Below are positions 1 through 46,207 of a DNA stretch of 46,207 nucleotides, piece by piece. The notes beneath the pieces were generated by a model. It saw only the letters and a program-made list of their open reading frames with translations, did no database searches and was not told the DNA's origin. The stretch lies in the IMG/VR virus record IMGVR_UViG_3300025131_000079, positions 1 to 46,207 of that record. One strand, given 5' to 3'. Source of the stretch: a virus. Made by a program: the position numbers and the translations under genes. Position 1 is the first letter of the stretch. Each line of letters opens with the position of its first letter.

Positions 1-175
1 TGAAGGCTTTCTTCCAGCCATTGCCTGTGTACACCTTCGCCTTCTCCGGGGAAGACGGCATTGCCTCTTCGATAAAATCGACGACATATTCGGGGAGACC
101 GATGTCTCTCAAGCCCTCTACTATCAATTCTTCTCGGACATGTTTAAACCACTTATCCGTTGCAAAATCACTCAT
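1..175 (-). CDS. Hypothetical protein, 5' part only (cut by window edge)
   Basis: Fifty-eight codons are visible, starting at the ATG at 175 (MSDFATDKWFKHVREE...), and the frame runs off the left edge still open. A GAGGAA ribosome-binding site lies 6 nt before the ATG. The putative late-promoter element at 193-202 is 17 nt upstream, which suggests late expression and possibly a virion role. The visible part is charged and helical-looking, with no membrane segment or motif I recognise. I do not know the family. Confidence 0.7.
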   Translation of the reverse strand, partial: MSDFATDKWFKHVREELIVEGLRDIGLPEYVVDFIEEAMPSSPEKAKVYTGNGWKKAF

Positions 176-192
176 ATTTAATTCCTCAACGT

Positions 193-202
193 AATAAATA
201 GT
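193..202 (-). promoter_or_regulatory. Putative late promoter element ACTATTTATT
   Basis: The coding strand reads ACTATTTATT, one of eight copies of ACTAYTTAWW in the window. It ends 17 nt before the start codon at 175. No -35-like hexamer is seen upstream. Promoter function is inferred from repeated position only. Confidence 0.5.
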
Positions 203-205
203 TTA

Positions 206-535
206 TTATCTCTTATAGTCATCTTCTAATCTAACAACATCATCAAGATATGGGGTGCTCACTTCAATAAGCTCAACGTATTTCTTGCCGGCGCCAAATC
301 GATGAACTTGATTAGGCTGAACATGTAACGATTGGCCGGCGGGAATTGCTTGCACATTCCCGCCGGCATCATAATTTAAAAGAATTCCTTGCGTGACAAA
401 AACAGTTTCCTCTTTAATTTCATGATATTGAAGAGAAAGCCTTTGTTGTGCGTCAATGTGCAATAACTTGCCGACATAATTATCCGTTTGTGCCCAAATT
501 AATTCAAAGCCCCAAGGCTTTTCTACTATTGTCAT
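206..535 (-). CDS. Cupin-fold protein, mannose-6-phosphate isomerase type II-like
   Basis: This 109-residue protein begins MTIVEKPWGFE; the EKPWG.E signature opens the C-terminal cupin domain of type II phosphomannose isomerases and related sugar isomerases. Later segments fit a single-domain cupin: LQYHEIKEETVFVTQG (metal-site region with H and E), IPAGQSLHVQPNQVHRF and a final LIEVSTP strand. The probable metal ligands (H38, E42 region and H78 region) appear present. The start is supported by GGAG 5 nt upstream. The ATG follows the stop of the membrane-protein gene by one base, so the two are probably co-translated. Activity on a sugar phosphate is inferred from family only. Confidence 0.75.
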   Translation of the reverse strand: MTIVEKPWGFELIWAQTDNYVGKLLHIDAQQRLSLQYHEIKEETVFVTQGILLNYDAGGNVQAIPAGQSLHVQPNQVHRFGAGKKYVELIEVSTPYLDDVVRLEDDYKR

Positions 536-536
536 T

Positions 537-887
537 TTATCTCCAAAATATTTGTACCATTACTATCATAACCGACAAAGCTACACAAATCATTGTCTTT
601 GTCGTGAACATACTTTCATTTAAAAGCCACCAAGTGAGTAATGGAAAAGTTAGATATGATATTCCAAAGCCTAATAGGCGCGCCGCCCACGCTTCGCTGG
701 TGGCATCGACTGCGAGGCGCGTACCATACCAAAAACAAATACTAGCAGGAATCCCGTATACTAATGCCGCATGAATTGGCTTATTTTGCCACCATTCCCA
801 CACATAGTGAGAATAACACTGAAACCACACACATGCCTGCGCCACTGTGAAGAGGGCGCATGCCTTAACTAATTCCGAAATTTGCAA
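537..887 (-). CDS. Small four-helix membrane protein
   Basis: A 116-residue hydrophobic protein with about four predicted transmembrane stretches, near residues 5-22, 38-55, 67-88 and 95-114, separated by short loops rich in Trp and Tyr. It starts with TTG at 887, chosen because a full AAGGAG site lies 7 nt upstream and no ATG is better placed. It overlaps the 3' end of the D12-like gene by 23 nt and is followed by the cupin gene after one base. I cannot assign a function. It shows no signal peptide cleavage site and no feature that clearly marks a holin, although a small multi-spanning phage membrane protein could be one. Confidence 0.65.
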   Translation of the reverse strand: MQISELVKACALFTVAQACVWFQCYSHYVWEWWQNKPIHAALVYGIPASICFWYGTRLAVDATSEAWAARLLGFGISYLTFPLLTWWLLNESMFTTKTMICVALSVMIVMVQIFWR

Positions 888-1635
888 TTATAAGCTCCTT
901 TGCTTTAGTTTTGTCAGAAGTATCTTTTCCATATTTATCTAACATAATCATCTCATAGTCGCTGTAAAGTTGCACGACGCCCGGATGATATACATAATTC
1001 AAGATTGTGGGCGTTTTAAGAGCATCTACAGTCTCTTTTAGTTCTTTGTGATAAATCGTTGTTTCTTCTTGGCCGCGGGTAATCCCTTCTTCTAACAAAT
1101 TGAAACTAAACTTTCCTACTGGAAAAAAGATGAAATCAGTATCTTTTATTTGTGAAACGTTCGCTAAAAAGTTCTCGGACTGATCGCAAACAACGTCAAA
1201 ATTAATTTGTTTAAATCTTTCAAGGTGAGTCAGGGCCATAGGGGTATAATTTTTTTGATCTAAATCTCCAGAAGATATCATTCCATTTGATGAACACCGA
1301 TTTAACAAAAAAAATAGGGCTGCGCGCATATAGGGATCCTTTTTTTTACTATAATCTTTTTGAAATACGTTAAAAACTTCTTGACTTTCAAACGGGTAAA
1401 AAAATTGGGCCATTTCAGAAAGCACCCATGGGCTTTCAAACAAAGATACCCAAAAATCATAAATTACATATCTATTGGTATGAGCGGTGACTTGGCGGCC
1501 GGCTTCTGCTAAGTTGATCTCCAGATCGCCGGCAAACAACAAAAACGACTCTACGGAACTATCCGCAGGGATTATGCGCTTAAGCACACTTAACGCCCTT
1601 GAGGCGTATCTTAAATCTTTAATCGGAGACTTCAT
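865..1635 (-). CDS. Degenerate D12-class (Dam-like) adenine methyltransferase homologue
   Basis: A 256-residue protein whose segments line up in order with D12-class DNA adenine methylases. LLFAGDLEINLAEAG sits where the PFxGSGS SAM-binding motif I would be. NRYVIYDFW corresponds to the N-D strand. AALFFLLNRCSSNGM resembles the conserved FYLNRTCFNG segment. The C-terminal YSDYEMIMLDKYG...KAKELIIANFG resembles the family ending. The catalytic DPPY is absent; the expected position reads DTDFIFFPVGKF. It may therefore bind DNA or SAM without methylating. This alignment was made by eye. The gene overlaps the upstream one by 17 nt, and its ATG has only a weak AAGAA site. Confidence 0.5.
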   Translation of the reverse strand: MKSPIKDLRYASRALSVLKRIIPADSSVESFLLFAGDLEINLAEAGRQVTAHTNRYVIYDFWVSLFESPWVLSEMAQFFYPFESQEVFNVFQKDYSKKKDPYMRAALFFLLNRCSSNGMISSGDLDQKNYTPMALTHLERFKQINFDVVCDQSENFLANVSQIKDTDFIFFPVGKFSFNLLEEGITRGQEETTIYHKELKETVDALKTPTILNYVYHPGVVQLYSDYEMIMLDKYGKDTSDKTKAKELIIANFGIS

Positions 1636-1981
1636 TGGGTTCTTGAAGGGCGTGTTTCAAGCCTTGCAGCTTCTGCTGAAGACCTTCTATGTCTGGTGCT
1701 GCAGCGGGCTCGGTGCTCTCACCTAAAAAAACACCGTGCTCGTACCTAACGTACCCATCAATTATAGCAGATACATCTTCCAACATGATATCGATTCGGG
1801 CCATCTCTTCGCGTAAAGCGTTTACCTCTTTTAGTGTGCCGATTGTTAAAACACTCTGAACATCGGGCGTGCCGGCATTAATCGAAGTTAGCCGGGCTAG
1901 ACTATTAGTAAGAAGCCTATACGTCTCATACTTAAGTTCCGTCTCCTCGACGGAATACTGAATAGTTATCCTTTGTCCCAT
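1619..1981 (-). CDS. Hypothetical coiled-coil protein
   Basis: A 120-residue protein with no family I recognise. The sequence alternates beta-prone (MGQRITIQYSVEE) and helical stretches (LKEVNALREEMARIDIMLEDV; LQQKLQGLKHALQE) with heptad-like spacing that suggests coiled coils. The acidic linker near residues 88-98 (GESTEPAAAPDIEG) may separate two parts. AAGGGG stands 5 nt before the ATG, supporting the start. It follows the 1983 gene by one base and overlaps the D12-like gene by 17 nt, so it belongs to the same operon. Confidence 0.65.
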   Translation of the reverse strand: MGQRITIQYSVEETELKYETYRLLTNSLARLTSINAGTPDVQSVLTIGTLKEVNALREEMARIDIMLEDVSAIIDGYVRYEHGVFLGESTEPAAAPDIEGLQQKLQGLKHALQEPNEVSD

Positions 1982-1982
1982 A

Positions 1983-2276
1983 TCATCCCCTTAAAAGTTG
2001 TTTGGAGCTATTTTGAAGCGCCAACTCGATAATCTCCGGCGCGCCAACCACAGTTATTTCAGTGCCGGTGTTGCCTCGATCAATTATGATTTTCGAAAAT
2101 CTGTGGTCCGGGTCCAGATCGCTTGGCAGACGCCCTTGTTCATTTAACTCTCGCAAACGCCGCTCTTCACGAACCATCACTACATGTTCCGGGTTAACAA
2201 AGACTTCGCGCAAGGAATATTTAGCATTTGCAGTAACTGCGCCAGTGTTGCACACTTCGGTTAATTTAACTAACAT
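1983..2276 (-). CDS. Hypothetical small protein
   Basis: A 97-residue protein beginning MLVKLTEVCNTG. A longer in-frame start at 2360 exists, but the extra 28 residues (MAGRHIHRLCQ...) lie opposite real codons of the preceding gene and look unlike protein. The start at 2276 overlaps that gene's stop by 7 nt. Composition suggests a compact alpha/beta protein (SLREVFVNPEHVVMV; FSKIIIDRGNTGTEITVVG). The strand pattern, with a final EIIELALQ helix, is similar to many small phage proteins of unknown function. No motif is recognised. Confidence 0.65.
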   Translation of the reverse strand: MLVKLTEVCNTGAVTANAKYSLREVFVNPEHVVMVREERRLRELNEQGRLPSDLDPDHRFSKIIIDRGNTGTEITVVGAPEIIELALQNSSKQLLRG

Positions 2277-2488
2277 TCTTCCTCCATGGGGTACACACAT
2301 CTTCTCGCCACCACCGCTTCGCGGCCTTTGGCATAAACGGTGTATGTGCCGGCCTGCCATGGTGAACCCACTGGCGTTTCTTTTAGAAAAACCCCCACTA
2401 TCGGCTTCTTGGTTTTATCAATAAAAATATTATTCTTGTCGAATAACAGAACATCTTGGGGTATGTGAATCAAATCTCCTTCTTGCAT
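2270..2488 (-). CDS. Hypothetical small protein after groEL
   Basis: A 72-residue protein beginning MQEGDLIHIPQDVLLF. The ATG at 2488 is preferred over one at 2515 because AGGAG lies 6 nt upstream and it starts one base after the groEL stop. It is beta-rich with an SH3-like or small-barrel look (GDLIHIPQD... PIVGVFLKE... GTYTVYAKGREAVVARRCV). Its position directly after groEL raises the question of a GroES role. It lacks the mobile-loop signature, whereas the GroES-like protein at 16427-16705 has it. Function unknown. Confidence 0.65.
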   Translation of the reverse strand: MQEGDLIHIPQDVLLFDKNNIFIDKTKKPIVGVFLKETPVGSPWQAGTYTVYAKGREAVVARRCVYPMEEEC

Positions 2489-2489
2489 T

Positions 2490-4064
2490 TTATTCTCCTG
2501 TCTGTATAATGCCAAAATTAGTAGTAATTAGGGTCCCAGCGCAGCTAGCAGCGTTCTGAAGAGCAGCCTTGGTAACTTTAACTGGATCGATAATGCCGTT
2601 ATCAAGTAGATTGACCAACTCATTGTTTCTAAAATCCCAGCCCATGCCCTCATCTGCCTCCATTACTGTCTTAATCAACACATCCGGAGGTTCTCCTGCA
2701 TTGAGTGCCATTTGGCGAAATGGTTCTTTACATGCTTCTTTTACGATAACCGCGCCGAGAGCTTGCTCTGAGTGGTTAGTTTCGATTAAAAGCTTTTTTG
2801 TTGCCTCAATGAGCGCAACACCACCTCCGCCAACGATACCCTCTTCCTGGGCGGATCTTACTGCCTCCAGGGCATCCTCAATGCGGTGCTTGCGTTCGGT
2901 CATTTCAACTTCGGTAGAACCTCCTACTGAGATGACCGCGACACCCGAAGACAAGCGCACAACGCGCGCCTGTAATTGTTCGCAATCTTGAATCGAAGAG
3001 GTTTGTTTGATTTGATTTTTTAAAGCCTCTATGCGCTCATCAATGGCCTTAAAGTCACATTTGCCGCCCACGATTACGGTCGAGTATTTGTTGCTTTCAA
3101 CAAGCTTGGCCGTTCCAAGATCTGAAAGCTCTATCTCTTGCAATTTTTTGCCCTCTTCTCTCGCTATCAACGTAGCTCCAACTGACAATGCGAGATCGCT
3201 TAATAGATTTCTTCTTTCTTCGCCATAATAAGGCGCCTTAACGGCAGCAATCTTTAAGGTACCTCGTATTGCATTCATAATCAAGGCTGCCAATGCTTGT
3301 CCTTCGATATCCTCTGCGACAATAATAAGGGGGCGGCCTTCCCGTGCAATCATTTCTAGAATCGGCAATATTGGTTCTACCTGTGATATCTTATGGTCTG
3401 TTATCAGGAAAAGTGGTTCCTCATAGTTCATGACTGAGCGCCGATCATCTGTAATAAAGGCTGCAGCACAGTATCCGGATTCAATTTTAAATCCTTCGGT
3501 AACATCTATGGACGTCTCTAAAGAACGAGACTCCTCTATTGTAATAGATCCGTCTTCGCCCACGCGATCAACAGCAAGAGCAATAAGCCCTCCAATAGCA
3601 GCATCGTTATTGGCTGAGATAGCGGCAATATGAGTGATGTCTTCAGCATTTTTAACCGGGATTGCCATATTTGTAAGATTTTTTGTGATTTCTTTAACTG
3701 TTGCATCAATACCTCTTTGTAATTCAATCGGGGACGCGCCAGAAGCAATATATCTTTGTGATTCTCGTAATATGGCGCGCGCCAAGACTGTTGCAGTTGT
3801 AGTGCCGTCGCCGGCTTCATTATTCGTTTCAATTGCAGCTTGCTTAATAATCTGCGCAGACGCATTTTCAAATGGATCCTCTAGCTGCACAAAATGTGCA
3901 ACTGTCACACCGTCCTTGGTAATAAAAGGGCCCTTGCCTGCTTCTTGCAGCAAAACATTGCGGCCGCGGGGACCGAGTGTGGAAGCAACATTGTCAACAA
4001 GAGTGTTTGCCCCATTCATAATTTTTTGCTGCAGAGAATTCCTGCTATCATATGCTCTACTCAT
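2490..4064 (-). CDS. groL: Chaperonin GroEL (phage-encoded)
   Basis: A 524-residue Hsp60 chaperonin that encloses and refolds proteins in an ATP-driven double ring. Visible signatures are TLGPRGRNVLL and DGVTVA near the N-terminus, the nucleotide motif GDGTTTATVLA near residue 87, IEDALEAVRSA containing the ATPase aspartate, and VGGGGVALI. The apical domain keeps hydrophobic co-chaperonin contacts (Y199-like in SGYCAAAF; ILPILEMIAREG), but the position equivalent to E. coli Y203 is Ala. The C-terminus ends LITTNFGIIQTGE without the GGM repeats of bacterial GroEL. The start has GAGG upstream and a consensus promoter at 4088-4116. Likely clients are virion or polymerase proteins, which is inference. 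Confidence 0.95.
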   Translation of the reverse strand: MSRAYDSRNSLQQKIMNGANTLVDNVASTLGPRGRNVLLQEAGKGPFITKDGVTVAHFVQLEDPFENASAQIIKQAAIETNNEAGDGTTTATVLARAILRESQRYIASGASPIELQRGIDATVKEITKNLTNMAIPVKNAEDITHIAAISANNDAAIGGLIALAVDRVGEDGSITIEESRSLETSIDVTEGFKIESGYCAAAFITDDRRSVMNYEEPLFLITDHKISQVEPILPILEMIAREGRPLIIVAEDIEGQALAALIMNAIRGTLKIAAVKAPYYGEERRNLLSDLALSVGATLIAREEGKKLQEIELSDLGTAKLVESNKYSTVIVGGKCDFKAIDERIEALKNQIKQTSSIQDCEQLQARVVRLSSGVAVISVGGSTEVEMTERKHRIEDALEAVRSAQEEGIVGGGGVALIEATKKLLIETNHSEQALGAVIVKEACKEPFRQMALNAGEPPDVLIKTVMEADEGMGWDFRNNELVNLLDNGIIDPVKVTKAALQNAASCAGTLITTNFGIIQTGE

Positions 4065-4087
4065 TTACACCTCATGCATACATTATA

Positions 4088-4116
4088 ATTATAACTCATT
4101 ATCAAAAGATTGTCAA
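4088..4116 (-). promoter_or_regulatory. Sigma70 promoter for groEL
   Basis: On the coding strand a perfect TTGACA (4111-4116) is followed after exactly 17 nt by a perfect TATAAT (4088-4093). The predicted transcription start is near 4081, giving a leader of about 17 nt before the groEL ATG. This is the best sigma70 match in the window. Confidence 0.85.
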
Positions 4117-4121
4117 TCTAT

Positions 4122-4802
4122 TTATATAATAATATCAGCAATTCCAAGCCGCACTGCTTCTTCGGCATCAAGATAAATATTAACTTTTTCATTTAGCATT
4201 TTTGTAAGTTTTTTCTGAGTTAGCTTTGTGCACGACACCAAGGCATTAACATAATCCTCTTGCAACTGCTGAATTGCTTCAAGCTCTATTGCCAAATTTG
4301 GCAGTGAGCCGGCAGCGCCGGCGCTCACATTGTGGATCATTACGCGGCAATTTTTGCCAATTTTTCGTTTACCGGGCGTGCCACCGGCCAACAATAAAAC
4401 GCCGGCAGACATAACCTTCCCCACGCCAATGGTGTGAATTTCAGTTTCTTCTCTCACAAGATTCATGACGTCGTATAGAGCGAACATGTCATCGGCTGAG
4501 CCTCCATAAGTTGAAATGTAAAATTCAATTGGCTGACGATCTTCCTGTTTCTCTTCGTTCTTGTTTACCTCATTTAGATAAAGAAGCGCTTGTACAATTT
4601 CAGCAACTTTTTCTTCTTGAACATCGGTAAAGAGCCCGATGATTCTCATATCGGGTTCCTCCTCTGGCGCGACGAGTGCAGATGGATCAACTAAAACAAT
4701 CTTCTCTACCTTATCCTCTGGGTCCTTCGGCGGCGCTGATAATTTTTTAGTCACAGCGTCTAAAATCTTCTTCTTAATTTTATTAAACATAGTTCTCTTC
4801 AT
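4122..4802 (-). CDS. clpP: ClpP-like serine protease
   Basis: A 226-residue member of the ClpP/crotonase-fold protease family. It has an N-terminal extension of about 60 residues, then the protease core: PIEFYISTYGGSADDMFALYD (substrate groove), IGVGKVMSAGVLLLAGG with the nucleophile Ser, and CRVMIHNVSAG with the catalytic His. The third triad position, Asp in bacterial ClpP (TERDRFLSAPEAV), aligns by eye with Asn in KVNIYLDAEEAV. It may digest proteins as a Clp partner or act in head maturation. Phage ClpP-like proteins serve either way. The ATG at 4802 overlaps the previous stop (ATGA); an alternative ATG at 4790 has AGAG 4 nt upstream. Confidence 0.85.
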   Translation of the reverse strand: MKRTMFNKIKKKILDAVTKKLSAPPKDPEDKVEKIVLVDPSALVAPEEEPDMRIIGLFTDVQEEKVAEIVQALLYLNEVNKNEEKQEDRQPIEFYISTYGGSADDMFALYDVMNLVREETEIHTIGVGKVMSAGVLLLAGGTPGKRKIGKNCRVMIHNVSAGAAGSLPNLAIELEAIQQLQEDYVNALVSCTKLTQKKLTKMLNEKVNIYLDAEEAVRLGIADIII

Positions 4803-5206
4803 GCTAAAAACAATTTAACAATTTTTTTGTTTTTTTCCAGATATTCCATGGCCGAGTTCCAATCCTCAAACTGTAAAATCGGCCTAAAAACTTGTGGGTG
4901 TAGCGCTATTAGCGAGGCGATACTACGCCTCTTAAAAGAATCAACAATCTCTTCATGGGCGGTCTCGGCATTCTTATATATTCTATCACTAGGAAGCACG
5001 CCACATTTTTCTAATGTAGCTAATTTTTTAGCCCCAACGTACGCGTATTCCTGAATACAATTGAGCAACATAGACAATGCAACCACATGCATTATTTTTA
5101 GCGTTCTAATTGAGTGTCGCACACTACTAAAAAAATAAAATGTGCGGCTCGTAACATAGCCGAATGTAAAAATTAACAGGTATATTGCATATTGTTCAAT
5201 GCCCAT
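4799..5206 (-). CDS. Hypothetical protein with N-terminal membrane anchor
   Basis: A 135-residue protein that opens MGIEQYAIYLLIFTFGYVTS, a likely transmembrane or signal-anchor helix over residues 5-24. A soluble helical domain follows, containing a conserved-looking AETAHEEIVDSFKRR and ending with a Lys-rich stretch. It starts at ATG 5206 with GAGGAA close upstream and runs into clpP with a 4-nt overlap, so it is co-translated with clpP under the promoter at 5248-5276. It could be a membrane adaptor for the protease, but nothing in the sequence proves it. Confidence 0.7.
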   Translation of the reverse strand: MGIEQYAIYLLIFTFGYVTSRTFYFFSSVRHSIRTLKIMHVVALSMLLNCIQEYAYVGAKKLATLEKCGVLPSDRIYKNAETAHEEIVDSFKRRSIASLIALHPQVFRPILQFEDWNSAMEYLEKNKKIVKLFLA

Positions 5207-5215
5207 AACTTCCTC

Positions 5216-5249
5216 AAAAAAATAACCATCAGAGATCTCTGATGGTTAT
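5216..5249 (-). terminator. Rho-independent terminator / palindrome
   Basis: A perfect 28-nt palindrome at 5222-5249 (half-site ATAACCATCAGAGA) is followed on the coding strand by a run of seven T (5222-5216). It lies downstream of the acidic-protein gene, whose stop is at 5285. It also overlaps the -10 box and predicted start of the next promoter, so it may double as an operator or a 5' hairpin. Confidence 0.75.
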
Positions 5250-5276
5250 CATAATGGTTTGCGTTTGATTTGTCAA
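5248..5276 (-). promoter_or_regulatory. Sigma70-like promoter for the 5206 gene and clpP
   Basis: TTGACA at 5271-5276, a 17-nt spacer, then TATGAT at 5248-5253 on the coding strand. The predicted start near 5241 falls inside the palindrome 5222-5249. Confidence 0.75.
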
Positions 5277-5284
5277 GTTTTACT

Positions 5285-5968
5285 TTACTTTGTTGTAAGG
5301 CGGTTAAATATTCTTTCGGCCAAGTCATTAACCATCTTGGTCTTTTTGTTCTCGCTGGCCAGCCGGCCGGCAACGCGACGAGCAACTTCGTTGACAACCT
5401 TGTCAGTGTTTTCGTACATGCTGTCGCGCATCCCGGGGAGTTCCTCTTCCTCTTCTTCCTCGCCGGCTTCCATTCCAGCTTCCATTCCAGCTTCTTCTTC
5501 TCCGGGCATGGGGGGTAGCTCTTCTTCTGCTTCCTCACCTCCTTCAAGATCGGCTCCCATTTCTTCTTCGCCTTCGGCGCCACCTTCCATGTCTACCTCA
5601 ACGCCAACCATATCAGCCAACTGTTGTACAAGATCCATGAATTCGGACTCTTTGTCGCCACCTGGGCCCACATCTAGTTCGTCAGGGGCGCCAAGCTCTG
5701 CATCCATATCCATCTCGTCGTCGCCAAGCTCTGCATCCATTTCCATTTCGTCGCCGCCAAGCTCTGCGTCCATGTCCGGCAGGCCGCCGCCATGGCCCAC
5801 CCGCTCGGGCTCTTCTTCATCATCCATTTCTAGCTCTTCCTCTTCTTCCTGTTCCTCAAGACCCTCATCGTACCATTCTTGCAACTTGGTGTCGCCAACA
5901 GGGCCGATGTTAGCAAGCTTTATGAAGCTTCGAATCTGAGCCTCAGTTAAAAGTGTTTTTCGAGCCAT
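5285..5968 (-). CDS. Highly acidic repeat-containing protein, possible head core/scaffold
   Basis: A 227-residue protein starting MARKTLLTEAQIRSFIKLA. A short basic helical N-terminus is followed by a long Glu/Asp/Met/Gly-rich low-complexity centre (residues about 35-180) and a basic C-terminal helix ending in NRLTTK. The centre contains three 11-residue repeats of the form DEMxMDAELGx, and GMEAG repeats. The ATG at 5968 is chosen because AAGGAG lies 8 nt upstream; a longer frame to 6028 lacks support. The late element at 5997-6006 precedes it and a terminator follows, so it is a single late transcript. Acidic coiled proteins of this kind occur as head-core or internal proteins in T4-like phages. 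The role here is inference. Confidence 0.6.
   Translation of the reverse strand: MARKTLLTEAQIRSFIKLANIGPVGDTKLQEWYDEGLEEQEEEEELEMDDEEEPERVGHGGGLPDMDAELGGDEMEMDAELGDDEMDMDAELGAPDELDVGPGGDKESEFMDLVQQLADMVGVEVDMEGGAEGEEEMGADLEGGEEAEEELPPMPGEEEAGMEAGMEAGEEEEEEELPGMRDSMYENTDKVVNEVARRVAGRLASENKKTKMVNDLAERIFNRLTTK
5690..5775 (-). repeat. Tandem 33-bp coding repeat
   Basis: Units begin at 5690, 5723 and 5756, each starting GCCAAGCTCTGC on the plus strand; the third is shorter and diverged. Each full unit encodes 11 residues (DEMxMDAELGx) in the acidic protein. Near-identity at DNA level indicates recent tandem duplication. Confidence 0.85.
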
Positions 5969-5996
5969 AGTAAATCTCCTTAAAGTAAAACTCAAC

Positions 5997-6006
5997 ATTA
6001 AATAGT
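5997..6006 (-). promoter_or_regulatory. Putative late promoter element ACTATTTAAT
   Basis: The coding strand reads ACTATTTAAT and ends 28 nt before the ATG of the acidic protein. It belongs to the eight-member ACTAYTTAWW set. Confidence 0.55.
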
Positions 6007-6036
6007 AGTGAAAATCAATAAAGAACACAAAATATT

Positions 6037-6285
6037 TTAAGATATGAGTGTGTTCTTCTTCATTTTGTTAAGTGCCTTTTGTTCTATCTGCTTTACTCTC
6101 GCAAAAGATATGCTTAATCTCTTTGCAACTTCCCTTAGCGTCATTGGGCCATTTTCATAAACAGCCACCAAAGTGCAATTGTAGTCAGCCGGGTATTCAA
6201 TATAATGCCGGCATTCCAATGTGTTGCAGCATTTTCGCTCTTTCATGCATTTACGCGCACATGCAAATAGGCCATCTTTTTTCAT
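6037..6285 (-). CDS. Small sigma-70 region 4-like DNA-binding protein
   Basis: An 82-residue protein. Its C-terminal half, MTLREVAKRLSISFARVKQI followed by EQKALNKMKK, matches the helix-turn-helix of sigma-70 region 4.2, which contacts the -35 element. Regions 1-3 are absent. The N-terminal half carries six cysteines (CARKC, CC, C, C) and a His, arranged like a small zinc-binding module. It could redirect host RNA polymerase to phage promoters or act as an anti-sigma or co-activator. Because the late element in this window has no visible -35 box, a direct role there is uncertain. The start overlaps the preceding stop (ATGA). Confidence 0.75.
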   Translation of the reverse strand: MKKDGLFACARKCMKERKCCNTLECRHYIEYPADYNCTLVAVYENGPMTLREVAKRLSISFARVKQIEQKALNKMKKNTLIS

Positions 6286-6623
6286 AGGTCTGGGTGATCG
6301 TCGGCGATTAAGTCAAAAATGTCCCCTACCTCATTATCAGTTAGAGCAAAGTCTTCAATCAACTGTTCGCCCTGTTCGCGAATTTGTCGAGATTTTTTAA
6401 TTTTTTGTTTACTTAATTTTTGTTTTGCCGCAAGATAATCTTCAATGAACGCACAGATGTTGTGATCGCCCGTATTAACCCCATCGATAACTGCCCTAAA
6501 GAATTCAGCTTGTGTTAGTGAATTGTGACGTAAACGAACAATTAACTTAGCATGATCGTGATCGGCTATATTAAATATCAACCTTTTTCGATCCTTTCCA
6601 TAGTTATCGAAATTCTCCGACAT
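6282..6623 (-). CDS. Hypothetical protein, possible ribbon-helix-helix N-terminus
   Basis: A 113-residue protein beginning [20 protein letters not shown]. The pattern of one beta strand (RLIFNIA) followed by two helices (HAKLIVRLRHN and TQAEFFRAVIDGV) resembles small DNA-binding folds such as ribbon-helix-helix, but this is a weak visual impression. The middle is a Lys/Gln-rich helix and the C-terminus is very acidic (TDNEVGDIFDLIADDHPDL). The ATG at 6623 overlaps the preceding TAA and has GAGG 8 nt upstream; an ATG two codons earlier is less well placed. It is coupled to the sigma-like gene by a 4-nt overlap, so a regulatory role is possible. Confidence 0.6.
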   Translation of the reverse strand: MSENFDNYGKDRKRLIFNIADHDHAKLIVRLRHNSLTQAEFFRAVIDGVNTGDHNICAFIEDYLAAKQKLSKQKIKKSRQIREQGEQLIEDFALTDNEVGDIFDLIADDHPDL

Positions 6624-7648
6624 TACCATTTCCTCGTGTTAATATGAGTCATGCTTTCGCCCAAACCAGCAGTTGTCTGACGCACAAATTTTGCCTTTCG
6701 TTGTAGATCTATGAGGTTATGCGCGCCGGAATAGGAAAGCCCGCTGCGGATCCCGCGCTCAAGATCTTCCAGAATAAAGCGAACATCGCCACGATATGGT
6801 GCGCGGCTTGATATGCCTTCGAAAGAAGAGTATTTGCCGCGCCATTCAATCTGTGCTTCTTTCGAAGCCATTCCTCTATAAACTTTATACTTTGCGCCAT
6901 TAGTTCCCTCGAAAACTTTGCCAGGAGTTTGACTTGTGCCGGCGAAAAGAGATCCACACATCACAGCATCTGCGCCGGCGGCAAGCGCCTTTACAATGTC
7001 GCCAGAGTTTCGGATTCCGCCATCGGCGATAATTTTCACATCGCGGTCAGTCTTTGAACATTCAAAAATAGTTTGAAGGCCCGGAAGGCCATGGCCAGTT
7101 TGTGTTCTTGTAGAGCAAATTGAGCCACCCCCAATATTGCAACGAATAGAGTCTGCGCCCCAATCGGCGAGATCGTTAACGCCCTCCAACGTAGCTACGT
7201 TGCCGGCCATAATATGAAGATTAGGTGCCATTTTTCTCAAATTATATAACGCCTCTTTCATTAAAACATGGTGTCCGTGGGCAACATCAACACAAATTAA
7301 ATTAACACCTGCGCTTATAAGGCTGCGCGCGCGGTCTAAATAATCACCCGATGTGCCAACAGCGGCGCCAACGATAATTTTGTTGTTGCTGTTTTCATAT
7401 GCTTTGATAATTTCCAACATCTGCTCTTCTGCCGTATTATAACGATGAACAATACCCAGGCCTCCGTGTCGCGTCATGGCAGCTGCCATCCGTCCACCGG
7501 TAATCGTATCCATTGGTGACGAAATAATAGGCATGCCTAAATTGATAAGCTTGCCCAGGTCAGTGCTAGTGTCTATATCGCCGCGTGAGCGAATCTCTGA
7601 GTATTGTGGCTGCAGCAATACATCATCATAGGTTAACGCTTCAAGCAT
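6623..7648 (-). CDS. IMP dehydrogenase / GMP reductase family enzyme (no CBS domains)
   Basis: A 341-residue TIM-barrel purine enzyme. Family marks are [13 protein letters not shown] at the start, [36 protein letters not shown] with the catalytic Cys, [17 protein letters not shown], and the YRGM segment binding the nucleotide. There is no CBS pair, which bacterial IMPDH (about 490 residues) normally carries. The flap after [10 protein letters not shown] is short, more like GMP reductase (about 345 residues), but the C-terminal [12 protein letters not shown] is IMPDH-like. It would therefore interconvert IMP with XMP or GMP. The start at 7648 follows the upstream stop by one base. Confidence 0.85.
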
Positions 7649-7649
7649 T

Positions 7650-7889
7650 TTATTGCTCTGCTGCTGCATCGGTGTCTTCTTGTGCGGCCTGAATGAAGTG
7701 CTTATGCAGCGAAGCATATGCCTCTTCGCATTCGGCCATATGCTTTGCGCGCCGAATAATTTCATCAACATGATTGGTGTGCTCAGAAATTGCAACTGGA
7801 TTATTGATTATAAGCTCGATTGCAGCGTAATGCTCCGTTGCCTTTGCACTTAGTTGCATTAGTGCGGCTTCAAGATTCTTTAACGACAT
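7650..7889 (-). CDS. Hypothetical small helical protein
   Basis: A 79-residue protein beginning MSLKNLEAALMQLSAKATEHY. It is almost entirely helical by composition, with an Ala/Glu-rich C-terminus ending DTDAAAEQ. A strong AGGAG lies 5 nt before the ATG. It sits between thioredoxin and the IMPDH/GMPR-like gene, with gaps of 8 and 1 nt, so it belongs to the nucleotide-metabolism operon. I recognise no motif and propose no function. Confidence 0.65.
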   Translation of the reverse strand: MSLKNLEAALMQLSAKATEHYAAIELIINNPVAISEHTNHVDEIIRRAKHMAECEEAYASLHKHFIQAAQEDTDAAAEQ

Positions 7890-7897
7890 TTTTTCTC

Positions 7898-8263
7898 CTA
7901 TTTGTGTTTGTCAATAAATTCTTTGATATCATTTGTGCGATACCATGTATGTTCATTTGGATCGTCAGGGTCAGGCATAAGAGTAACCTTGGTCTTCTTG
8001 CCTCCTGTCTTTATATGAAAGAGCGTTGGAATTCCATAAAATCCATATTTTTGTTCCAACTCGCCATTGTCATCCTCCATATTAAAAGCATAAAATAGCA
8101 CATCATTATATGAATTGGCAATTTCTTTATAGTAATCGGCCAAATTAAGACAATATTGACAATGAGGCGCATAAAATTTGATAACGACTGAGTGTTCCTC
8201 GCCGACTCCTCCATCAAGAATCATCATTAGACTTTTCTTGTCTATTCTTGCTACTATTGACAT
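7898..8263 (-). CDS. Thioredoxin-like protein (CQYC active site)
   Basis: A 121-residue thioredoxin-fold protein. VVIKFYAPHCQYCLNLADYY holds the redox motif CQYC in place of CGPC, and YGFYGIPTLF carries the conserved cis-proline. Strands and helices follow the usual order and the length fits the family (105-120). The start at 8263 has GGAG about 8-12 nt upstream and overlaps the preceding gene by 50 nt. It is a plausible electron donor for the class II ribonucleotide reductase at 16718-18682, whose C-terminal cysteine pair needs a thioredoxin. That partnership is inferred from family biochemistry, not shown here. Confidence 0.85.
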   Translation of the reverse strand: MSIVARIDKKSLMMILDGGVGEEHSVVIKFYAPHCQYCLNLADYYKEIANSYNDVLFYAFNMEDDNGELEQKYGFYGIPTLFHIKTGGKKTKVTLMPDPDDPNEHTWYRTNDIKEFIDKHK

Positions 8264-8498
8264 CTTCTATCCTCTCCTTTGTTTTTTGTATGCAGGCAGG
8301 ACAGAACAATCTTACCACTTCTTGTCTCACAACAACTGACCACGATTGTACCATGTCCTTATCTTTTTTGTTAAATGTTTTTGTGCATGCGTTGCATGCT
8401 TCCGGAAGCTGATTAAACTGGAAAATTTTTTCGGCAAGTTTTTCGGTCGATTCTGTACCCATACTCTTCTCCATTCTGCGGCGTTCCTTACGGTTCAT
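8214..8498 (-). CDS. Small putative zinc-binding protein
   Basis: A 94-residue basic protein beginning MNRKERRRMEKSMG. It has two CxxC pairs, CNAC near residue 35 and CPAC near residue 67, which could hold one zinc ion. The N-terminal Arg/Lys cluster suggests nucleic-acid contact. Its C-terminal 16 codons overlap the thioredoxin start in another frame; the last residues (SSKNRQEKSNDDS) look unstructured and tolerate this. Its ATG overlaps the TGA of the methylase gene (ATGA), so it is translationally coupled. Function unknown. Confidence 0.65.
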   Translation of the reverse strand: MNRKERRRMEKSMGTESTEKLAEKIFQFNQLPEACNACTKTFNKKDKDMVQSWSVVVRQEVVRLFCPACIQKTKERIEDVNSSKNRQEKSNDDS

Positions 8499-8968
8499 CT
8501 ATTCATGGCTCCAAATATCTGCGGTTGGTTGGTACCATCAAAAACTACAACTGCTGATGGGAATGGGGCGCTATTCTCGCTATCTCCAAATTTTAAACGA
8601 CCTTTTATAAAGTATACTTCTTCGGCTCTCATAACATATTGATGCCAGTACTTTGTGTCGGTTCGTGCAGGAAGAAGCATTACTACTTTAGTATTTTCCT
8701 TTCGTGATTCCTCATAAGCTTTCTTAATCCACTTCTCGATGCCACGACCATATGGGGGGTTCACAAATGCAGTATGGCCGGACCACTCTTGTGTCAAGCC
8801 ATCATCCTGTTCTGTAAAAAACTTGGCGCTCTTGGCGGTCGATGCAGATGCGCATGGATCTAAATCAAATGGCCCAAATCTCCAATTTAGTTTGTCGAAA
8901 AATTCTTGAGGTGTTTCCCAATTTCCTGTCTTGGATGAAAACATTACAAGTTTAGTCTCGCTATTCAT
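8495..8968 (-). CDS. Phage N6-adenine DNA methyltransferase (Dam type)
   Basis: A 157-residue protein of the compact phage Dam-type methylase family. Motifs in order are NWETPQEFFDKL, RFGPFDLDPCAS, and TAFVNPPYGRGIEKWIKKA with the catalytic NPPY, then VVMLLPARTDTKYWHQ and IKGRLKFG. It would transfer methyl from SAM to adenine N6 in DNA, probably to protect phage DNA or alter host regulation. The recognition site cannot be read from sequence. The ATG at 8968 has GGGAG 5 nt upstream and overlaps the dut stop by 8 nt. Unlike the D12-like protein at 865-1635, its catalytic motif is intact. Confidence 0.9.
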   Translation of the reverse strand: MNSETKLVMFSSKTGNWETPQEFFDKLNWRFGPFDLDPCASASTAKSAKFFTEQDDGLTQEWSGHTAFVNPPYGRGIEKWIKKAYEESRKENTKVVMLLPARTDTKYWHQYVMRAEEVYFIKGRLKFGDSENSAPFPSAVVVFDGTNQPQIFGAMNR

Positions 8969-9419
8969 CCGTACTCCCTAACGCGCCTTCTCCCCTATTG
9001 CTAATAGTCATGGGATAATTATATAGGGTCGCTTCTGTTGTTTCGGATGGTCGAAAATGTACCACGGGCGTCATGACAAGTTGTGCAATCTTATCGCCGG
9101 GTTTAAGTGTTTGACTCTCTACTCCTATATTGTGAAGATTAACAAAAACCTCACCCTCATATCCAGAATCAATTACACATGCACCCACCAACAACTGTCG
9201 TTTAGCTGCTACGCTAGAGCGATTCTTTACCTCTAACATATAACCGTGCGGAATCGCAAACTTTAAACCAGTGGGGATAACGCGGCTAGTGCTCGTTCCA
9301 ATGTACATCTTGTTGTGGGGTTTCTCCGGTGAATAGTATACATCTAGCCCCGCATCTGAAGGGTTTGCGCGGCTCGGCTCGAAGGCTGACTCCCGCACCT
9401 TTGCGTACTCAACTATCAT
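8961..9419 (-). CDS. dut: dUTPase (deoxyuridine 5'-triphosphate nucleotidohydrolase)
   Basis: A 152-residue trimeric-type dUTPase that hydrolyses dUTP to dUMP and keeps uracil out of DNA. All five motifs are visible: PSDAGLDVY, EVKNRSSVAAK, CVIDSGYEGEV with the catalytic Asp, GDKIAQLV, and the C-terminal RGEGALGSTDE, a variant of RGxxGFGSTG with Ala for the stacking Phe. The ATG at 9419 has GAGG about 6 nt upstream and is preferred over an in-frame GTG at 9431. It overlaps the upstream gene by 11 nt. Confidence 0.92.
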   Translation of the reverse strand: MIVEYAKVRESAFEPSRANPSDAGLDVYYSPEKPHNKMYIGTSTSRVIPTGLKFAIPHGYMLEVKNRSSVAAKRQLLVGACVIDSGYEGEVFVNLHNIGVESQTLKPGDKIAQLVMTPVVHFRPSETTEATLYNYPMTISNRGEGALGSTDE

Positions 9420-9666
9420 CTGGTTCCTCACCGGTGATAAGAGTAAAATTCTCCACTACCTCATCAATATTGTACTTTTGCTTATAAAGACGATATGCCT
9501 TTACTGCTGCGCGAATCTCGTCCGTGTTGAGCCATCCATTCTCACGGAACTCTGAGCGCAGATCACGCTTTTGCTCCTGATAAGGTTCGATGCACTCTTC
9601 AATAGCCGAAAGGGAGCGGATATACTCCTTAACGTATTGCTTTTTCTCTTCGTTTGTGTTGGCCAT
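9409..9666 (-). CDS. Small helical protein, possibly GapR/DUF2312-like
   Basis: An 85-residue charged helical protein. The arrangement of a long first helix (EEKKQYVKEYIRSLSAIEEC), a linker with EFRENGWLNTDEIRAAVKAY, and a helix with RLYKQKYNIDE resembles the GapR/DUF2312 family of small nucleoid-associated proteins (long helix, AKGNGFDTKALRKVIRLRK-like turn). The match is by eye and modest. The start is well supported by AAGGAGGG, and the gene has its own promoter at 9691-9719. It leads the dut-dam-trx operon. Confidence 0.6.
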   Translation of the reverse strand: MANTNEEKKQYVKEYIRSLSAIEECIEPYQEQKRDLRSEFRENGWLNTDEIRAAVKAYRLYKQKYNIDEVVENFTLITGEEPDDS

Positions 9667-9690
9667 TAAGCCCTCCTTTGTTACATCTAT

Positions 9691-9719
9691 AATATATCAA
9701 GATATCAGCTGCCTGTCAA
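9691..9719 (-). promoter_or_regulatory. Sigma70-like promoter for the 9666 gene and dut operon
   Basis: TTGACA at 9714-9719, 17 nt, TATATT at 9691-9696. The spacer contains TGATATCTTGATAT, which shares CTTGATAT with the inverted repeat at the ssb promoter and may be an operator half-site. Confidence 0.7.
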
Positions 9720-9735
9720 GTGATTTATATAATTT

Positions 9736-12700
9736 CTATCTTAATAGTTTAAACGTCTTTCCGATTGCATAAGTCGAAAAGCCCCACTGTTCATCGTACT
9801 TCAGCTTTGCCATATATGGATGGTTAAGAAAGATTTTATCTTTCTCGGGCCGAACACCCCAACAGCGAATTTTAGCAGTTTCATTATTTGAATCAATCAC
9901 TTCGACAATCCAATAATTTTTACCATTCTTGGTTTTTCTTGGCACAATTTTACGAGGAATAAACCAACAAACACAAAGTTCTGGATCGAAGTCACTAATG
10001 GGGGGGATATACTTTTCCTTTAGCCGACTAATTGTCTCGGCGCTAATCACCAAATTCATTGGAAAAACGCCAGTCAATTCGGTTTTAAAGTGGATTATTT
10101 CTTCTTCGGTAAAGTCTCCTTCTTGCCTATATGCTTCTATGTTTTCGATAAATTTCTTTTTGTTCTTGGGCCGGTCGACCACTGCGGCTGACCAAAAATG
10201 TTTGCGGCCTGTAAAACGTTCATCAACTAGGTTGTCCATTGCGCCCGCTCGACATAGAGCGTCGAGAGCCTTTTTGTTCAATTTGGAGTATGTAATCTCC
10301 TCACGAAATAAGAGGTCTTCAATATCGGCGAAAGGCCGGTGGTCTAGAATTTGTTCTTGTGCCGAATCGCCAAAACCTTTAATGGAGGTCAACGGCTGAA
10401 TTAGCGTCCTGTTGTCTTTCGCAATCTCCCAAACCTTTCCAGATTTATTAACATCAACAGGCGCAATGCTATATCCAAATGATTTTGCAATATTGATTGC
10501 CTTTTCTTTACGAGACTCAGGCTCTTTGTCAAGAAAAGCGGCAATCCATTCCGACTCATAGTAAGTTAGCAACCAAGCGCATTGATATGAAATAACACTA
10601 TAAGAAACCGCGTGAGACTTATTAAAACCATAACCAGAGAAGTATTCAAACTTATCCCAGAGTGCCTGGGCGCTGTCTCTTGCAATACCGTTGCTGTCGC
10701 ACCCGTCAATAAATTTAACTCTCAACCTATTTTTAACATCACCCTTGCCGGTTCCTTTTTTGGTAAGAACCTTGCGAAGCATGTTTCCTTCATCAAGAGT
10801 TAGGCCACCAAGCTTATGTGCGAGAAGAGCTATCTGTTCCTGAAAAATCAGAAAGCCAAAAGTTTCTTCTGTGATCTCGCGAGATTCATCTGAAAGATAT
10901 GATACATATTGCGGGTGGCTCTTTGCTTCTACATAGTCTGCATCGACGCCAGCCGAGAGGGGGCCTGGACGAAAAATGGAAGTAATTGCTGAGATGTCAA
11001 TTATGTTTTTGGGCTTCACCCTTTTGCAGAAATTTTGAGCGCCTTGTTCTGTAAACTGAAATACACCAGCCCACTTTCCGGCATGAAAGATGTTTTCATA
11101 GACCGACTGATCATCCATGTTAATTACATCTGGGTGCAAGTACTTATTATAATATTCTCGCAGCTGCGTAAACGTTGGCTCTTCTACCCCATAGTGACGA
11201 CGAAGGATGTGTTCAATACAAACCTCCATCATCTTTAGTGTAGCCAAACCTAAAAGATCAAATTTAATAAAACCCATTGGCTCAAGGTGGCGAACATTTT
11301 GTCCTTCTGACCACGGGGTCTGGCGCACGCCACCAGAATTAATGAGTGGCATACTGTCACCCAAGTCTTCTGCGATTACAACACCGCCGGCATGACGCGA
11401 GCAAGAGCGAACCTGCCCCACTAAGCCCTCAACGTGAGATTTGACCGCCGGATATTTATTGAGATATGCTTGCAGGGTTGGAGAAAATTCCATCACCTCC
11501 TTCCAAGTGGGCGCATAGACGCCGGCCTTGATACCATGCTTGCGTTTGGCCGAGGGCATTGCCTCGCGCATCATCACACTTGTAACAGTGTTAACCTCAG
11601 TAAATGGTATCCCATAAAGCTTTGAGATATCTTTAATTAAAGAGCGTAGCTGAAGTGTGTTCCAATTAGAGATGGGCGCTACAACATCTTCACCCCACAT
11701 CTCAACAAGCTTTTCTTTAAGAACCATGGGGTCAGATACATCGTAATCTATATCAGGGTAATCAGTTGCGTCTGAACGCAGGAAACGCGAAAACAGTAGG
11801 CCATGTTTAATAGGGTCAATTTGGGTTATGTTTAGCGCATATGCCACCAGAGAGCCGGCTGCAGATCCGCGGCCGGGTCCGGCCAGCATCATTTCGTTTG
11901 TCACGTCAACAATGGCCTTCATTGTCAAGAAATACTTAGAAAAGCCTCGCTCATCGATGACATTTAGCTCGCGTTGGAGCCGATCAGTATACTGCTTATT
12001 TGTGTGTAAGCCTCTTTCTTTGAGTCCTTCCAAGGCAAACTGAACAAGGGCTTGTGTTGCGGTGTGGCCGGCCGGAACAACAAATTCAGGCAATCGTACT
12101 GTGTTGTCGGGGAGGAAAGACTCAATTCGTTCATGAGCAATTCGATGTGTTTCTTCAATGCTCTTTAAAACAACATTGTCATCATACTCAAAGCCGCACG
12201 ATTCTGCATAATGTTTGTAGCTTTCCCAAATCTGATCTCCGTTCTTTGGATATAGTTCATATCCTATTTCCTCAACACCGTCGGGCAACTGTGATTCTTC
12301 TTCTGCCCAAGAGGGTCTTCCACGGCCGAGCCAACCAAGGCGCTTATAAAGCTCGCGATCCTTCCATGCATCCGGCCCAGGATAATGGCTATCGGCTGTT
12401 GTAATCACTTTGACACCAAATTCTTGCGCAACTTGTATTACATATTGATTAAGTTCGTGTTGTTCTTTGATGTTGTTCCATTGAATCTCGGCGTACCATC
12501 GGTCACCAAATACTTCTTGCATGTTCATTGTTGTCTCACGCATTGCATCCAAAACAGCGTCATGACCTTCATCGCGATTTTCCCAATAATTACCAGCATA
12601 TACTCCCCCAAGACAAGCTGAGGATGCTACGATGCCTTCGTTGTATTTCTTGAGGAGGGCATAATCAATTCGCGGATAACGATAAAAATTCTCTGCTTTA

Positions 12701-13167
12701 TAGCTTTCCGAAACAAGCTTGAAAAGATTGCTCAATCCTGTTTGGTTTTGTGCCAAAAGAACGAGATGGCGCCGGCGCCGGAGGAGATCTTGGGTCTTTT
12801 TGCTATTGCCCTCGTCTTCAACTGTGGCACCCGAGGCTGCGTCTCGCTTTACTGAGCGAGCCTTCTTCTTGTCTTCCATCGCCTTCTCGTAGGCGCCTCG
12901 CCATTCTTCTATGGAAGGGATAAAGTAAGCTTCGCATCCAAAAATGGGCTTGAACTCCTTGCCTTCCTCTTGCATCTTCTTGGCATGAAGCACTTGGTAT
13001 GCTAAGCCATTCATGTTGCCATGATCAGTAAGCGCCAAAGCATCACATCCGTTTTCATATGCAAAATCCATATGTGCTTGGGGATACCCAATCGCATCAA
13101 AAATAGAACCTGCCACGCTATGCGCGTGTAGTCCGACAAACTTAATGTTAGATTGATTTCTACTCAT
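9736..13167 (-). CDS. dnaE: DNA polymerase III alpha subunit (DnaE-type, C family)
   Basis: A 1143-residue C-family replicative polymerase. The N-terminal PHP domain (about residues 8-280) keeps probable metal ligands in LHAHS, LTDHGNM, FGCEAYF, SSACLGG and TADSHYP. The polymerase core has GPGRGSAAGSLVAYA, the catalytic TDYPDIDYD, RHAGGVVIAED and IKFDLLGLATL. A helix-hairpin-helix (IKGFGDSAQEQI) and a C-terminal OB-like domain follow. The length is close to E. coli DnaE (1160). No DnaQ-like exonuclease is seen in this window, so the PHP domain may proofread. The start at 13167 is 6 nt after GGAGG; earlier in-frame ATGs lie too close to that site. Confidence 0.95.
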   Translation of the reverse strand: MSRNQSNIKFVGLHAHSVAGSIFDAIGYPQAHMDFAYENGCDALALTDHGNMNGLAYQVLHAKKMQEEGKEFKPIFGCEAYFIPSIEEWRGAYEKAMEDKKKARSVKRDAASGATVEDEGNSKKTQDLLRRRRHLVLLAQNQTGLSNLFKLVSESYKAENFYRYPRIDYALLKKYNEGIVASSACLGGVYAGNYWENRDEGHDAVLDAMRETTMNMQEVFGDRWYAEIQWNNIKEQHELNQYVIQVAQEFGVKVITTADSHYPGPDAWKDRELYKRLGWLGRGRPSWAEEESQLPDGVEEIGYELYPKNGDQIWESYKHYAESCGFEYDDNVVLKSIEETHRIAHERIESFLPDNTVRLPEFVVPAGHTATQALVQFALEGLKERGLHTNKQYTDRLQRELNVIDERGFSKYFLTMKAIVDVTNEMMLAGPGRGSAAGSLVAYALNITQIDPIKHGLLFSRFLRSDATDYPDIDYDVSDPMVLKEKLVEMWGEDVVAPISNWNTLQLRSLIKDISKLYGIPFTEVNTVTSVMMREAMPSAKRKHGIKAGVYAPTWKEVMEFSPTLQAYLNKYPAVKSHVEGLVGQVRSCSRHAGGVVIAEDLGDSMPLINSGGVRQTPWSEGQNVRHLEPMGFIKFDLLGLATLKMMEVCIEHILRRHYGVEEPTFTQLREYYNKYLHPDVINMDDQSVYENIFHAGKWAGVFQFTEQGAQNFCKRVKPKNIIDISAITSIFRPGPLSAGVDADYVEAKSHPQYVSYLSDESREITEETFGFLIFQEQIALLAHKLGGLTLDEGNMLRKVLTKKGTGKGDVKNRLRVKFIDGCDSNGIARDSAQALWDKFEYFSGYGFNKSHAVSYSVISYQCAWLLTYYESEWIAAFLDKEPESRKEKAINIAKSFGYSIAPVDVNKSGKVWEIAKDNRTLIQPLTSIKGFGDSAQEQILDHRPFADIEDLLFREEITYSKLNKKALDALCRAGAMDNLVDERFTGRKHFWSAAVVDRPKNKKKFIENIEAYRQEGDFTEEEIIHFKTELTGVFPMNLVISAETISRLKEKYIPPISDFDPELCVCWFIPRKIVPRKTKNGKNYWIVEVIDSNNETAKIRCWGVRPEKDKIFLNHPYMAKLKYDEQWGFSTYAIGKTFKLLR

Positions 13168-14050
13168 CATTGTCCTCCCTATCATTACATAATGTATCAT
13201 GATGGTGGGGCTTTGTCAAGGAGTCTGCAGGCTTTTGTATGAAGTTTTCGCTCCCCAAGTACGCCCGATAACCGGTCCAATCATTTAAATTATAATGCCA
13301 GTCTAAAGCTTTTTTTGTGGCACTCTTCTCATCAATCTCACAGAATATTGTTGAAAAATCAAATTTCCTTGCAGACCATCGTTCGCGCAAAGGCAGCTTT
13401 TTAGAAGGATATTGTTCACCTTCTTCTAAATTATAATATGTTCGGGTTGTTTCCTTGTTAATGTGCCGTCGACATTTTTTAAAATCTTCGCCAAACATAG
13501 TAAATGATAAAAATTGATCATCCTTCACAGTTTTTCCTTCATATTCCAAAAAGAAATTATTTTTATGATGCAAAATGTTTGGCCTCTCCTTTCTCAAAGT
13601 ATAAATATTAAACGCAGAATGCGGGAAAGATACGTAGTACTTTTCTGGAATAACCCATTTTGATAGCCTATAGGCGACGTACCATGCCGAATGCATCCCA
13701 AATAGCGCGGACCACCCATATGAATCTCTTTTTTGCCTGTCTTTTGGCAGAATTGGCACATAATATATTGGAATTTCCTTTCTCAAGTCTTTGTAAAACT
13801 TCTCTTTTCTATAAAAGTAAACCGGATCATATGTCCATTCGCCAATTCTCTTTCGAATAATTGGAGCCATATCATCATCTGCGACAATCCATATAGTCTG
13901 ACAGCCTGCAATTGCGCACTCAAATACAGATTTTTGAATCATTGAAAAAGATGCGTCCACAGGCAACAAACACGAAGGATAGTCCATGCCAAAATTGTCT
14001 TCAAAATTAGCAATAGGTATTATTCCAGCCATGTGAATATGCTTACTCAT
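13160..14050 (-). CDS. Putative nucleotidyltransferase-like (GT-A fold) protein
   Basis: A 296-residue protein. The N-terminus AGIIPIANFEDNFGMDYPSC followed by LLPVDASFSMIQKSVFECAI and AGCQTIWIVADDD imitates sugar-nucleotide transferases, where P-K-LLP(V) and MI..... follow a Gly-rich loop. Here the Gly-rich loop and the metal-binding Asp are not clear (YYVSFPHSAFN replaces the usual NGD segment). It may therefore be a distant or inactive relative. A later DSYGWSALFGMHSAWYVAYR segment looks conserved. It starts by ATGA overlap with the next upstream gene, and its last codons carry the dnaE promoter. Confidence 0.5.
   Translation of the reverse strand: MSKHIHMAGIIPIANFEDNFGMDYPSCLLPVDASFSMIQKSVFECAIAGCQTIWIVADDDMAPIIRKRIGEWTYDPVYFYRKEKFYKDLRKEIPIYYVPILPKDRQKRDSYGWSALFGMHSAWYVAYRLSKWVIPEKYYVSFPHSAFNIYTLRKERPNILHHKNNFFLEYEGKTVKDDQFLSFTMFGEDFKKCRRHINKETTRTYYNLEEGEQYPSKKLPLRERWSARKFDFSTIFCEIDEKSATKKALDWHYNLNDWTGYRAYLGSENFIQKPADSLTKPHHHDTLCNDREDNDE
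13191..13219 (-). promoter_or_regulatory. Sigma70-like promoter for dnaE
   Basis: TTGACA at 13214-13219, 17 nt, TACATT at 13191-13196, lying inside the 3' end of the upstream gene. A small inverted repeat (CATTA-CA-TAATG, 13183-13194) overlaps the -10 box and predicted start. Confidence 0.6.
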
Positions 14051-14925
14051 AAGTTATCTAAAAATTGATTATATTGAAAAGAGGCTTCCTTAAGCTCTGT
14101 GAGCAATTCGTATTCACTGGCTTGTGCCACCTTTAGATTGTCGGATTCAATACAATCTTCTTCTTGTAGACATCTCTTCTGGCGCTCAATCGTCGATGTT
14201 TTAAATTTATAATATTTTGGGCGCCCAGTGGGACTATAGCCATTGAAGACGCTTTTCATGCCTCTTTTTTCCATCTCGTTAACAACTTTAAATCTGGCCA
14301 TGGTCTCAGAAAAATTAAAATCTATAAGCTGTTCCTCTGTTAAAATTGACCTTGCGCATGCGTCTTTTACTGGTGTTTTGCCATCGATTCTATCAGAAGA
14401 GTAAAACCACGTCTCATTAATAAAGTCATCTTGCGTCATTATATGATCGATATCGTGCTTACCACCTCGATGAAATGCTATATAATCATAGCATACATAT
14501 CGCCTATTAGCAAGAACTTTTTCTTTTGTGAAGCCAAAACCGGCCGAATCTCCAAAATAAAAACATTCATTAAACTTTATTTCCGCAATCTTAGAATACT
14601 CATTTGAACAGATTATCGAGTCATCAGCATATCGTATGTTGTGACACATGTTTGAAAGCGGGACTTTCCCATCAAGAGACAATAAGAAAAGCAGCCTTTC
14701 CCACAGCAACTCCTTAGCAACACCAACTTTCTTTTTGCCCTCAAACGTCGTTAAACTTTTTGCAGCTCCAGGAATTTTAAGACAAGATAAGTCCAACGCT
14801 GGCTCGAAATAATCAAATCTAAACGGCCGGCGCTCCTCGGCAAAAAAAATGGGATATTTGTTGTTGAATGCATATAAAACCGCCGATAATGAACTACCAA
14901 TTACTATTTTATCATACTCAATCAA
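14047..14925 (-). CDS. Hypothetical protein with Rossmann-like N-terminus
   Basis: A 292-residue protein beginning (M)IEYDKIVIGSSLSAVLYAFN, a beta-alpha unit with GSSLSA that recalls the dinucleotide-binding start of flavoproteins (GxGxxG), though the glycines are only partly kept. The next strand, PIFFAEERRPF, ends in acidic residues as in such folds. No other motif is clear. The start is TTG at 14925 with AAGGAA upstream; a nearby ATG reads into a stop after two codons. It is coupled by a 4-nt overlap to the nucleotidyltransferase-like gene, so the two may modify the same substrate. Confidence 0.55.
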   Translation of the reverse strand: MIEYDKIVIGSSLSAVLYAFNNKYPIFFAEERRPFRFDYFEPALDLSCLKIPGAAKSLTTFEGKKKVGVAKELLWERLLFLLSLDGKVPLSNMCHNIRYADDSIICSNEYSKIAEIKFNECFYFGDSAGFGFTKEKVLANRRYVCYDYIAFHRGGKHDIDHIMTQDDFINETWFYSSDRIDGKTPVKDACARSILTEEQLIDFNFSETMARFKVVNEMEKRGMKSVFNGYSPTGRPKYYKFKTSTIERQKRCLQEEDCIESDNLKVAQASEYELLTELKEASFQYNQFLDNL

Positions 14926-14926
14926 T

Positions 14927-15457
14927 TCATTTCCTTAGCCCGGATGCGCCAAAACCGCCAAGATGCCAAATAGGGTGCATTATGTGAGATTTCTGACTAT
15001 AGTGCATCCACCCCAAAGCATGCCCTATTTCATGCTCTACGACTCTCTGTTTGCGCACTTCTTTGGGATATATAAAAATTTTCGCCTTTGCAATGTTTAA
15101 TGTTCCAGTCACTGTATAAATTCTTGTTGCGGCCAGGTGCTCTGGATCGATATTGCCTTCTGGCAGTGTTATTATAATTTCGCCGTATTTAGGCTGCGTG
15201 CAGTTTATATTATAATCCATGCCAATTCCATCGAATTCGTATCCTAGTATCTCCCAATATTTAACCGCCCTCTCTACTCTAATAATTGAGAGCTTTGTGC
15301 TACTGCAAACTCTTATTGCGGGCTTCATCTTCCAAACAGCCTTCTGGGTTGGGGCGCCCACTGCAAATGTTTCAACAACGGATATATTTTTAACAGCATA
15401 CGAAGACTGTTGCTGAGGAACAAAGCAGCTTAATAATACAGCCAAGAGTAAGCCCAT
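14927..15457 (-). CDS. Secreted lipoprotein metzincin-type metalloprotease
   Basis: A 176-residue zinc protease. The N-terminus MGLLLAVLLSCFVPQQQ is a short signal peptide with a lipobox (LLSC), predicting a lipid-anchored protein beyond the inner membrane. The active site is VVEHEIGHALGWMHYSQ, an HExxHxxGxxH motif typical of metzincins, followed by SHIMHP, the Met-turn. The catalytic domain is small, like matrixins. It stands next to the amidase endolysin, so a role in envelope breakdown, processing of surface protein or superinfection exclusion is possible. Those roles are inference. I see no good ribosome-binding site before the ATG. Confidence 0.8.
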   Translation of the reverse strand: MGLLLAVLLSCFVPQQQSSYAVKNISVVETFAVGAPTQKAVWKMKPAIRVCSSTKLSIIRVERAVKYWEILGYEFDGIGMDYNINCTQPKYGEIIITLPEGNIDPEHLAATRIYTVTGTLNIAKAKIFIYPKEVRKQRVVEHEIGHALGWMHYSQKSHIMHPIWHLGGFGASGLRK

Positions 15458-15481
15458 GTAATAACTAGGGAAAGTCTAAAA

Positions 15482-16414
15482 TTAGCTGTTTTTTATCTTA
15501 TCTAGAATATCAATGTCATATTTTACTTCGTCTAAAAGTGTCTTAATGTCTAAGCCGGCGCAATCAATCTTTCCTTTGCTTATGTGATAATGACTAACAA
15601 AGCCTTCGTATTTTCCATAGGCCACCTCTTGTTCGTATTTGGTCGAAGTGTTACCAAATTGGTTAAGAGGCGTTTGATATGGAATTTGTACAGCCGCATG
15701 GATAGCTTTCCAAAGCGCCTTAAGAGCTTCGATCTGCTTCGGGTAAAAGCCCAGAAACGGATCAAGCTTGTGGCCATGAACCCATGCATCATCAATAATG
15801 GGCCTTTCGCCGTGGCCGCTTTTCACATATCGCTCCTGATATTTTGTGTAATATGCATTCGTAATCTCTACACCGACTGAAGGGCGGTTAGTCCTCTCGG
15901 AACCGGCATGCCATGCAGCATGTTGCATGTCCATCGTTTGGTAAATTGTGCCGTCATTGTCAATAAGAAAATGAACAGAAATTCCTCTCTTATCTAACAC
16001 TCTTTGACAAGATGTAGAGGAAAGGCACACATCCCAGTGATTTACAAAATAACGAATTTTTCTTTTGGGGCGGCCGGTATAGTCGTAGTAATTGCCTTTG
16101 CGCGTCTTTAAGCCGCCGCGCTCAGGCCACAAAACAACCTTGTCCCACTCAATCGGCGTGAAGCTGCCATTGTAGACAATATAATTTGAATATTGACAAT
16201 CGTCGGGAACATGCTCATCAATGTGTTGTTGGCGCTCAGTCCACAAACGACGGAAAGTCATCGGGCCGCAAAGACCATCGCCGGAGAGTCCCCGAGCCTT
16301 CTGCCATTTTTTAATTGCTCTTGTTAGCTTATCATCAAAAAATCTTTCGCCGAACCATGAAGGCTCCCATCCCAATTTTGCCGATGAGGCTTCATTATAA
16401 AAATTCTTATCCAT
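15482..16414 (-). CDS. Endolysin: N-acetylmuramoyl-L-alanine amidase with peptidoglycan-binding domain
   Basis: A 310-residue cell-wall hydrolase. Residues about 25-60 form a peptidoglycan-binding domain (LTRAIKKWQKARGLSGDGLC, GPMTFRRLW). The amidase_2 (T7 lysozyme-like) domain follows, with zinc ligand His in YFVNHWD, the substrate region SVHFLIDNDGTIYQTMD, HAAWHAG, and the ligand pair His and Cys eight residues apart in YHISKGKIDC, as in T7 lysozyme. It would cut the amide between MurNAc and L-Ala at lysis. No signal peptide is present, so export would need a holin, which I cannot identify with confidence here. It is followed at 25 nt by the metalloprotease gene. Confidence 0.9.
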   Translation of the reverse strand: MDKNFYNEASSAKLGWEPSWFGERFFDDKLTRAIKKWQKARGLSGDGLCGPMTFRRLWTERQQHIDEHVPDDCQYSNYIVYNGSFTPIEWDKVVLWPERGGLKTRKGNYYDYTGRPKRKIRYFVNHWDVCLSSTSCQRVLDKRGISVHFLIDNDGTIYQTMDMQHAAWHAGSERTNRPSVGVEITNAYYTKYQERYVKSGHGERPIIDDAWVHGHKLDPFLGFYPKQIEALKALWKAIHAAVQIPYQTPLNQFGNTSTKYEQEVAYGKYEGFVSHYHISKGKIDCAGLDIKTLLDEVKYDIDILDKIKNS

Positions 16415-16426
16415 TCATTTTGTATC

Positions 16427-16705
16427 CTAAACATTCACTATGCCCACAATATAATTATCTTGTACAATAGAATATTTCCCATTATCCACAGTTATTTGTT
16501 CGATCATCTTACGATCAACAATAATTATCGAACCTGTGGATAACTGAAAACGGATGTCGTCTGCGTGGTCGATCACTCTAAGAGATACGTATCTCTCTTC
16601 GGTTGGCTTATAGTCATCGGGCAACAATATGCCCATGGGCGTCTCTTGTTCCTTTTTCTTTGTGATATCTTCAACCAACACATAACGATTAACTGGTTTA
16701 AACAT
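16427..16705 (-). CDS. GroES-like co-chaperonin
   Basis: A 92-residue protein with the order of a GroES/gp31 fold: FKPVNRYVLVEDI (first strand, as in GroES KPLHDRVLV), KKEQETPMGILLPDD (the mobile loop, with an aliphatic ILL where GroES has IVL or III), a middle domain without the usual roof loop, and IITVDRK-like and YIVGIV terminal strands. It would cap the phage or host GroEL. AAGGAG lies 7 nt before the ATG, and the gene lies 12 nt after the RNR gene. It is about 12 kb from groEL, unlike the bacterial groESL arrangement. Assignment rests on eye alignment. Confidence 0.75.
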   Translation of the reverse strand: MFKPVNRYVLVEDITKKKEQETPMGILLPDDYKPTEERYVSLRVIDHADDIRFQLSTGSIIIVDRKMIEQITVDNGKYSIVQDNYIVGIVNV

Positions 16706-16717
16706 ATTCGGTCTCCT

Positions 16718-18682
16718 TTAAATTGTGCAAGATTCTCCATCGCAAAACTTTGTTCCAACACCACCATTTGAAATAATTCTGGCGAAGGGGTTAATTCGCG
16801 AAGACATTTCTTCATATTCTTCTTTCGTAATTGCTTCATAAGGGGCCTGTTCATAGCCAGTTTTTTCATATTTTAAAAAGGAAACTGCCTTTAATCTAGT
16901 TTCATACATCTCTAGGGCACTTTTGATTTGGTGAGCCTCCTCTGGCTTAAAAGTTACTGTAATACTAACTGAGTTATCTGCCCAGTAATGTTGATATTGA
17001 GCGGCAATCTCAAGTTGTTCCCACATTGAGACGTCGCGCTTTCCCTTTTGAAAATATGGCTCATGTACCGGAAATTCTACACATACGGTATTCGGAGAGT
17101 ACTTGTCATCTTCTATATTATAGCCTGCTTCTGCCAAAGATTTAAGCATTACATTATCTTTTGAAAACCGAATTCTTCTAATATAATATTCATCTTCCGG
17201 GAAGTGGATTCCGGGCGTTGAGCCATTTAAAAGCGAGACGGTCCCTGATGGCTTAATAGAGGTCATGCGGATAGACTTCGGAATGCACAGCCAATCTGAA
17301 TATTCTTCGTCCAGTTGTTTAACATGTTCATATCCCTTGTCGCACCAATTAAACATTTCTCGGCGACCGTGTTTATTAAATGCCTGAATAACTCCAGATT
17401 GAGACAAGCCAATGCGACGATTTTTAAGCATTTTTGCATTTGTTTCGGGCCAGTGTGTATTTGATAATGTTACTGTTTTTCCATAAAGATATGCAATTTT
17501 AAGAGTCTTAAGATAGTCTTCAAATGTATCATGTTTGGCAGGGAAAGTTTCAACTAAGCAACAAAGCTCTGCGTCTTCTAATTGCTGTTCCACACATGGA
17601 TTAAACCCCATAACATTTCTATCGTCATCGCGGGGAGAATCAATCATTCGCCCTCTTGTGCGTGCATTATCAAGCCAAATATATCCGGGCTCGCCATTTT
17701 TTTGACTCTGTTCGGCATGCCATGTATAGTCCATCCCCACTACTGCATTAAAGGAATTGTTTGATCCCCACCTATGGTGATAAAGCTTTTCTTGATCATT
17801 TTTCATTTCTAAATAATGAAAATCATCATAATTTCCCATTGCTAGCGCTGCAGATCGCCGGACGTTCCCGGCCACCACACATCGGCCGATAAGGTTTTCT
17901 GTATCTACAATATCGACAGATGTGATTTGTTGTCCAATACGACTATTGTAAAGCTCTTTTAAATTTTTGTGCAACTCAATGAGCGGCGTGGCGCCACTGG
18001 ATGTACCTCCAAATCCTTTAATGAGGGCGCCCTCCGGGCGAATCGCCGAGTAGTCAAACTTAGGGACTTGAGCGCCGAATATATACCCGTCAAGCAATAA
18101 TTTTACAGAGTTCACCCACCCTTCACGTGAATCGTCAATAACATGAACATCGTTTGTGCACTGAGGCTCTTTAACGGCTATTGTGCCAGCACCTAGGGTG
18201 TCAAAGCCGACGCCAATGCCGACCATTAATGCGTCCATCATCCAAGCAAATAAATACCCTCCCTTTGACGCCAATTCCTTTGTTGAACGAAACGCACAAT
18301 TAAATAATCCAGCAGCCGTGCGCTCTTCGATAAATTTTGTACCCATCATCCAAAGGCCGCGGCCGGGTGGTGTCCATTTTAAATTAAAAAGCCTATCATA
18401 TGCGTCTTTGGCAGTCTTCTGTGCTTTGTTGTCATTCCACTCTAGGCCCAAAAGAAACACATGTTGTTTCTGCATATTAAACATGCCTTCGATAACACGT
18501 CGGCAAGTTTGAAACCACTCCTCAGTGCCGGACGCGGCAGAATCAAATTCGCTGAGGCGGCGAGCGTATGTTCTCTTAAATGTAACGTAGCCAAGGGGGC
18601 CCCACGGAACCTCTTTTTCTCTATATTGTTCAATAAATGTGTCTGATAATTTAAATTTTCTGATGTTGTCAATTGTTCTCAT
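16718..18682 (-). CDS. nrdJ: Class II adenosylcobalamin-dependent ribonucleotide reductase
   Basis: A 654-residue monomeric RNR of the Lactobacillus leichmannii RTPR type, which makes deoxyribonucleotides using adenosylcobalamin. Recognisable segments are LKWTPPGRGLWMMGT, GLFNCAFRST, VGIGVGFDTLGAG, VVAGNVRRSA, FNPCVEQQLEDAELC with catalytic site residues, SIKPSGTVSLLNGSTPGIHF, and the C-terminal redox pair FCDGESC, like CEGGAC in RTPR. No second subunit is needed. The enzyme works without oxygen but depends on B12 from the host. The ATG overlaps the helicase stop, and AAGGA lies about 10 nt upstream. The phage thioredoxin may reduce it. Confidence 0.93.
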   Translation of the reverse strand: MRTIDNIRKFKLSDTFIEQYREKEVPWGPLGYVTFKRTYARRLSEFDSAASGTEEWFQTCRRVIEGMFNMQKQHVFLLGLEWNDNKAQKTAKDAYDRLFNLKWTPPGRGLWMMGTKFIEERTAAGLFNCAFRSTKELASKGGYLFAWMMDALMVGIGVGFDTLGAGTIAVKEPQCTNDVHVIDDSREGWVNSVKLLLDGYIFGAQVPKFDYSAIRPEGALIKGFGGTSSGATPLIELHKNLKELYNSRIGQQITSVDIVDTENLIGRCVVAGNVRRSAALAMGNYDDFHYLEMKNDQEKLYHHRWGSNNSFNAVVGMDYTWHAEQSQKNGEPGYIWLDNARTRGRMIDSPRDDDRNVMGFNPCVEQQLEDAELCCLVETFPAKHDTFEDYLKTLKIAYLYGKTVTLSNTHWPETNAKMLKNRRIGLSQSGVIQAFNKHGRREMFNWCDKGYEHVKQLDEEYSDWLCIPKSIRMTSIKPSGTVSLLNGSTPGIHFPEDEYYIRRIRFSKDNVMLKSLAEAGYNIEDDKYSPNTVCVEFPVHEPYFQKGKRDVSMWEQLEIAAQYQHYWADNSVSITVTFKPEEAHQIKSALEMYETRLKAVSFLKYEKTGYEQAPYEAITKEEYEEMSSRINPFARIISNGGVGTKFCDGESCTI

Positions 18683-20070
18683 TCTGCGCTGTTCCTTTTT
18701 ATATTTTTAAATTTTTCGTATCTGCTCTGCAGTATATTTCTCTGTTCTTTGGCTGTTACAGGCAACGGGTTTATCGGGATGCTTGCGTTTATGGTGCCTG
18801 GCCTCTTTGGAAGTATTCTAATACTAACATTCGATGTATCCATAAATATGTCGTAGATCATCCCATCGGGTCCATTTCTATTTTTGGCGATGAACATTTT
18901 GCCCTGATTTTTTTGTTTGTCCTCAATAGTTCGCGAAATTGTGCAGATAAAATCTGCGACAAAACACTTATTAAATGCTTCCGAAATTTGCTCCATCGTG
19001 ATCACTTCGGCATTTAAACCAGAGCGATTTGTCTGCGAAGCTGTCCACACTGGGCATTCAAAATGTTGTGATATTGCCCTCAATTCTTCGTATATAGACT
19101 CCAGTTCATTTCTCTTTTCCTTGCGCACAATCACGGGCTTCAACAAATCCGCATAATCAACTAAAATCACATCTGGTCTAATCCCTCGCTTTAAAAGCTT
19201 TGAAAGGTGGTTTTTTATCGTATTAGTTGTGGCAGATTTTGTGGGATATTCTTTCACGATTAGTTTGCCATCGATATTTTTTACTTGTTCATACACATCA
19301 TCTTTAAAATTAATCAATTCAGAAAGTGGATAGCTAGTAATACAACTATCGTATCTCGAAGCGACAACTGTGTCCTGTAATTCTAGGGTATAGTGAATAA
19401 CGTTTTTGCCCTCTTGCAGGGCCTGTGCCCCTAGGTGCACCAGAACCATACTCTTGCCGGCACCGGTAGGGGCGATTACAACTCCAAGCTCGCTTTTGCC
19501 TAGGCCGCCATTACATATATTGTCAACTTCGTTCCATCCAGTAGTGACCGGCTTTCTAAATTTGGGTTTGAATCTTTCTTCAAAATCAGCTAGATAATCA
19601 TAACCAAAATTGTTGTCTGAGCCCAGCTTTAACGCGTCGTTGATTACTGTAGATATCTCGTCAAAGGAGCACGATTGCAAGAGATTTACTGACTCGATCA
19701 TCGCTTCTTTTAATTTTTGCTTTCTACAAAATTCTAATGAAGTCTCTTTAATATAATCGACTTCGCTGATTTCTTTTGAATGTATGCGCGCAAAATAATC
19801 GCGGGCCTGCTGCTGTACTACTTCGTCTTCGCTGTCAAGCTCGGTGCGAAGAATGGTGATTAGAGCCTCAGCCGATGGATGCTTAGCATATTTTGCACGA
19901 TAATGCAAAATTTTACTAACGAATACACGTAGATATTCTAATTCTAAAAAGCTTACGTCGAGCACTTCAGTTATCTGATCCGCAAATGGTCGGTCCTCAA
20001 ATATTAATTGAACAAGTCCTTCTTGAAAGGTCTTGCCATACCTTCCAAAGTCTACTTTTTCTGAAAGCAT
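18679..20070 (-). CDS. dnaB: DnaB-like replicative helicase
   Basis: A 463-residue helicase. The N-terminal part (about 1-165) is a helical domain for hexamer or primase contact. The RecA-type core begins near residue 175 with TGWNEVDNICNGGLGKSELG, then Walker A APTGAGKS, a helix-strand ending YTLELQ (catalytic Glu region), Walker B DVILVDYADLL, and PVWTASQTNRSG (motif with Gln sensor). The closing MFIAKNRNGPDG is the arginine-containing motif. It unwinds DNA ahead of the polymerase. I see no primase gene in the window. Its own promoter lies at 20095-20122. Confidence 0.9.
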   Translation of the reverse strand: MLSEKVDFGRYGKTFQEGLVQLIFEDRPFADQITEVLDVSFLELEYLRVFVSKILHYRAKYAKHPSAEALITILRTELDSEDEVVQQQARDYFARIHSKEISEVDYIKETSLEFCRKQKLKEAMIESVNLLQSCSFDEISTVINDALKLGSDNNFGYDYLADFEERFKPKFRKPVTTGWNEVDNICNGGLGKSELGVVIAPTGAGKSMVLVHLGAQALQEGKNVIHYTLELQDTVVASRYDSCITSYPLSELINFKDDVYEQVKNIDGKLIVKEYPTKSATTNTIKNHLSKLLKRGIRPDVILVDYADLLKPVIVRKEKRNELESIYEELRAISQHFECPVWTASQTNRSGLNAEVITMEQISEAFNKCFVADFICTISRTIEDKQKNQGKMFIAKNRNGPDGMIYDIFMDTSNVSIRILPKRPGTINASIPINPLPVTAKEQRNILQSRYEKFKNIKRNSAE

Positions 20071-20094
20071 CTTACGCCTCTTTTCTGTGTAATA

Positions 20095-20122
20095 AATATA
20101 ACCTCTGATGGCCTAAAGTCAA
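20095..20122 (-). promoter_or_regulatory. Sigma70-like promoter for the helicase-RNR operon
   Basis: TTGACT at 20117-20122, 16 nt, TATATT at 20095-20100. The predicted start lies about 20 nt before the helicase ATG. Confidence 0.6.
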
Positions 20123-20136
20123 GGCGAGCGCAAACT

Positions 20137-21126
20137 TTATTCGACTGCATTGTCAACACACTCATTAACGACTTTGTTTAAGTGAACTTTAAGATCTTCC
20201 CAATTTAGTTCACCAAAGCCATCATCAATCATCATCTTAAGAATACCTGTTTTATTAAAGGTAAATTCAAAGTTTTCTATAGATTCCTTAACTTGCATTT
20301 TAGACTGAATCGACATCTGGGGAGCGTATAACTGCATCATTTTATAGTTATGTTCAATAAGATCTTTATTCTCGCAAATATTAGAAAAAAACTTTAATTT
20401 GTTATTTTCTGCTTGCTCGGCGCAATACCCAGTTACGTCATCAATAGTATAAGTTTTTTCTTCCGATAGAAAGCTTAATCGCTTAGCTACCGTGGCGAAT
20501 CCCGCACCCTTAACGCCGGGGAGGTTATCAGAGGTATCGCCAATAATTGCTCTTGCGAGTGCCATATTGGTTGGATGAACACCAGTCTGTTCTACTATGC
20601 GATTTATGTTTAAAAATTCGTCCTTTGTGGGGCGCCATAGAACCGTTTCTTCATCGCAAACTTGCATAAAGTCCCTATCATTAGAAACAATAATTTTTTG
20701 CCAGCCCTTGTAGTGTTCCATGCTACATACATAAGAGATCACATCATCCGCTTCAATCTCTGGCAACATAGTTTGCATAATCGGCATTTCATTTAGATAT
20801 TCGATTAGACGGCTTTGCTGCCAAATTTTATTCTGCATTTCTTCGTCATCTGTGAGATTGTGAAATGCGCGATTTAGCCGGATGGGCTTTCTGCCGGCCT
20901 TATAATTTTTGTCCATGGTTTTTCGCTTGCGGGAGCCATCCGGCCCATCCCATGCTATTATAATATTATCTGGCTTTGTTGTTCTTACAAGCTTTTGTAA
21001 AATCTTTAGAGAACCTTTAAGACCTCCTATGGGCTGTCCATGGCGCGATAAGCTTGGATCTACAATATAGGCTCTCAGATACATGTTGAGGGCATCTACA
21101 ATTAATACTCTTTTGTTGTTATTCAA
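20137..21126 (-). CDS. 5'-3' exonuclease / flap endonuclease
   Basis: A 329-residue member of the FEN/Pol I 5'-nuclease family, which removes RNA primers and flaps. Acidic metal-binding sites are visible in VLIVDALNMYLRA, IIIAWDGPDGSRKRK, PEIEADDVISY, IIVSNDRDFMQV and IIGDTSDNLPGVKGAG, the last being the helix-hairpin-helix DNA-binding motif. It stands alone rather than being fused to a polymerase, as in T4 rnh. The start is TTG at 21126 with an AGG-type site upstream. It follows recA by 14 nt and is probably transcribed from the recA promoter. Confidence 0.9.
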   Translation of the reverse strand: MNNNKRVLIVDALNMYLRAYIVDPSLSRHGQPIGGLKGSLKILQKLVRTTKPDNIIIAWDGPDGSRKRKTMDKNYKAGRKPIRLNRAFHNLTDDEEMQNKIWQQSRLIEYLNEMPIMQTMLPEIEADDVISYVCSMEHYKGWQKIIVSNDRDFMQVCDEETVLWRPTKDEFLNINRIVEQTGVHPTNMALARAIIGDTSDNLPGVKGAGFATVAKRLSFLSEEKTYTIDDVTGYCAEQAENNKLKFFSNICENKDLIEHNYKMMQLYAPQMSIQSKMQVKESIENFEFTFNKTGILKMMIDDGFGELNWEDLKVHLNKVVNECVDNAVE

Positions 21127-21140
21127 TGTGATCGCCTATA

Positions 21141-22265
21141 TTACTTCGCAGCCGTTTCTTCATCATCGTAGAAGTCGGCGGCGGTACCTTCACGTTTATC
21201 GAATTTTTGCACCACCTCCAAGTCCATAAGCTCCAAAATCTTTGTACGAAACTCGGGATCAGTTTTGACAAGCTCGGTCCACTTAGATGGTTGAAATTTC
21301 TTTGTATAATCTCCCATTGTAAGAGTATACCATGCGCCGGCAGAGGCCAAGTGCTTTGAACTCTTTACAGCGTCAAACCACGATTCTTGATCTTGAATAC
21401 CAATATCTTGTACTCCCCACATAATACGAAAAGTACAATTTCTGCCTTCTGTGCCAAAGCGAGACTTTTCTAGCTTCACCTTAACTTCAGAGCCAATTTT
21501 AAAACCCTTCTCGTCTAACACTGCAGCTGCCTTAGCTTTGCGGCCAGTAAGCCAAATACGCAAAGAATACGAGTAGTGCATTGCCTTGCCTCCGGGTGTA
21601 ATATAAGGCGTTGTCATTGCAATTTGGCGCGCCATTGGGCCATGGGGAATATTTGTCTTAAGCTGGTTTAAGACAATGAATGTCGCCTTCTTGTCTGCAA
21701 TCGGAATTACAAGCTTTGACATCCCCTTGGCAAGGATACGTGCCTTTGTGGCAACTGTTGATTGTGGATTAAAATCTCCCTCTACATCGGAAACTGAGGG
21801 CGTGAAGGCAAGAGAATCCCAAATAAACACTAACTGATCATCAGTCGCCCCAAGAAGTTCTTCAATTGTCTCCAAAACAAACTCGACTGAACTAGCTTGA
21901 ATGTACATTAATCGCTCTAGATCACACCCTGCGCGCTCTAAAAAATCTGGGTCGATAGCTGACTCAGAATCAAAATAAACAACAAGCTTGCCCTGCTTCT
22001 GGGCGTTTGCCGCAACCTGAGCTGCCATATATGATTTGCCGGTGGATTGTAACCCTGCAATCTCTGTGACCTTGCCTACTGGTATACCTGCTACGCGGCC
22101 CTTGCAAACAATAGAATCAAGCCAGCGGGAGCCAGTTGGAATCCATTCTTTTACTTCTGTTGGGTTATCACCGGTAAGATCATGGGCCACCTCTCTGCCG
22201 GCTTTTTTATTCACTAATTTCATTAGGTCGTGCATAGATACACGACCCGCTTTGGCTTTTGCCAT
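21141..22265 (-). CDS. recA: RecA/UvsX-type recombinase
   Basis: A 374-residue recombinase forming filaments on single-stranded DNA for strand exchange. It shows IPTGSRWLDSIVC, Walker A EIAGLQSTGKS, VVYFDSESAID, Walker B LVFIWDSLAF, FIVLNQLK and TTPYITPGGKAMHYSYSLRI, which are the L1/L2 and core signatures. The acidic C-terminus (DFYDDEETAAK) is typical of RecA. The ATG at 22265 is chosen for AAGGAG 7 nt upstream; a longer frame to 22334 has no site. A strong promoter and 5' hairpin precede it. Confidence 0.92.
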   Translation of the reverse strand: MAKAKAGRVSMHDLMKLVNKKAGREVAHDLTGDNPTEVKEWIPTGSRWLDSIVCKGRVAGIPVGKVTEIAGLQSTGKSYMAAQVAANAQKQGKLVVYFDSESAIDPDFLERAGCDLERLMYIQASSVEFVLETIEELLGATDDQLVFIWDSLAFTPSVSDVEGDFNPQSTVATKARILAKGMSKLVIPIADKKATFIVLNQLKTNIPHGPMARQIAMTTPYITPGGKAMHYSYSLRIWLTGRKAKAAAVLDEKGFKIGSEVKVKLEKSRFGTEGRNCTFRIMWGVQDIGIQDQESWFDAVKSSKHLASAGAWYTLTMGDYTKKFQPSKWTELVKTDPEFRTKILELMDLEVVQKFDKREGTAADFYDDEETAAK

Positions 22266-22329
22266 AACGTTTCTCCTTATCTTTGTTATGTTACTTGTCT
22301 TTATTTTTCTTTTCTTTATTTTAACAAGC

Positions 22330-22345
22330 GACATCTCTCGATGTC
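22330..22345 (-). promoter_or_regulatory. Hairpin/operator at recA transcript start
   Basis: GACATC-GAGA-GATGTC on the coding strand, a perfect 6-bp stem with a 4-nt loop. It starts 7 nt downstream of the -10 box, so the transcript would begin with this hairpin. It could stabilise mRNA or bind a repressor. Confidence 0.5.
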
Positions 22346-22351
22346 ATATTA

Positions 22352-22379
22352 ATTATAACACATGTTGTCGGGAAAGCAA
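22352..22379 (-). promoter_or_regulatory. Sigma70-like promoter for recA
   Basis: TTGCTT at 22374-22379, 16 nt, perfect TATAAT at 22352-22357, on the coding strand. The hairpin 22330-22345 begins at the predicted start. Confidence 0.7.
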
Positions 22380-22469
22380 ACAAATAATTTGATTAATGTA
22401 GTCAGCGATTTCTTGTGTTACTATTTTCATAATTGATTGCCTCGTTCCAACATCATATATTAATTATTC

Positions 22470-22568
22470 CTATGCTATCCTGTTAAACGAGACAGCCTTG
22501 AAATCTTGATATGCATCCCAAACCCAGTCACCGGCGAGGTTATACGTGCCCGAGACTTGCGGCAAAAT
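22470..22568 (-). pseudogene. Possible C-terminal remnant of a tail-fibre gene
   Basis: After a TAG at 22569-22571, an open frame of 32 codons reads ILPQVSGTYNLAGDWVWDAY and continues to NRIA before a stop at 22470. It has no start codon, no ribosome-binding site and a different frame from the propeller gene that ends at 22585. The residue pattern, rich in Trp, Tyr, Gly and alternating polar residues, looks like the end of a beta-structured virion protein. It could be the 3' end of a fibre gene displaced when the GC-rich propeller gene arrived. Chance is not excluded. Confidence 0.3.
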
Positions 22569-22584
22569 CTAGTAAGTAGGGCCT

Positions 22585-23712
22585 CTATACGGGCAACGGA
22601 ACATTCATGGCAACGGCCTCGATGTTCTCGGTGCTGCTGGGGAATAGAACTTGGCCGCCGGACTGCTCGACCCAGGAACCGGGCGCGCCGTCGCTGGTGT
22701 TGATGGAGATCCGGCCGGAGTCGTGGACTATGACCCAGTTCCCCTGACCATCGGTGGCCACATCGCGCGCGTCCGTCCGGGGCAGGGTGCTGGTTGTAAA
22801 CGTCCAGTCTTGGCCAGCGTCCGTGCTCCGGGAGATTGCGTTGGCATAGGTGATAATCACCGTGCCCCCACCACCAGCCATCCGCCGGGCCAGCTTGCCG
22901 ACCAGGGCCTGACCACTGGGGGCGCTGCCGCCAACCGTACATATCGCCCACGAAGAGGGTGACGCCGCCGCCGCATGACAGACGAGGGTCCGGTTCGGGC
23001 TCCTGGCCCAGAGATACACAGACCACCGGCTGGCCGTGTATGCCATCGAGGTTGCTGTGAACCCGGCTCCGATGTTCAACCCGCCAGCATCATCCAGTTG
23101 AATCAGCCGTGACCAGTTAGCGCCGTCATCCGTGCTGTGGAATATGTTTGCGCCTTGGCAACACATCCAGTTCCCGGCACCGTCTGTGACTACGTCCCAG
23201 ATTATGACGGTGTTCACCCACCCAGCGACATTCTGATCGCCGGAGGAGAGGTCGATCCGTGTCCATGACGCGCCATCCGTGGACCGGTGCAACTCTCCCG
23301 CTTGACCGACAGAGATCCAGACACCGTTGCCCCAGGCTACCCCGTACACATCGCCGGCGATATTGACGCTGGTCCAGTCCTGACCGTCCGTGGGATCGTC
23401 TGAGTACCTAAGCTCGTGGTTTCCGTCATCCGTACCAACCACCCACCGCGGGCCCCCACTGCCATCCTCACCCACCGCAAGTGTGATGTGGTCGGAGTTG
23501 CCGAGTCCTGTGGCGTCGTAGCCGGTCCAGTCATCGAGATCAGCCGCAGCCGCCGTGGCTATGCCGCCATCCTCGGCAGCGACTACCCACAGGGACGCGC
23601 CGCCAGCAGGGAGATCGGTGTTCCCGATCTTGCCGATGTTGGCCGCCGCCACGCTGCTAACAGATGCGATGGACCCCGCGGCTACGTTGTTGACCTTTCC
23701 GATATCAGCCAT
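22585..23712 (-). CDS. Beta-propeller (BNR/Asp-box) tail-fibre or receptor-binding protein
   Basis: A 375-residue protein. The first 35 residues (MADIGKVNNVAAGSIASVSS...) resemble N-termini of environmental-phage fibre proteins. The rest repeats Asp-box signatures, HRSTDGASWTRI, FHSTDDGANWSRL and SRSTDAGQDWTFT, with GNW(V/M) strands between, as in sialidase-like propellers. The propeller probably binds surface glycans. Its DNA is clearly richer in G+C than the flanks by eye, with many CGG/GCC codons, suggesting transfer. The ATG at 23712 overlaps the stop of a 28-codon mini-gene by one base. No catalytic Arg/Tyr set typical of active sialidases is evident. Confidence 0.75.
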   Translation of the reverse strand: MADIGKVNNVAAGSIASVSSVAAANIGKIGNTDLPAGGASLWVVAAEDGGIATAAAADLDDWTGYDATGLGNSDHITLAVGEDGSGGPRWVVGTDDGNHELRYSDDPTDGQDWTSVNIAGDVYGVAWGNGVWISVGQAGELHRSTDGASWTRIDLSSGDQNVAGWVNTVIIWDVVTDGAGNWMCCQGANIFHSTDDGANWSRLIQLDDAGGLNIGAGFTATSMAYTASRWSVYLWARSPNRTLVCHAAAASPSSWAICTVGGSAPSGQALVGKLARRMAGGGGTVIITYANAISRSTDAGQDWTFTTSTLPRTDARDVATDGQGNWVIVHDSGRISINTSDGAPGSWVEQSGGQVLFPSSTENIEAVAMNVPLPV

Positions 23713-23798
23713 CAGGCTACCTCAACCAGGGTCAGGCTCGGGTTGAACTTGCCAACAACTGTCCACACTACATTATTTATTTTATTGATATCAGCCAA
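23712..23798 (-). CDS. Mini-gene resembling a fibre N-terminal peptide (TTG start)
   Basis: A 28-residue frame from TTG 23798 reads (M)ADINKINNVVWTVVGKFNPS and continues to LVEVA. A weak GAGA site lies 7 nt upstream, and its TGA overlaps the ATG of the propeller gene (TGATG). The peptide parallels the propeller N-terminus (MADIGKVNNV). It may be the original head of a fibre gene cut by insertion, or a coupled leader that sets fibre translation. The short length keeps confidence low. Confidence 0.4.
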   Translation of the reverse strand: MADINKINNVVWTVVGKFNPSLTLVEVA

Positions 23799-23817
23799 TT
23801 TAAATTCTCTTCAATTA

Positions 23818-24582
23818 TTACGCTAGTTCAATCCAATCGCCGCTCGGATTGAAATATATAACACTACCAGAAGCCATACAGTGGCCAACAACTCTGACGA
23901 TTTCTGCAGAGCCCGTCGGAGCCAATGTGTTCATTTTTCCTGCCGCGGCCTCATTAAGGGCGCCGTCGGCATATACGGCTTTGCCTTTGGAAAAATTGAG
24001 CAAATATGAGTCTGCATCAAAAAATCCGCGGATAAGCATCCCCGCGTCGGGTGGTGTACTTCCCAAAGCAATTGCCAATAAAGAATCGCCAGTGGAACTA
24101 GTAGAAACAAGACTTTGTGTCCATGATCCTTGAGCATTTAAATAATAAAGCATGCCGGCTGTCGTGGAGCCTGTTCCAAAGAACACAACTTCGCCAGTAC
24201 CGATGTCATTTCCAAGCTCATTCGCTTGGTTATGGAATAAATTAACTCCACCATCTGGACTAAGGGTGATATCCCCTATCGCGCCATCGCTGTCAACTGT
24301 TTCAACAGCTAAGGAGCCGTTTTCATTGACACTAAGGAAAGCGTAGTCGTTATCATCGTACTGCAACACCAACTGTGCGCTTGCGACAGTCGCCGGATCT
24401 GCACCCGAGCCAGTGATGGTTATTTGCCCGGGTGTTGCTATCAAAGTTCCGGCATTCGCGGCGCCGGGACAAAGCTTGATCATGTCTTCGTCAAAATCAA
24501 TAAAGGTGCCATCGCCTGTGCGATCATCCTCTGAGTAAATGTCGCCGGTGCGGATACTACCGGTAGAAAACTTATATGACAT
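23818..24582 (-). CDS. Tail-fibre or other virion surface protein
   Basis: A 254-residue beta-rich protein beginning MSYKFSTGSIRTGDIYSEDD. It is Gly/Asp/Ser/Thr-rich with short strands (GQITITGSG, DYAFLSVNENGSLAVETVDS, GGVNLFHNQANELGN). A C-terminal domain follows, containing SWTQSLVSTSSTGDSLLAIA, GMLIRGFF and VVGHCMASGSVIYFNPSGDW. The low content of Lys and the repeating turns suit a trimeric fibre or head-surface decoration. The late element at 24630-24639 precedes it, supporting late expression. The ATG has GGGAG 10 nt upstream. I infer virion location from composition, promoter and neighbours. Confidence 0.65.
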   Translation of the reverse strand: MSYKFSTGSIRTGDIYSEDDRTGDGTFIDFDEDMIKLCPGAANAGTLIATPGQITITGSGADPATVASAQLVLQYDDNDYAFLSVNENGSLAVETVDSDGAIGDITLSPDGGVNLFHNQANELGNDIGTGEVVFFGTGSTTAGMLYYLNAQGSWTQSLVSTSSTGDSLLAIALGSTPPDAGMLIRGFFDADSYLLNFSKGKAVYADGALNEAAAGKMNTLAPTGSAEIVRVVGHCMASGSVIYFNPSGDWIELA

Positions 24583-24629
24583 AAAGTTTGTTCTCCCTGT
24601 GATACTCTTGTATCAATTATGCATGCTTC

Positions 24630-24639
24630 TTTAAATAGT
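24630..24639 (-). promoter_or_regulatory. Putative late promoter element ACTATTTAAA
   Basis: The coding strand reads ACTATTTAAA, 47 nt before the fibre gene ATG at 24582, between the terminator-like hairpin at 24692-24717 and the gene. Confidence 0.5.
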
Positions 24640-24691
24640 ATGCACGTGGCAGATTTTAACACTTATGCATTATTTTTGTTACATAGACAAA

Positions 24692-24717
24692 CAAAAATAG
24701 CACATTTTGTGTGAGCT
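24692..24717 (-). terminator. Possible terminator after the 24735-26018 gene
   Basis: On the coding strand AGCTCACACAAAATGTGCT can pair (CACA/TGTG plus outer AG/CT with a bulge) and is followed by ATTTTTGTTT. The stem is short and imperfect. Confidence 0.4.
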
Positions 24718-24734
24718 TCCTAGCGGAGTATTTA

Positions 24735-26018
24735 CTACTTTGCAACAACACTCAGGGAGGGTGCCTTTGCAGCTTCCGTAACAATCCATTCAAGCTTGTA
24801 TGGTTCTGCTGGGTTAAAATTTGGCGATTGAAAGTGTTTGTGAATCTCTTCTCGCGTAATAAGCTTCCAATGAGATTCAATTTCTTTGATTTCTTTGCTC
24901 GTGACAATAGGTTCCGAATCAACGTAAATCGAAGTTTCTACGCTGCCCATATTTTGCGGCACGACAACGACAAGTTCAGGACCAATAGATGTTGGAACGT
25001 GCCTACCCACGCGAAACCAATCCTTGTAAAGATGCGTAAAATATGTTTTGCGACTCTGCAGCGTAGTTTGTGGATCACCCTTGTTTACTTGGCACACCAA
25101 TAAGTGAAGAATTCTCTTGTCTGGGTTCTCAAAATTAAAGTTAAGATCGCGCCGGAAAAGCTGATCATAGCTGGAGCCCTTTGTAGATACTACTTCAAGT
25201 TTACAATTCTTGTAATTCTGGCCGGCCTTGTTAAAACTAAAATAATCAGATTTGCCGGGTGTTCTGGCCGCGTGGACGGAAACAAATTCATTAGTAAACT
25301 TTACCGTCGAATCACACCAAACATCGCAACCTTCAAAATTCTTTTTGTTCTTCACTCGTGTAGCGTTGCCTTTAATTGTCTTGAGCGAGCACTGTGGGTA
25401 TTTTTTACCAAAATAGCTTACAAAGTCATCATATTGTTCTTTTTCATTTAGATCGATTTGGTGGTTGTAAACGCTTTTCATCATACTGGTCACCATATCA
25501 TTTGAGTTGTTCAACTTTTTTGGCATGCCGCTATTGAGCACATCCTGAATCTCATCGAGAGCACGGTCGACCGTCTTAGAAAGAGAATAAGGCACGCAAA
25601 CTATTGGCATCTTGAAATTATTAGGAAGCAATTTGTCCTTAATAGCTTCGCCTGATTTTTCAACACGATGGTTGCAGTTTACAATTTCCTTTTTGTTGCC
25701 GCCTGAACATTCCTTAACCAGGCCAGCTACATACACTTTTTGTGCACGGACAATACTATTCTTAACATCGGACGCGTGATCGGGATCGATCGTTACTGCT
25801 CGACCTTGTGAATCTGGCGTTTTTACTAGATCAAAGGGGGAGGCATGCATAAAGTGTTCAGATTCTTCACCTTCCTTTATAACCTTTTTACAAAAATTTA
25901 GAAGATCTCTAAATTCCTTAATCATGGGTTTTTCAAAAAAGCTGGGGGGATCTTTCAAAATCCCTAATAGTCCTGAATGAAGATGCTCAATATCTTCGAA
26001 TGTGTCATATTTATGCAC
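24735..26018 (-). CDS. Hypothetical protein with ParB-like segment
   Basis: A 427-residue protein starting with GTG at 26018 (AAGGAG 5 nt upstream). Residues about 75-125 read TIDPDHASDVKNSIVRAQKV, then KEIVNCNHRVEKSGEAI, similar in order to the ParB N-terminal domain (a target strand, then a G-x-HR catalytic or nucleotide-binding box). Here the box is CNHR. The rest (for example LHLLVCQVNKGDPQTTLQSR and WFRVGRHVPTSIGPELVVVV) is unfamiliar and may form a second domain. It lies between the tRNA gene and the fibre locus. Function is not assigned; a DNA-binding or nuclease role is only a suggestion. Confidence 0.55.
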   Translation of the reverse strand: MHKYDTFEDIEHLHSGLLGILKDPPSFFEKPMIKEFRDLLNFCKKVIKEGEESEHFMHASPFDLVKTPDSQGRAVTIDPDHASDVKNSIVRAQKVYVAGLVKECSGGNKKEIVNCNHRVEKSGEAIKDKLLPNNFKMPIVCVPYSLSKTVDRALDEIQDVLNSGMPKKLNNSNDMVTSMMKSVYNHQIDLNEKEQYDDFVSYFGKKYPQCSLKTIKGNATRVKNKKNFEGCDVWCDSTVKFTNEFVSVHAARTPGKSDYFSFNKAGQNYKNCKLEVVSTKGSSYDQLFRRDLNFNFENPDKRILHLLVCQVNKGDPQTTLQSRKTYFTHLYKDWFRVGRHVPTSIGPELVVVVPQNMGSVETSIYVDSEPIVTSKEIKEIESHWKLITREEIHKHFQSPNFNPAEPYKLEWIVTEAAKAPSLSVVAK

Positions 26019-26045
26019 TATTTCTCCTTAGTATAAATAAAATGC

Positions 26046-26118
26046 ATGCAGGGGATGGATTCGAACCACCGACCTCCGGGTTATGAGCCCAGCGAGCTAC
26101 CAACTGCTCTACCCTGAC
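26046..26118 (-). tRNA. tRNA-Met(CAT), initiator type
   Basis: The cloverleaf folds as acceptor GTCAGGG/CCCTGCA, D-stem GAGC/GCTC with loop AGTTGGTA, anticodon arm CTGGG-CTCATAA-CCCGG, variable AGGTC and T-arm GGTGG-TTCGAAT-CCATC, 73 nt in all. The anticodon is CAT. Three marks of bacterial initiator tRNA are present: no Watson-Crick pair at 1-72 (G-A; 2-71 is also unpaired), the A11-U24 pair, and three consecutive G-C pairs (29-31:39-41) at the base of the anticodon stem. CCA is not encoded (GCA follows the discriminator U). It is transcribed between ssb and the 26018 gene. Confidence 0.9.
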
Positions 26119-26121
26119 ATA

Positions 26122-26158
26122 AAGGCGGCAGACTTTGCACCGGTCTGCCAGCGGCCTT
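26122..26158 (-). terminator. Hairpin between ssb and the tRNA gene
   Basis: On the coding strand AAGGC (bulge CGCT) GGCAGAC, loop CGGTGCAAA, then GTCTGCC GCCTTT: 12 pairs with one bulge, starting just after the ssb stop. The T tail is short (TTT), so it may partly terminate, or mark processing of the tRNA 5' end. Confidence 0.55.
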
Positions 26159-26160
26159 GG

Positions 26161-26925
26161 TCAACCCGCCATCAATTCATCAAATGCGCGGTCGACGTCG
26201 TTAGTCTCCTTTTTACCATATGACTCAGTCTGACGAGAACGGCCCTCGGCCGATTTATCGTCTGCTAATTGTTCGTCAAGAATGGCATCAACCTGCTCAG
26301 GCGTCAAGCGCTCAAACAAATTGTCAAAATCGGGCATATTTTGAAGAAGACCCGGGATTGCGTCGTTATCTTGTAAAAGAGGGCTACTGCTACGACGCAT
26401 CTTTAGATTAGTTTGCGGATACGCTCCCGGCCGAGTGGGCTTTGTATAGGTGAGCGTGATATCAGTACCCTCTTCAACATCGGTGATATCGCCATATTCT
26501 GGATCGAGGATATAACCAAGAAGAAGTTCATATGCGGTCTTGCCATAGCCGTAGACCTTAACACCTTCTTCCTCGCGGCCGCGGACAACCACTGGTGAGA
26601 AAAAACGAGTTCGGACAAAGAGACTCTTTGCAAGCTTCTTGCTTTCCTCATCGTTATTCTGTGTGCCCTCATGCCATAATGACGACGCGAATTCACAAAT
26701 TGAGCAGCGTTCTCCAAAGTTACGCTTTGGACATGGCACGCCACCCCTATGATCTCCCACATTATAATGGAAGAACATTTCCTTTAACGGATCTCCATCC
26801 GCAGCTGGGACAATTCGAATGTCCTGATCGCCCTCGTCCGGCTTAAACCAGATTGACGTTTCTCTGCTGCCTTCTCCGCGAAGAGTGGCAAGCTTCTTTT
26901 TCATTAGTTCCATATTGATTGACAT
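26161..26925 (-). CDS. Single-stranded DNA-binding protein (T4 gp32-like)
   Basis: A 254-residue SSB of the gp32 type. After a basic N-terminal arm (MELMKKKLATLRGEG) comes an OB-fold with IWFKPDEGDQDIRIVPAADG and FFHYNVGDHRGG. The zinc-type cluster VPCPKRNFGERCSICEF has three cysteines, with the nearby His as a possible fourth ligand. KSLFVRTRFFSPVVVRG and GKTAYELLLGYI contribute further strands. The acidic C-terminal tail, ending DVDRAFDELMAG, would recruit partner replication proteins as in T4. AGGAG precedes the ATG, and the gene has its own promoter and an inverted repeat upstream. Confidence 0.88.
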   Translation of the reverse strand: MSINMELMKKKLATLRGEGSRETSIWFKPDEGDQDIRIVPAADGDPLKEMFFHYNVGDHRGGVPCPKRNFGERCSICEFASSLWHEGTQNNDEESKKLAKSLFVRTRFFSPVVVRGREEEGVKVYGYGKTAYELLLGYILDPEYGDITDVEEGTDITLTYTKPTRPGAYPQTNLKMRRSSSPLLQDNDAIPGLLQNMPDFDNLFERLTPEQVDAILDEQLADDKSAEGRSRQTESYGKKETNDVDRAFDELMAG

Positions 26926-26953
26926 TTATTTTCTCCTTTTTGATGTCTAAAGT

Positions 26954-26974
26954 ATATCAAGCGTTCCTTGATAT
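26954..26974 (-). promoter_or_regulatory. Inverted repeat (operator candidate) at the ssb promoter
   Basis: ATATCAAG-CGTTC-CTTGATAT on the plus strand: 8-bp arms with a 5-nt spacer. It covers the predicted transcript start, 3 nt downstream of the -10 box. The half-site CTTGATAT also occurs in the promoter spacer at 9691-9719. Confidence 0.55.
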
Positions 26975-26976
26975 CT

Positions 26977-27005
26977 AATATATTACTCTTGCTCAAGCTT
27001 GTCAA
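26977..27005 (-). promoter_or_regulatory. Sigma70-like promoter for ssb
   Basis: TTGACA at 27000-27005, 17 nt, TATATT at 26977-26982 on the coding strand, at the 3' end of the FtsZ/tubulin-like gene. Confidence 0.75.
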
Positions 27006-27843
27006 GAGTTTTTTGGATTGCGTTAGTATGGGCAACGCAAAACCCAAAGTCTGTTTCGAAAGGCGATTCATAGATTGCATATGTTACATTCTTGAAAGCA
27101 TTTCGTGGCTTTTTCTTTAATTGGCCTATAATCGTTTGATGTAAATCTCCGTCGTTCTCTAATCTATTTTTTGATATACATATATAATAACACACATCTC
27201 GGCTAGCGTCAAGGTCAAAAAACCAATTTTCTTTAAGATTTTTTGGATCAATTCTGCCTAAAGCGCGAATTCTCTGCACCTCTGATGGATGTGTTAGGTT
27301 GCCTATTACAGGGTTTGTGTGATCAAATAAATTTTTGTAATGAACACTATAATAAATAGTTTGATTTATGGTTTCAAAATATTTCTTAATGGGCACAGAT
27401 CCAATTATTTGCTCTAAAATTGGATTACTAAAAACAGTAAAAGAATTAAAAAGTCCCGATCTTGCATATTCCTGTAAAATACCAAATATTGCTCTCTCTT
27501 GAAGCTTGGGAACGCCAATCAATAAATCGACATCAGGTTGAACGTAGAAGATATCAATTTTCTTATCCTTGATGTGTTGTAAAATGCTTAGTGTGGCATT
27601 AGCAGAACGTGCTGAGCCGCATAGAAAAACTTGAACATGGTCGCCTATGTCTTTAAAAAATTTCTGCAGTTTCGGGGGTTTTTCTTCGTAATCTTCAAGA
27701 TTCTTATAAGATTTCAATTTATGCTTATATTTGCTATTTCTTTGCACATTATCGGATATAATATAAGCCCGATACTCTTTATTGTTTTTAAAGCAATTTA
27801 CGATGTTTTCGCCGGCGGTGCCAATTCCAATCAGGGAAATCAT
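26983..27843 (-). CDS. FtsZ/tubulin-like protein with degenerate GTPase signature
   Basis: A 286-residue protein. Its start, MISLIGIGTAGENIVNCFKN, fits the FtsZ T1 loop (IGVGGAGNNAVNRM) at the key G, A-G, N and V-N positions. Further on, VQVFLCGSARSANATLSILQ occupies the place of the tubulin signature GGGTGTG but lacks its glycines. TVFSNPILEQIIGSV matches the FtsZ strand-loop VIPNDRLLEI, and YFETINQTIYYSVHYKNLF fits the central helix H7. It may be a polymerising or scaffold protein without normal GTP hydrolysis. The ATG overlaps the polymerase stop by 4 nt, so the two are co-translated. The assignment is by eye. Confidence 0.5.
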   Translation of the reverse strand: MISLIGIGTAGENIVNCFKNNKEYRAYIISDNVQRNSKYKHKLKSYKNLEDYEEKPPKLQKFFKDIGDHVQVFLCGSARSANATLSILQHIKDKKIDIFYVQPDVDLLIGVPKLQERAIFGILQEYARSGLFNSFTVFSNPILEQIIGSVPIKKYFETINQTIYYSVHYKNLFDHTNPVIGNLTHPSEVQRIRALGRIDPKNLKENWFFDLDASRDVCYYICISKNRLENDGDLHQTIIGQLKKKPRNAFKNVTYAIYESPFETDFGFCVAHTNAIQKTLDKLEQE

Positions 27844-29024
27844 AACTGCAATTCCTTTAAATCATGATAATTTTTGCCTGCCGCTGTGTTGCACACAAAT
27901 TTGCTTAGTTTGTTGTTTTCAAAAATATTCTTTACATGTGGTACCAGATCACGCTCAGAATCATCTAGATCGATAACGATTTCATCATGTACAATATGAG
28001 AAACATATGATTTTTTATCTTTTAAGAATTTATCAATTTCAACTGCCCGGTCGAGGACGATATCGGCTGTTGTGCTTTGCACTAAGTAATTAAATGCCCT
28101 CCTTTCATCAACTTTAATTTTTCTGCCCATAGGGGTTACAACGTACTCGCCATCGTAGTAGGATGATAGAGTTTTTTGACGATTATATTTTTCGCTTTTA
28201 ATCGCCTCTGATTCTGGATTATAGAGCCACGCAAAAAATTGTTCTTTGGCTTCTTCTCGCGACAATAGGCCGCTAAATACGTTTTTTGCATTCCACTGGT
28301 GAATATCATAGTCAGGCTGCTCTTGGCCATCTAAAACCATGACTGTTCGAAGCTCGGCGCCATTATAGTCCAAACTTAGTAGCCAATCATTATGTGGTTT
28401 TATCAATTTTCTATATTCCTTCTTCATTGTCAAAATAGGGAGGCTCCCGGGATAGGTCGCAAGACGCCCGGTAATTGTGCCAAAAAGATTATAATCTATG
28501 TAGTGATTCCCCGTTAAGATTTTTTGCACTTTTGTCCGGTCAGCAGTCGCAGAAAACAGTGAGCGACAATCTTGATTATTTACATTTAATTCCTTAAATT
28601 TGAATTTGTGCAGAAGGCGGTGCACTGCCGCTAAATGTTCATAATTTTGTGGCTTCTCAAAGTTTTCAAAAACGTGCTGTGTAATTTTATTTTTAACTTC
28701 GCAAAATTCAAGCAAAAAATCCTGCGGCACGAGGTCAAAGAAACAAAGCTCTCTTAGATCAATTTTGGCAATTCTAAAAGATTGCAAATAGGCTTTAAAT
28801 CGCGACTGCATGCGCGCTAAATCAGAGGATGCGTTCTCTGGGCACACTTCAGATAAGCTCTGGCCCCCACAACGAATCCATGCATATTCCACAAGCTCAT
28901 CAGTTAGGGCGCCAGTATGGCGCCAAGTTCTTAACAATCCATCAGGAAAATTATCAAATATTAATTGACCTTCAGCATAAATTCCAACACATTCTATTTT
29001 ATCATCTAGGCTCTGAAAATACAA
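27840..29024 (-). CDS. Short divergent family-A DNA polymerase
   Basis: About 394 residues of a Pol I-type polymerase. Motif A is WLLSLDYNGAELRTVM (DYSQIELR in Pol I). Motif B appears as REEAKEQFFAWLYN, keeping R...K...F...Y but with Ala and Asn for the two glycines. MGRKIKVDERRAFNYLVQST followed by TADI matches the GRR...Q.TAADI segment, and motif C is SHIVHDEIVID. TITGRLAT precedes motif A as in the family. No 3'-5' exonuclease domain is seen in the N-terminal part. A TTG at 29024, 5 nt after GAGGAAGG, is the likely start; a TTG at 29039 precedes that site. Its role beside DnaE is unknown. Confidence 0.85.
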   Translation of the reverse strand: MYFQSLDDKIECVGIYAEGQLIFDNFPDGLLRTWRHTGALTDELVEYAWIRCGGQSLSEVCPENASSDLARMQSRFKAYLQSFRIAKIDLRELCFFDLVPQDFLLEFCEVKNKITQHVFENFEKPQNYEHLAAVHRLLHKFKFKELNVNNQDCRSLFSATADRTKVQKILTGNHYIDYNLFGTITGRLATYPGSLPILTMKKEYRKLIKPHNDWLLSLDYNGAELRTVMVLDGQEQPDYDIHQWNAKNVFSGLLSREEAKEQFFAWLYNPESEAIKSEKYNRQKTLSSYYDGEYVVTPMGRKIKVDERRAFNYLVQSTTADIVLDRAVEIDKFLKDKKSYVSHIVHDEIVIDLDDSERDLVPHVKNIFENNKLSKFVCNTAAGKNYHDLKELQL

Positions 29025-30237
29025 CAGTCCCTTCCTCAAGCAATGCTATCTGCTTCTTAATATAACTCAAAGAACCATTATAGTCAAATGGTTGGTTGAT
29101 TATTTTTTCAAAAATACCCAATGCTTCAGGTAAAGACCTATAATTTGCGATGACCGTGGTTTGTTTGATGATTTTTTGTATATTACTATGTTCGAAAGTG
29201 TTTGGGTCTTCCATGATGCGAATATTGCAATAAAGATTTAGGAGTACGTCGTCTGGCATTAGCTTCTTGATGTGGTCGAGGGTATATTTTGGTGGCGTTA
29301 TGTATACAGAGCGAGAAGAGCCGTCGCCACACGGCTCGACTACCTGTATGCGGTCTGGACGCACCCTATTATATAGCGTTAGCAAATAACCTCGAAAATC
29401 ATTGAAAAATTTATAATAGGTATTATTATAACTCGCGGCGATGAGGGCCCCTGTATTTGCATCAGCAGTGCTATATCGGGCAGCATAAGCCAGCATTTCA
29501 TTAGAGGCGATATCCGCGACCAGGCGCCATGGCACAGCTTTGTCTACCATAAAACCATATGAATTGCATGCATTCAAGAAAAAATTCCAATTTTTGCTTT
29601 TAATGAATTGGGCGATTTTCTCGTGATCGTTGAAATACTTAGTGTCTGCGATTTCTATGACCAGGCCAGATGCATGAATAGGGCAATACTTGCTTTTTAT
29701 AAATCCCGGCATTGTAAATGGAAACTGCCTAGCGGAATCTTGTATTAAAGTTTTAAAATTTGACATAAAATGATTAAAGTTTCGCACTTCTATCCGTTGT
29801 GTTATAAATTCAGAGGCCATAGCAGCCATATAGTTCTCCAAATGTTGCGCATACAGGTCTATAGGGCTTGTATATGCTTTAAAAATTCGTAAATTGCTCA
29901 AAAAGCGATCTCCAGCCCACAAGCCGCCGGCTGCTACAGTTTTCTTAAATTGTTTAGATAAGTCAGCAAAAGCATCAACTACATATGCAGCTGCTCCAAA
30001 AGAGCTGCCATCGGCCGCGCCTTGATTAAAATATTTGATCGGTACTGTGCCGGTGCCATCAAAATAGATTGGCCTAAATTGAAAATCAACTCTTCCGTAG
30101 AAAAACTTTTCAGCAAAATTGAAGTCAACCAAATTTGGACTGGGCCGGCCCGATGACGCTTTTTTATTATAGATCACTTTCTTATTGTATGTCAAGAAAA
30201 CAGATTCATTATTTTCTTCGATGTAAAATTTTGACAT
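29002..30237 (-). CDS. Hypothetical protein, possibly virion-associated
   Basis: A 411-residue protein beginning MSKFYIEENNESVFLTYNKK. It is rich in Phe, Tyr and Asn with mixed helices, for example LYAQHLENYMAAMASEFITQ and VPWRLVADIASNEMLAYAAR, and contains a low-complexity AADGSSFGAAAYVVDAFADL. No enzyme motif is seen, and it does not look like the missing exonuclease half of the following polymerase. It sits between the baseplate genes and the polymerase, overlapping the latter by 23 nt. AGGAG lies 6 nt before the ATG. Position suggests a baseplate accessory protein, but I cannot decide. Confidence 0.6.
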   Translation of the reverse strand: MSKFYIEENNESVFLTYNKKVIYNKKASSGRPSPNLVDFNFAEKFFYGRVDFQFRPIYFDGTGTVPIKYFNQGAADGSSFGAAAYVVDAFADLSKQFKKTVAAGGLWAGDRFLSNLRIFKAYTSPIDLYAQHLENYMAAMASEFITQRIEVRNFNHFMSNFKTLIQDSARQFPFTMPGFIKSKYCPIHASGLVIEIADTKYFNDHEKIAQFIKSKNWNFFLNACNSYGFMVDKAVPWRLVADIASNEMLAYAARYSTADANTGALIAASYNNTYYKFFNDFRGYLLTLYNRVRPDRIQVVEPCGDGSSRSVYITPPKYTLDHIKKLMPDDVLLNLYCNIRIMEDPNTFEHSNIQKIIKQTTVIANYRSLPEALGIFEKIINQPFDYNGSLSYIKKQIALLEEGTVVFSEPR

Positions 30238-30246
30238 GATTTTCTC

Positions 30247-33200
30247 CTATTCCGGGGTATGTTCCACTTTATTGCCGGTATATTTTTGGGCCGCGAGGTC
30301 CCCCACTGCCTTAGCACTCAGGCGCGCTTGGGCATCTTTGTCTCTTTTTGCCTTGCACTTGGCTTTTACCTCATTATTGGCACCAACACCTTCTTCAATC
30401 ATCCTGTTCTCATCAGCACCTGCGGCCGAAGCAACCCACACTGCTGTCAAATTCGTATTGGCTCGGCCAGGTGCGAATTCGTGTTCTGAGCGAATGATCA
30501 TAAAATATCCGCCGACACCCAAATCAGTCAAATCGAACTTGTCTTGGTCGTAGGACGTCAGGCTTGGATCAAAGCCTTTCGGATCAACAAAAATATAATT
30601 TCCCGGGAATGCGCGAATATTAGCGTAAGTATCAATGCTAACATCATAGATTTCTCTTAATTGCTTTAGACCATCATAGCCTTCTTGTTCAAAACGAACT
30701 TCCTTGAGACCCGGGGCATTCGTCTTATTAAGTTTAATAGTTTTTACAATGCCTCTGTTTTTGCCTAGCAAATAATGGAAGATGCCACGATCCTCATCTT
30801 TCGAGCGGATTCCGTTCATCAAATTCATTGGCTGTGTTCTTCCCCCGAAGAATATAAAATAATTCATTTCGTCGCCTGGGTTTGGTCGGTCAAAAGTTGA
30901 CTTACCTGAAATGTTCAGGAACGGCGTCTCTTTATTATCGACAGTGAAAATGTTTAGACGGTGAGCAGTCTGAGATTTGGCCCGGGCGGTGATTTCGTCA
31001 GGCTTCTGGGCCCCAGGAAAGGATGTCACAACTGATTGGAAAAGGCGCACTTTTTGTTTGATAGAAAACGGATAGCAAGTGTCATCGTTTAAAAATTTCT
31101 TTATCAGATCATTAAATAAATCTTTCAGAAACTGTGTTAGTGGGTATACTGCCTGGTCTTTTTTTAACAACTTAGATGTCAGCCATTCGGACATATACTT
31201 AACCGATATTGGGATATCTCCAAAATTTTGATAATTAGCACTATCATTCATATGATCAATTATCTCAAGTGGGCCCAAAACTAATCTAAATCTTTCAAAT
31301 TCTGCAATGCTTTTTGTTATCGCGTTCATTTCGACGGCCTTAACCTCAGCATCGAACGTAATGGCATTGTCGCCCGAGCCATATCCGGTGGCATCCTTGA
31401 TCCCGTCGGCCGTCTTATTGAGAAACTCTTCCATGCTCCCTAAGATCAGATCCAACAAATCACCAACGTAAAAAAATGGAATTTGAACACTATCGACTCC
31501 TCCCACAAGCAATGAGGCCTCCAAAGCATCATTAGTTTTTCTGTCAGAGCCTCCGGGTGCGGCCGCAAATTTTCGCTTCCATGCAGTCGCCAAGCGACTC
31601 TGCATAGATTCTGAAAGATCGGCGTCCGGGGTGGTCAGTGCAACGCCGGTTGTAAATTTAAAATAAGGCCCTAAACTAATTACCTCGGTTAGTTGTTGCC
31701 TAGAGAGATTTAAAAAATATATCTTTTTGTCTCTGAACAACTGCGCAAAGATGCGGTTTAACATACTTATTTTTTCTTTTTCAATTTTATCAACTTCATC
31801 TTTTTTCTGTTTAGCTATTTTTTCCCGCTGAGAAGCTTCATCATTATCGCATTTTGCTGCCTTTGTTGCGGAGGCATATGCTATCTTTCTTTTCAGAACA
31901 TTCGTGTATGTTCCGGCATGAGTAAAAATATTCATTCTAGGCTTATCATAAAATTCATCAATATATGCAAAATACTCAATTGTAAAGGTTACTCGGCCCA
32001 GGTCATCAAAATCGAAATTATGAGTAACTGGCGTCAAGTTCACACTCACAAATGTGCCTTTAAGGGCAGTCACGACCTCCTTTCTTAAAATTGTATTAGT
32101 AATCGGCACCCAGCCAAAGGTAGCTTTTAGCCTGAAGTTTAATTCGTCTAGTTCTGGTCTCTTTTCGATGAACTTCGTACCCGTTTTAAGTGCGAGATCG
32201 ATATATCGATATTTTTGCCCGTTGGGGCCCCTTTCTTTGAGTAGCTCTGAAAAACTATTTGCTTGTAATTTTAAAGTTGCCTTAATTGATTTTTTTTGCG
32301 CAAATAAATCTTGTCCTTCGTATGATATTTTAAAATCTTTAATACCAACGCCAAACCCCCTCCTTTCCTTTGTTTCAAAAATGCTCGTAACGTCTTCTTT
32401 TGTGGCGTAGGAGTCGAAGGCGATTTCTTGCTCAGCCGTCTTTGCGCTGGGGTCGTTGGCATTCCTTACTTTATATAGCCTTATTAATGGCTGCAGGCCA
32501 GCAATTTCAGCGTTTGTCATATCAAAAAATTGTTTCATACCACCGTATTGAGTCAATTTATTCATAAAGCCAAATGATTCGCCTTCAACCAAAAGGGGCG
32601 CATTGGTTTCTTTAGTTTCGCCTCCAAAATACTGGCCGCCGGGTCTATAAGGCAATCGCCGATTGGCCTCGGGGTCTACTTTGTCTAAATTTCTTCTATA
32701 TTGAGCCAAAGTGGAGATTTGACTTAAAAGAATGCACTGCTCTTTATACTTAATGTCCCGGGACACTGTCACGGTTGCGGCGCCGAACGCGCCGCCGGCA
32801 TTCTGATTGGCTTGGCGTTGATCCTGAGCATTATCAAGACGTGTCTGGGCATTGTCGACGAGTGGATCGTTGAGAGCCACGCCTACATTAGTCTGGCCTT
32901 GTTTCGCGATCCAGCCGATTGCGTCGTTGGCGTCATTAGCACAGGACGTGAGGCCGGGAGAAGCGAGGAGGGCGATGGCTGCATTGATGTCGACCTTGAG
33001 CAGTTTGAGGTTATCGGTGCCGTCGGAATCTATTTCGCGACCATACGAGTCGAGGAGTTCATCTGTCCAGCCTAAGAGTGCGTTAAGTTTAACTTTCAGT
33101 ATATCGCGTTGGGGTGCCTGCGTCAGGACGCCTGACGTAAGGGCGCCCTTGGACAGGCCCACGGTGGCAGTTTCGTGGCCTTCCGTCCATGCGGAAACTG

Positions 33201-34149
33201 CTTCGGCCCATGATCCATGCGTCCCCAGAGTATAATCTATAGTGGCGCCTTCTTCTGATGCCGGGACGCGCGTGCTGCCGCCGGTCTTCTTCGATACACC
33301 ACCGACGGGCCTCAAGCCACTGGGCTTAGATATAAACATTGCGCCCTTCGGGTCGTCGCGATTGGGGAGGCGCTGTGCGATGGCATGTGACGATGTGGGT
33401 TCAATTTCGATTTTTCCGGGTACCGGGTTGACCTGAACTACGCACTTTCCGACGTATCCGATAACACCGGCGCCGCCGGGCTTGTGCGCCTGGCCAGCAG
33501 CGATGTGGCCATGGTAGGTTTTTTTGTTCTTGATCTGTATGGTGCCCGCGGGGAACCCGGGCGCCCCAAAGACCTTCACCGTGGTCATGCCGTTGTAAGC
33601 CTTACAAATTGCTTCATCGGTCCAGGTCTTAGTGCTGTCTGCGTGACCGGTTGCCCGGCCAAGGTCTGAACCCAGGGCTTTAGCTAACCCTTCCGGCTCT
33701 GGAAGGTAGCCTCTAATATTGCTCAAGCTCCAAGATGTCGGGCGCTCGATGGGCTTGCCGGCGTTGATTAGTGACGTGGAGACTGCTTTGAGTTCGCTGG
33801 GATCGGACGCGGGGGTGGTGGCGGCCAGGCCAGAAGAAATTTGAACTGCTGTAAACAACCCATCAAAAGTTTGTGGGCTTACGTTTATAGGTGCCTCGGT
33901 ATTGGCATCCTTAATCGTGGCGGGCACGCCGCCGCCGTATTGAGCCCAGGAGTCGGGTCCGACAGCAATCCTATTTATATAATAATTGAGTTTGCTGGCG
34001 GCCTCATAAAAACAGTCCAAATTGCCGGTCTTGTCGCCCTCGCCGACGAGTGAGCCGCATTTTGTCTTCATGCGGTCTAAGAAATTTGGCAGGTGCGACC
34101 CATTAGGGTCATAATCGCCGGTCTGTGTACATTTACTTACTGTGCCCAT
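30247..34149 (-). CDS. Large mosaic virion protein (baseplate region)
   Basis: A 1300-residue protein, the longest in the window. Residues about 1-60 and about 465-1300 are AT-rich in DNA, while about 60-465 are GC-rich and Ala/Gly/Pro-rich (EPTSWSLSNIRGYLPEPEGL-type sequence), suggesting an inserted block. The second half contains a Lys/Glu coiled stretch (REKIAKQKKDEVDKIEKEKI) and beta-rich segments such as TFTIEYFAYIDEFYDKPRM. The end, YFMIIRSEHEFAPGRANTNL, then Ala/Lys-rich, resembles domains of hub or tape-associated baseplate proteins. Flanking genes are baseplate proteins, so it is probably a structural baseplate component. No enzymatic motif is recognised. Confidence 0.6.
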   Translation of the reverse strand: MGTVSKCTQTGDYDPNGSHLPNFLDRMKTKCGSLVGEGDKTGNLDCFYEAASKLNYYINRIAVGPDSWAQYGGGVPATIKDANTEAPINVSPQTFDGLFTAVQISSGLAATTPASDPSELKAVSTSLINAGKPIERPTSWSLSNIRGYLPEPEGLAKALGSDLGRATGHADSTKTWTDEAICKAYNGMTTVKVFGAPGFPAGTIQIKNKKTYHGHIAAGQAHKPGGAGVIGYVGKCVVQVNPVPGKIEIEPTSSHAIAQRLPNRDDPKGAMFISKPSGLRPVGGVSKKTGGSTRVPASEEGATIDYTLGTHGSWAEAVSAWTEGHETATVGLSKGALTSGVLTQAPQRDILKVKLNALLGWTDELLDSYGREIDSDGTDNLKLLKVDINAAIALLASPGLTSCANDANDAIGWIAKQGQTNVGVALNDPLVDNAQTRLDNAQDQRQANQNAGGAFGAATVTVSRDIKYKEQCILLSQISTLAQYRRNLDKVDPEANRRLPYRPGGQYFGGETKETNAPLLVEGESFGFMNKLTQYGGMKQFFDMTNAEIAGLQPLIRLYKVRNANDPSAKTAEQEIAFDSYATKEDVTSIFETKERRGFGVGIKDFKISYEGQDLFAQKKSIKATLKLQANSFSELLKERGPNGQKYRYIDLALKTGTKFIEKRPELDELNFRLKATFGWVPITNTILRKEVVTALKGTFVSVNLTPVTHNFDFDDLGRVTFTIEYFAYIDEFYDKPRMNIFTHAGTYTNVLKRKIAYASATKAAKCDNDEASQREKIAKQKKDEVDKIEKEKISMLNRIFAQLFRDKKIYFLNLSRQQLTEVISLGPYFKFTTGVALTTPDADLSESMQSRLATAWKRKFAAAPGGSDRKTNDALEASLLVGGVDSVQIPFFYVGDLLDLILGSMEEFLNKTADGIKDATGYGSGDNAITFDAEVKAVEMNAITKSIAEFERFRLVLGPLEIIDHMNDSANYQNFGDIPISVKYMSEWLTSKLLKKDQAVYPLTQFLKDLFNDLIKKFLNDDTCYPFSIKQKVRLFQSVVTSFPGAQKPDEITARAKSQTAHRLNIFTVDNKETPFLNISGKSTFDRPNPGDEMNYFIFFGGRTQPMNLMNGIRSKDEDRGIFHYLLGKNRGIVKTIKLNKTNAPGLKEVRFEQEGYDGLKQLREIYDVSIDTYANIRAFPGNYIFVDPKGFDPSLTSYDQDKFDLTDLGVGGYFMIIRSEHEFAPGRANTNLTAVWVASAAGADENRMIEEGVGANNEVKAKCKAKRDKDAQARLSAKAVGDLAAQKYTGNKVEHTPE

Positions 34150-34152
34150 TTA

Positions 34153-34491
34153 TTATAACCCCAACGCCACTGTGACCTCTTCTAGACTAAGAGGAATTTC
34201 AATAATGGCGCCATTTCTAATTGATGCTTCGGTTGGATATCCATTATACCATGCTATAATCCACCAAAATTCTGCGTTGCCATAATACTGATGTGCCAAA
34301 TTATAAAGTCTATCGCCGTATTTCCACATATAGGTCTCTGACTTTATAACAGCCCTTGTCAAAACGCCGGGGTGGTGCAATATGGGCGTTTCAAAATGCT
34401 GGATATTTCTGAGACCTCTCGATTTTCGAAGGGGTGCATAATAATCGCTATCATTATCTAAAATTTTAAATTTACTGTATCTGCTTGCCAT
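34153..34491 (-). CDS. Baseplate wedge protein, T4 gp53/LysM-like
   Basis: A 112-residue protein. The C-terminal half, YMWKYGDRLYNLAHQYYGNA followed by EFWWIIAWYN and IRNGAIIEIP, is a LysM-like fold (GDTLYSIA...YG....W..I...N.......G..L.IP), as found in gp53 of T4-like phages and in baseplate proteins of other contractile tails. The N-terminal 50 residues form an extended arm typical of wedge proteins. It lies between two baseplate-region genes with gaps of 3 nt each side, within one operon. GAAGAGA is the only upstream site. Confidence 0.8.
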   Translation of the reverse strand: MASRYSKFKILDNDSDYYAPLRKSRGLRNIQHFETPILHHPGVLTRAVIKSETYMWKYGDRLYNLAHQYYGNAEFWWIIAWYNGYPTEASIRNGAIIEIPLSLEEVTVALGL

Positions 34492-34494
34492 AAT

Positions 34495-35559
34495 TTATTT
34501 TTTCTCTTCATCGAGGCGAGTTCGAGGAGCGCCGGACTGCCACCGGGCGGCGGGTTCGTAGTCCATCGCTTCCTCGTACGTCATTGGCCGGGCGGTGTCG
34601 AACTTGCGGATGTCCTTTTGGGTGAGTCCCTCCTTGATCATGTGTTGCTGGGCTTGGACGGAGAGTATCGTCTGCTCCGGGGGAGGATCCATGAGCTTGT
34701 CCCATGTCTTGTCTTTCAAATCTGATTCTGATTTGCGAGGATCGTACATTTCCACTCCATAGGGGAAAAGTCCGCCATCGGAGAGGCCGTCGCTGCCTTT
34801 TCCGAAGTTATTGTTGACATCCCAGCCCAGTGGGTGCTCATGAATCGGCGTGAAGCCGACAACAACCTCAATATTTTTTGGCAGAACTGTATTGCTACTG
34901 CCTATTTTTTCGAAAACGCCGACTTCTCTATTCTCAATGTTATGATTTACTGTAAAACTAGAGATGAATCCTAGAAGCCCGTGATGAGGGGCCGCTCCGC
35001 GGGACTTATATTCAGTATAATATTTTGACTTAGTTTTGAGGTCCTTAAAGCTAGATTGTTCGGGCAAGCGTTTCATATTGTTCACATCTTGTAAAAGGTT
35101 CATCACTTTTAGCCTAAGAAGGGGACCCTGGGAAATTGTTTGTGCCTCCTGAACTTTGGTGTAGTTTGGATATAGAAATTGGACCAAATTCTGAACTTTT
35201 CCAAGGTTTTCAAATGCTTCGCTTTCGCTTGCTGCAGGAACCATAAAAGTTAACTGTATAGATCTTGTGGTTTGCTTAAACGTGTAGATTGGATCTGCTC
35301 GACCAAAAACCTCTTCACTCGCCCATGCCGGCGTATAGGTTTCGTTAAATGCCGTTATAAATGCTTTAAAGAAGACGCTTGTTTGAGTGGGGACGTGCAA
35401 AAACGAAATATACATTTTCTTATTGTTTGCATATGCGTCCGATCCGTCGGCATATGGAACATCTGGTTTACTACCAACTTGGTTTGCTTTATATTTGTGC
35501 GTCTCAAATATTTGATTATAAAAGTCCGCTGCAGTGGGCTTACCCTTTTCATCCGCCAT
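34495..35559 (-). CDS. Virion protein of the baseplate/tail-tube region
   Basis: A 354-residue protein. The N-terminus (MADEKGKPTAADFYNQIFET) is helical; the central part is beta-rich (MYISFLHVPTQTSVFFKAFI, IYTFKQTTRSIQLTFMVPAA, LGFISSFTVNHNIENREVGV, NIEVVVGFTPIHEHPLGW), a pattern seen in tube-initiator and hub-adaptor proteins. Residues about 285-354 are helical and encoded by visibly GC-rich DNA. GGAGGGGG stands before the ATG, and it begins 2 nt from the tape-measure stop. A tail-tube junction or baseplate role fits its location, but the exact T4 counterpart is not clear to me. Confidence 0.65.
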   Translation of the reverse strand: MADEKGKPTAADFYNQIFETHKYKANQVGSKPDVPYADGSDAYANNKKMYISFLHVPTQTSVFFKAFITAFNETYTPAWASEEVFGRADPIYTFKQTTRSIQLTFMVPAASESEAFENLGKVQNLVQFLYPNYTKVQEAQTISQGPLLRLKVMNLLQDVNNMKRLPEQSSFKDLKTKSKYYTEYKSRGAAPHHGLLGFISSFTVNHNIENREVGVFEKIGSSNTVLPKNIEVVVGFTPIHEHPLGWDVNNNFGKGSDGLSDGGLFPYGVEMYDPRKSESDLKDKTWDKLMDPPPEQTILSVQAQQHMIKEGLTQKDIRKFDTARPMTYEEAMDYEPAARWQSGAPRTRLDEEKK

Positions 35560-35561
35560 TT

Positions 35562-38096
35562 CTACCCCCTCCCTGCTATAGCATTACTTGAAGATTTGCC
35601 ATTTATCTTATGTACTATGGTTGCCAATTTATCTCTGTCAACCTTCAATTCAATTGTTATGTTTTCTGGGCCCTGATTAATCATCGTGGTCCCTCCGGTG
35701 CCTGCTGCTGCGGCTGCGGCTGGGGCGCCGGTGGTTGCTGCGGCGGTGTCATCATTGCCGAACCAGCCTGCAATTGCAGCACCAACCTTGAATATCGGCG
35801 AATCGCCGAGTTCGATCATTTTTTCTATAAGAGACGTCACCGGAGTTATGGCGAGGTTTACGCCGCTGCCCATGTGCTCAAAGCCTTCTCCAAATTTATC
35901 GATTCCGTCTAAGAAGCTTGATGCATATGATTTTTCAAACATAGTGTGGCCCAGCATTTCCACTTTGTCGTCTATGAGACCAAAATAGTTTAAAAGCTCC
36001 AAAATAGGGCTTATTATGCCTGCAATTGATTGCGCAAATCCGCCAAACCATTTACCAACCGAGCTATTTTCCCATGTAAGATCACCTTGTATTAGTTTAA
36101 TAAAATCAGATATAAGGGCGGCGGCGGCTGTATATGGGGCGAGGGCCATTTTAACGCCCAGCACCATATAATTGAGTGCCACCGCAAGTGCTTCAATTAT
36201 AGGTATTGCTATCGCCATTAAGCCCATTTCGCCGCCGGCGCCTCCAAACAATAACATAAAAGGCTCAAAAAGTAATTTTAAATCAGTCCACAAAGGCTCT
36301 AGAGCTTTACCAAGTTTTTTAAATAATATTGACAGTCCCGACATCTTCTTTTCACCATATTCAACACTATCAAACAACAAGCCGAGCCCCAAAGTAACGC
36401 CGGCAATGCCACCGGCTGTTCCCGCGCCAGTAAACAGCAGGATGGCGCCGGTAATAGTCAGTATAAGCCCACTTACTACTTTTATTATTTTTGCATTTTT
36501 GGACATCCACCCGAAGAAGTTTCTCATGCCGTCAATTAATGGTGTTATTATCGGGATCATTTCAGCAAAAAGTATGTTTAACTGCTCTTGGAAGCTTGCG
36601 ACTGTTTGTGCTCTTTTGGCTGCATCTTCATACTCTTGAGATGTCTTTTTGGTTGCTCCAGAAACAGAATCCATATTTCCACTAAGTACCAGGGCCAGAT
36701 CGCCGACACTACTAAGGCCCATGGCATCTTTGTAGAAATTCTTCTGATAATATGACATCTCATCAAACGACAAGCCTGTATCTAGGATGGAGTCTCTAAT
36801 TTGCTCAAATCTAGCTGTCGGGTCGGTCTCCATCATGAGATCCATGGCATTTACAAAGTTGCCACCCAGGGCTGCATTTAGCTTGCCAGCCTGTCTTGCG
36901 GCGCCCTCAAATGTGTCAAACTGGTTCACAATGTTTAACAACTTGGTAACTGACAGGCCAGTGATCTTGGCTGCCGCGGCTAGGTCTCTAAATGCCTCAT
37001 CGCCATTTTCGCCCAATTTGGCCAAAGAATCTCCGGCTTCAAGGAATTGGCTTGATAGCCTCTCTGGGGACACTCCGAGTTCTTCGGCATATTTTTCAAG
37101 ATCCAGCATTGATTGGCCGGCGCCTTCAGCAGACATTCCAAGTGCTTTAGTGGAAAGTTGGACGCTTTGTGCAAATTTCTGATTGCTTATTCCGAGTTTT
37201 TCCAAAACGGCGCCAGTTTCGATCAGGCCCTCTCTTGTGTCTTTATCTTGGAATGTGAAGTCTGTAAATTCGTTATAAAGGCCTTGTGTTGCCTTACTCA
37301 TGTCTGCTGCGGTTGCTGCAAATCTGCGGCCTTCTTTGTATGAGTTTGTTACGGAGCGCGCGAACTCTTCGTTGGCGCCTGTTGCCTTCATAAAGGCATT
37401 TTCAACATTGCCCAAATCGTAAGCAAGCTTGACGGCGGCCTTGGCATAATCTAAGAGTGCTTTAACTAAAAGAAGAGAAACCATAGCGCCGAATTTGCCA
37501 CCTAGGGTGTCGGCTTTGCCAATAGCATCTTCCATTGGTTTGAGCATTTTGCTTTCCATGGAACCACCGATGCTTTTAAGCGAACTGGTCATCTTGCTGG
37601 AATCGCCGCTAAAAAGGCCCGTGGCAGTGAGTTTGGTCATGACCTCGGTGACGTTTTTCATCTTTTCGAGCTTTTTCTGTTGCTTGTCGAGATCCTTTAG
37701 TCTTTTTTCATCTTGGTCACTAAGCTTTTCGCCGGCCAATATTCGTTCGTTAAGTAACTTTAACTCTTCTTCTTCTAGTTCTTTTATCCGGCGCTTCTGT
37801 TCTTCTTGGATGACGCCTTGGGCGTATCGCGACTTTTCCGATAAGTCGATCTTATTTAATTCTGTTAATTCATCTCTTAAGCTCTGAACATGCTTTTTTC
37901 GCTGATCAAGAGCTTGAACTTGGGAGGCGACGAGAGCATCGACCGCTGTCCGGATCGACTCATGGAGTTCTTTCGACTCCTGCATGTTCTTCAGATCTTC
38001 TTTGCTGAGCTTATTTAAACGTTCAGCTAACCCTTTCCTATCCTCAAGTTTCGCATTTAATTCTTTAGCTAGCTTAAGATCTTTCTCTGATGCCAC
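35562..38096 (-). CDS. Tail tape-measure protein
   Basis: An 844-residue protein. The first ~150 residues are highly charged coiled coil (RLNKLSKEDLKNMQESKELH, EELKLLNERILAGEK). Then come Ala/Gly-rich helices, and two hydrophobic stretches near residues 530-575 (IIKVVSGLILTITGAILLFT) and 610-660. The C-terminus is Ala-rich with PAAAAAAGTGG. It sets tail length and guides DNA during ejection; at about 1.5 angstrom per residue it predicts a tail of roughly 125 nm. The start is GTG at 38096 with GAGGG 7 nt upstream. The late element at 38117-38126 precedes it. Confidence 0.88.
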   Translation of the reverse strand: MASEKDLKLAKELNAKLEDRKGLAERLNKLSKEDLKNMQESKELHESIRTAVDALVASQVQALDQRKKHVQSLRDELTELNKIDLSEKSRYAQGVIQEEQKRRIKELEEEELKLLNERILAGEKLSDQDEKRLKDLDKQQKKLEKMKNVTEVMTKLTATGLFSGDSSKMTSSLKSIGGSMESKMLKPMEDAIGKADTLGGKFGAMVSLLLVKALLDYAKAAVKLAYDLGNVENAFMKATGANEEFARSVTNSYKEGRRFAATAADMSKATQGLYNEFTDFTFQDKDTREGLIETGAVLEKLGISNQKFAQSVQLSTKALGMSAEGAGQSMLDLEKYAEELGVSPERLSSQFLEAGDSLAKLGENGDEAFRDLAAAAKITGLSVTKLLNIVNQFDTFEGAARQAGKLNAALGGNFVNAMDLMMETDPTARFEQIRDSILDTGLSFDEMSYYQKNFYKDAMGLSSVGDLALVLSGNMDSVSGATKKTSQEYEDAAKRAQTVASFQEQLNILFAEMIPIITPLIDGMRNFFGWMSKNAKIIKVVSGLILTITGAILLFTGAGTAGGIAGVTLGLGLLFDSVEYGEKKMSGLSILFKKLGKALEPLWTDLKLLFEPFMLLFGGAGGEMGLMAIAIPIIEALAVALNYMVLGVKMALAPYTAAAALISDFIKLIQGDLTWENSSVGKWFGGFAQSIAGIISPILELLNYFGLIDDKVEMLGHTMFEKSYASSFLDGIDKFGEGFEHMGSGVNLAITPVTSLIEKMIELGDSPIFKVGAAIAGWFGNDDTAAATTGAPAAAAAAGTGGTTMINQGPENITIELKVDRDKLATIVHKINGKSSSNAIAGRG

Positions 38097-38116
38097 AATG
38101 AAACCCTCGGTTCTAA

Positions 38117-38126
38117 ATTAAATAGT
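38117..38126 (-). promoter_or_regulatory. Putative late promoter element ACTATTTAAT
   Basis: The coding strand reads ACTATTTAAT, ending 20 nt before the GTG start of the tape-measure gene. Confidence 0.55.
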
Positions 38127-38152
38127 TTTTCACAGAAAAACAAGGGATTCAA

Positions 38153-38434
38153 TTACTGACGTGATGGCGGCTTATACCTTGGAGGGGGTTTTGGCTCATT
38201 CTCTGGGCCCAGCGTGTGTGTGGTGGAGCGGGAGCCCTTTGACTTTGACGCGCTCTCAATCGCCTCTTTTTCTGCCTCAAGCTGCTTTAAGAGGCGCTTA
38301 GTGAACCAATCCCTCAAGCCAATTGGCAAGTTATACGCCTCACTAAATGACCAGCCGCCCGAATATTTTAAGAAGAAAAATTGTTCATATATGCTCTCCA
38401 TATATTCATCGGTCAGGCCAAAAAAAGTCCGCAT
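38153..38434 (-). CDS. Tail assembly protein (second reading frame before the tape measure)
   Basis: A 93-residue protein, MRTFFGLTDEYMESIYEQFF, then a Pro-rich tail (PKPPPRYKPPSRQ). It overlaps the 3' end of the zinc-ribbon gene by 29 nt in another frame and lies just before the tape measure, the position of the GpT part of tail assembly chaperones. GGAGG lies 9 nt before its own ATG, so independent initiation is possible. The overlap also contains a run of seven T where a +1 slip from the upstream frame would enter this frame at FFGLTDEY. It might therefore be made both alone and as a fusion. Confidence 0.7.
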   Translation of the reverse strand: MRTFFGLTDEYMESIYEQFFFLKYSGGWSFSEAYNLPIGLRDWFTKRLLKQLEAEKEAIESASKSKGSRSTTHTLGPENEPKPPPRYKPPSRQ

Positions 38435-39251
38435 TCAGCGGGACCTCCATGTCCTGCTCGTGGCTGCACTCATCACATTCAAAATGTTGGGTTAGATCGA
38501 TGTTTGGGGAAGTAAGGCGATATGCCAAACGAAGATGGCGAGAATCGGCTGATGGTATATTATTAACCATATAGTTCGTTGCTTCAGCACTTGAATCGCC
38601 GTTGACCGCTAGAATCATACTACTAAGCTGTCTTGTTATCATTCTATCTACTTTCTGTCTCTTGTCGTGTTCTGTCCCCGAGAAAAACACTTTTTCGTCT
38701 CTTCCGGTTAGAGTTTTAAAAGTCACAACCGCTTTTGTGCGCGGTAGCTCCACATCAAAAGTACCATTTCCATTATCAGTGACACCAACGGTATCCGAAT
38801 CTTCGCCATGATATACCTTTGCCGAATTTAAGTCAAAAGAATAGTCTTGTGAGGCCCCACAGGATGGACATCCCACCTTTGTAGTATACTCGCTGCCATA
38901 CGCCGACACCCTGGTGGCGACAATGATTGCATTTCTATCGCCTACGAGCAAAGAATCTGGATCAATTGCCTTGTTAATAATTAAGCTACCAATAACTCGG
39001 TCTATCGCCACCCCTTTCTTAATAAGGGTTTTAGACGTGAGCATATCCTCTTCCTTTGCGGTCATTTGTTTAATTTCAATAGAGGTTTCGCCACAAAGAG
39101 GGTGGCCTTCTGGATAATACTGGCCTTCTGATGGTAGTTCTACAAACTCTGTCGGAACTACAAACGAGAACCCTCCTTCTCCCATTGCCGGTGCAGGGGG
39201 ATTCGCATCTCTTTGTTGAACGCCTCCTAAGCGATCTTGATTTCTAGACAA
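38406..39251 (-). CDS. T4 gp26-like baseplate hub/assembly protein with zinc ribbon
   Basis: A 281-residue protein of the T4 baseplate (gp26-like) family. FVELPSEGQYYPEGHPL followed by IEIKQMTAKEEDMLTSKTLI is the conserved core, then DRNAIIVATRVSAYG. Two CxxC pairs, VGCPSCGAS near residue 128 and ECDECSHE near residue 265, can form a zinc ribbon. In T4, gp26 and gp51 help hub assembly; in other myoviruses the gene pair before the tape measure encodes tail assembly chaperones. The start is TTG at 39251 with GAGAGG 6-7 nt upstream. It ends FFWPDR in the overlap with the next frame. Confidence 0.75.
   Translation of the reverse strand: MSRNQDRLGGVQQRDANPPAPAMGEGGFSFVVPTEFVELPSEGQYYPEGHPLCGETSIEIKQMTAKEEDMLTSKTLIKKGVAIDRVIGSLIINKAIDPDSLLVGDRNAIIVATRVSAYGSEYTTKVGCPSCGASQDYSFDLNSAKVYHGEDSDTVGVTDNGNGTFDVELPRTKAVVTFKTLTGRDEKVFFSGTEHDKRQKVDRMITRQLSSMILAVNGDSSAEATNYMVNNIPSADSRHLRLAYRLTSPNIDLTQHFECDECSHEQDMEVPLNADFFWPDR
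38420..38426 (-). promoter_or_regulatory. Run of seven T, candidate frameshift site
   Basis: The coding strand reads GAC TTT TTT TGG in the upstream frame. The seven T allow tRNA-Phe to re-pair one base forward and enter the downstream frame. Frameshifting in tail assembly chaperone genes is known in lambda (-1) and Mu-like phages (-2); +1 here is a hypothesis. Confidence 0.35.
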
Positions 39252-39280
39252 TGTACACCTCTCGTTTAATTATATTGTCA

Positions 39281-39865
39281 TTATGCGTTAAAGAAACTAG
39301 TACCACCGCCGGCGGTTGCGACTGACGGATTGGTTGTCTCTACGCGGGCCCAATCGTACATAAGCTCGACTGTGGCTGTGGATAACTCATCGTCACCATA
39401 GGATAATTCACCCAAAGCAAAATCCTTAACAAACGCGTTCCAAAGTGTCCATGTTTCGAGCGGCTGGCCGTCAGAATCGATTTGGGTAATAATTACGGTA
39501 CCCAATGCGCCGGCGGCCTTTGCTTTAGAAATGGTGCCTAAAGAATCAGCATTTGTGGGAGGAGAATAGCCAGACTGCACTAAAATATCAGAAAATGTTG
39601 CAGTCATATCCGGACTAACTGGATCTACCATCTCAACACTGACTGTGTTCCAAGTAACGGAGCCAGGATAATAAAAAGTGTGATTAAGATATTGATGCTC
39701 TACATTCTCAACTGTAAAGCTCGGCTTTCCAACAGACTTGGCATACCATGCCAGGGCGCCCCCTTGCTCGGCCTGTATTCCTTGAAATTCTATCGTAAAT
39801 CTAAAATTCCTTTTAGGATCTTTAAGGGTTGCGTCTTCTCCGAAGTTTGTTGACCAAAATGGCAT
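39281..39865 (-). CDS. Tail tube protein (T4 gp19-like)
   Basis: A 194-residue tail tube subunit. It starts MPFWSTNFGEDATLKDPKRN, followed by FRFTIEFQGI and AWYAKSVGKPSFTVEN, then the beta-sandwich strands FYYPGSVTWNTVSVEMVDPV, TVIITQIDSDGQPLETWTL and GELSYGDDELSTATVELMYD. These are the usual segments of gp19-type tubes, and the length matches (T4 gp19 is 163). It stacks as hexamers inside the sheath. AGGAG lies 10 nt upstream of the ATG, and the late element at 39890-39899 precedes it, so it can be transcribed separately from the sheath. Confidence 0.9.
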   Translation of the reverse strand: MPFWSTNFGEDATLKDPKRNFRFTIEFQGIQAEQGGALAWYAKSVGKPSFTVENVEHQYLNHTFYYPGSVTWNTVSVEMVDPVSPDMTATFSDILVQSGYSPPTNADSLGTISKAKAAGALGTVIITQIDSDGQPLETWTLWNAFVKDFALGELSYGDDELSTATVELMYDWARVETTNPSVATAGGGTSFFNA

Positions 39866-39889
39866 AATTTGAGTTCTCCTGTTTCTAAA

Positions 39890-39899
39890 AATAAGTAGT
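39890..39899 (-). promoter_or_regulatory. Putative late promoter element ACTACTTATT
   Basis: The coding strand reads ACTACTTATT, 24 nt before the tail tube ATG. This copy has C at the variable fifth position. Confidence 0.5.
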
Positions 39900-39901
39900 G
39901 A

Positions 39902-39917
39902 GGGAAATTATTTTCCC
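39902..39917 (-). terminator. Hairpin after the sheath gene, weak terminator
   Basis: Coding strand GGGAAA-ATAA-TTTCCC, a perfect 6-bp stem, 7 nt after the sheath stop. T-rich sequence (CTTATTTTT) follows only after a few bases, overlapping the late element, so it may attenuate rather than terminate. Confidence 0.45.
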
Positions 39918-39923
39918 CATGTT

Positions 39924-42917
39924 TTAATCATCAAATGAGGCACCAGTGGATGCGATAACGAAGTCAATGGCAATGAATTCGATGGCGCGGGCCGGCTTAA
40001 TCATAATCTTAGCATATAAGATGTTCTGATCGATAAGATCTGGTGTCGTTGTGCTTTCGTCCAGAATTAGACGATAATCGGTGATACCATACCTAGTCTT
40101 AATATTCGCCAAGAACGGTTCAATAAGTCCCTTGAAGCGATTCCAAGTTGCCTGCACATTTTGCTCAAAGAGAATTTGTGTAGAAAGAATGGAAATCTGC
40201 TTCTTCATGTAGATTACCAATCTGCGGACATTAATGCGATCTAGGGCAGATTGGCGCTCTTGGAGCGTCTTCTGGCCGAAGAGTACAATTCCACTATTGG
40301 GGAACGAGGCAATCGGGTTAATCCGTGATTCATAAAGTGTATCGCGATCTTTCGATGTCAACCTCTGCGTAACTCCTGTGATCGCAATTCCAGCAGCGCC
40401 GTCGGTAAGACCTCCGCGATTGAAGCCTGCCGGAGCAAACCAAACGTCGGTTTTGGCCTCTGAACTAGCCAGAACGCCAAGCATAGCAACAGTTGGCGGG
40501 ATCCAAATAAGTTGGCCAGTCCCTTCGTCGCGGGCCTGGACCCAAGGATAGAATGTTGCACCATAAGAGGAATCAATTCTTCTATCCCTAAGTTCTCTTG
40601 CCGCCTGTGTTGCGTCAGTGCCAATTCGGCTTGTTGCAGATGAATAATATTGCTCATGAGCCGGAATATAGACATTTGGCAGGTCGATAAGAGCCATGGC
40701 GTCTGCGCGCTCCTCGCAAACATCAATCATGTGCCCCGTTAGGGAATCCAGCGTTAAGCCTGGAACAGTAAGGAGGTTCATATTGAGAGCCTCGGGGTCA
40801 GAAACAGAATCAATTGCCCTGCGATACGTATGGTAAGCATAGCTATTATCTTCTGTAGAAGTGCTGCTCATTCCATTATTGTAGAGCGGATCGGGCACTG
40901 TAATATCGAACCCATCGAAGCCGCCCCAGAAAGGCGCCGTAAAGCGGTTATAGCCTGCATCTAGCAAGTCAGTATAAGACGAAGTCGTAACTGATTCGCC
41001 TATGGCTCGTGAGCCAGAGCGATACGCATAGCCTCCACCACTGGTTCCGTCCTTCGCGACGTCATCTAAACTGAAGATGTATGACCACGCAGCAACCTGT
41101 TGAGTAAGGTAAGCGCTCGTTGGATCATCGGAATATCCTGAATACCACAGTCTGCCAAAATCTCCAACACTGGCATCTGGGCGTGTCGAACCTTGGGCTC
41201 TTGTAGATGTAAATCCAAAATAGGCGTTTGTCGGGTCTTTCAAGCCACCATCCGATGCGGAAATTCGCAAACTAGCCGATGGCCAGATCATCGCACCGGT
41301 AAGTGCGTTGGCTACGTATAGAGTGGTTTCCGCCGTCGCGACCGCGCCGGCCACGGCGCCGGATAGGAAGACGTCAGTATTAAAGGTGGGTGTCGCGCCA
41401 TTGTTCCACACACCAACAACCTTATTTCGGCCCGAAATACACCATCCGGTGTTCAGTGGCGCGCCGACATAGCCGCCGGCGCTGCCGGAGACTCCATCGT
41501 CGAGATTAGTGAGCCCGGAGCCGGTTACTGTCACCTGTGCCGGGCGTGGTGGACCATAGTAACCAAATGGAAGGTATTTTGGCGAGGATGCGCCGGCTTT
41601 AACAGCATCGGCCATTTCAACATATACAAATTTTGAATTATTGGGATATGTTTCATACGTATCTAGCGCTTTAGTGGCCGTGTTCCAGTTTGTATATTTG
41701 TCTCCAATTTTGCGCGCAATGTAATTTGGCGATTTTGGATCTAAGCTAAGATTGTCGAAGCGCTCTAGAACTTCAATTTTGTTGTCTGTGTCAAGAATAC
41801 TTCTTAGAACAACCGAGAAGGTGCCATACTCCGTCGTAGTTGTAGTGGCTTGGCGGATCTTCTCAATTGAAACTTTGACATTCTTATGTAACCACTCTCC
41901 GTGGCCGCGGCCCTTGAGGCGGAAAAGCTTTTGCATGTTTCCAGGCTCGTAATCGCCAGCAGCGTTTAAATCTTGTGAAATAAACCAGCCGGCCACTGCT
42001 TCACGGGAAGCCTGCGACTTCATGTTGCTCGGATCATAGCTGCTGTCTGGGCCCGAAGAGCCTGATTGTGCAATCCCAAGAATTACACCAACTTTTGCTG
42101 TCCCATCAGAATGCAAGGCTCCCTCGCGGCGGAGGGCCTGCTCGAAGGTTTCACCAAGCCAATAATCTTGCTTTGTAGATGCCGGATAAAAACTAGATGC
42201 GTTTGTATTTGCCACTTGAGGATTGGTGTTGAATTTCTTGCGTATAAACGTCTCTTTTGTATCATCAAAGCCAAACTTAATTTTTTCTGCTATTTGAGAA
42301 CCTGAAACATACACAGTAAACAAGCCATCTGAGTCAGTGGCAACAACGTTGCCCACTCCGCGGGAATCGAGCGCATCGCCGCCAAGCCCGGGATGAAGGT
42401 TTCCACTTAATTGTAGAATTCCGTCATTAAGATACCAAACGGCAGCTAGCGAGCCTGTTCCAAGGTTCGAACTTGAGCCCGAAGGCCACACCCACAGGCC
42501 GTAAGCACCACCATTAGTGGCTGCACTCGTTGTAATGCGATTGGCGGTCTGCCAGCCTGCTGCAGCATCTCCGCCGGCAGTTGAGCCGGCAGTGGTTTGC
42601 TGACCTAAGAGGCGAATGTAAGTTAGAGGGGCAACTTTTGAGTTCAGGAAGGCTTTTGCGGCATATGTGCCGTACATGGGCGATTGATAATTTCCATTGC
42701 GAGAAATATCGCCGCCTCCATTTCCTGCTACCGTATCTCCAAACATTGTTACAAAATCGGAGTAGGAATCGACCGCAACTGGTGTCATCGCTAGGCCGCG
42801 TCTGGAGCGCCCAATGACGACTGGGCCGATGTTTTCGACCCTCTTCGGGATAAAGGAATTATCAATTTCATTGATAAACACCCCGGGAGATACAAACTTA
42901 AAACTTTTAACTGACAT
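39924..42917 (-). CDS. Tail sheath protein (T4 gp18-like), enlarged
   Basis: A 997-residue contractile sheath subunit. The N-terminus FVSPGVFINEIDNSFIPKRV followed by GPVVIGRSRRG and the C-terminal region, VRRLVIYMKKQISILSTQIL, FEQNVQATWNRFKGLIEPFL and ARAIEFIAIDFVIASTGASF, are classical sheath signatures. T4 gp18 has 659 residues; the extra length lies in the middle (about residues 110-640), where Gly/Ser/Thr/Ala-rich outer domains are found, partly encoded by GC-rich DNA (about 41280-41640). These domains probably face outward and may contact host or environment. AGAGGGG precedes the ATG, with a late element at 42968-42977. Confidence 0.93.
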   Translation of the reverse strand: MSVKSFKFVSPGVFINEIDNSFIPKRVENIGPVVIGRSRRGLAMTPVAVDSYSDFVTMFGDTVAGNGGGDISRNGNYQSPMYGTYAAKAFLNSKVAPLTYIRLLGQQTTAGSTAGGDAAAGWQTANRITTSAATNGGAYGLWVWPSGSSSNLGTGSLAAVWYLNDGILQLSGNLHPGLGGDALDSRGVGNVVATDSDGLFTVYVSGSQIAEKIKFGFDDTKETFIRKKFNTNPQVANTNASSFYPASTKQDYWLGETFEQALRREGALHSDGTAKVGVILGIAQSGSSGPDSSYDPSNMKSQASREAVAGWFISQDLNAAGDYEPGNMQKLFRLKGRGHGEWLHKNVKVSIEKIRQATTTTTEYGTFSVVLRSILDTDNKIEVLERFDNLSLDPKSPNYIARKIGDKYTNWNTATKALDTYETYPNNSKFVYVEMADAVKAGASSPKYLPFGYYGPPRPAQVTVTGSGLTNLDDGVSGSAGGYVGAPLNTGWCISGRNKVVGVWNNGATPTFNTDVFLSGAVAGAVATAETTLYVANALTGAMIWPSASLRISASDGGLKDPTNAYFGFTSTRAQGSTRPDASVGDFGRLWYSGYSDDPTSAYLTQQVAAWSYIFSLDDVAKDGTSGGGYAYRSGSRAIGESVTTSSYTDLLDAGYNRFTAPFWGGFDGFDITVPDPLYNNGMSSTSTEDNSYAYHTYRRAIDSVSDPEALNMNLLTVPGLTLDSLTGHMIDVCEERADAMALIDLPNVYIPAHEQYYSSATSRIGTDATQAARELRDRRIDSSYGATFYPWVQARDEGTGQLIWIPPTVAMLGVLASSEAKTDVWFAPAGFNRGGLTDGAAGIAITGVTQRLTSKDRDTLYESRINPIASFPNSGIVLFGQKTLQERQSALDRINVRRLVIYMKKQISILSTQILFEQNVQATWNRFKGLIEPFLANIKTRYGITDYRLILDESTTTPDLIDQNILYAKIMIKPARAIEFIAIDFVIASTGASFDD

Positions 42918-42967
42918 TACGTGCCCCTCTTATTAAAATAATATGCTTAAATGCATGAGTAATCATG

Positions 42968-42977
42968 AATAAATAGT
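42968..42977 (-). promoter_or_regulatory. Putative late promoter element ACTATTTATT
   Basis: The coding strand reads ACTATTTATT, 50 nt before the sheath ATG, in the 93-nt gap after the tail-completion gene. Confidence 0.55.
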
Positions 42978-42994
42978 ATTTTTAATTCCAAAGA

Positions 42995-43008
42995 CACTTC
43001 AGGAAGTG
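42995..43008 (-). terminator. Small hairpin after the gp15-like gene
   Basis: Coding strand CACTTC-CT-GAAGTG, a short perfect stem right after the stop at 43011, followed by TCTTTGG and an A/T-rich run rather than a pure T tract. Weak terminator at best. Confidence 0.35.
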
Positions 43009-43010
43009 GT

Positions 43011-43886
43011 TTATAATGTAAAAAAGTCATCTTCATCGGGGAAAGCTATGCTTTCACTCGGGTAGGTCAATTCCACAACATTCTCATCTATTCTAACAAT
43101 GGGCCTATCGTCATTTTCTCCTTCACCCATCAAATAGCCCAAAACCTTGATTGTAATATCGGTTGAAAACATTCTCATATCTTCATTTAAATTTGCAACG
43201 TTATTGTTGTGCGCAAAGCCTTGTTCAATAAAGCCTTCATAGAGATGGCCGCTCCTTCTCATTACAAAAGCATTAATTTGCCCAGTTCTTGCAATAAAAG
43301 GCGTCAGAAGCTCATTCATCTGTTGCTGATATTCGGTCTTAATGGTGATTTTATAATCAATATTAACATATACAGGAATAGGGATTGATAAGGTCTGAAT
43401 AACAATCTTTTTATTCACTCTTGGCGAATATTGTTGCAATTTGCCAATGGTTCTGTCTCTTGTCGCCGCCACCACAGCAAAATTTCGTGTTTTATCTTGT
43501 TTTATTTTTTTGGCAAGAACCATTCTTCCTATGCGCCCATTCATATCACGTGAGTATATGTGAGCCTGATAGCCCCCTTTCCTTGTTGGATCTTTGGTGA
43601 TCGTAGTGCGCTCTATGCTAATCAAGGGCAGTTTGAGGGCGCCGGCGTCATCTCGTAAGTCTTTTTCATTCTTTATTTGAAATGAGCGCTCGGGCGTTTG
43701 CCATAAAACCGGCACATTTATAAATCCTTCATTGGTCGTGGCACTCAAATCTAAATCTTTCTTAAGCCATGAAACTATCGCATAATCAATATTTTCTATG
43801 TTTGAGGCCTGCATACCTATCTCTTTAAGGGTGCCCTCCTTGAAATCAGGATCTAATTGTGCAAAATCAAAATTATCAGGTAGCAT
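43011..43886 (-). CDS. Tail-completion / sheath-stabiliser protein (T4 gp15-like)
   Basis: About 291 residues from ATG 43886 (MLPDNFDFAQLDPDFKEG). The segment IPIPVYVNIDYKITIKTEYQ, then QQMNELLTPFIARTGQ, is like the T4 gp15 region (YxVxYxIxxxTxYQQQMNxLI), a hexameric ring that caps the tail at the neck end. A longer frame from TTG 43952 would overlap the next gene by 77 nt, so the inner ATG with AAGGAAGG about 10 nt upstream is preferred; it overlaps by 11 nt. Position between neck and sheath genes matches the T4 order 13-14-15-18-19. Confidence 0.7.
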   Translation of the reverse strand: MLPDNFDFAQLDPDFKEGTLKEIGMQASNIENIDYAIVSWLKKDLDLSATTNEGFINVPVLWQTPERSFQIKNEKDLRDDAGALKLPLISIERTTITKDPTRKGGYQAHIYSRDMNGRIGRMVLAKKIKQDKTRNFAVVAATRDRTIGKLQQYSPRVNKKIVIQTLSIPIPVYVNIDYKITIKTEYQQQMNELLTPFIARTGQINAFVMRRSGHLYEGFIEQGFAHNNNVANLNEDMRMFSTDITIKVLGYLMGEGENDDRPIVRIDENVVELTYPSESIAFPDEDDFFTL

Positions 43887-44367
43887 CGAATAATCCCTTC
43901 CTTGCTCTTCTGCATCTTGCAGAAATTTCAAAACCATAGTCAACTTGGCCAAAAAGTTTTCTTGCTTCTGTTAACTTAACTATCTCGTAATAAAAATCTC
44001 CGTATAAAACAAAATCACCTTCTCGTACGTACATATCTTGATCTTCCTGTAAGCGTCTTTCGTGGAAATGAACATTAATTTCCCATGTTTTATCAATTCC
44101 GGCGCCTTCCATATATTCAGTAGAGTAGTCAGTAAATTCAACAAGCGCATAAATGCGAATAGGAGGCAAATAAGTCTTTTTTATTGCTTCGCCATATAGT
44201 TCATGAAAATTTGTTGAAGACATATCAATAGGATAGTAAAGAATTTGCTGTCCGACAATTTTTTCAATAAGCTCATCATTAACTTGCTTAACTAAGTCGC
44301 GCTCTTTCTTTCCTAAAAACAGCGGAGGGGGCGGAGCAGGAGGCCTGGACCATTCACTATCAGACAT
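43876..44367 (-). CDS. Neck/head-completion protein (T4 gp14-like, tentative)
   Basis: A 163-residue protein beginning MSDSEWSRPPAPPPPLFLGK. After the Pro-rich start comes a helix (RDLVKQVNDELIEKIVGQQI), then LYGEAIKKTYLPPIRIYALV, EINVHFHERRL, and YVREGDFVLYGDFYYEIVKL, a beta barrel-like set as in head-closure proteins. This and the preceding gene fit positions 13 and 14 of the T4 neck. AGGAG lies 7 nt before the ATG. The exact T4 equivalent is inferred from order, not from a strong motif. Confidence 0.6.
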   Translation of the reverse strand: MSDSEWSRPPAPPPPLFLGKKERDLVKQVNDELIEKIVGQQILYYPIDMSSTNFHELYGEAIKKTYLPPIRIYALVEFTDYSTEYMEGAGIDKTWEINVHFHERRLQEDQDMYVREGDFVLYGDFYYEIVKLTEARKLFGQVDYGFEISARCRRARKGLFDAT

Positions 44368-44377
44368 TTACTTTCTC

Positions 44378-45655
44378 CTATCCTACAAATATTGGTAAGG
44401 GAACTCTTTTTAAAGTTTCCTCCGTCGCTGTTACTTTTTCTTGGTCCTGCTTGGCTAATTCAACATATTCTACTTCTTTGAGTATCTCCATCAACTTATC
44501 TTTAAGTGCAGTCTGCTCTTCTTTCGCTTGAGATAGCAATTCAGAATGATTTAGCGTCACACTTTCACCGGGGATTGGAATTGTTGTAAATTTACCTCTA
44601 ATTTGCCCTAGCATCTCTTTGCAAAGCGCAAGAGCATATTTTCGAATCCATTGTTTGCCAATTGCATTAATATTATCATATGGAATATTCTCAAAGGGAA
44701 GGGTGTTCATGTTATTCACACCTTCAATGCCGGTGTCAATATCTCCATCTTCATCCCACACATCGCTTTTAACTCTAAATCTAAACCAAATACGATCAAG
44801 ATAGCCAGCAAAGTTATCATCGCCACGTGGAGTGGGGTATAGCCTTAAATTATTATTAAAAATTTCATAAGAATAATGAGAAACCCGAGTATACAGGGAA
44901 TCCTCATACATTATGGCTTGAAGCTTATTCTGCCAAGTAGGCACAACTTCAAATGTTGAGTCATCTGCATATTGTCCGTAAGTGGTATAATTTCCCACAA
45001 CACCAATGCCGCCATAATAGCCATAAAAGCGCCACATTGCCACTGGGGACCGATAATATACTTTATCAATTATTACGCGTTTATCAGTTACTTTTCCTGC
45101 ATATGGCACCGTCTCGTCATTATCATTAACGCCCGAAGCCGAAGAACTGGAAATGATTGTCTGTAAATTATAGTCCTGTTGATTTTTAACAGTCGTGAAG
45201 GAAGCCGAATAAATCGGGGTCGTCCCACCGAGGCCGGCCATAGTCGAAGCTCCATCGCCAACTCTATTAGTATAATTTGCTTCAAATCTTGGAAACTTCA
45301 AGCTGGCGCTAAGGGGGCCAGACGTTGCATTTCCTTTGTGGTTAAAGGTACCTGTGGTGTTGCCTAACGCGTCCGATAATATATTCTTACCTTGGTGTAG
45401 GTTAACAATATATGAGTATTCTAGGACGGCTTCTTCATAGGCAGCATATACATTATTTGGGGTAAGCTCAATATCAACAACATCACCACCCAGTTTTTTA
45501 TAAACATAGGCAACCTGATCTGATGCCCCACTAAGAAAAGCTACAGACCCCGTATATATGCCAAATGGCAGTGAGGCTGATACCTGTGTTGTCGATCCCG
45601 TCGATGTAAGGACAATCGCACTTGTTTGAGATTTTGGACTAAGATTGGTAGGCAC
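44378..45655 (-). CDS. Neck protein (T4 gp13-like)
   Basis: About 425 residues. The C-terminal IGKQWIRKYALALCKEMLGQ, then IRGKFTTIPIPGESVTLNHS, and a long helical end (LLSQAKEEQTALKDKLMEIL) are like the neck protein gp13 family. The N-terminal half is Ser/Thr/Gly-rich and beta-structured (SAIVLTSTGSTTQVSASLPF), apparently an added domain, since T4 gp13 is only about 309 residues. The start is GTG; the one at 45655 is 6 nt after AGGAGG and is preferred to the GTG at 45661, which is too close. A late element lies at 45674-45683. Confidence 0.7.
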   Translation of the reverse strand: MPTNLSPKSQTSAIVLTSTGSTTQVSASLPFGIYTGSVAFLSGASDQVAYVYKKLGGDVVDIELTPNNVYAAYEEAVLEYSYIVNLHQGKNILSDALGNTTGTFNHKGNATSGPLSASLKFPRFEANYTNRVGDGASTMAGLGGTTPIYSASFTTVKNQQDYNLQTIISSSSASGVNDNDETVPYAGKVTDKRVIIDKVYYRSPVAMWRFYGYYGGIGVVGNYTTYGQYADDSTFEVVPTWQNKLQAIMYEDSLYTRVSHYSYEIFNNNLRLYPTPRGDDNFAGYLDRIWFRFRVKSDVWDEDGDIDTGIEGVNNMNTLPFENIPYDNINAIGKQWIRKYALALCKEMLGQIRGKFTTIPIPGESVTLNHSELLSQAKEEQTALKDKLMEILKEVEYVELAKQDQEKVTATEETLKRVPLPIFVG

Positions 45656-45673
45656 ACGCACTTCCTCCTACTG

Positions 45674-45683
45674 AATAAATAGT
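45674..45683 (-). promoter_or_regulatory. Putative late promoter element ACTATTTATT
   Basis: The coding strand reads ACTATTTATT, 18 nt before the GTG at 45655. Confidence 0.55.
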
Positions 45684-45696
45684 TAATTAAACCCAA

Positions 45697-45717
45697 AGCC
45701 CGACCATATGTTGGGCT
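45697..45717 (-). terminator. Possible terminator after the Lys/Thr-rich gene
   Basis: AGCCC and GGGCT arms with a partly paired 11-nt centre, 26 nt after the stop at 45743, followed on the coding strand by TTGGGTTTAATT. The stem pairs slightly better as plus-strand RNA (one G-U), but no plus-strand gene exists nearby. Confidence 0.4.
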
Positions 45718-45742
45718 TCATTTTAATTAATTAAGAAATTCG

Positions 45743-45961
45743 CTATTTTTTCTTGGTGGTGGTCTTTTTTTGTGTGCTTCTTTTCGTTGTAGTTTTCTTT
45801 GTGGTAGGCGCGGTTTCAGCAGCAACTTCTTTTGCGACTTTCTGGACAACTTCTTCTAATACAGGCTCAACAACACTTTCTTCAACAACGGGAATTATTT
45901 CAACACTTGTGGTATCGCCGCGGGCCTTCATTCTAAGCATTAATCTTCTACGAGGGTTCAT
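45743..45961 (-). CDS. Small Lys/Thr-rich basic-tail protein
   Basis: A 72-residue protein, MNPRRRLMLRMKARGDTTSV, an acidic/hydrophobic centre (IIPVVEESVVEPVLEEVVQK) and a basic Lys/Thr tail (TTKKTTTKRSTQKKTTTKKK). The tail would bind nucleic acid or acidic proteins. The ATG at 45961 has AAGGAG 8 nt upstream and is preferred to one at 45979. It has its own late element 17 nt upstream, so it is probably a small virion or DNA-associated late protein. I recognise no family. Confidence 0.7.
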   Translation of the reverse strand: MNPRRRLMLRMKARGDTTSVEIIPVVEESVVEPVLEEVVQKVAKEVAAETAPTTKKTTTKRSTQKKTTTKKK

Positions 45962-45978
45962 AGTAGCTTCTCCTTTCA

Positions 45979-45988
45979 AATAAGTAGT
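45979..45988 (-). promoter_or_regulatory. Putative late promoter element ACTACTTATT
   Basis: The coding strand reads ACTACTTATT, 17 nt before the ATG at 45961. The 95 nt between it and the terminator at 46081-46103 hold no gene I support. Confidence 0.5.
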
Positions 45989-46080
45989 TTCAAAATGGCA
46001 AAAACGAAAATCTCAAGAAATTGGAGGCGAAAAAATTTGGCAGATCACCATTTTTTGATATTGATTTAGTTTCGAGAAAT

Positions 46081-46103
46081 AAAAACCCCCTCCGAAGAGG
46101 GGG
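46081..46103 (-). terminator. Strong rho-independent terminator
   Basis: Coding strand CCCCCTC-TTCG-GAGGGGG, a perfect 7-bp GC-rich stem with a UUCG tetraloop, followed by TTTTTAT. It lies 25 nt after the stop of the gene entering from the right edge. Confidence 0.93.
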
Positions 46104-46127
46104 CAAAACATAAAGATATATTTATTT

Positions 46128-46207
46128 TTAGAGCACAGTATATTCAACCACAACATTAAAGCGACCAGCGGTTGCGTCCGCGGCCAAGGCCGTGGTCGTA
46201 CAAGCGT
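46128..46207 (-). CDS. C-terminal end of an unknown protein (cut by window edge)
   Basis: The last 26 codons of a gene entering from the right, ending ALAADATAGRFNVVVEYTVL before TAA at 46128. The short beta strand NVVVEYTVL at the end is common in capsid and decoration proteins, so a virion protein is likely given the neighbours. A strong terminator follows. Identity cannot be judged from this fragment. Confidence 0.6.
   Translation of the reverse strand, partial: ACTTTALAADATAGRFNVVVEYTVL

Follow-up and report, generated by a model that had tools for sequence, protein, structure and literature searches.

An initiator-type tRNA gene with an unpaired acceptor end in a family of marine phage ssb loci

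Introduction

Initiator-type tRNAs are widespread in phages and have been reported already, for instance as two tRNA-fMet genes in the huge phage 1-SewaA (PMC10747093). Gene finders give the label tRNA-Met to all three classes of CAU tRNA (PMC5143459), so that phage initiators are under-counted and their function has been little studied. We found a restricted initiator pattern in at least 120 IMG/VR stretches, and relatives of the tRNA described here in 319 INPHARED records, mostly annotated just as "tRNA-Met", a number that includes non-initiators, among them a tRNA-Ile from Salmonella phage SPAsTU and a PHB04 tRNA with C11-G24. Given these numbers and the published genes, the view of the first-pass annotation of this DNA, that initiators are unusual in phages, is only partly right.

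Two lines of previous work are relevant to the locus. In E. coli, the main determinant for the formylase is the unpaired 1-72 position, and A73, G2-C71, C3-G70 and G4-C69 assist (PMC9976931). On the other hand, VapC toxins cleave the initiator tRNA, and phage tRNAs with changes in the anticodon loop have been proposed to evade them (PMC10264068). A nuclease that cuts the tail of tRNAs is also known as a form of bacterial immunity (PMC12851939).

Results

We have analyzed a marine phage fragment of 46,207 nucleotides (IMG/VR record IMGVR_UViG_3300025131_000079, hereafter the window). ARAGORN, run over the whole window, detected one tRNA, a tRNA-Met(cat) at 26120-26044 on the reverse strand, and the only Rfam match was RF00005 at 26118-26047 on the same strand (54.7 bits for a gathering score of 29, E value 3.8e-9); searching at low stringency added none at this locus. 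Both programs agree with the initial placement of a single tRNA at 26046-26118. The sequence can be parsed as GTCAGGG TA GAGC AGTTGGTA GCTC G CTGGG CTCATAA CCCGG AGGTC GGTGG TTCGAAT CCATC CCCTGCA T GCA, with position 1 at 26118, position 72 at 26047 and position 73 at 26046. The parsing recovered all the hallmarks listed by the first-pass annotation, i.e. the CAT anticodon, the G1·A72 mismatch, the open 2-71 position (T2·C71), A11-U24 and the three G-C pairs at 29-31:39-41. Two features were absent from that annotation: position 73 holds T instead of A, and the gene ends in an encoded GCA (26043-26045, reverse strand) in place of the CCA that most members of the family encode. The 3' CCA would have to be added by a host enzyme after trimming.

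The neighbouring genes are all on the reverse strand. Directly upstream of the tRNA is the gene of a gp32-like single-strand DNA-binding protein (ssb, 26161-26925). Downstream there is a gene of 427 amino acids with no assigned function (24735-26018), confined to this phage population, whose GTG start is preceded by AAGGAG and lies about 25 nucleotides past the tRNA. Further along comes a RecA/UvsX-like gene (21141-22334), which in several relatives is located directly 3' of the tRNA. Genes for a GroEL-like chaperonin and for an IMP dehydrogenase-like protein are also present in the window (2490-4064 and 6623-7795, reverse strand).

In order to assign the class, we built profiles from bacterial CAT tRNAs of diverse genomes. 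The window tRNA scored 66.7 bits with the initiator profile, against 31.8 with the elongator Met profile and 30.6 with that of Ile2, the last two profiles coming from small sets (9 and 19 sequences, respectively). The tRNAs of six relatives gave between 72.8 and 77.4 bits as initiators and 28-32 in the other two classes. With the same profiles, the E. coli fMet, Met and Ile2 controls were each sorted to the right class (the elongator query matched a genome sequence at 100% and the Ile2 query at 89%). All 29 non-initiator CAT tRNAs have C11-G24, while the window tRNA has A11-U24; the bacterial initiators had been retrieved with a pattern that fixed A11 and left the acceptor stem free, so that among them A11 is no independent test. 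Position 1-72 is unpaired in the window (G1·A72) and is T-A, T·T or G·A in the relatives. The three G-C pairs of the anticodon stem are kept in the window and broken at 29-41 (A29·C41) in locus L051. The profile scores, together with the absence of the paired 1-72 and C11-G24 expected of an elongator Met or an Ile2, discard these two identities. The window tRNA is of the initiator (fMet) type, as had been proposed initially, and its conservation in relatives agrees with this.

The near-identical copies that follow the same ssb gene elsewhere indicate that the gene is no pseudogene restricted to a single phage. A search with the tRNA pattern retrieved 15 contigs. As this pattern fixed T2, the search was repeated with the core of the tRNA alone, leaving the acceptor stem free, and it returned the same family plus one more locus (L263), all with T2·C71. 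In most family loci the upstream gene is a gp32-like ssb (54-100% protein identity), either adjacent or one to two small genes away, and downstream there is a RecA-like gene or inserted accessory genes. In the marine phage loci the tRNAs were 89-100% identical while the adjacent ssb DNA was only 58-79% identical, suggesting selection on the tRNA. The pattern fits purifying selection on a resident gene, and exchange of a cassette at a fixed site may also give the same contrast. The distribution is patchy. Only three of the 80 nearest ssb loci in IMG/VR carry the tRNA (L002, which belongs to the same phage population, L051 and L076), which makes it dispensable.

The interval between tRNA and RecA (22585-26018 in the window, reverse strand) is a variable insertion site. 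The window has three genes of unknown function there, L051 has a GmrSD-like gene (4578-5837) and L111 a gene whose sequence suggests a DNA adenine methylase (5736-6581, reverse-strand coordinates). In other family loci the RecA-like gene directly adjoins the tRNA, and for this reason the intervening genes of the window are likely inserted accessory genes. Related phages carry tRNAs for Lys, Arg, Ile, Asn, Leu and Thr and an Ile2 tRNA, and among the related-phage records seen none had other tRNAs and the initiator together. Four of them (L084, L085, L086 and L088) have a cluster of the type Lys(TTT)-CAT-Arg(TCT)-Ile(TAT)-Asn(GTT), in which the CAT tRNA is called Met by ARAGORN and is Ile2 by profile, so the initiator does not duplicate its function. 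The exact core of the tRNA had no match among GTDB contigs, and a relaxed pattern was discarded for host assignment since it matched many unrelated phyla.

The acceptor end departs from that of bacteria. Every member of the family has an unpaired T2·C71, together with a weak 1-72 and a pyrimidine (T or C) at 73. Among 86 bacterial initiators, G2-C71 was found in all and A73 in 84, and neither G1·A72 nor any mismatch at 2-71 appeared. The T2 initiator pattern was found in none of 274 sampled gammaproteobacterial genomes and the G2 pattern in 88 of 299 sampled Pseudomonadota genomes, the two samples not being identical. Of 79 viral initiators retrieved with a broad pattern, 74 had G-C at 2-71 and three had T·C. 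Two of these three belong to the family. The third (L317), on another viral contig outside the family, has independently G1·A72 and T2·C71. Regarding formylation, the family keeps the weak 1-72 and C3-G70 and has lost the other three E. coli determinants (T73, T2·C71 and A4-T69 in the window), which assist formylation in that species and are not required for the class assignment. An extended pairing of an upstream ATG with C71-A72-T73 was considered and rejected as unconserved, since the upstream triplet is AAG in L109 and L119, and position 72 is T in L111.

The window copy itself shows wear. It has lost one base of the D loop (now of eight bases) and the encoded CCA. L263 ends in TGCA like the window and has an extra acceptor mismatch; most relatives keep the CCA, and an ACCA end, present in 56 of 83 bacterial initiators, is frequent but neither universal nor class-defining. 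Besides, the cloverleaf is marginal in energy: it is not the lowest-energy fold (-23.4 versus -24.9 kcal/mol), whereas 80 of the 86 bacterial initiators fold as cloverleaves.

Between ssb and the tRNA (26127-26155, reverse strand) there is a hairpin, or possible H-type pseudoknot, followed by GCCTTT, which may terminate transcription or form the 3' end of ssb mRNA. The tRNA begins 8 nucleotides past it, so that a separate promoter would hardly fit. The element is recurrent (CCG, 1-3 nucleotides, a stem of 6 to 8 bp, CGG, an A-rich loop, the stem again and a T run) and fits an H-type pseudoknot; it appears also after ssb in L003, L022, L034, L043, L051, L070, L080 and others. We found 68 different copies that have a T tail and a perfect stem. 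In 84% of these the first pair outside the fixed CCG/CGG forms, versus 54% after shuffling, and none of 2000 shuffles reached 84%, relatedness among copies being uncontrolled. The next pair outward showed no excess over shuffling, and the element had no Rfam match. These phages may use it as a pseudoknotted terminator.

Discussion

We consider, with a probability of about 0.62, that this is a functional phage initiator tRNA gene, co-transcribed with ssb and adding to the fMet-tRNA pool of the host. In favour of this are the profile scores, the return of the same family by the core-only search, the common position of the tRNA after ssb in different phages, its conservation above that of ssb, its short distance from the hairpin and the different class (Ile2) of the CAT tRNA in the clusters of relatives. 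The initiator-type identity, the synteny and a conservation above that of the neighbours are direct observations; transcription, maturation, charging, formylation and the benefit for the phage we infer. The simplest model is that read-through of the intervening hairpin would place the tRNA on the transcript of the ssb (replication) genes, from which the host RNase P and 3' nucleases would excise it. The host would then complete the CCA end, charge the tRNA with methionine and formylate it. The resulting enlargement of the fMet-tRNA pool during infection would most likely compensate, by replacement or by a higher dose, for host tRNAs that decay or come under attack. Of the possible functions, a refill or increase of fMet-tRNA needs the fewest assumptions, and support of initiation after loss of host tRNAs, as suggested at first, is plausible. 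We found no support for the other initial suggestion, a bias of initiation towards phage mRNA. The argument that it drew from TTG and GTG starts is weak, as start codons in the window are ordinary: 28 of the 34 starts supported by a Shine-Dalgarno sequence are ATG, three GTG and three TTG. Counting against a functional initiator are the presence in only three of 80 loci, the wear and non-cloverleaf fold of the window copy, and the changes at A73, G2-C71 and G4-C69.

Evasion of defence, although unlikely, is the most probable of the alternatives. The tRNA would replace an initiator destroyed by host toxins of the VapC or anticodon-nuclease type and would resist cleavage through a changed anticodon loop. 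The action of VapC on initiators agrees with this, and in some loci the tRNA is followed by a gene reminiscent of defence or modification (the GmrSD-like and methylase-like genes mentioned above). However, the window tRNA has the same CTCATAA loop and GGG/CCC stem as bacterial initiators, with no change in the loop, even if the host's own sequence may differ. With loop and stem unchanged, a nuclease that cuts the loop should cut host and phage initiators equally, and a resistant decoy is not supported. Moreover, the authors of the evasion proposal report that phages as a rule do not carry tRNA-fMet if the target is the anticodon itself (PMC10264068). Dosage of the tRNA alone may still give protection from a nuclease.

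Slightly less probable is that the acceptor end is the reason why the gene is kept, i.e. that the weak 1-72, open U2·C71, A4-U69 and U/C73 make the tRNA a poor or different substrate for the formylase, MetRS, peptidyl-tRNA hydrolase or a tail-cutting nuclease. The presence of T2·C71 and T/C73 throughout the family, their rarity in bacteria, the retention of C3-G70 alone among the minor determinants and the known tail-cutting immunity all point in this direction. Against it, the main determinant is kept, T73 appears also in other phage initiators with a normal G2-C71, and T2·C71 could have drifted neutrally, the clade being small. No phage-encoded peptide deformylase was found in 19 related records; a Formyl_trans_N protein of one relative was discarded as Met-tRNA formylase because, located beside an apparent sugar aminotransferase, it reads like a sugar formyltransferase.

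We regard as improbable that the gene is a decaying passenger copied from a host initiator gene and kept by hitch-hiking or as a site for RNA processing or integration, with no role in translation. The patchy distribution, the losses in the window copy, the extra mismatch of L263 and the A29·C41 of L051 would be expected from it, but the tRNA is more conserved than the flanking coding DNA and keeps its position, the window copy retains all the initiator hallmarks and scores well above the Rfam gathering score, and an integrase was not found among the window genes searched. Just as doubtful is the idea that the family has re-tuned the acceptor end (open 2-71, pyrimidine 73) so that the tRNA can start translation and yet evade, or rely less on, a host step such as formylation, the action of peptidyl-tRNA hydrolase or the attack of a tail-cutting immune nuclease.

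In any case, a syntenic family with a conserved departure at the acceptor end provides natural variants with which the requirements of MetRS, formylase and peptidyl-tRNA hydrolase can be tested, and is suited to ask whether phages supply their own initiation capacity.

With the bacterial initiator of the E. coli type, the window tRNA shares the CAT anticodon, the CTCATAA loop, the GGG/CCC stem, A11-U24 and the mispaired 1-72, and differs in having T2·C71 rather than G2-C71, A4-T69 rather than G4-C69, T73 rather than A73, an 8-base D loop and GCA rather than CCA. Like the phage tRNAs that evade tRNA-targeting defences (PMC10264068; PMC11555353), it could refill a depleted host tRNA, but here the changes are at the acceptor end and not in the anticodon loop. 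An initiator-type tRNA in a tailed phage is common to 1-SewaA and to the "tRNA-Met" of CcrColossus, Aeromonas 44RR, Mycobacterium Erdmann and Vibrio phi-ST2, and the initiators parsed from INPHARED have the same A11-U24 and weak or mispaired 1-72. Nearly all of these keep G2-C71, while here 2-71 is open family-wide and the gene stands alone near ssb. The family with its conserved open acceptor end adds a variant to the already known phage initiator tRNAs.
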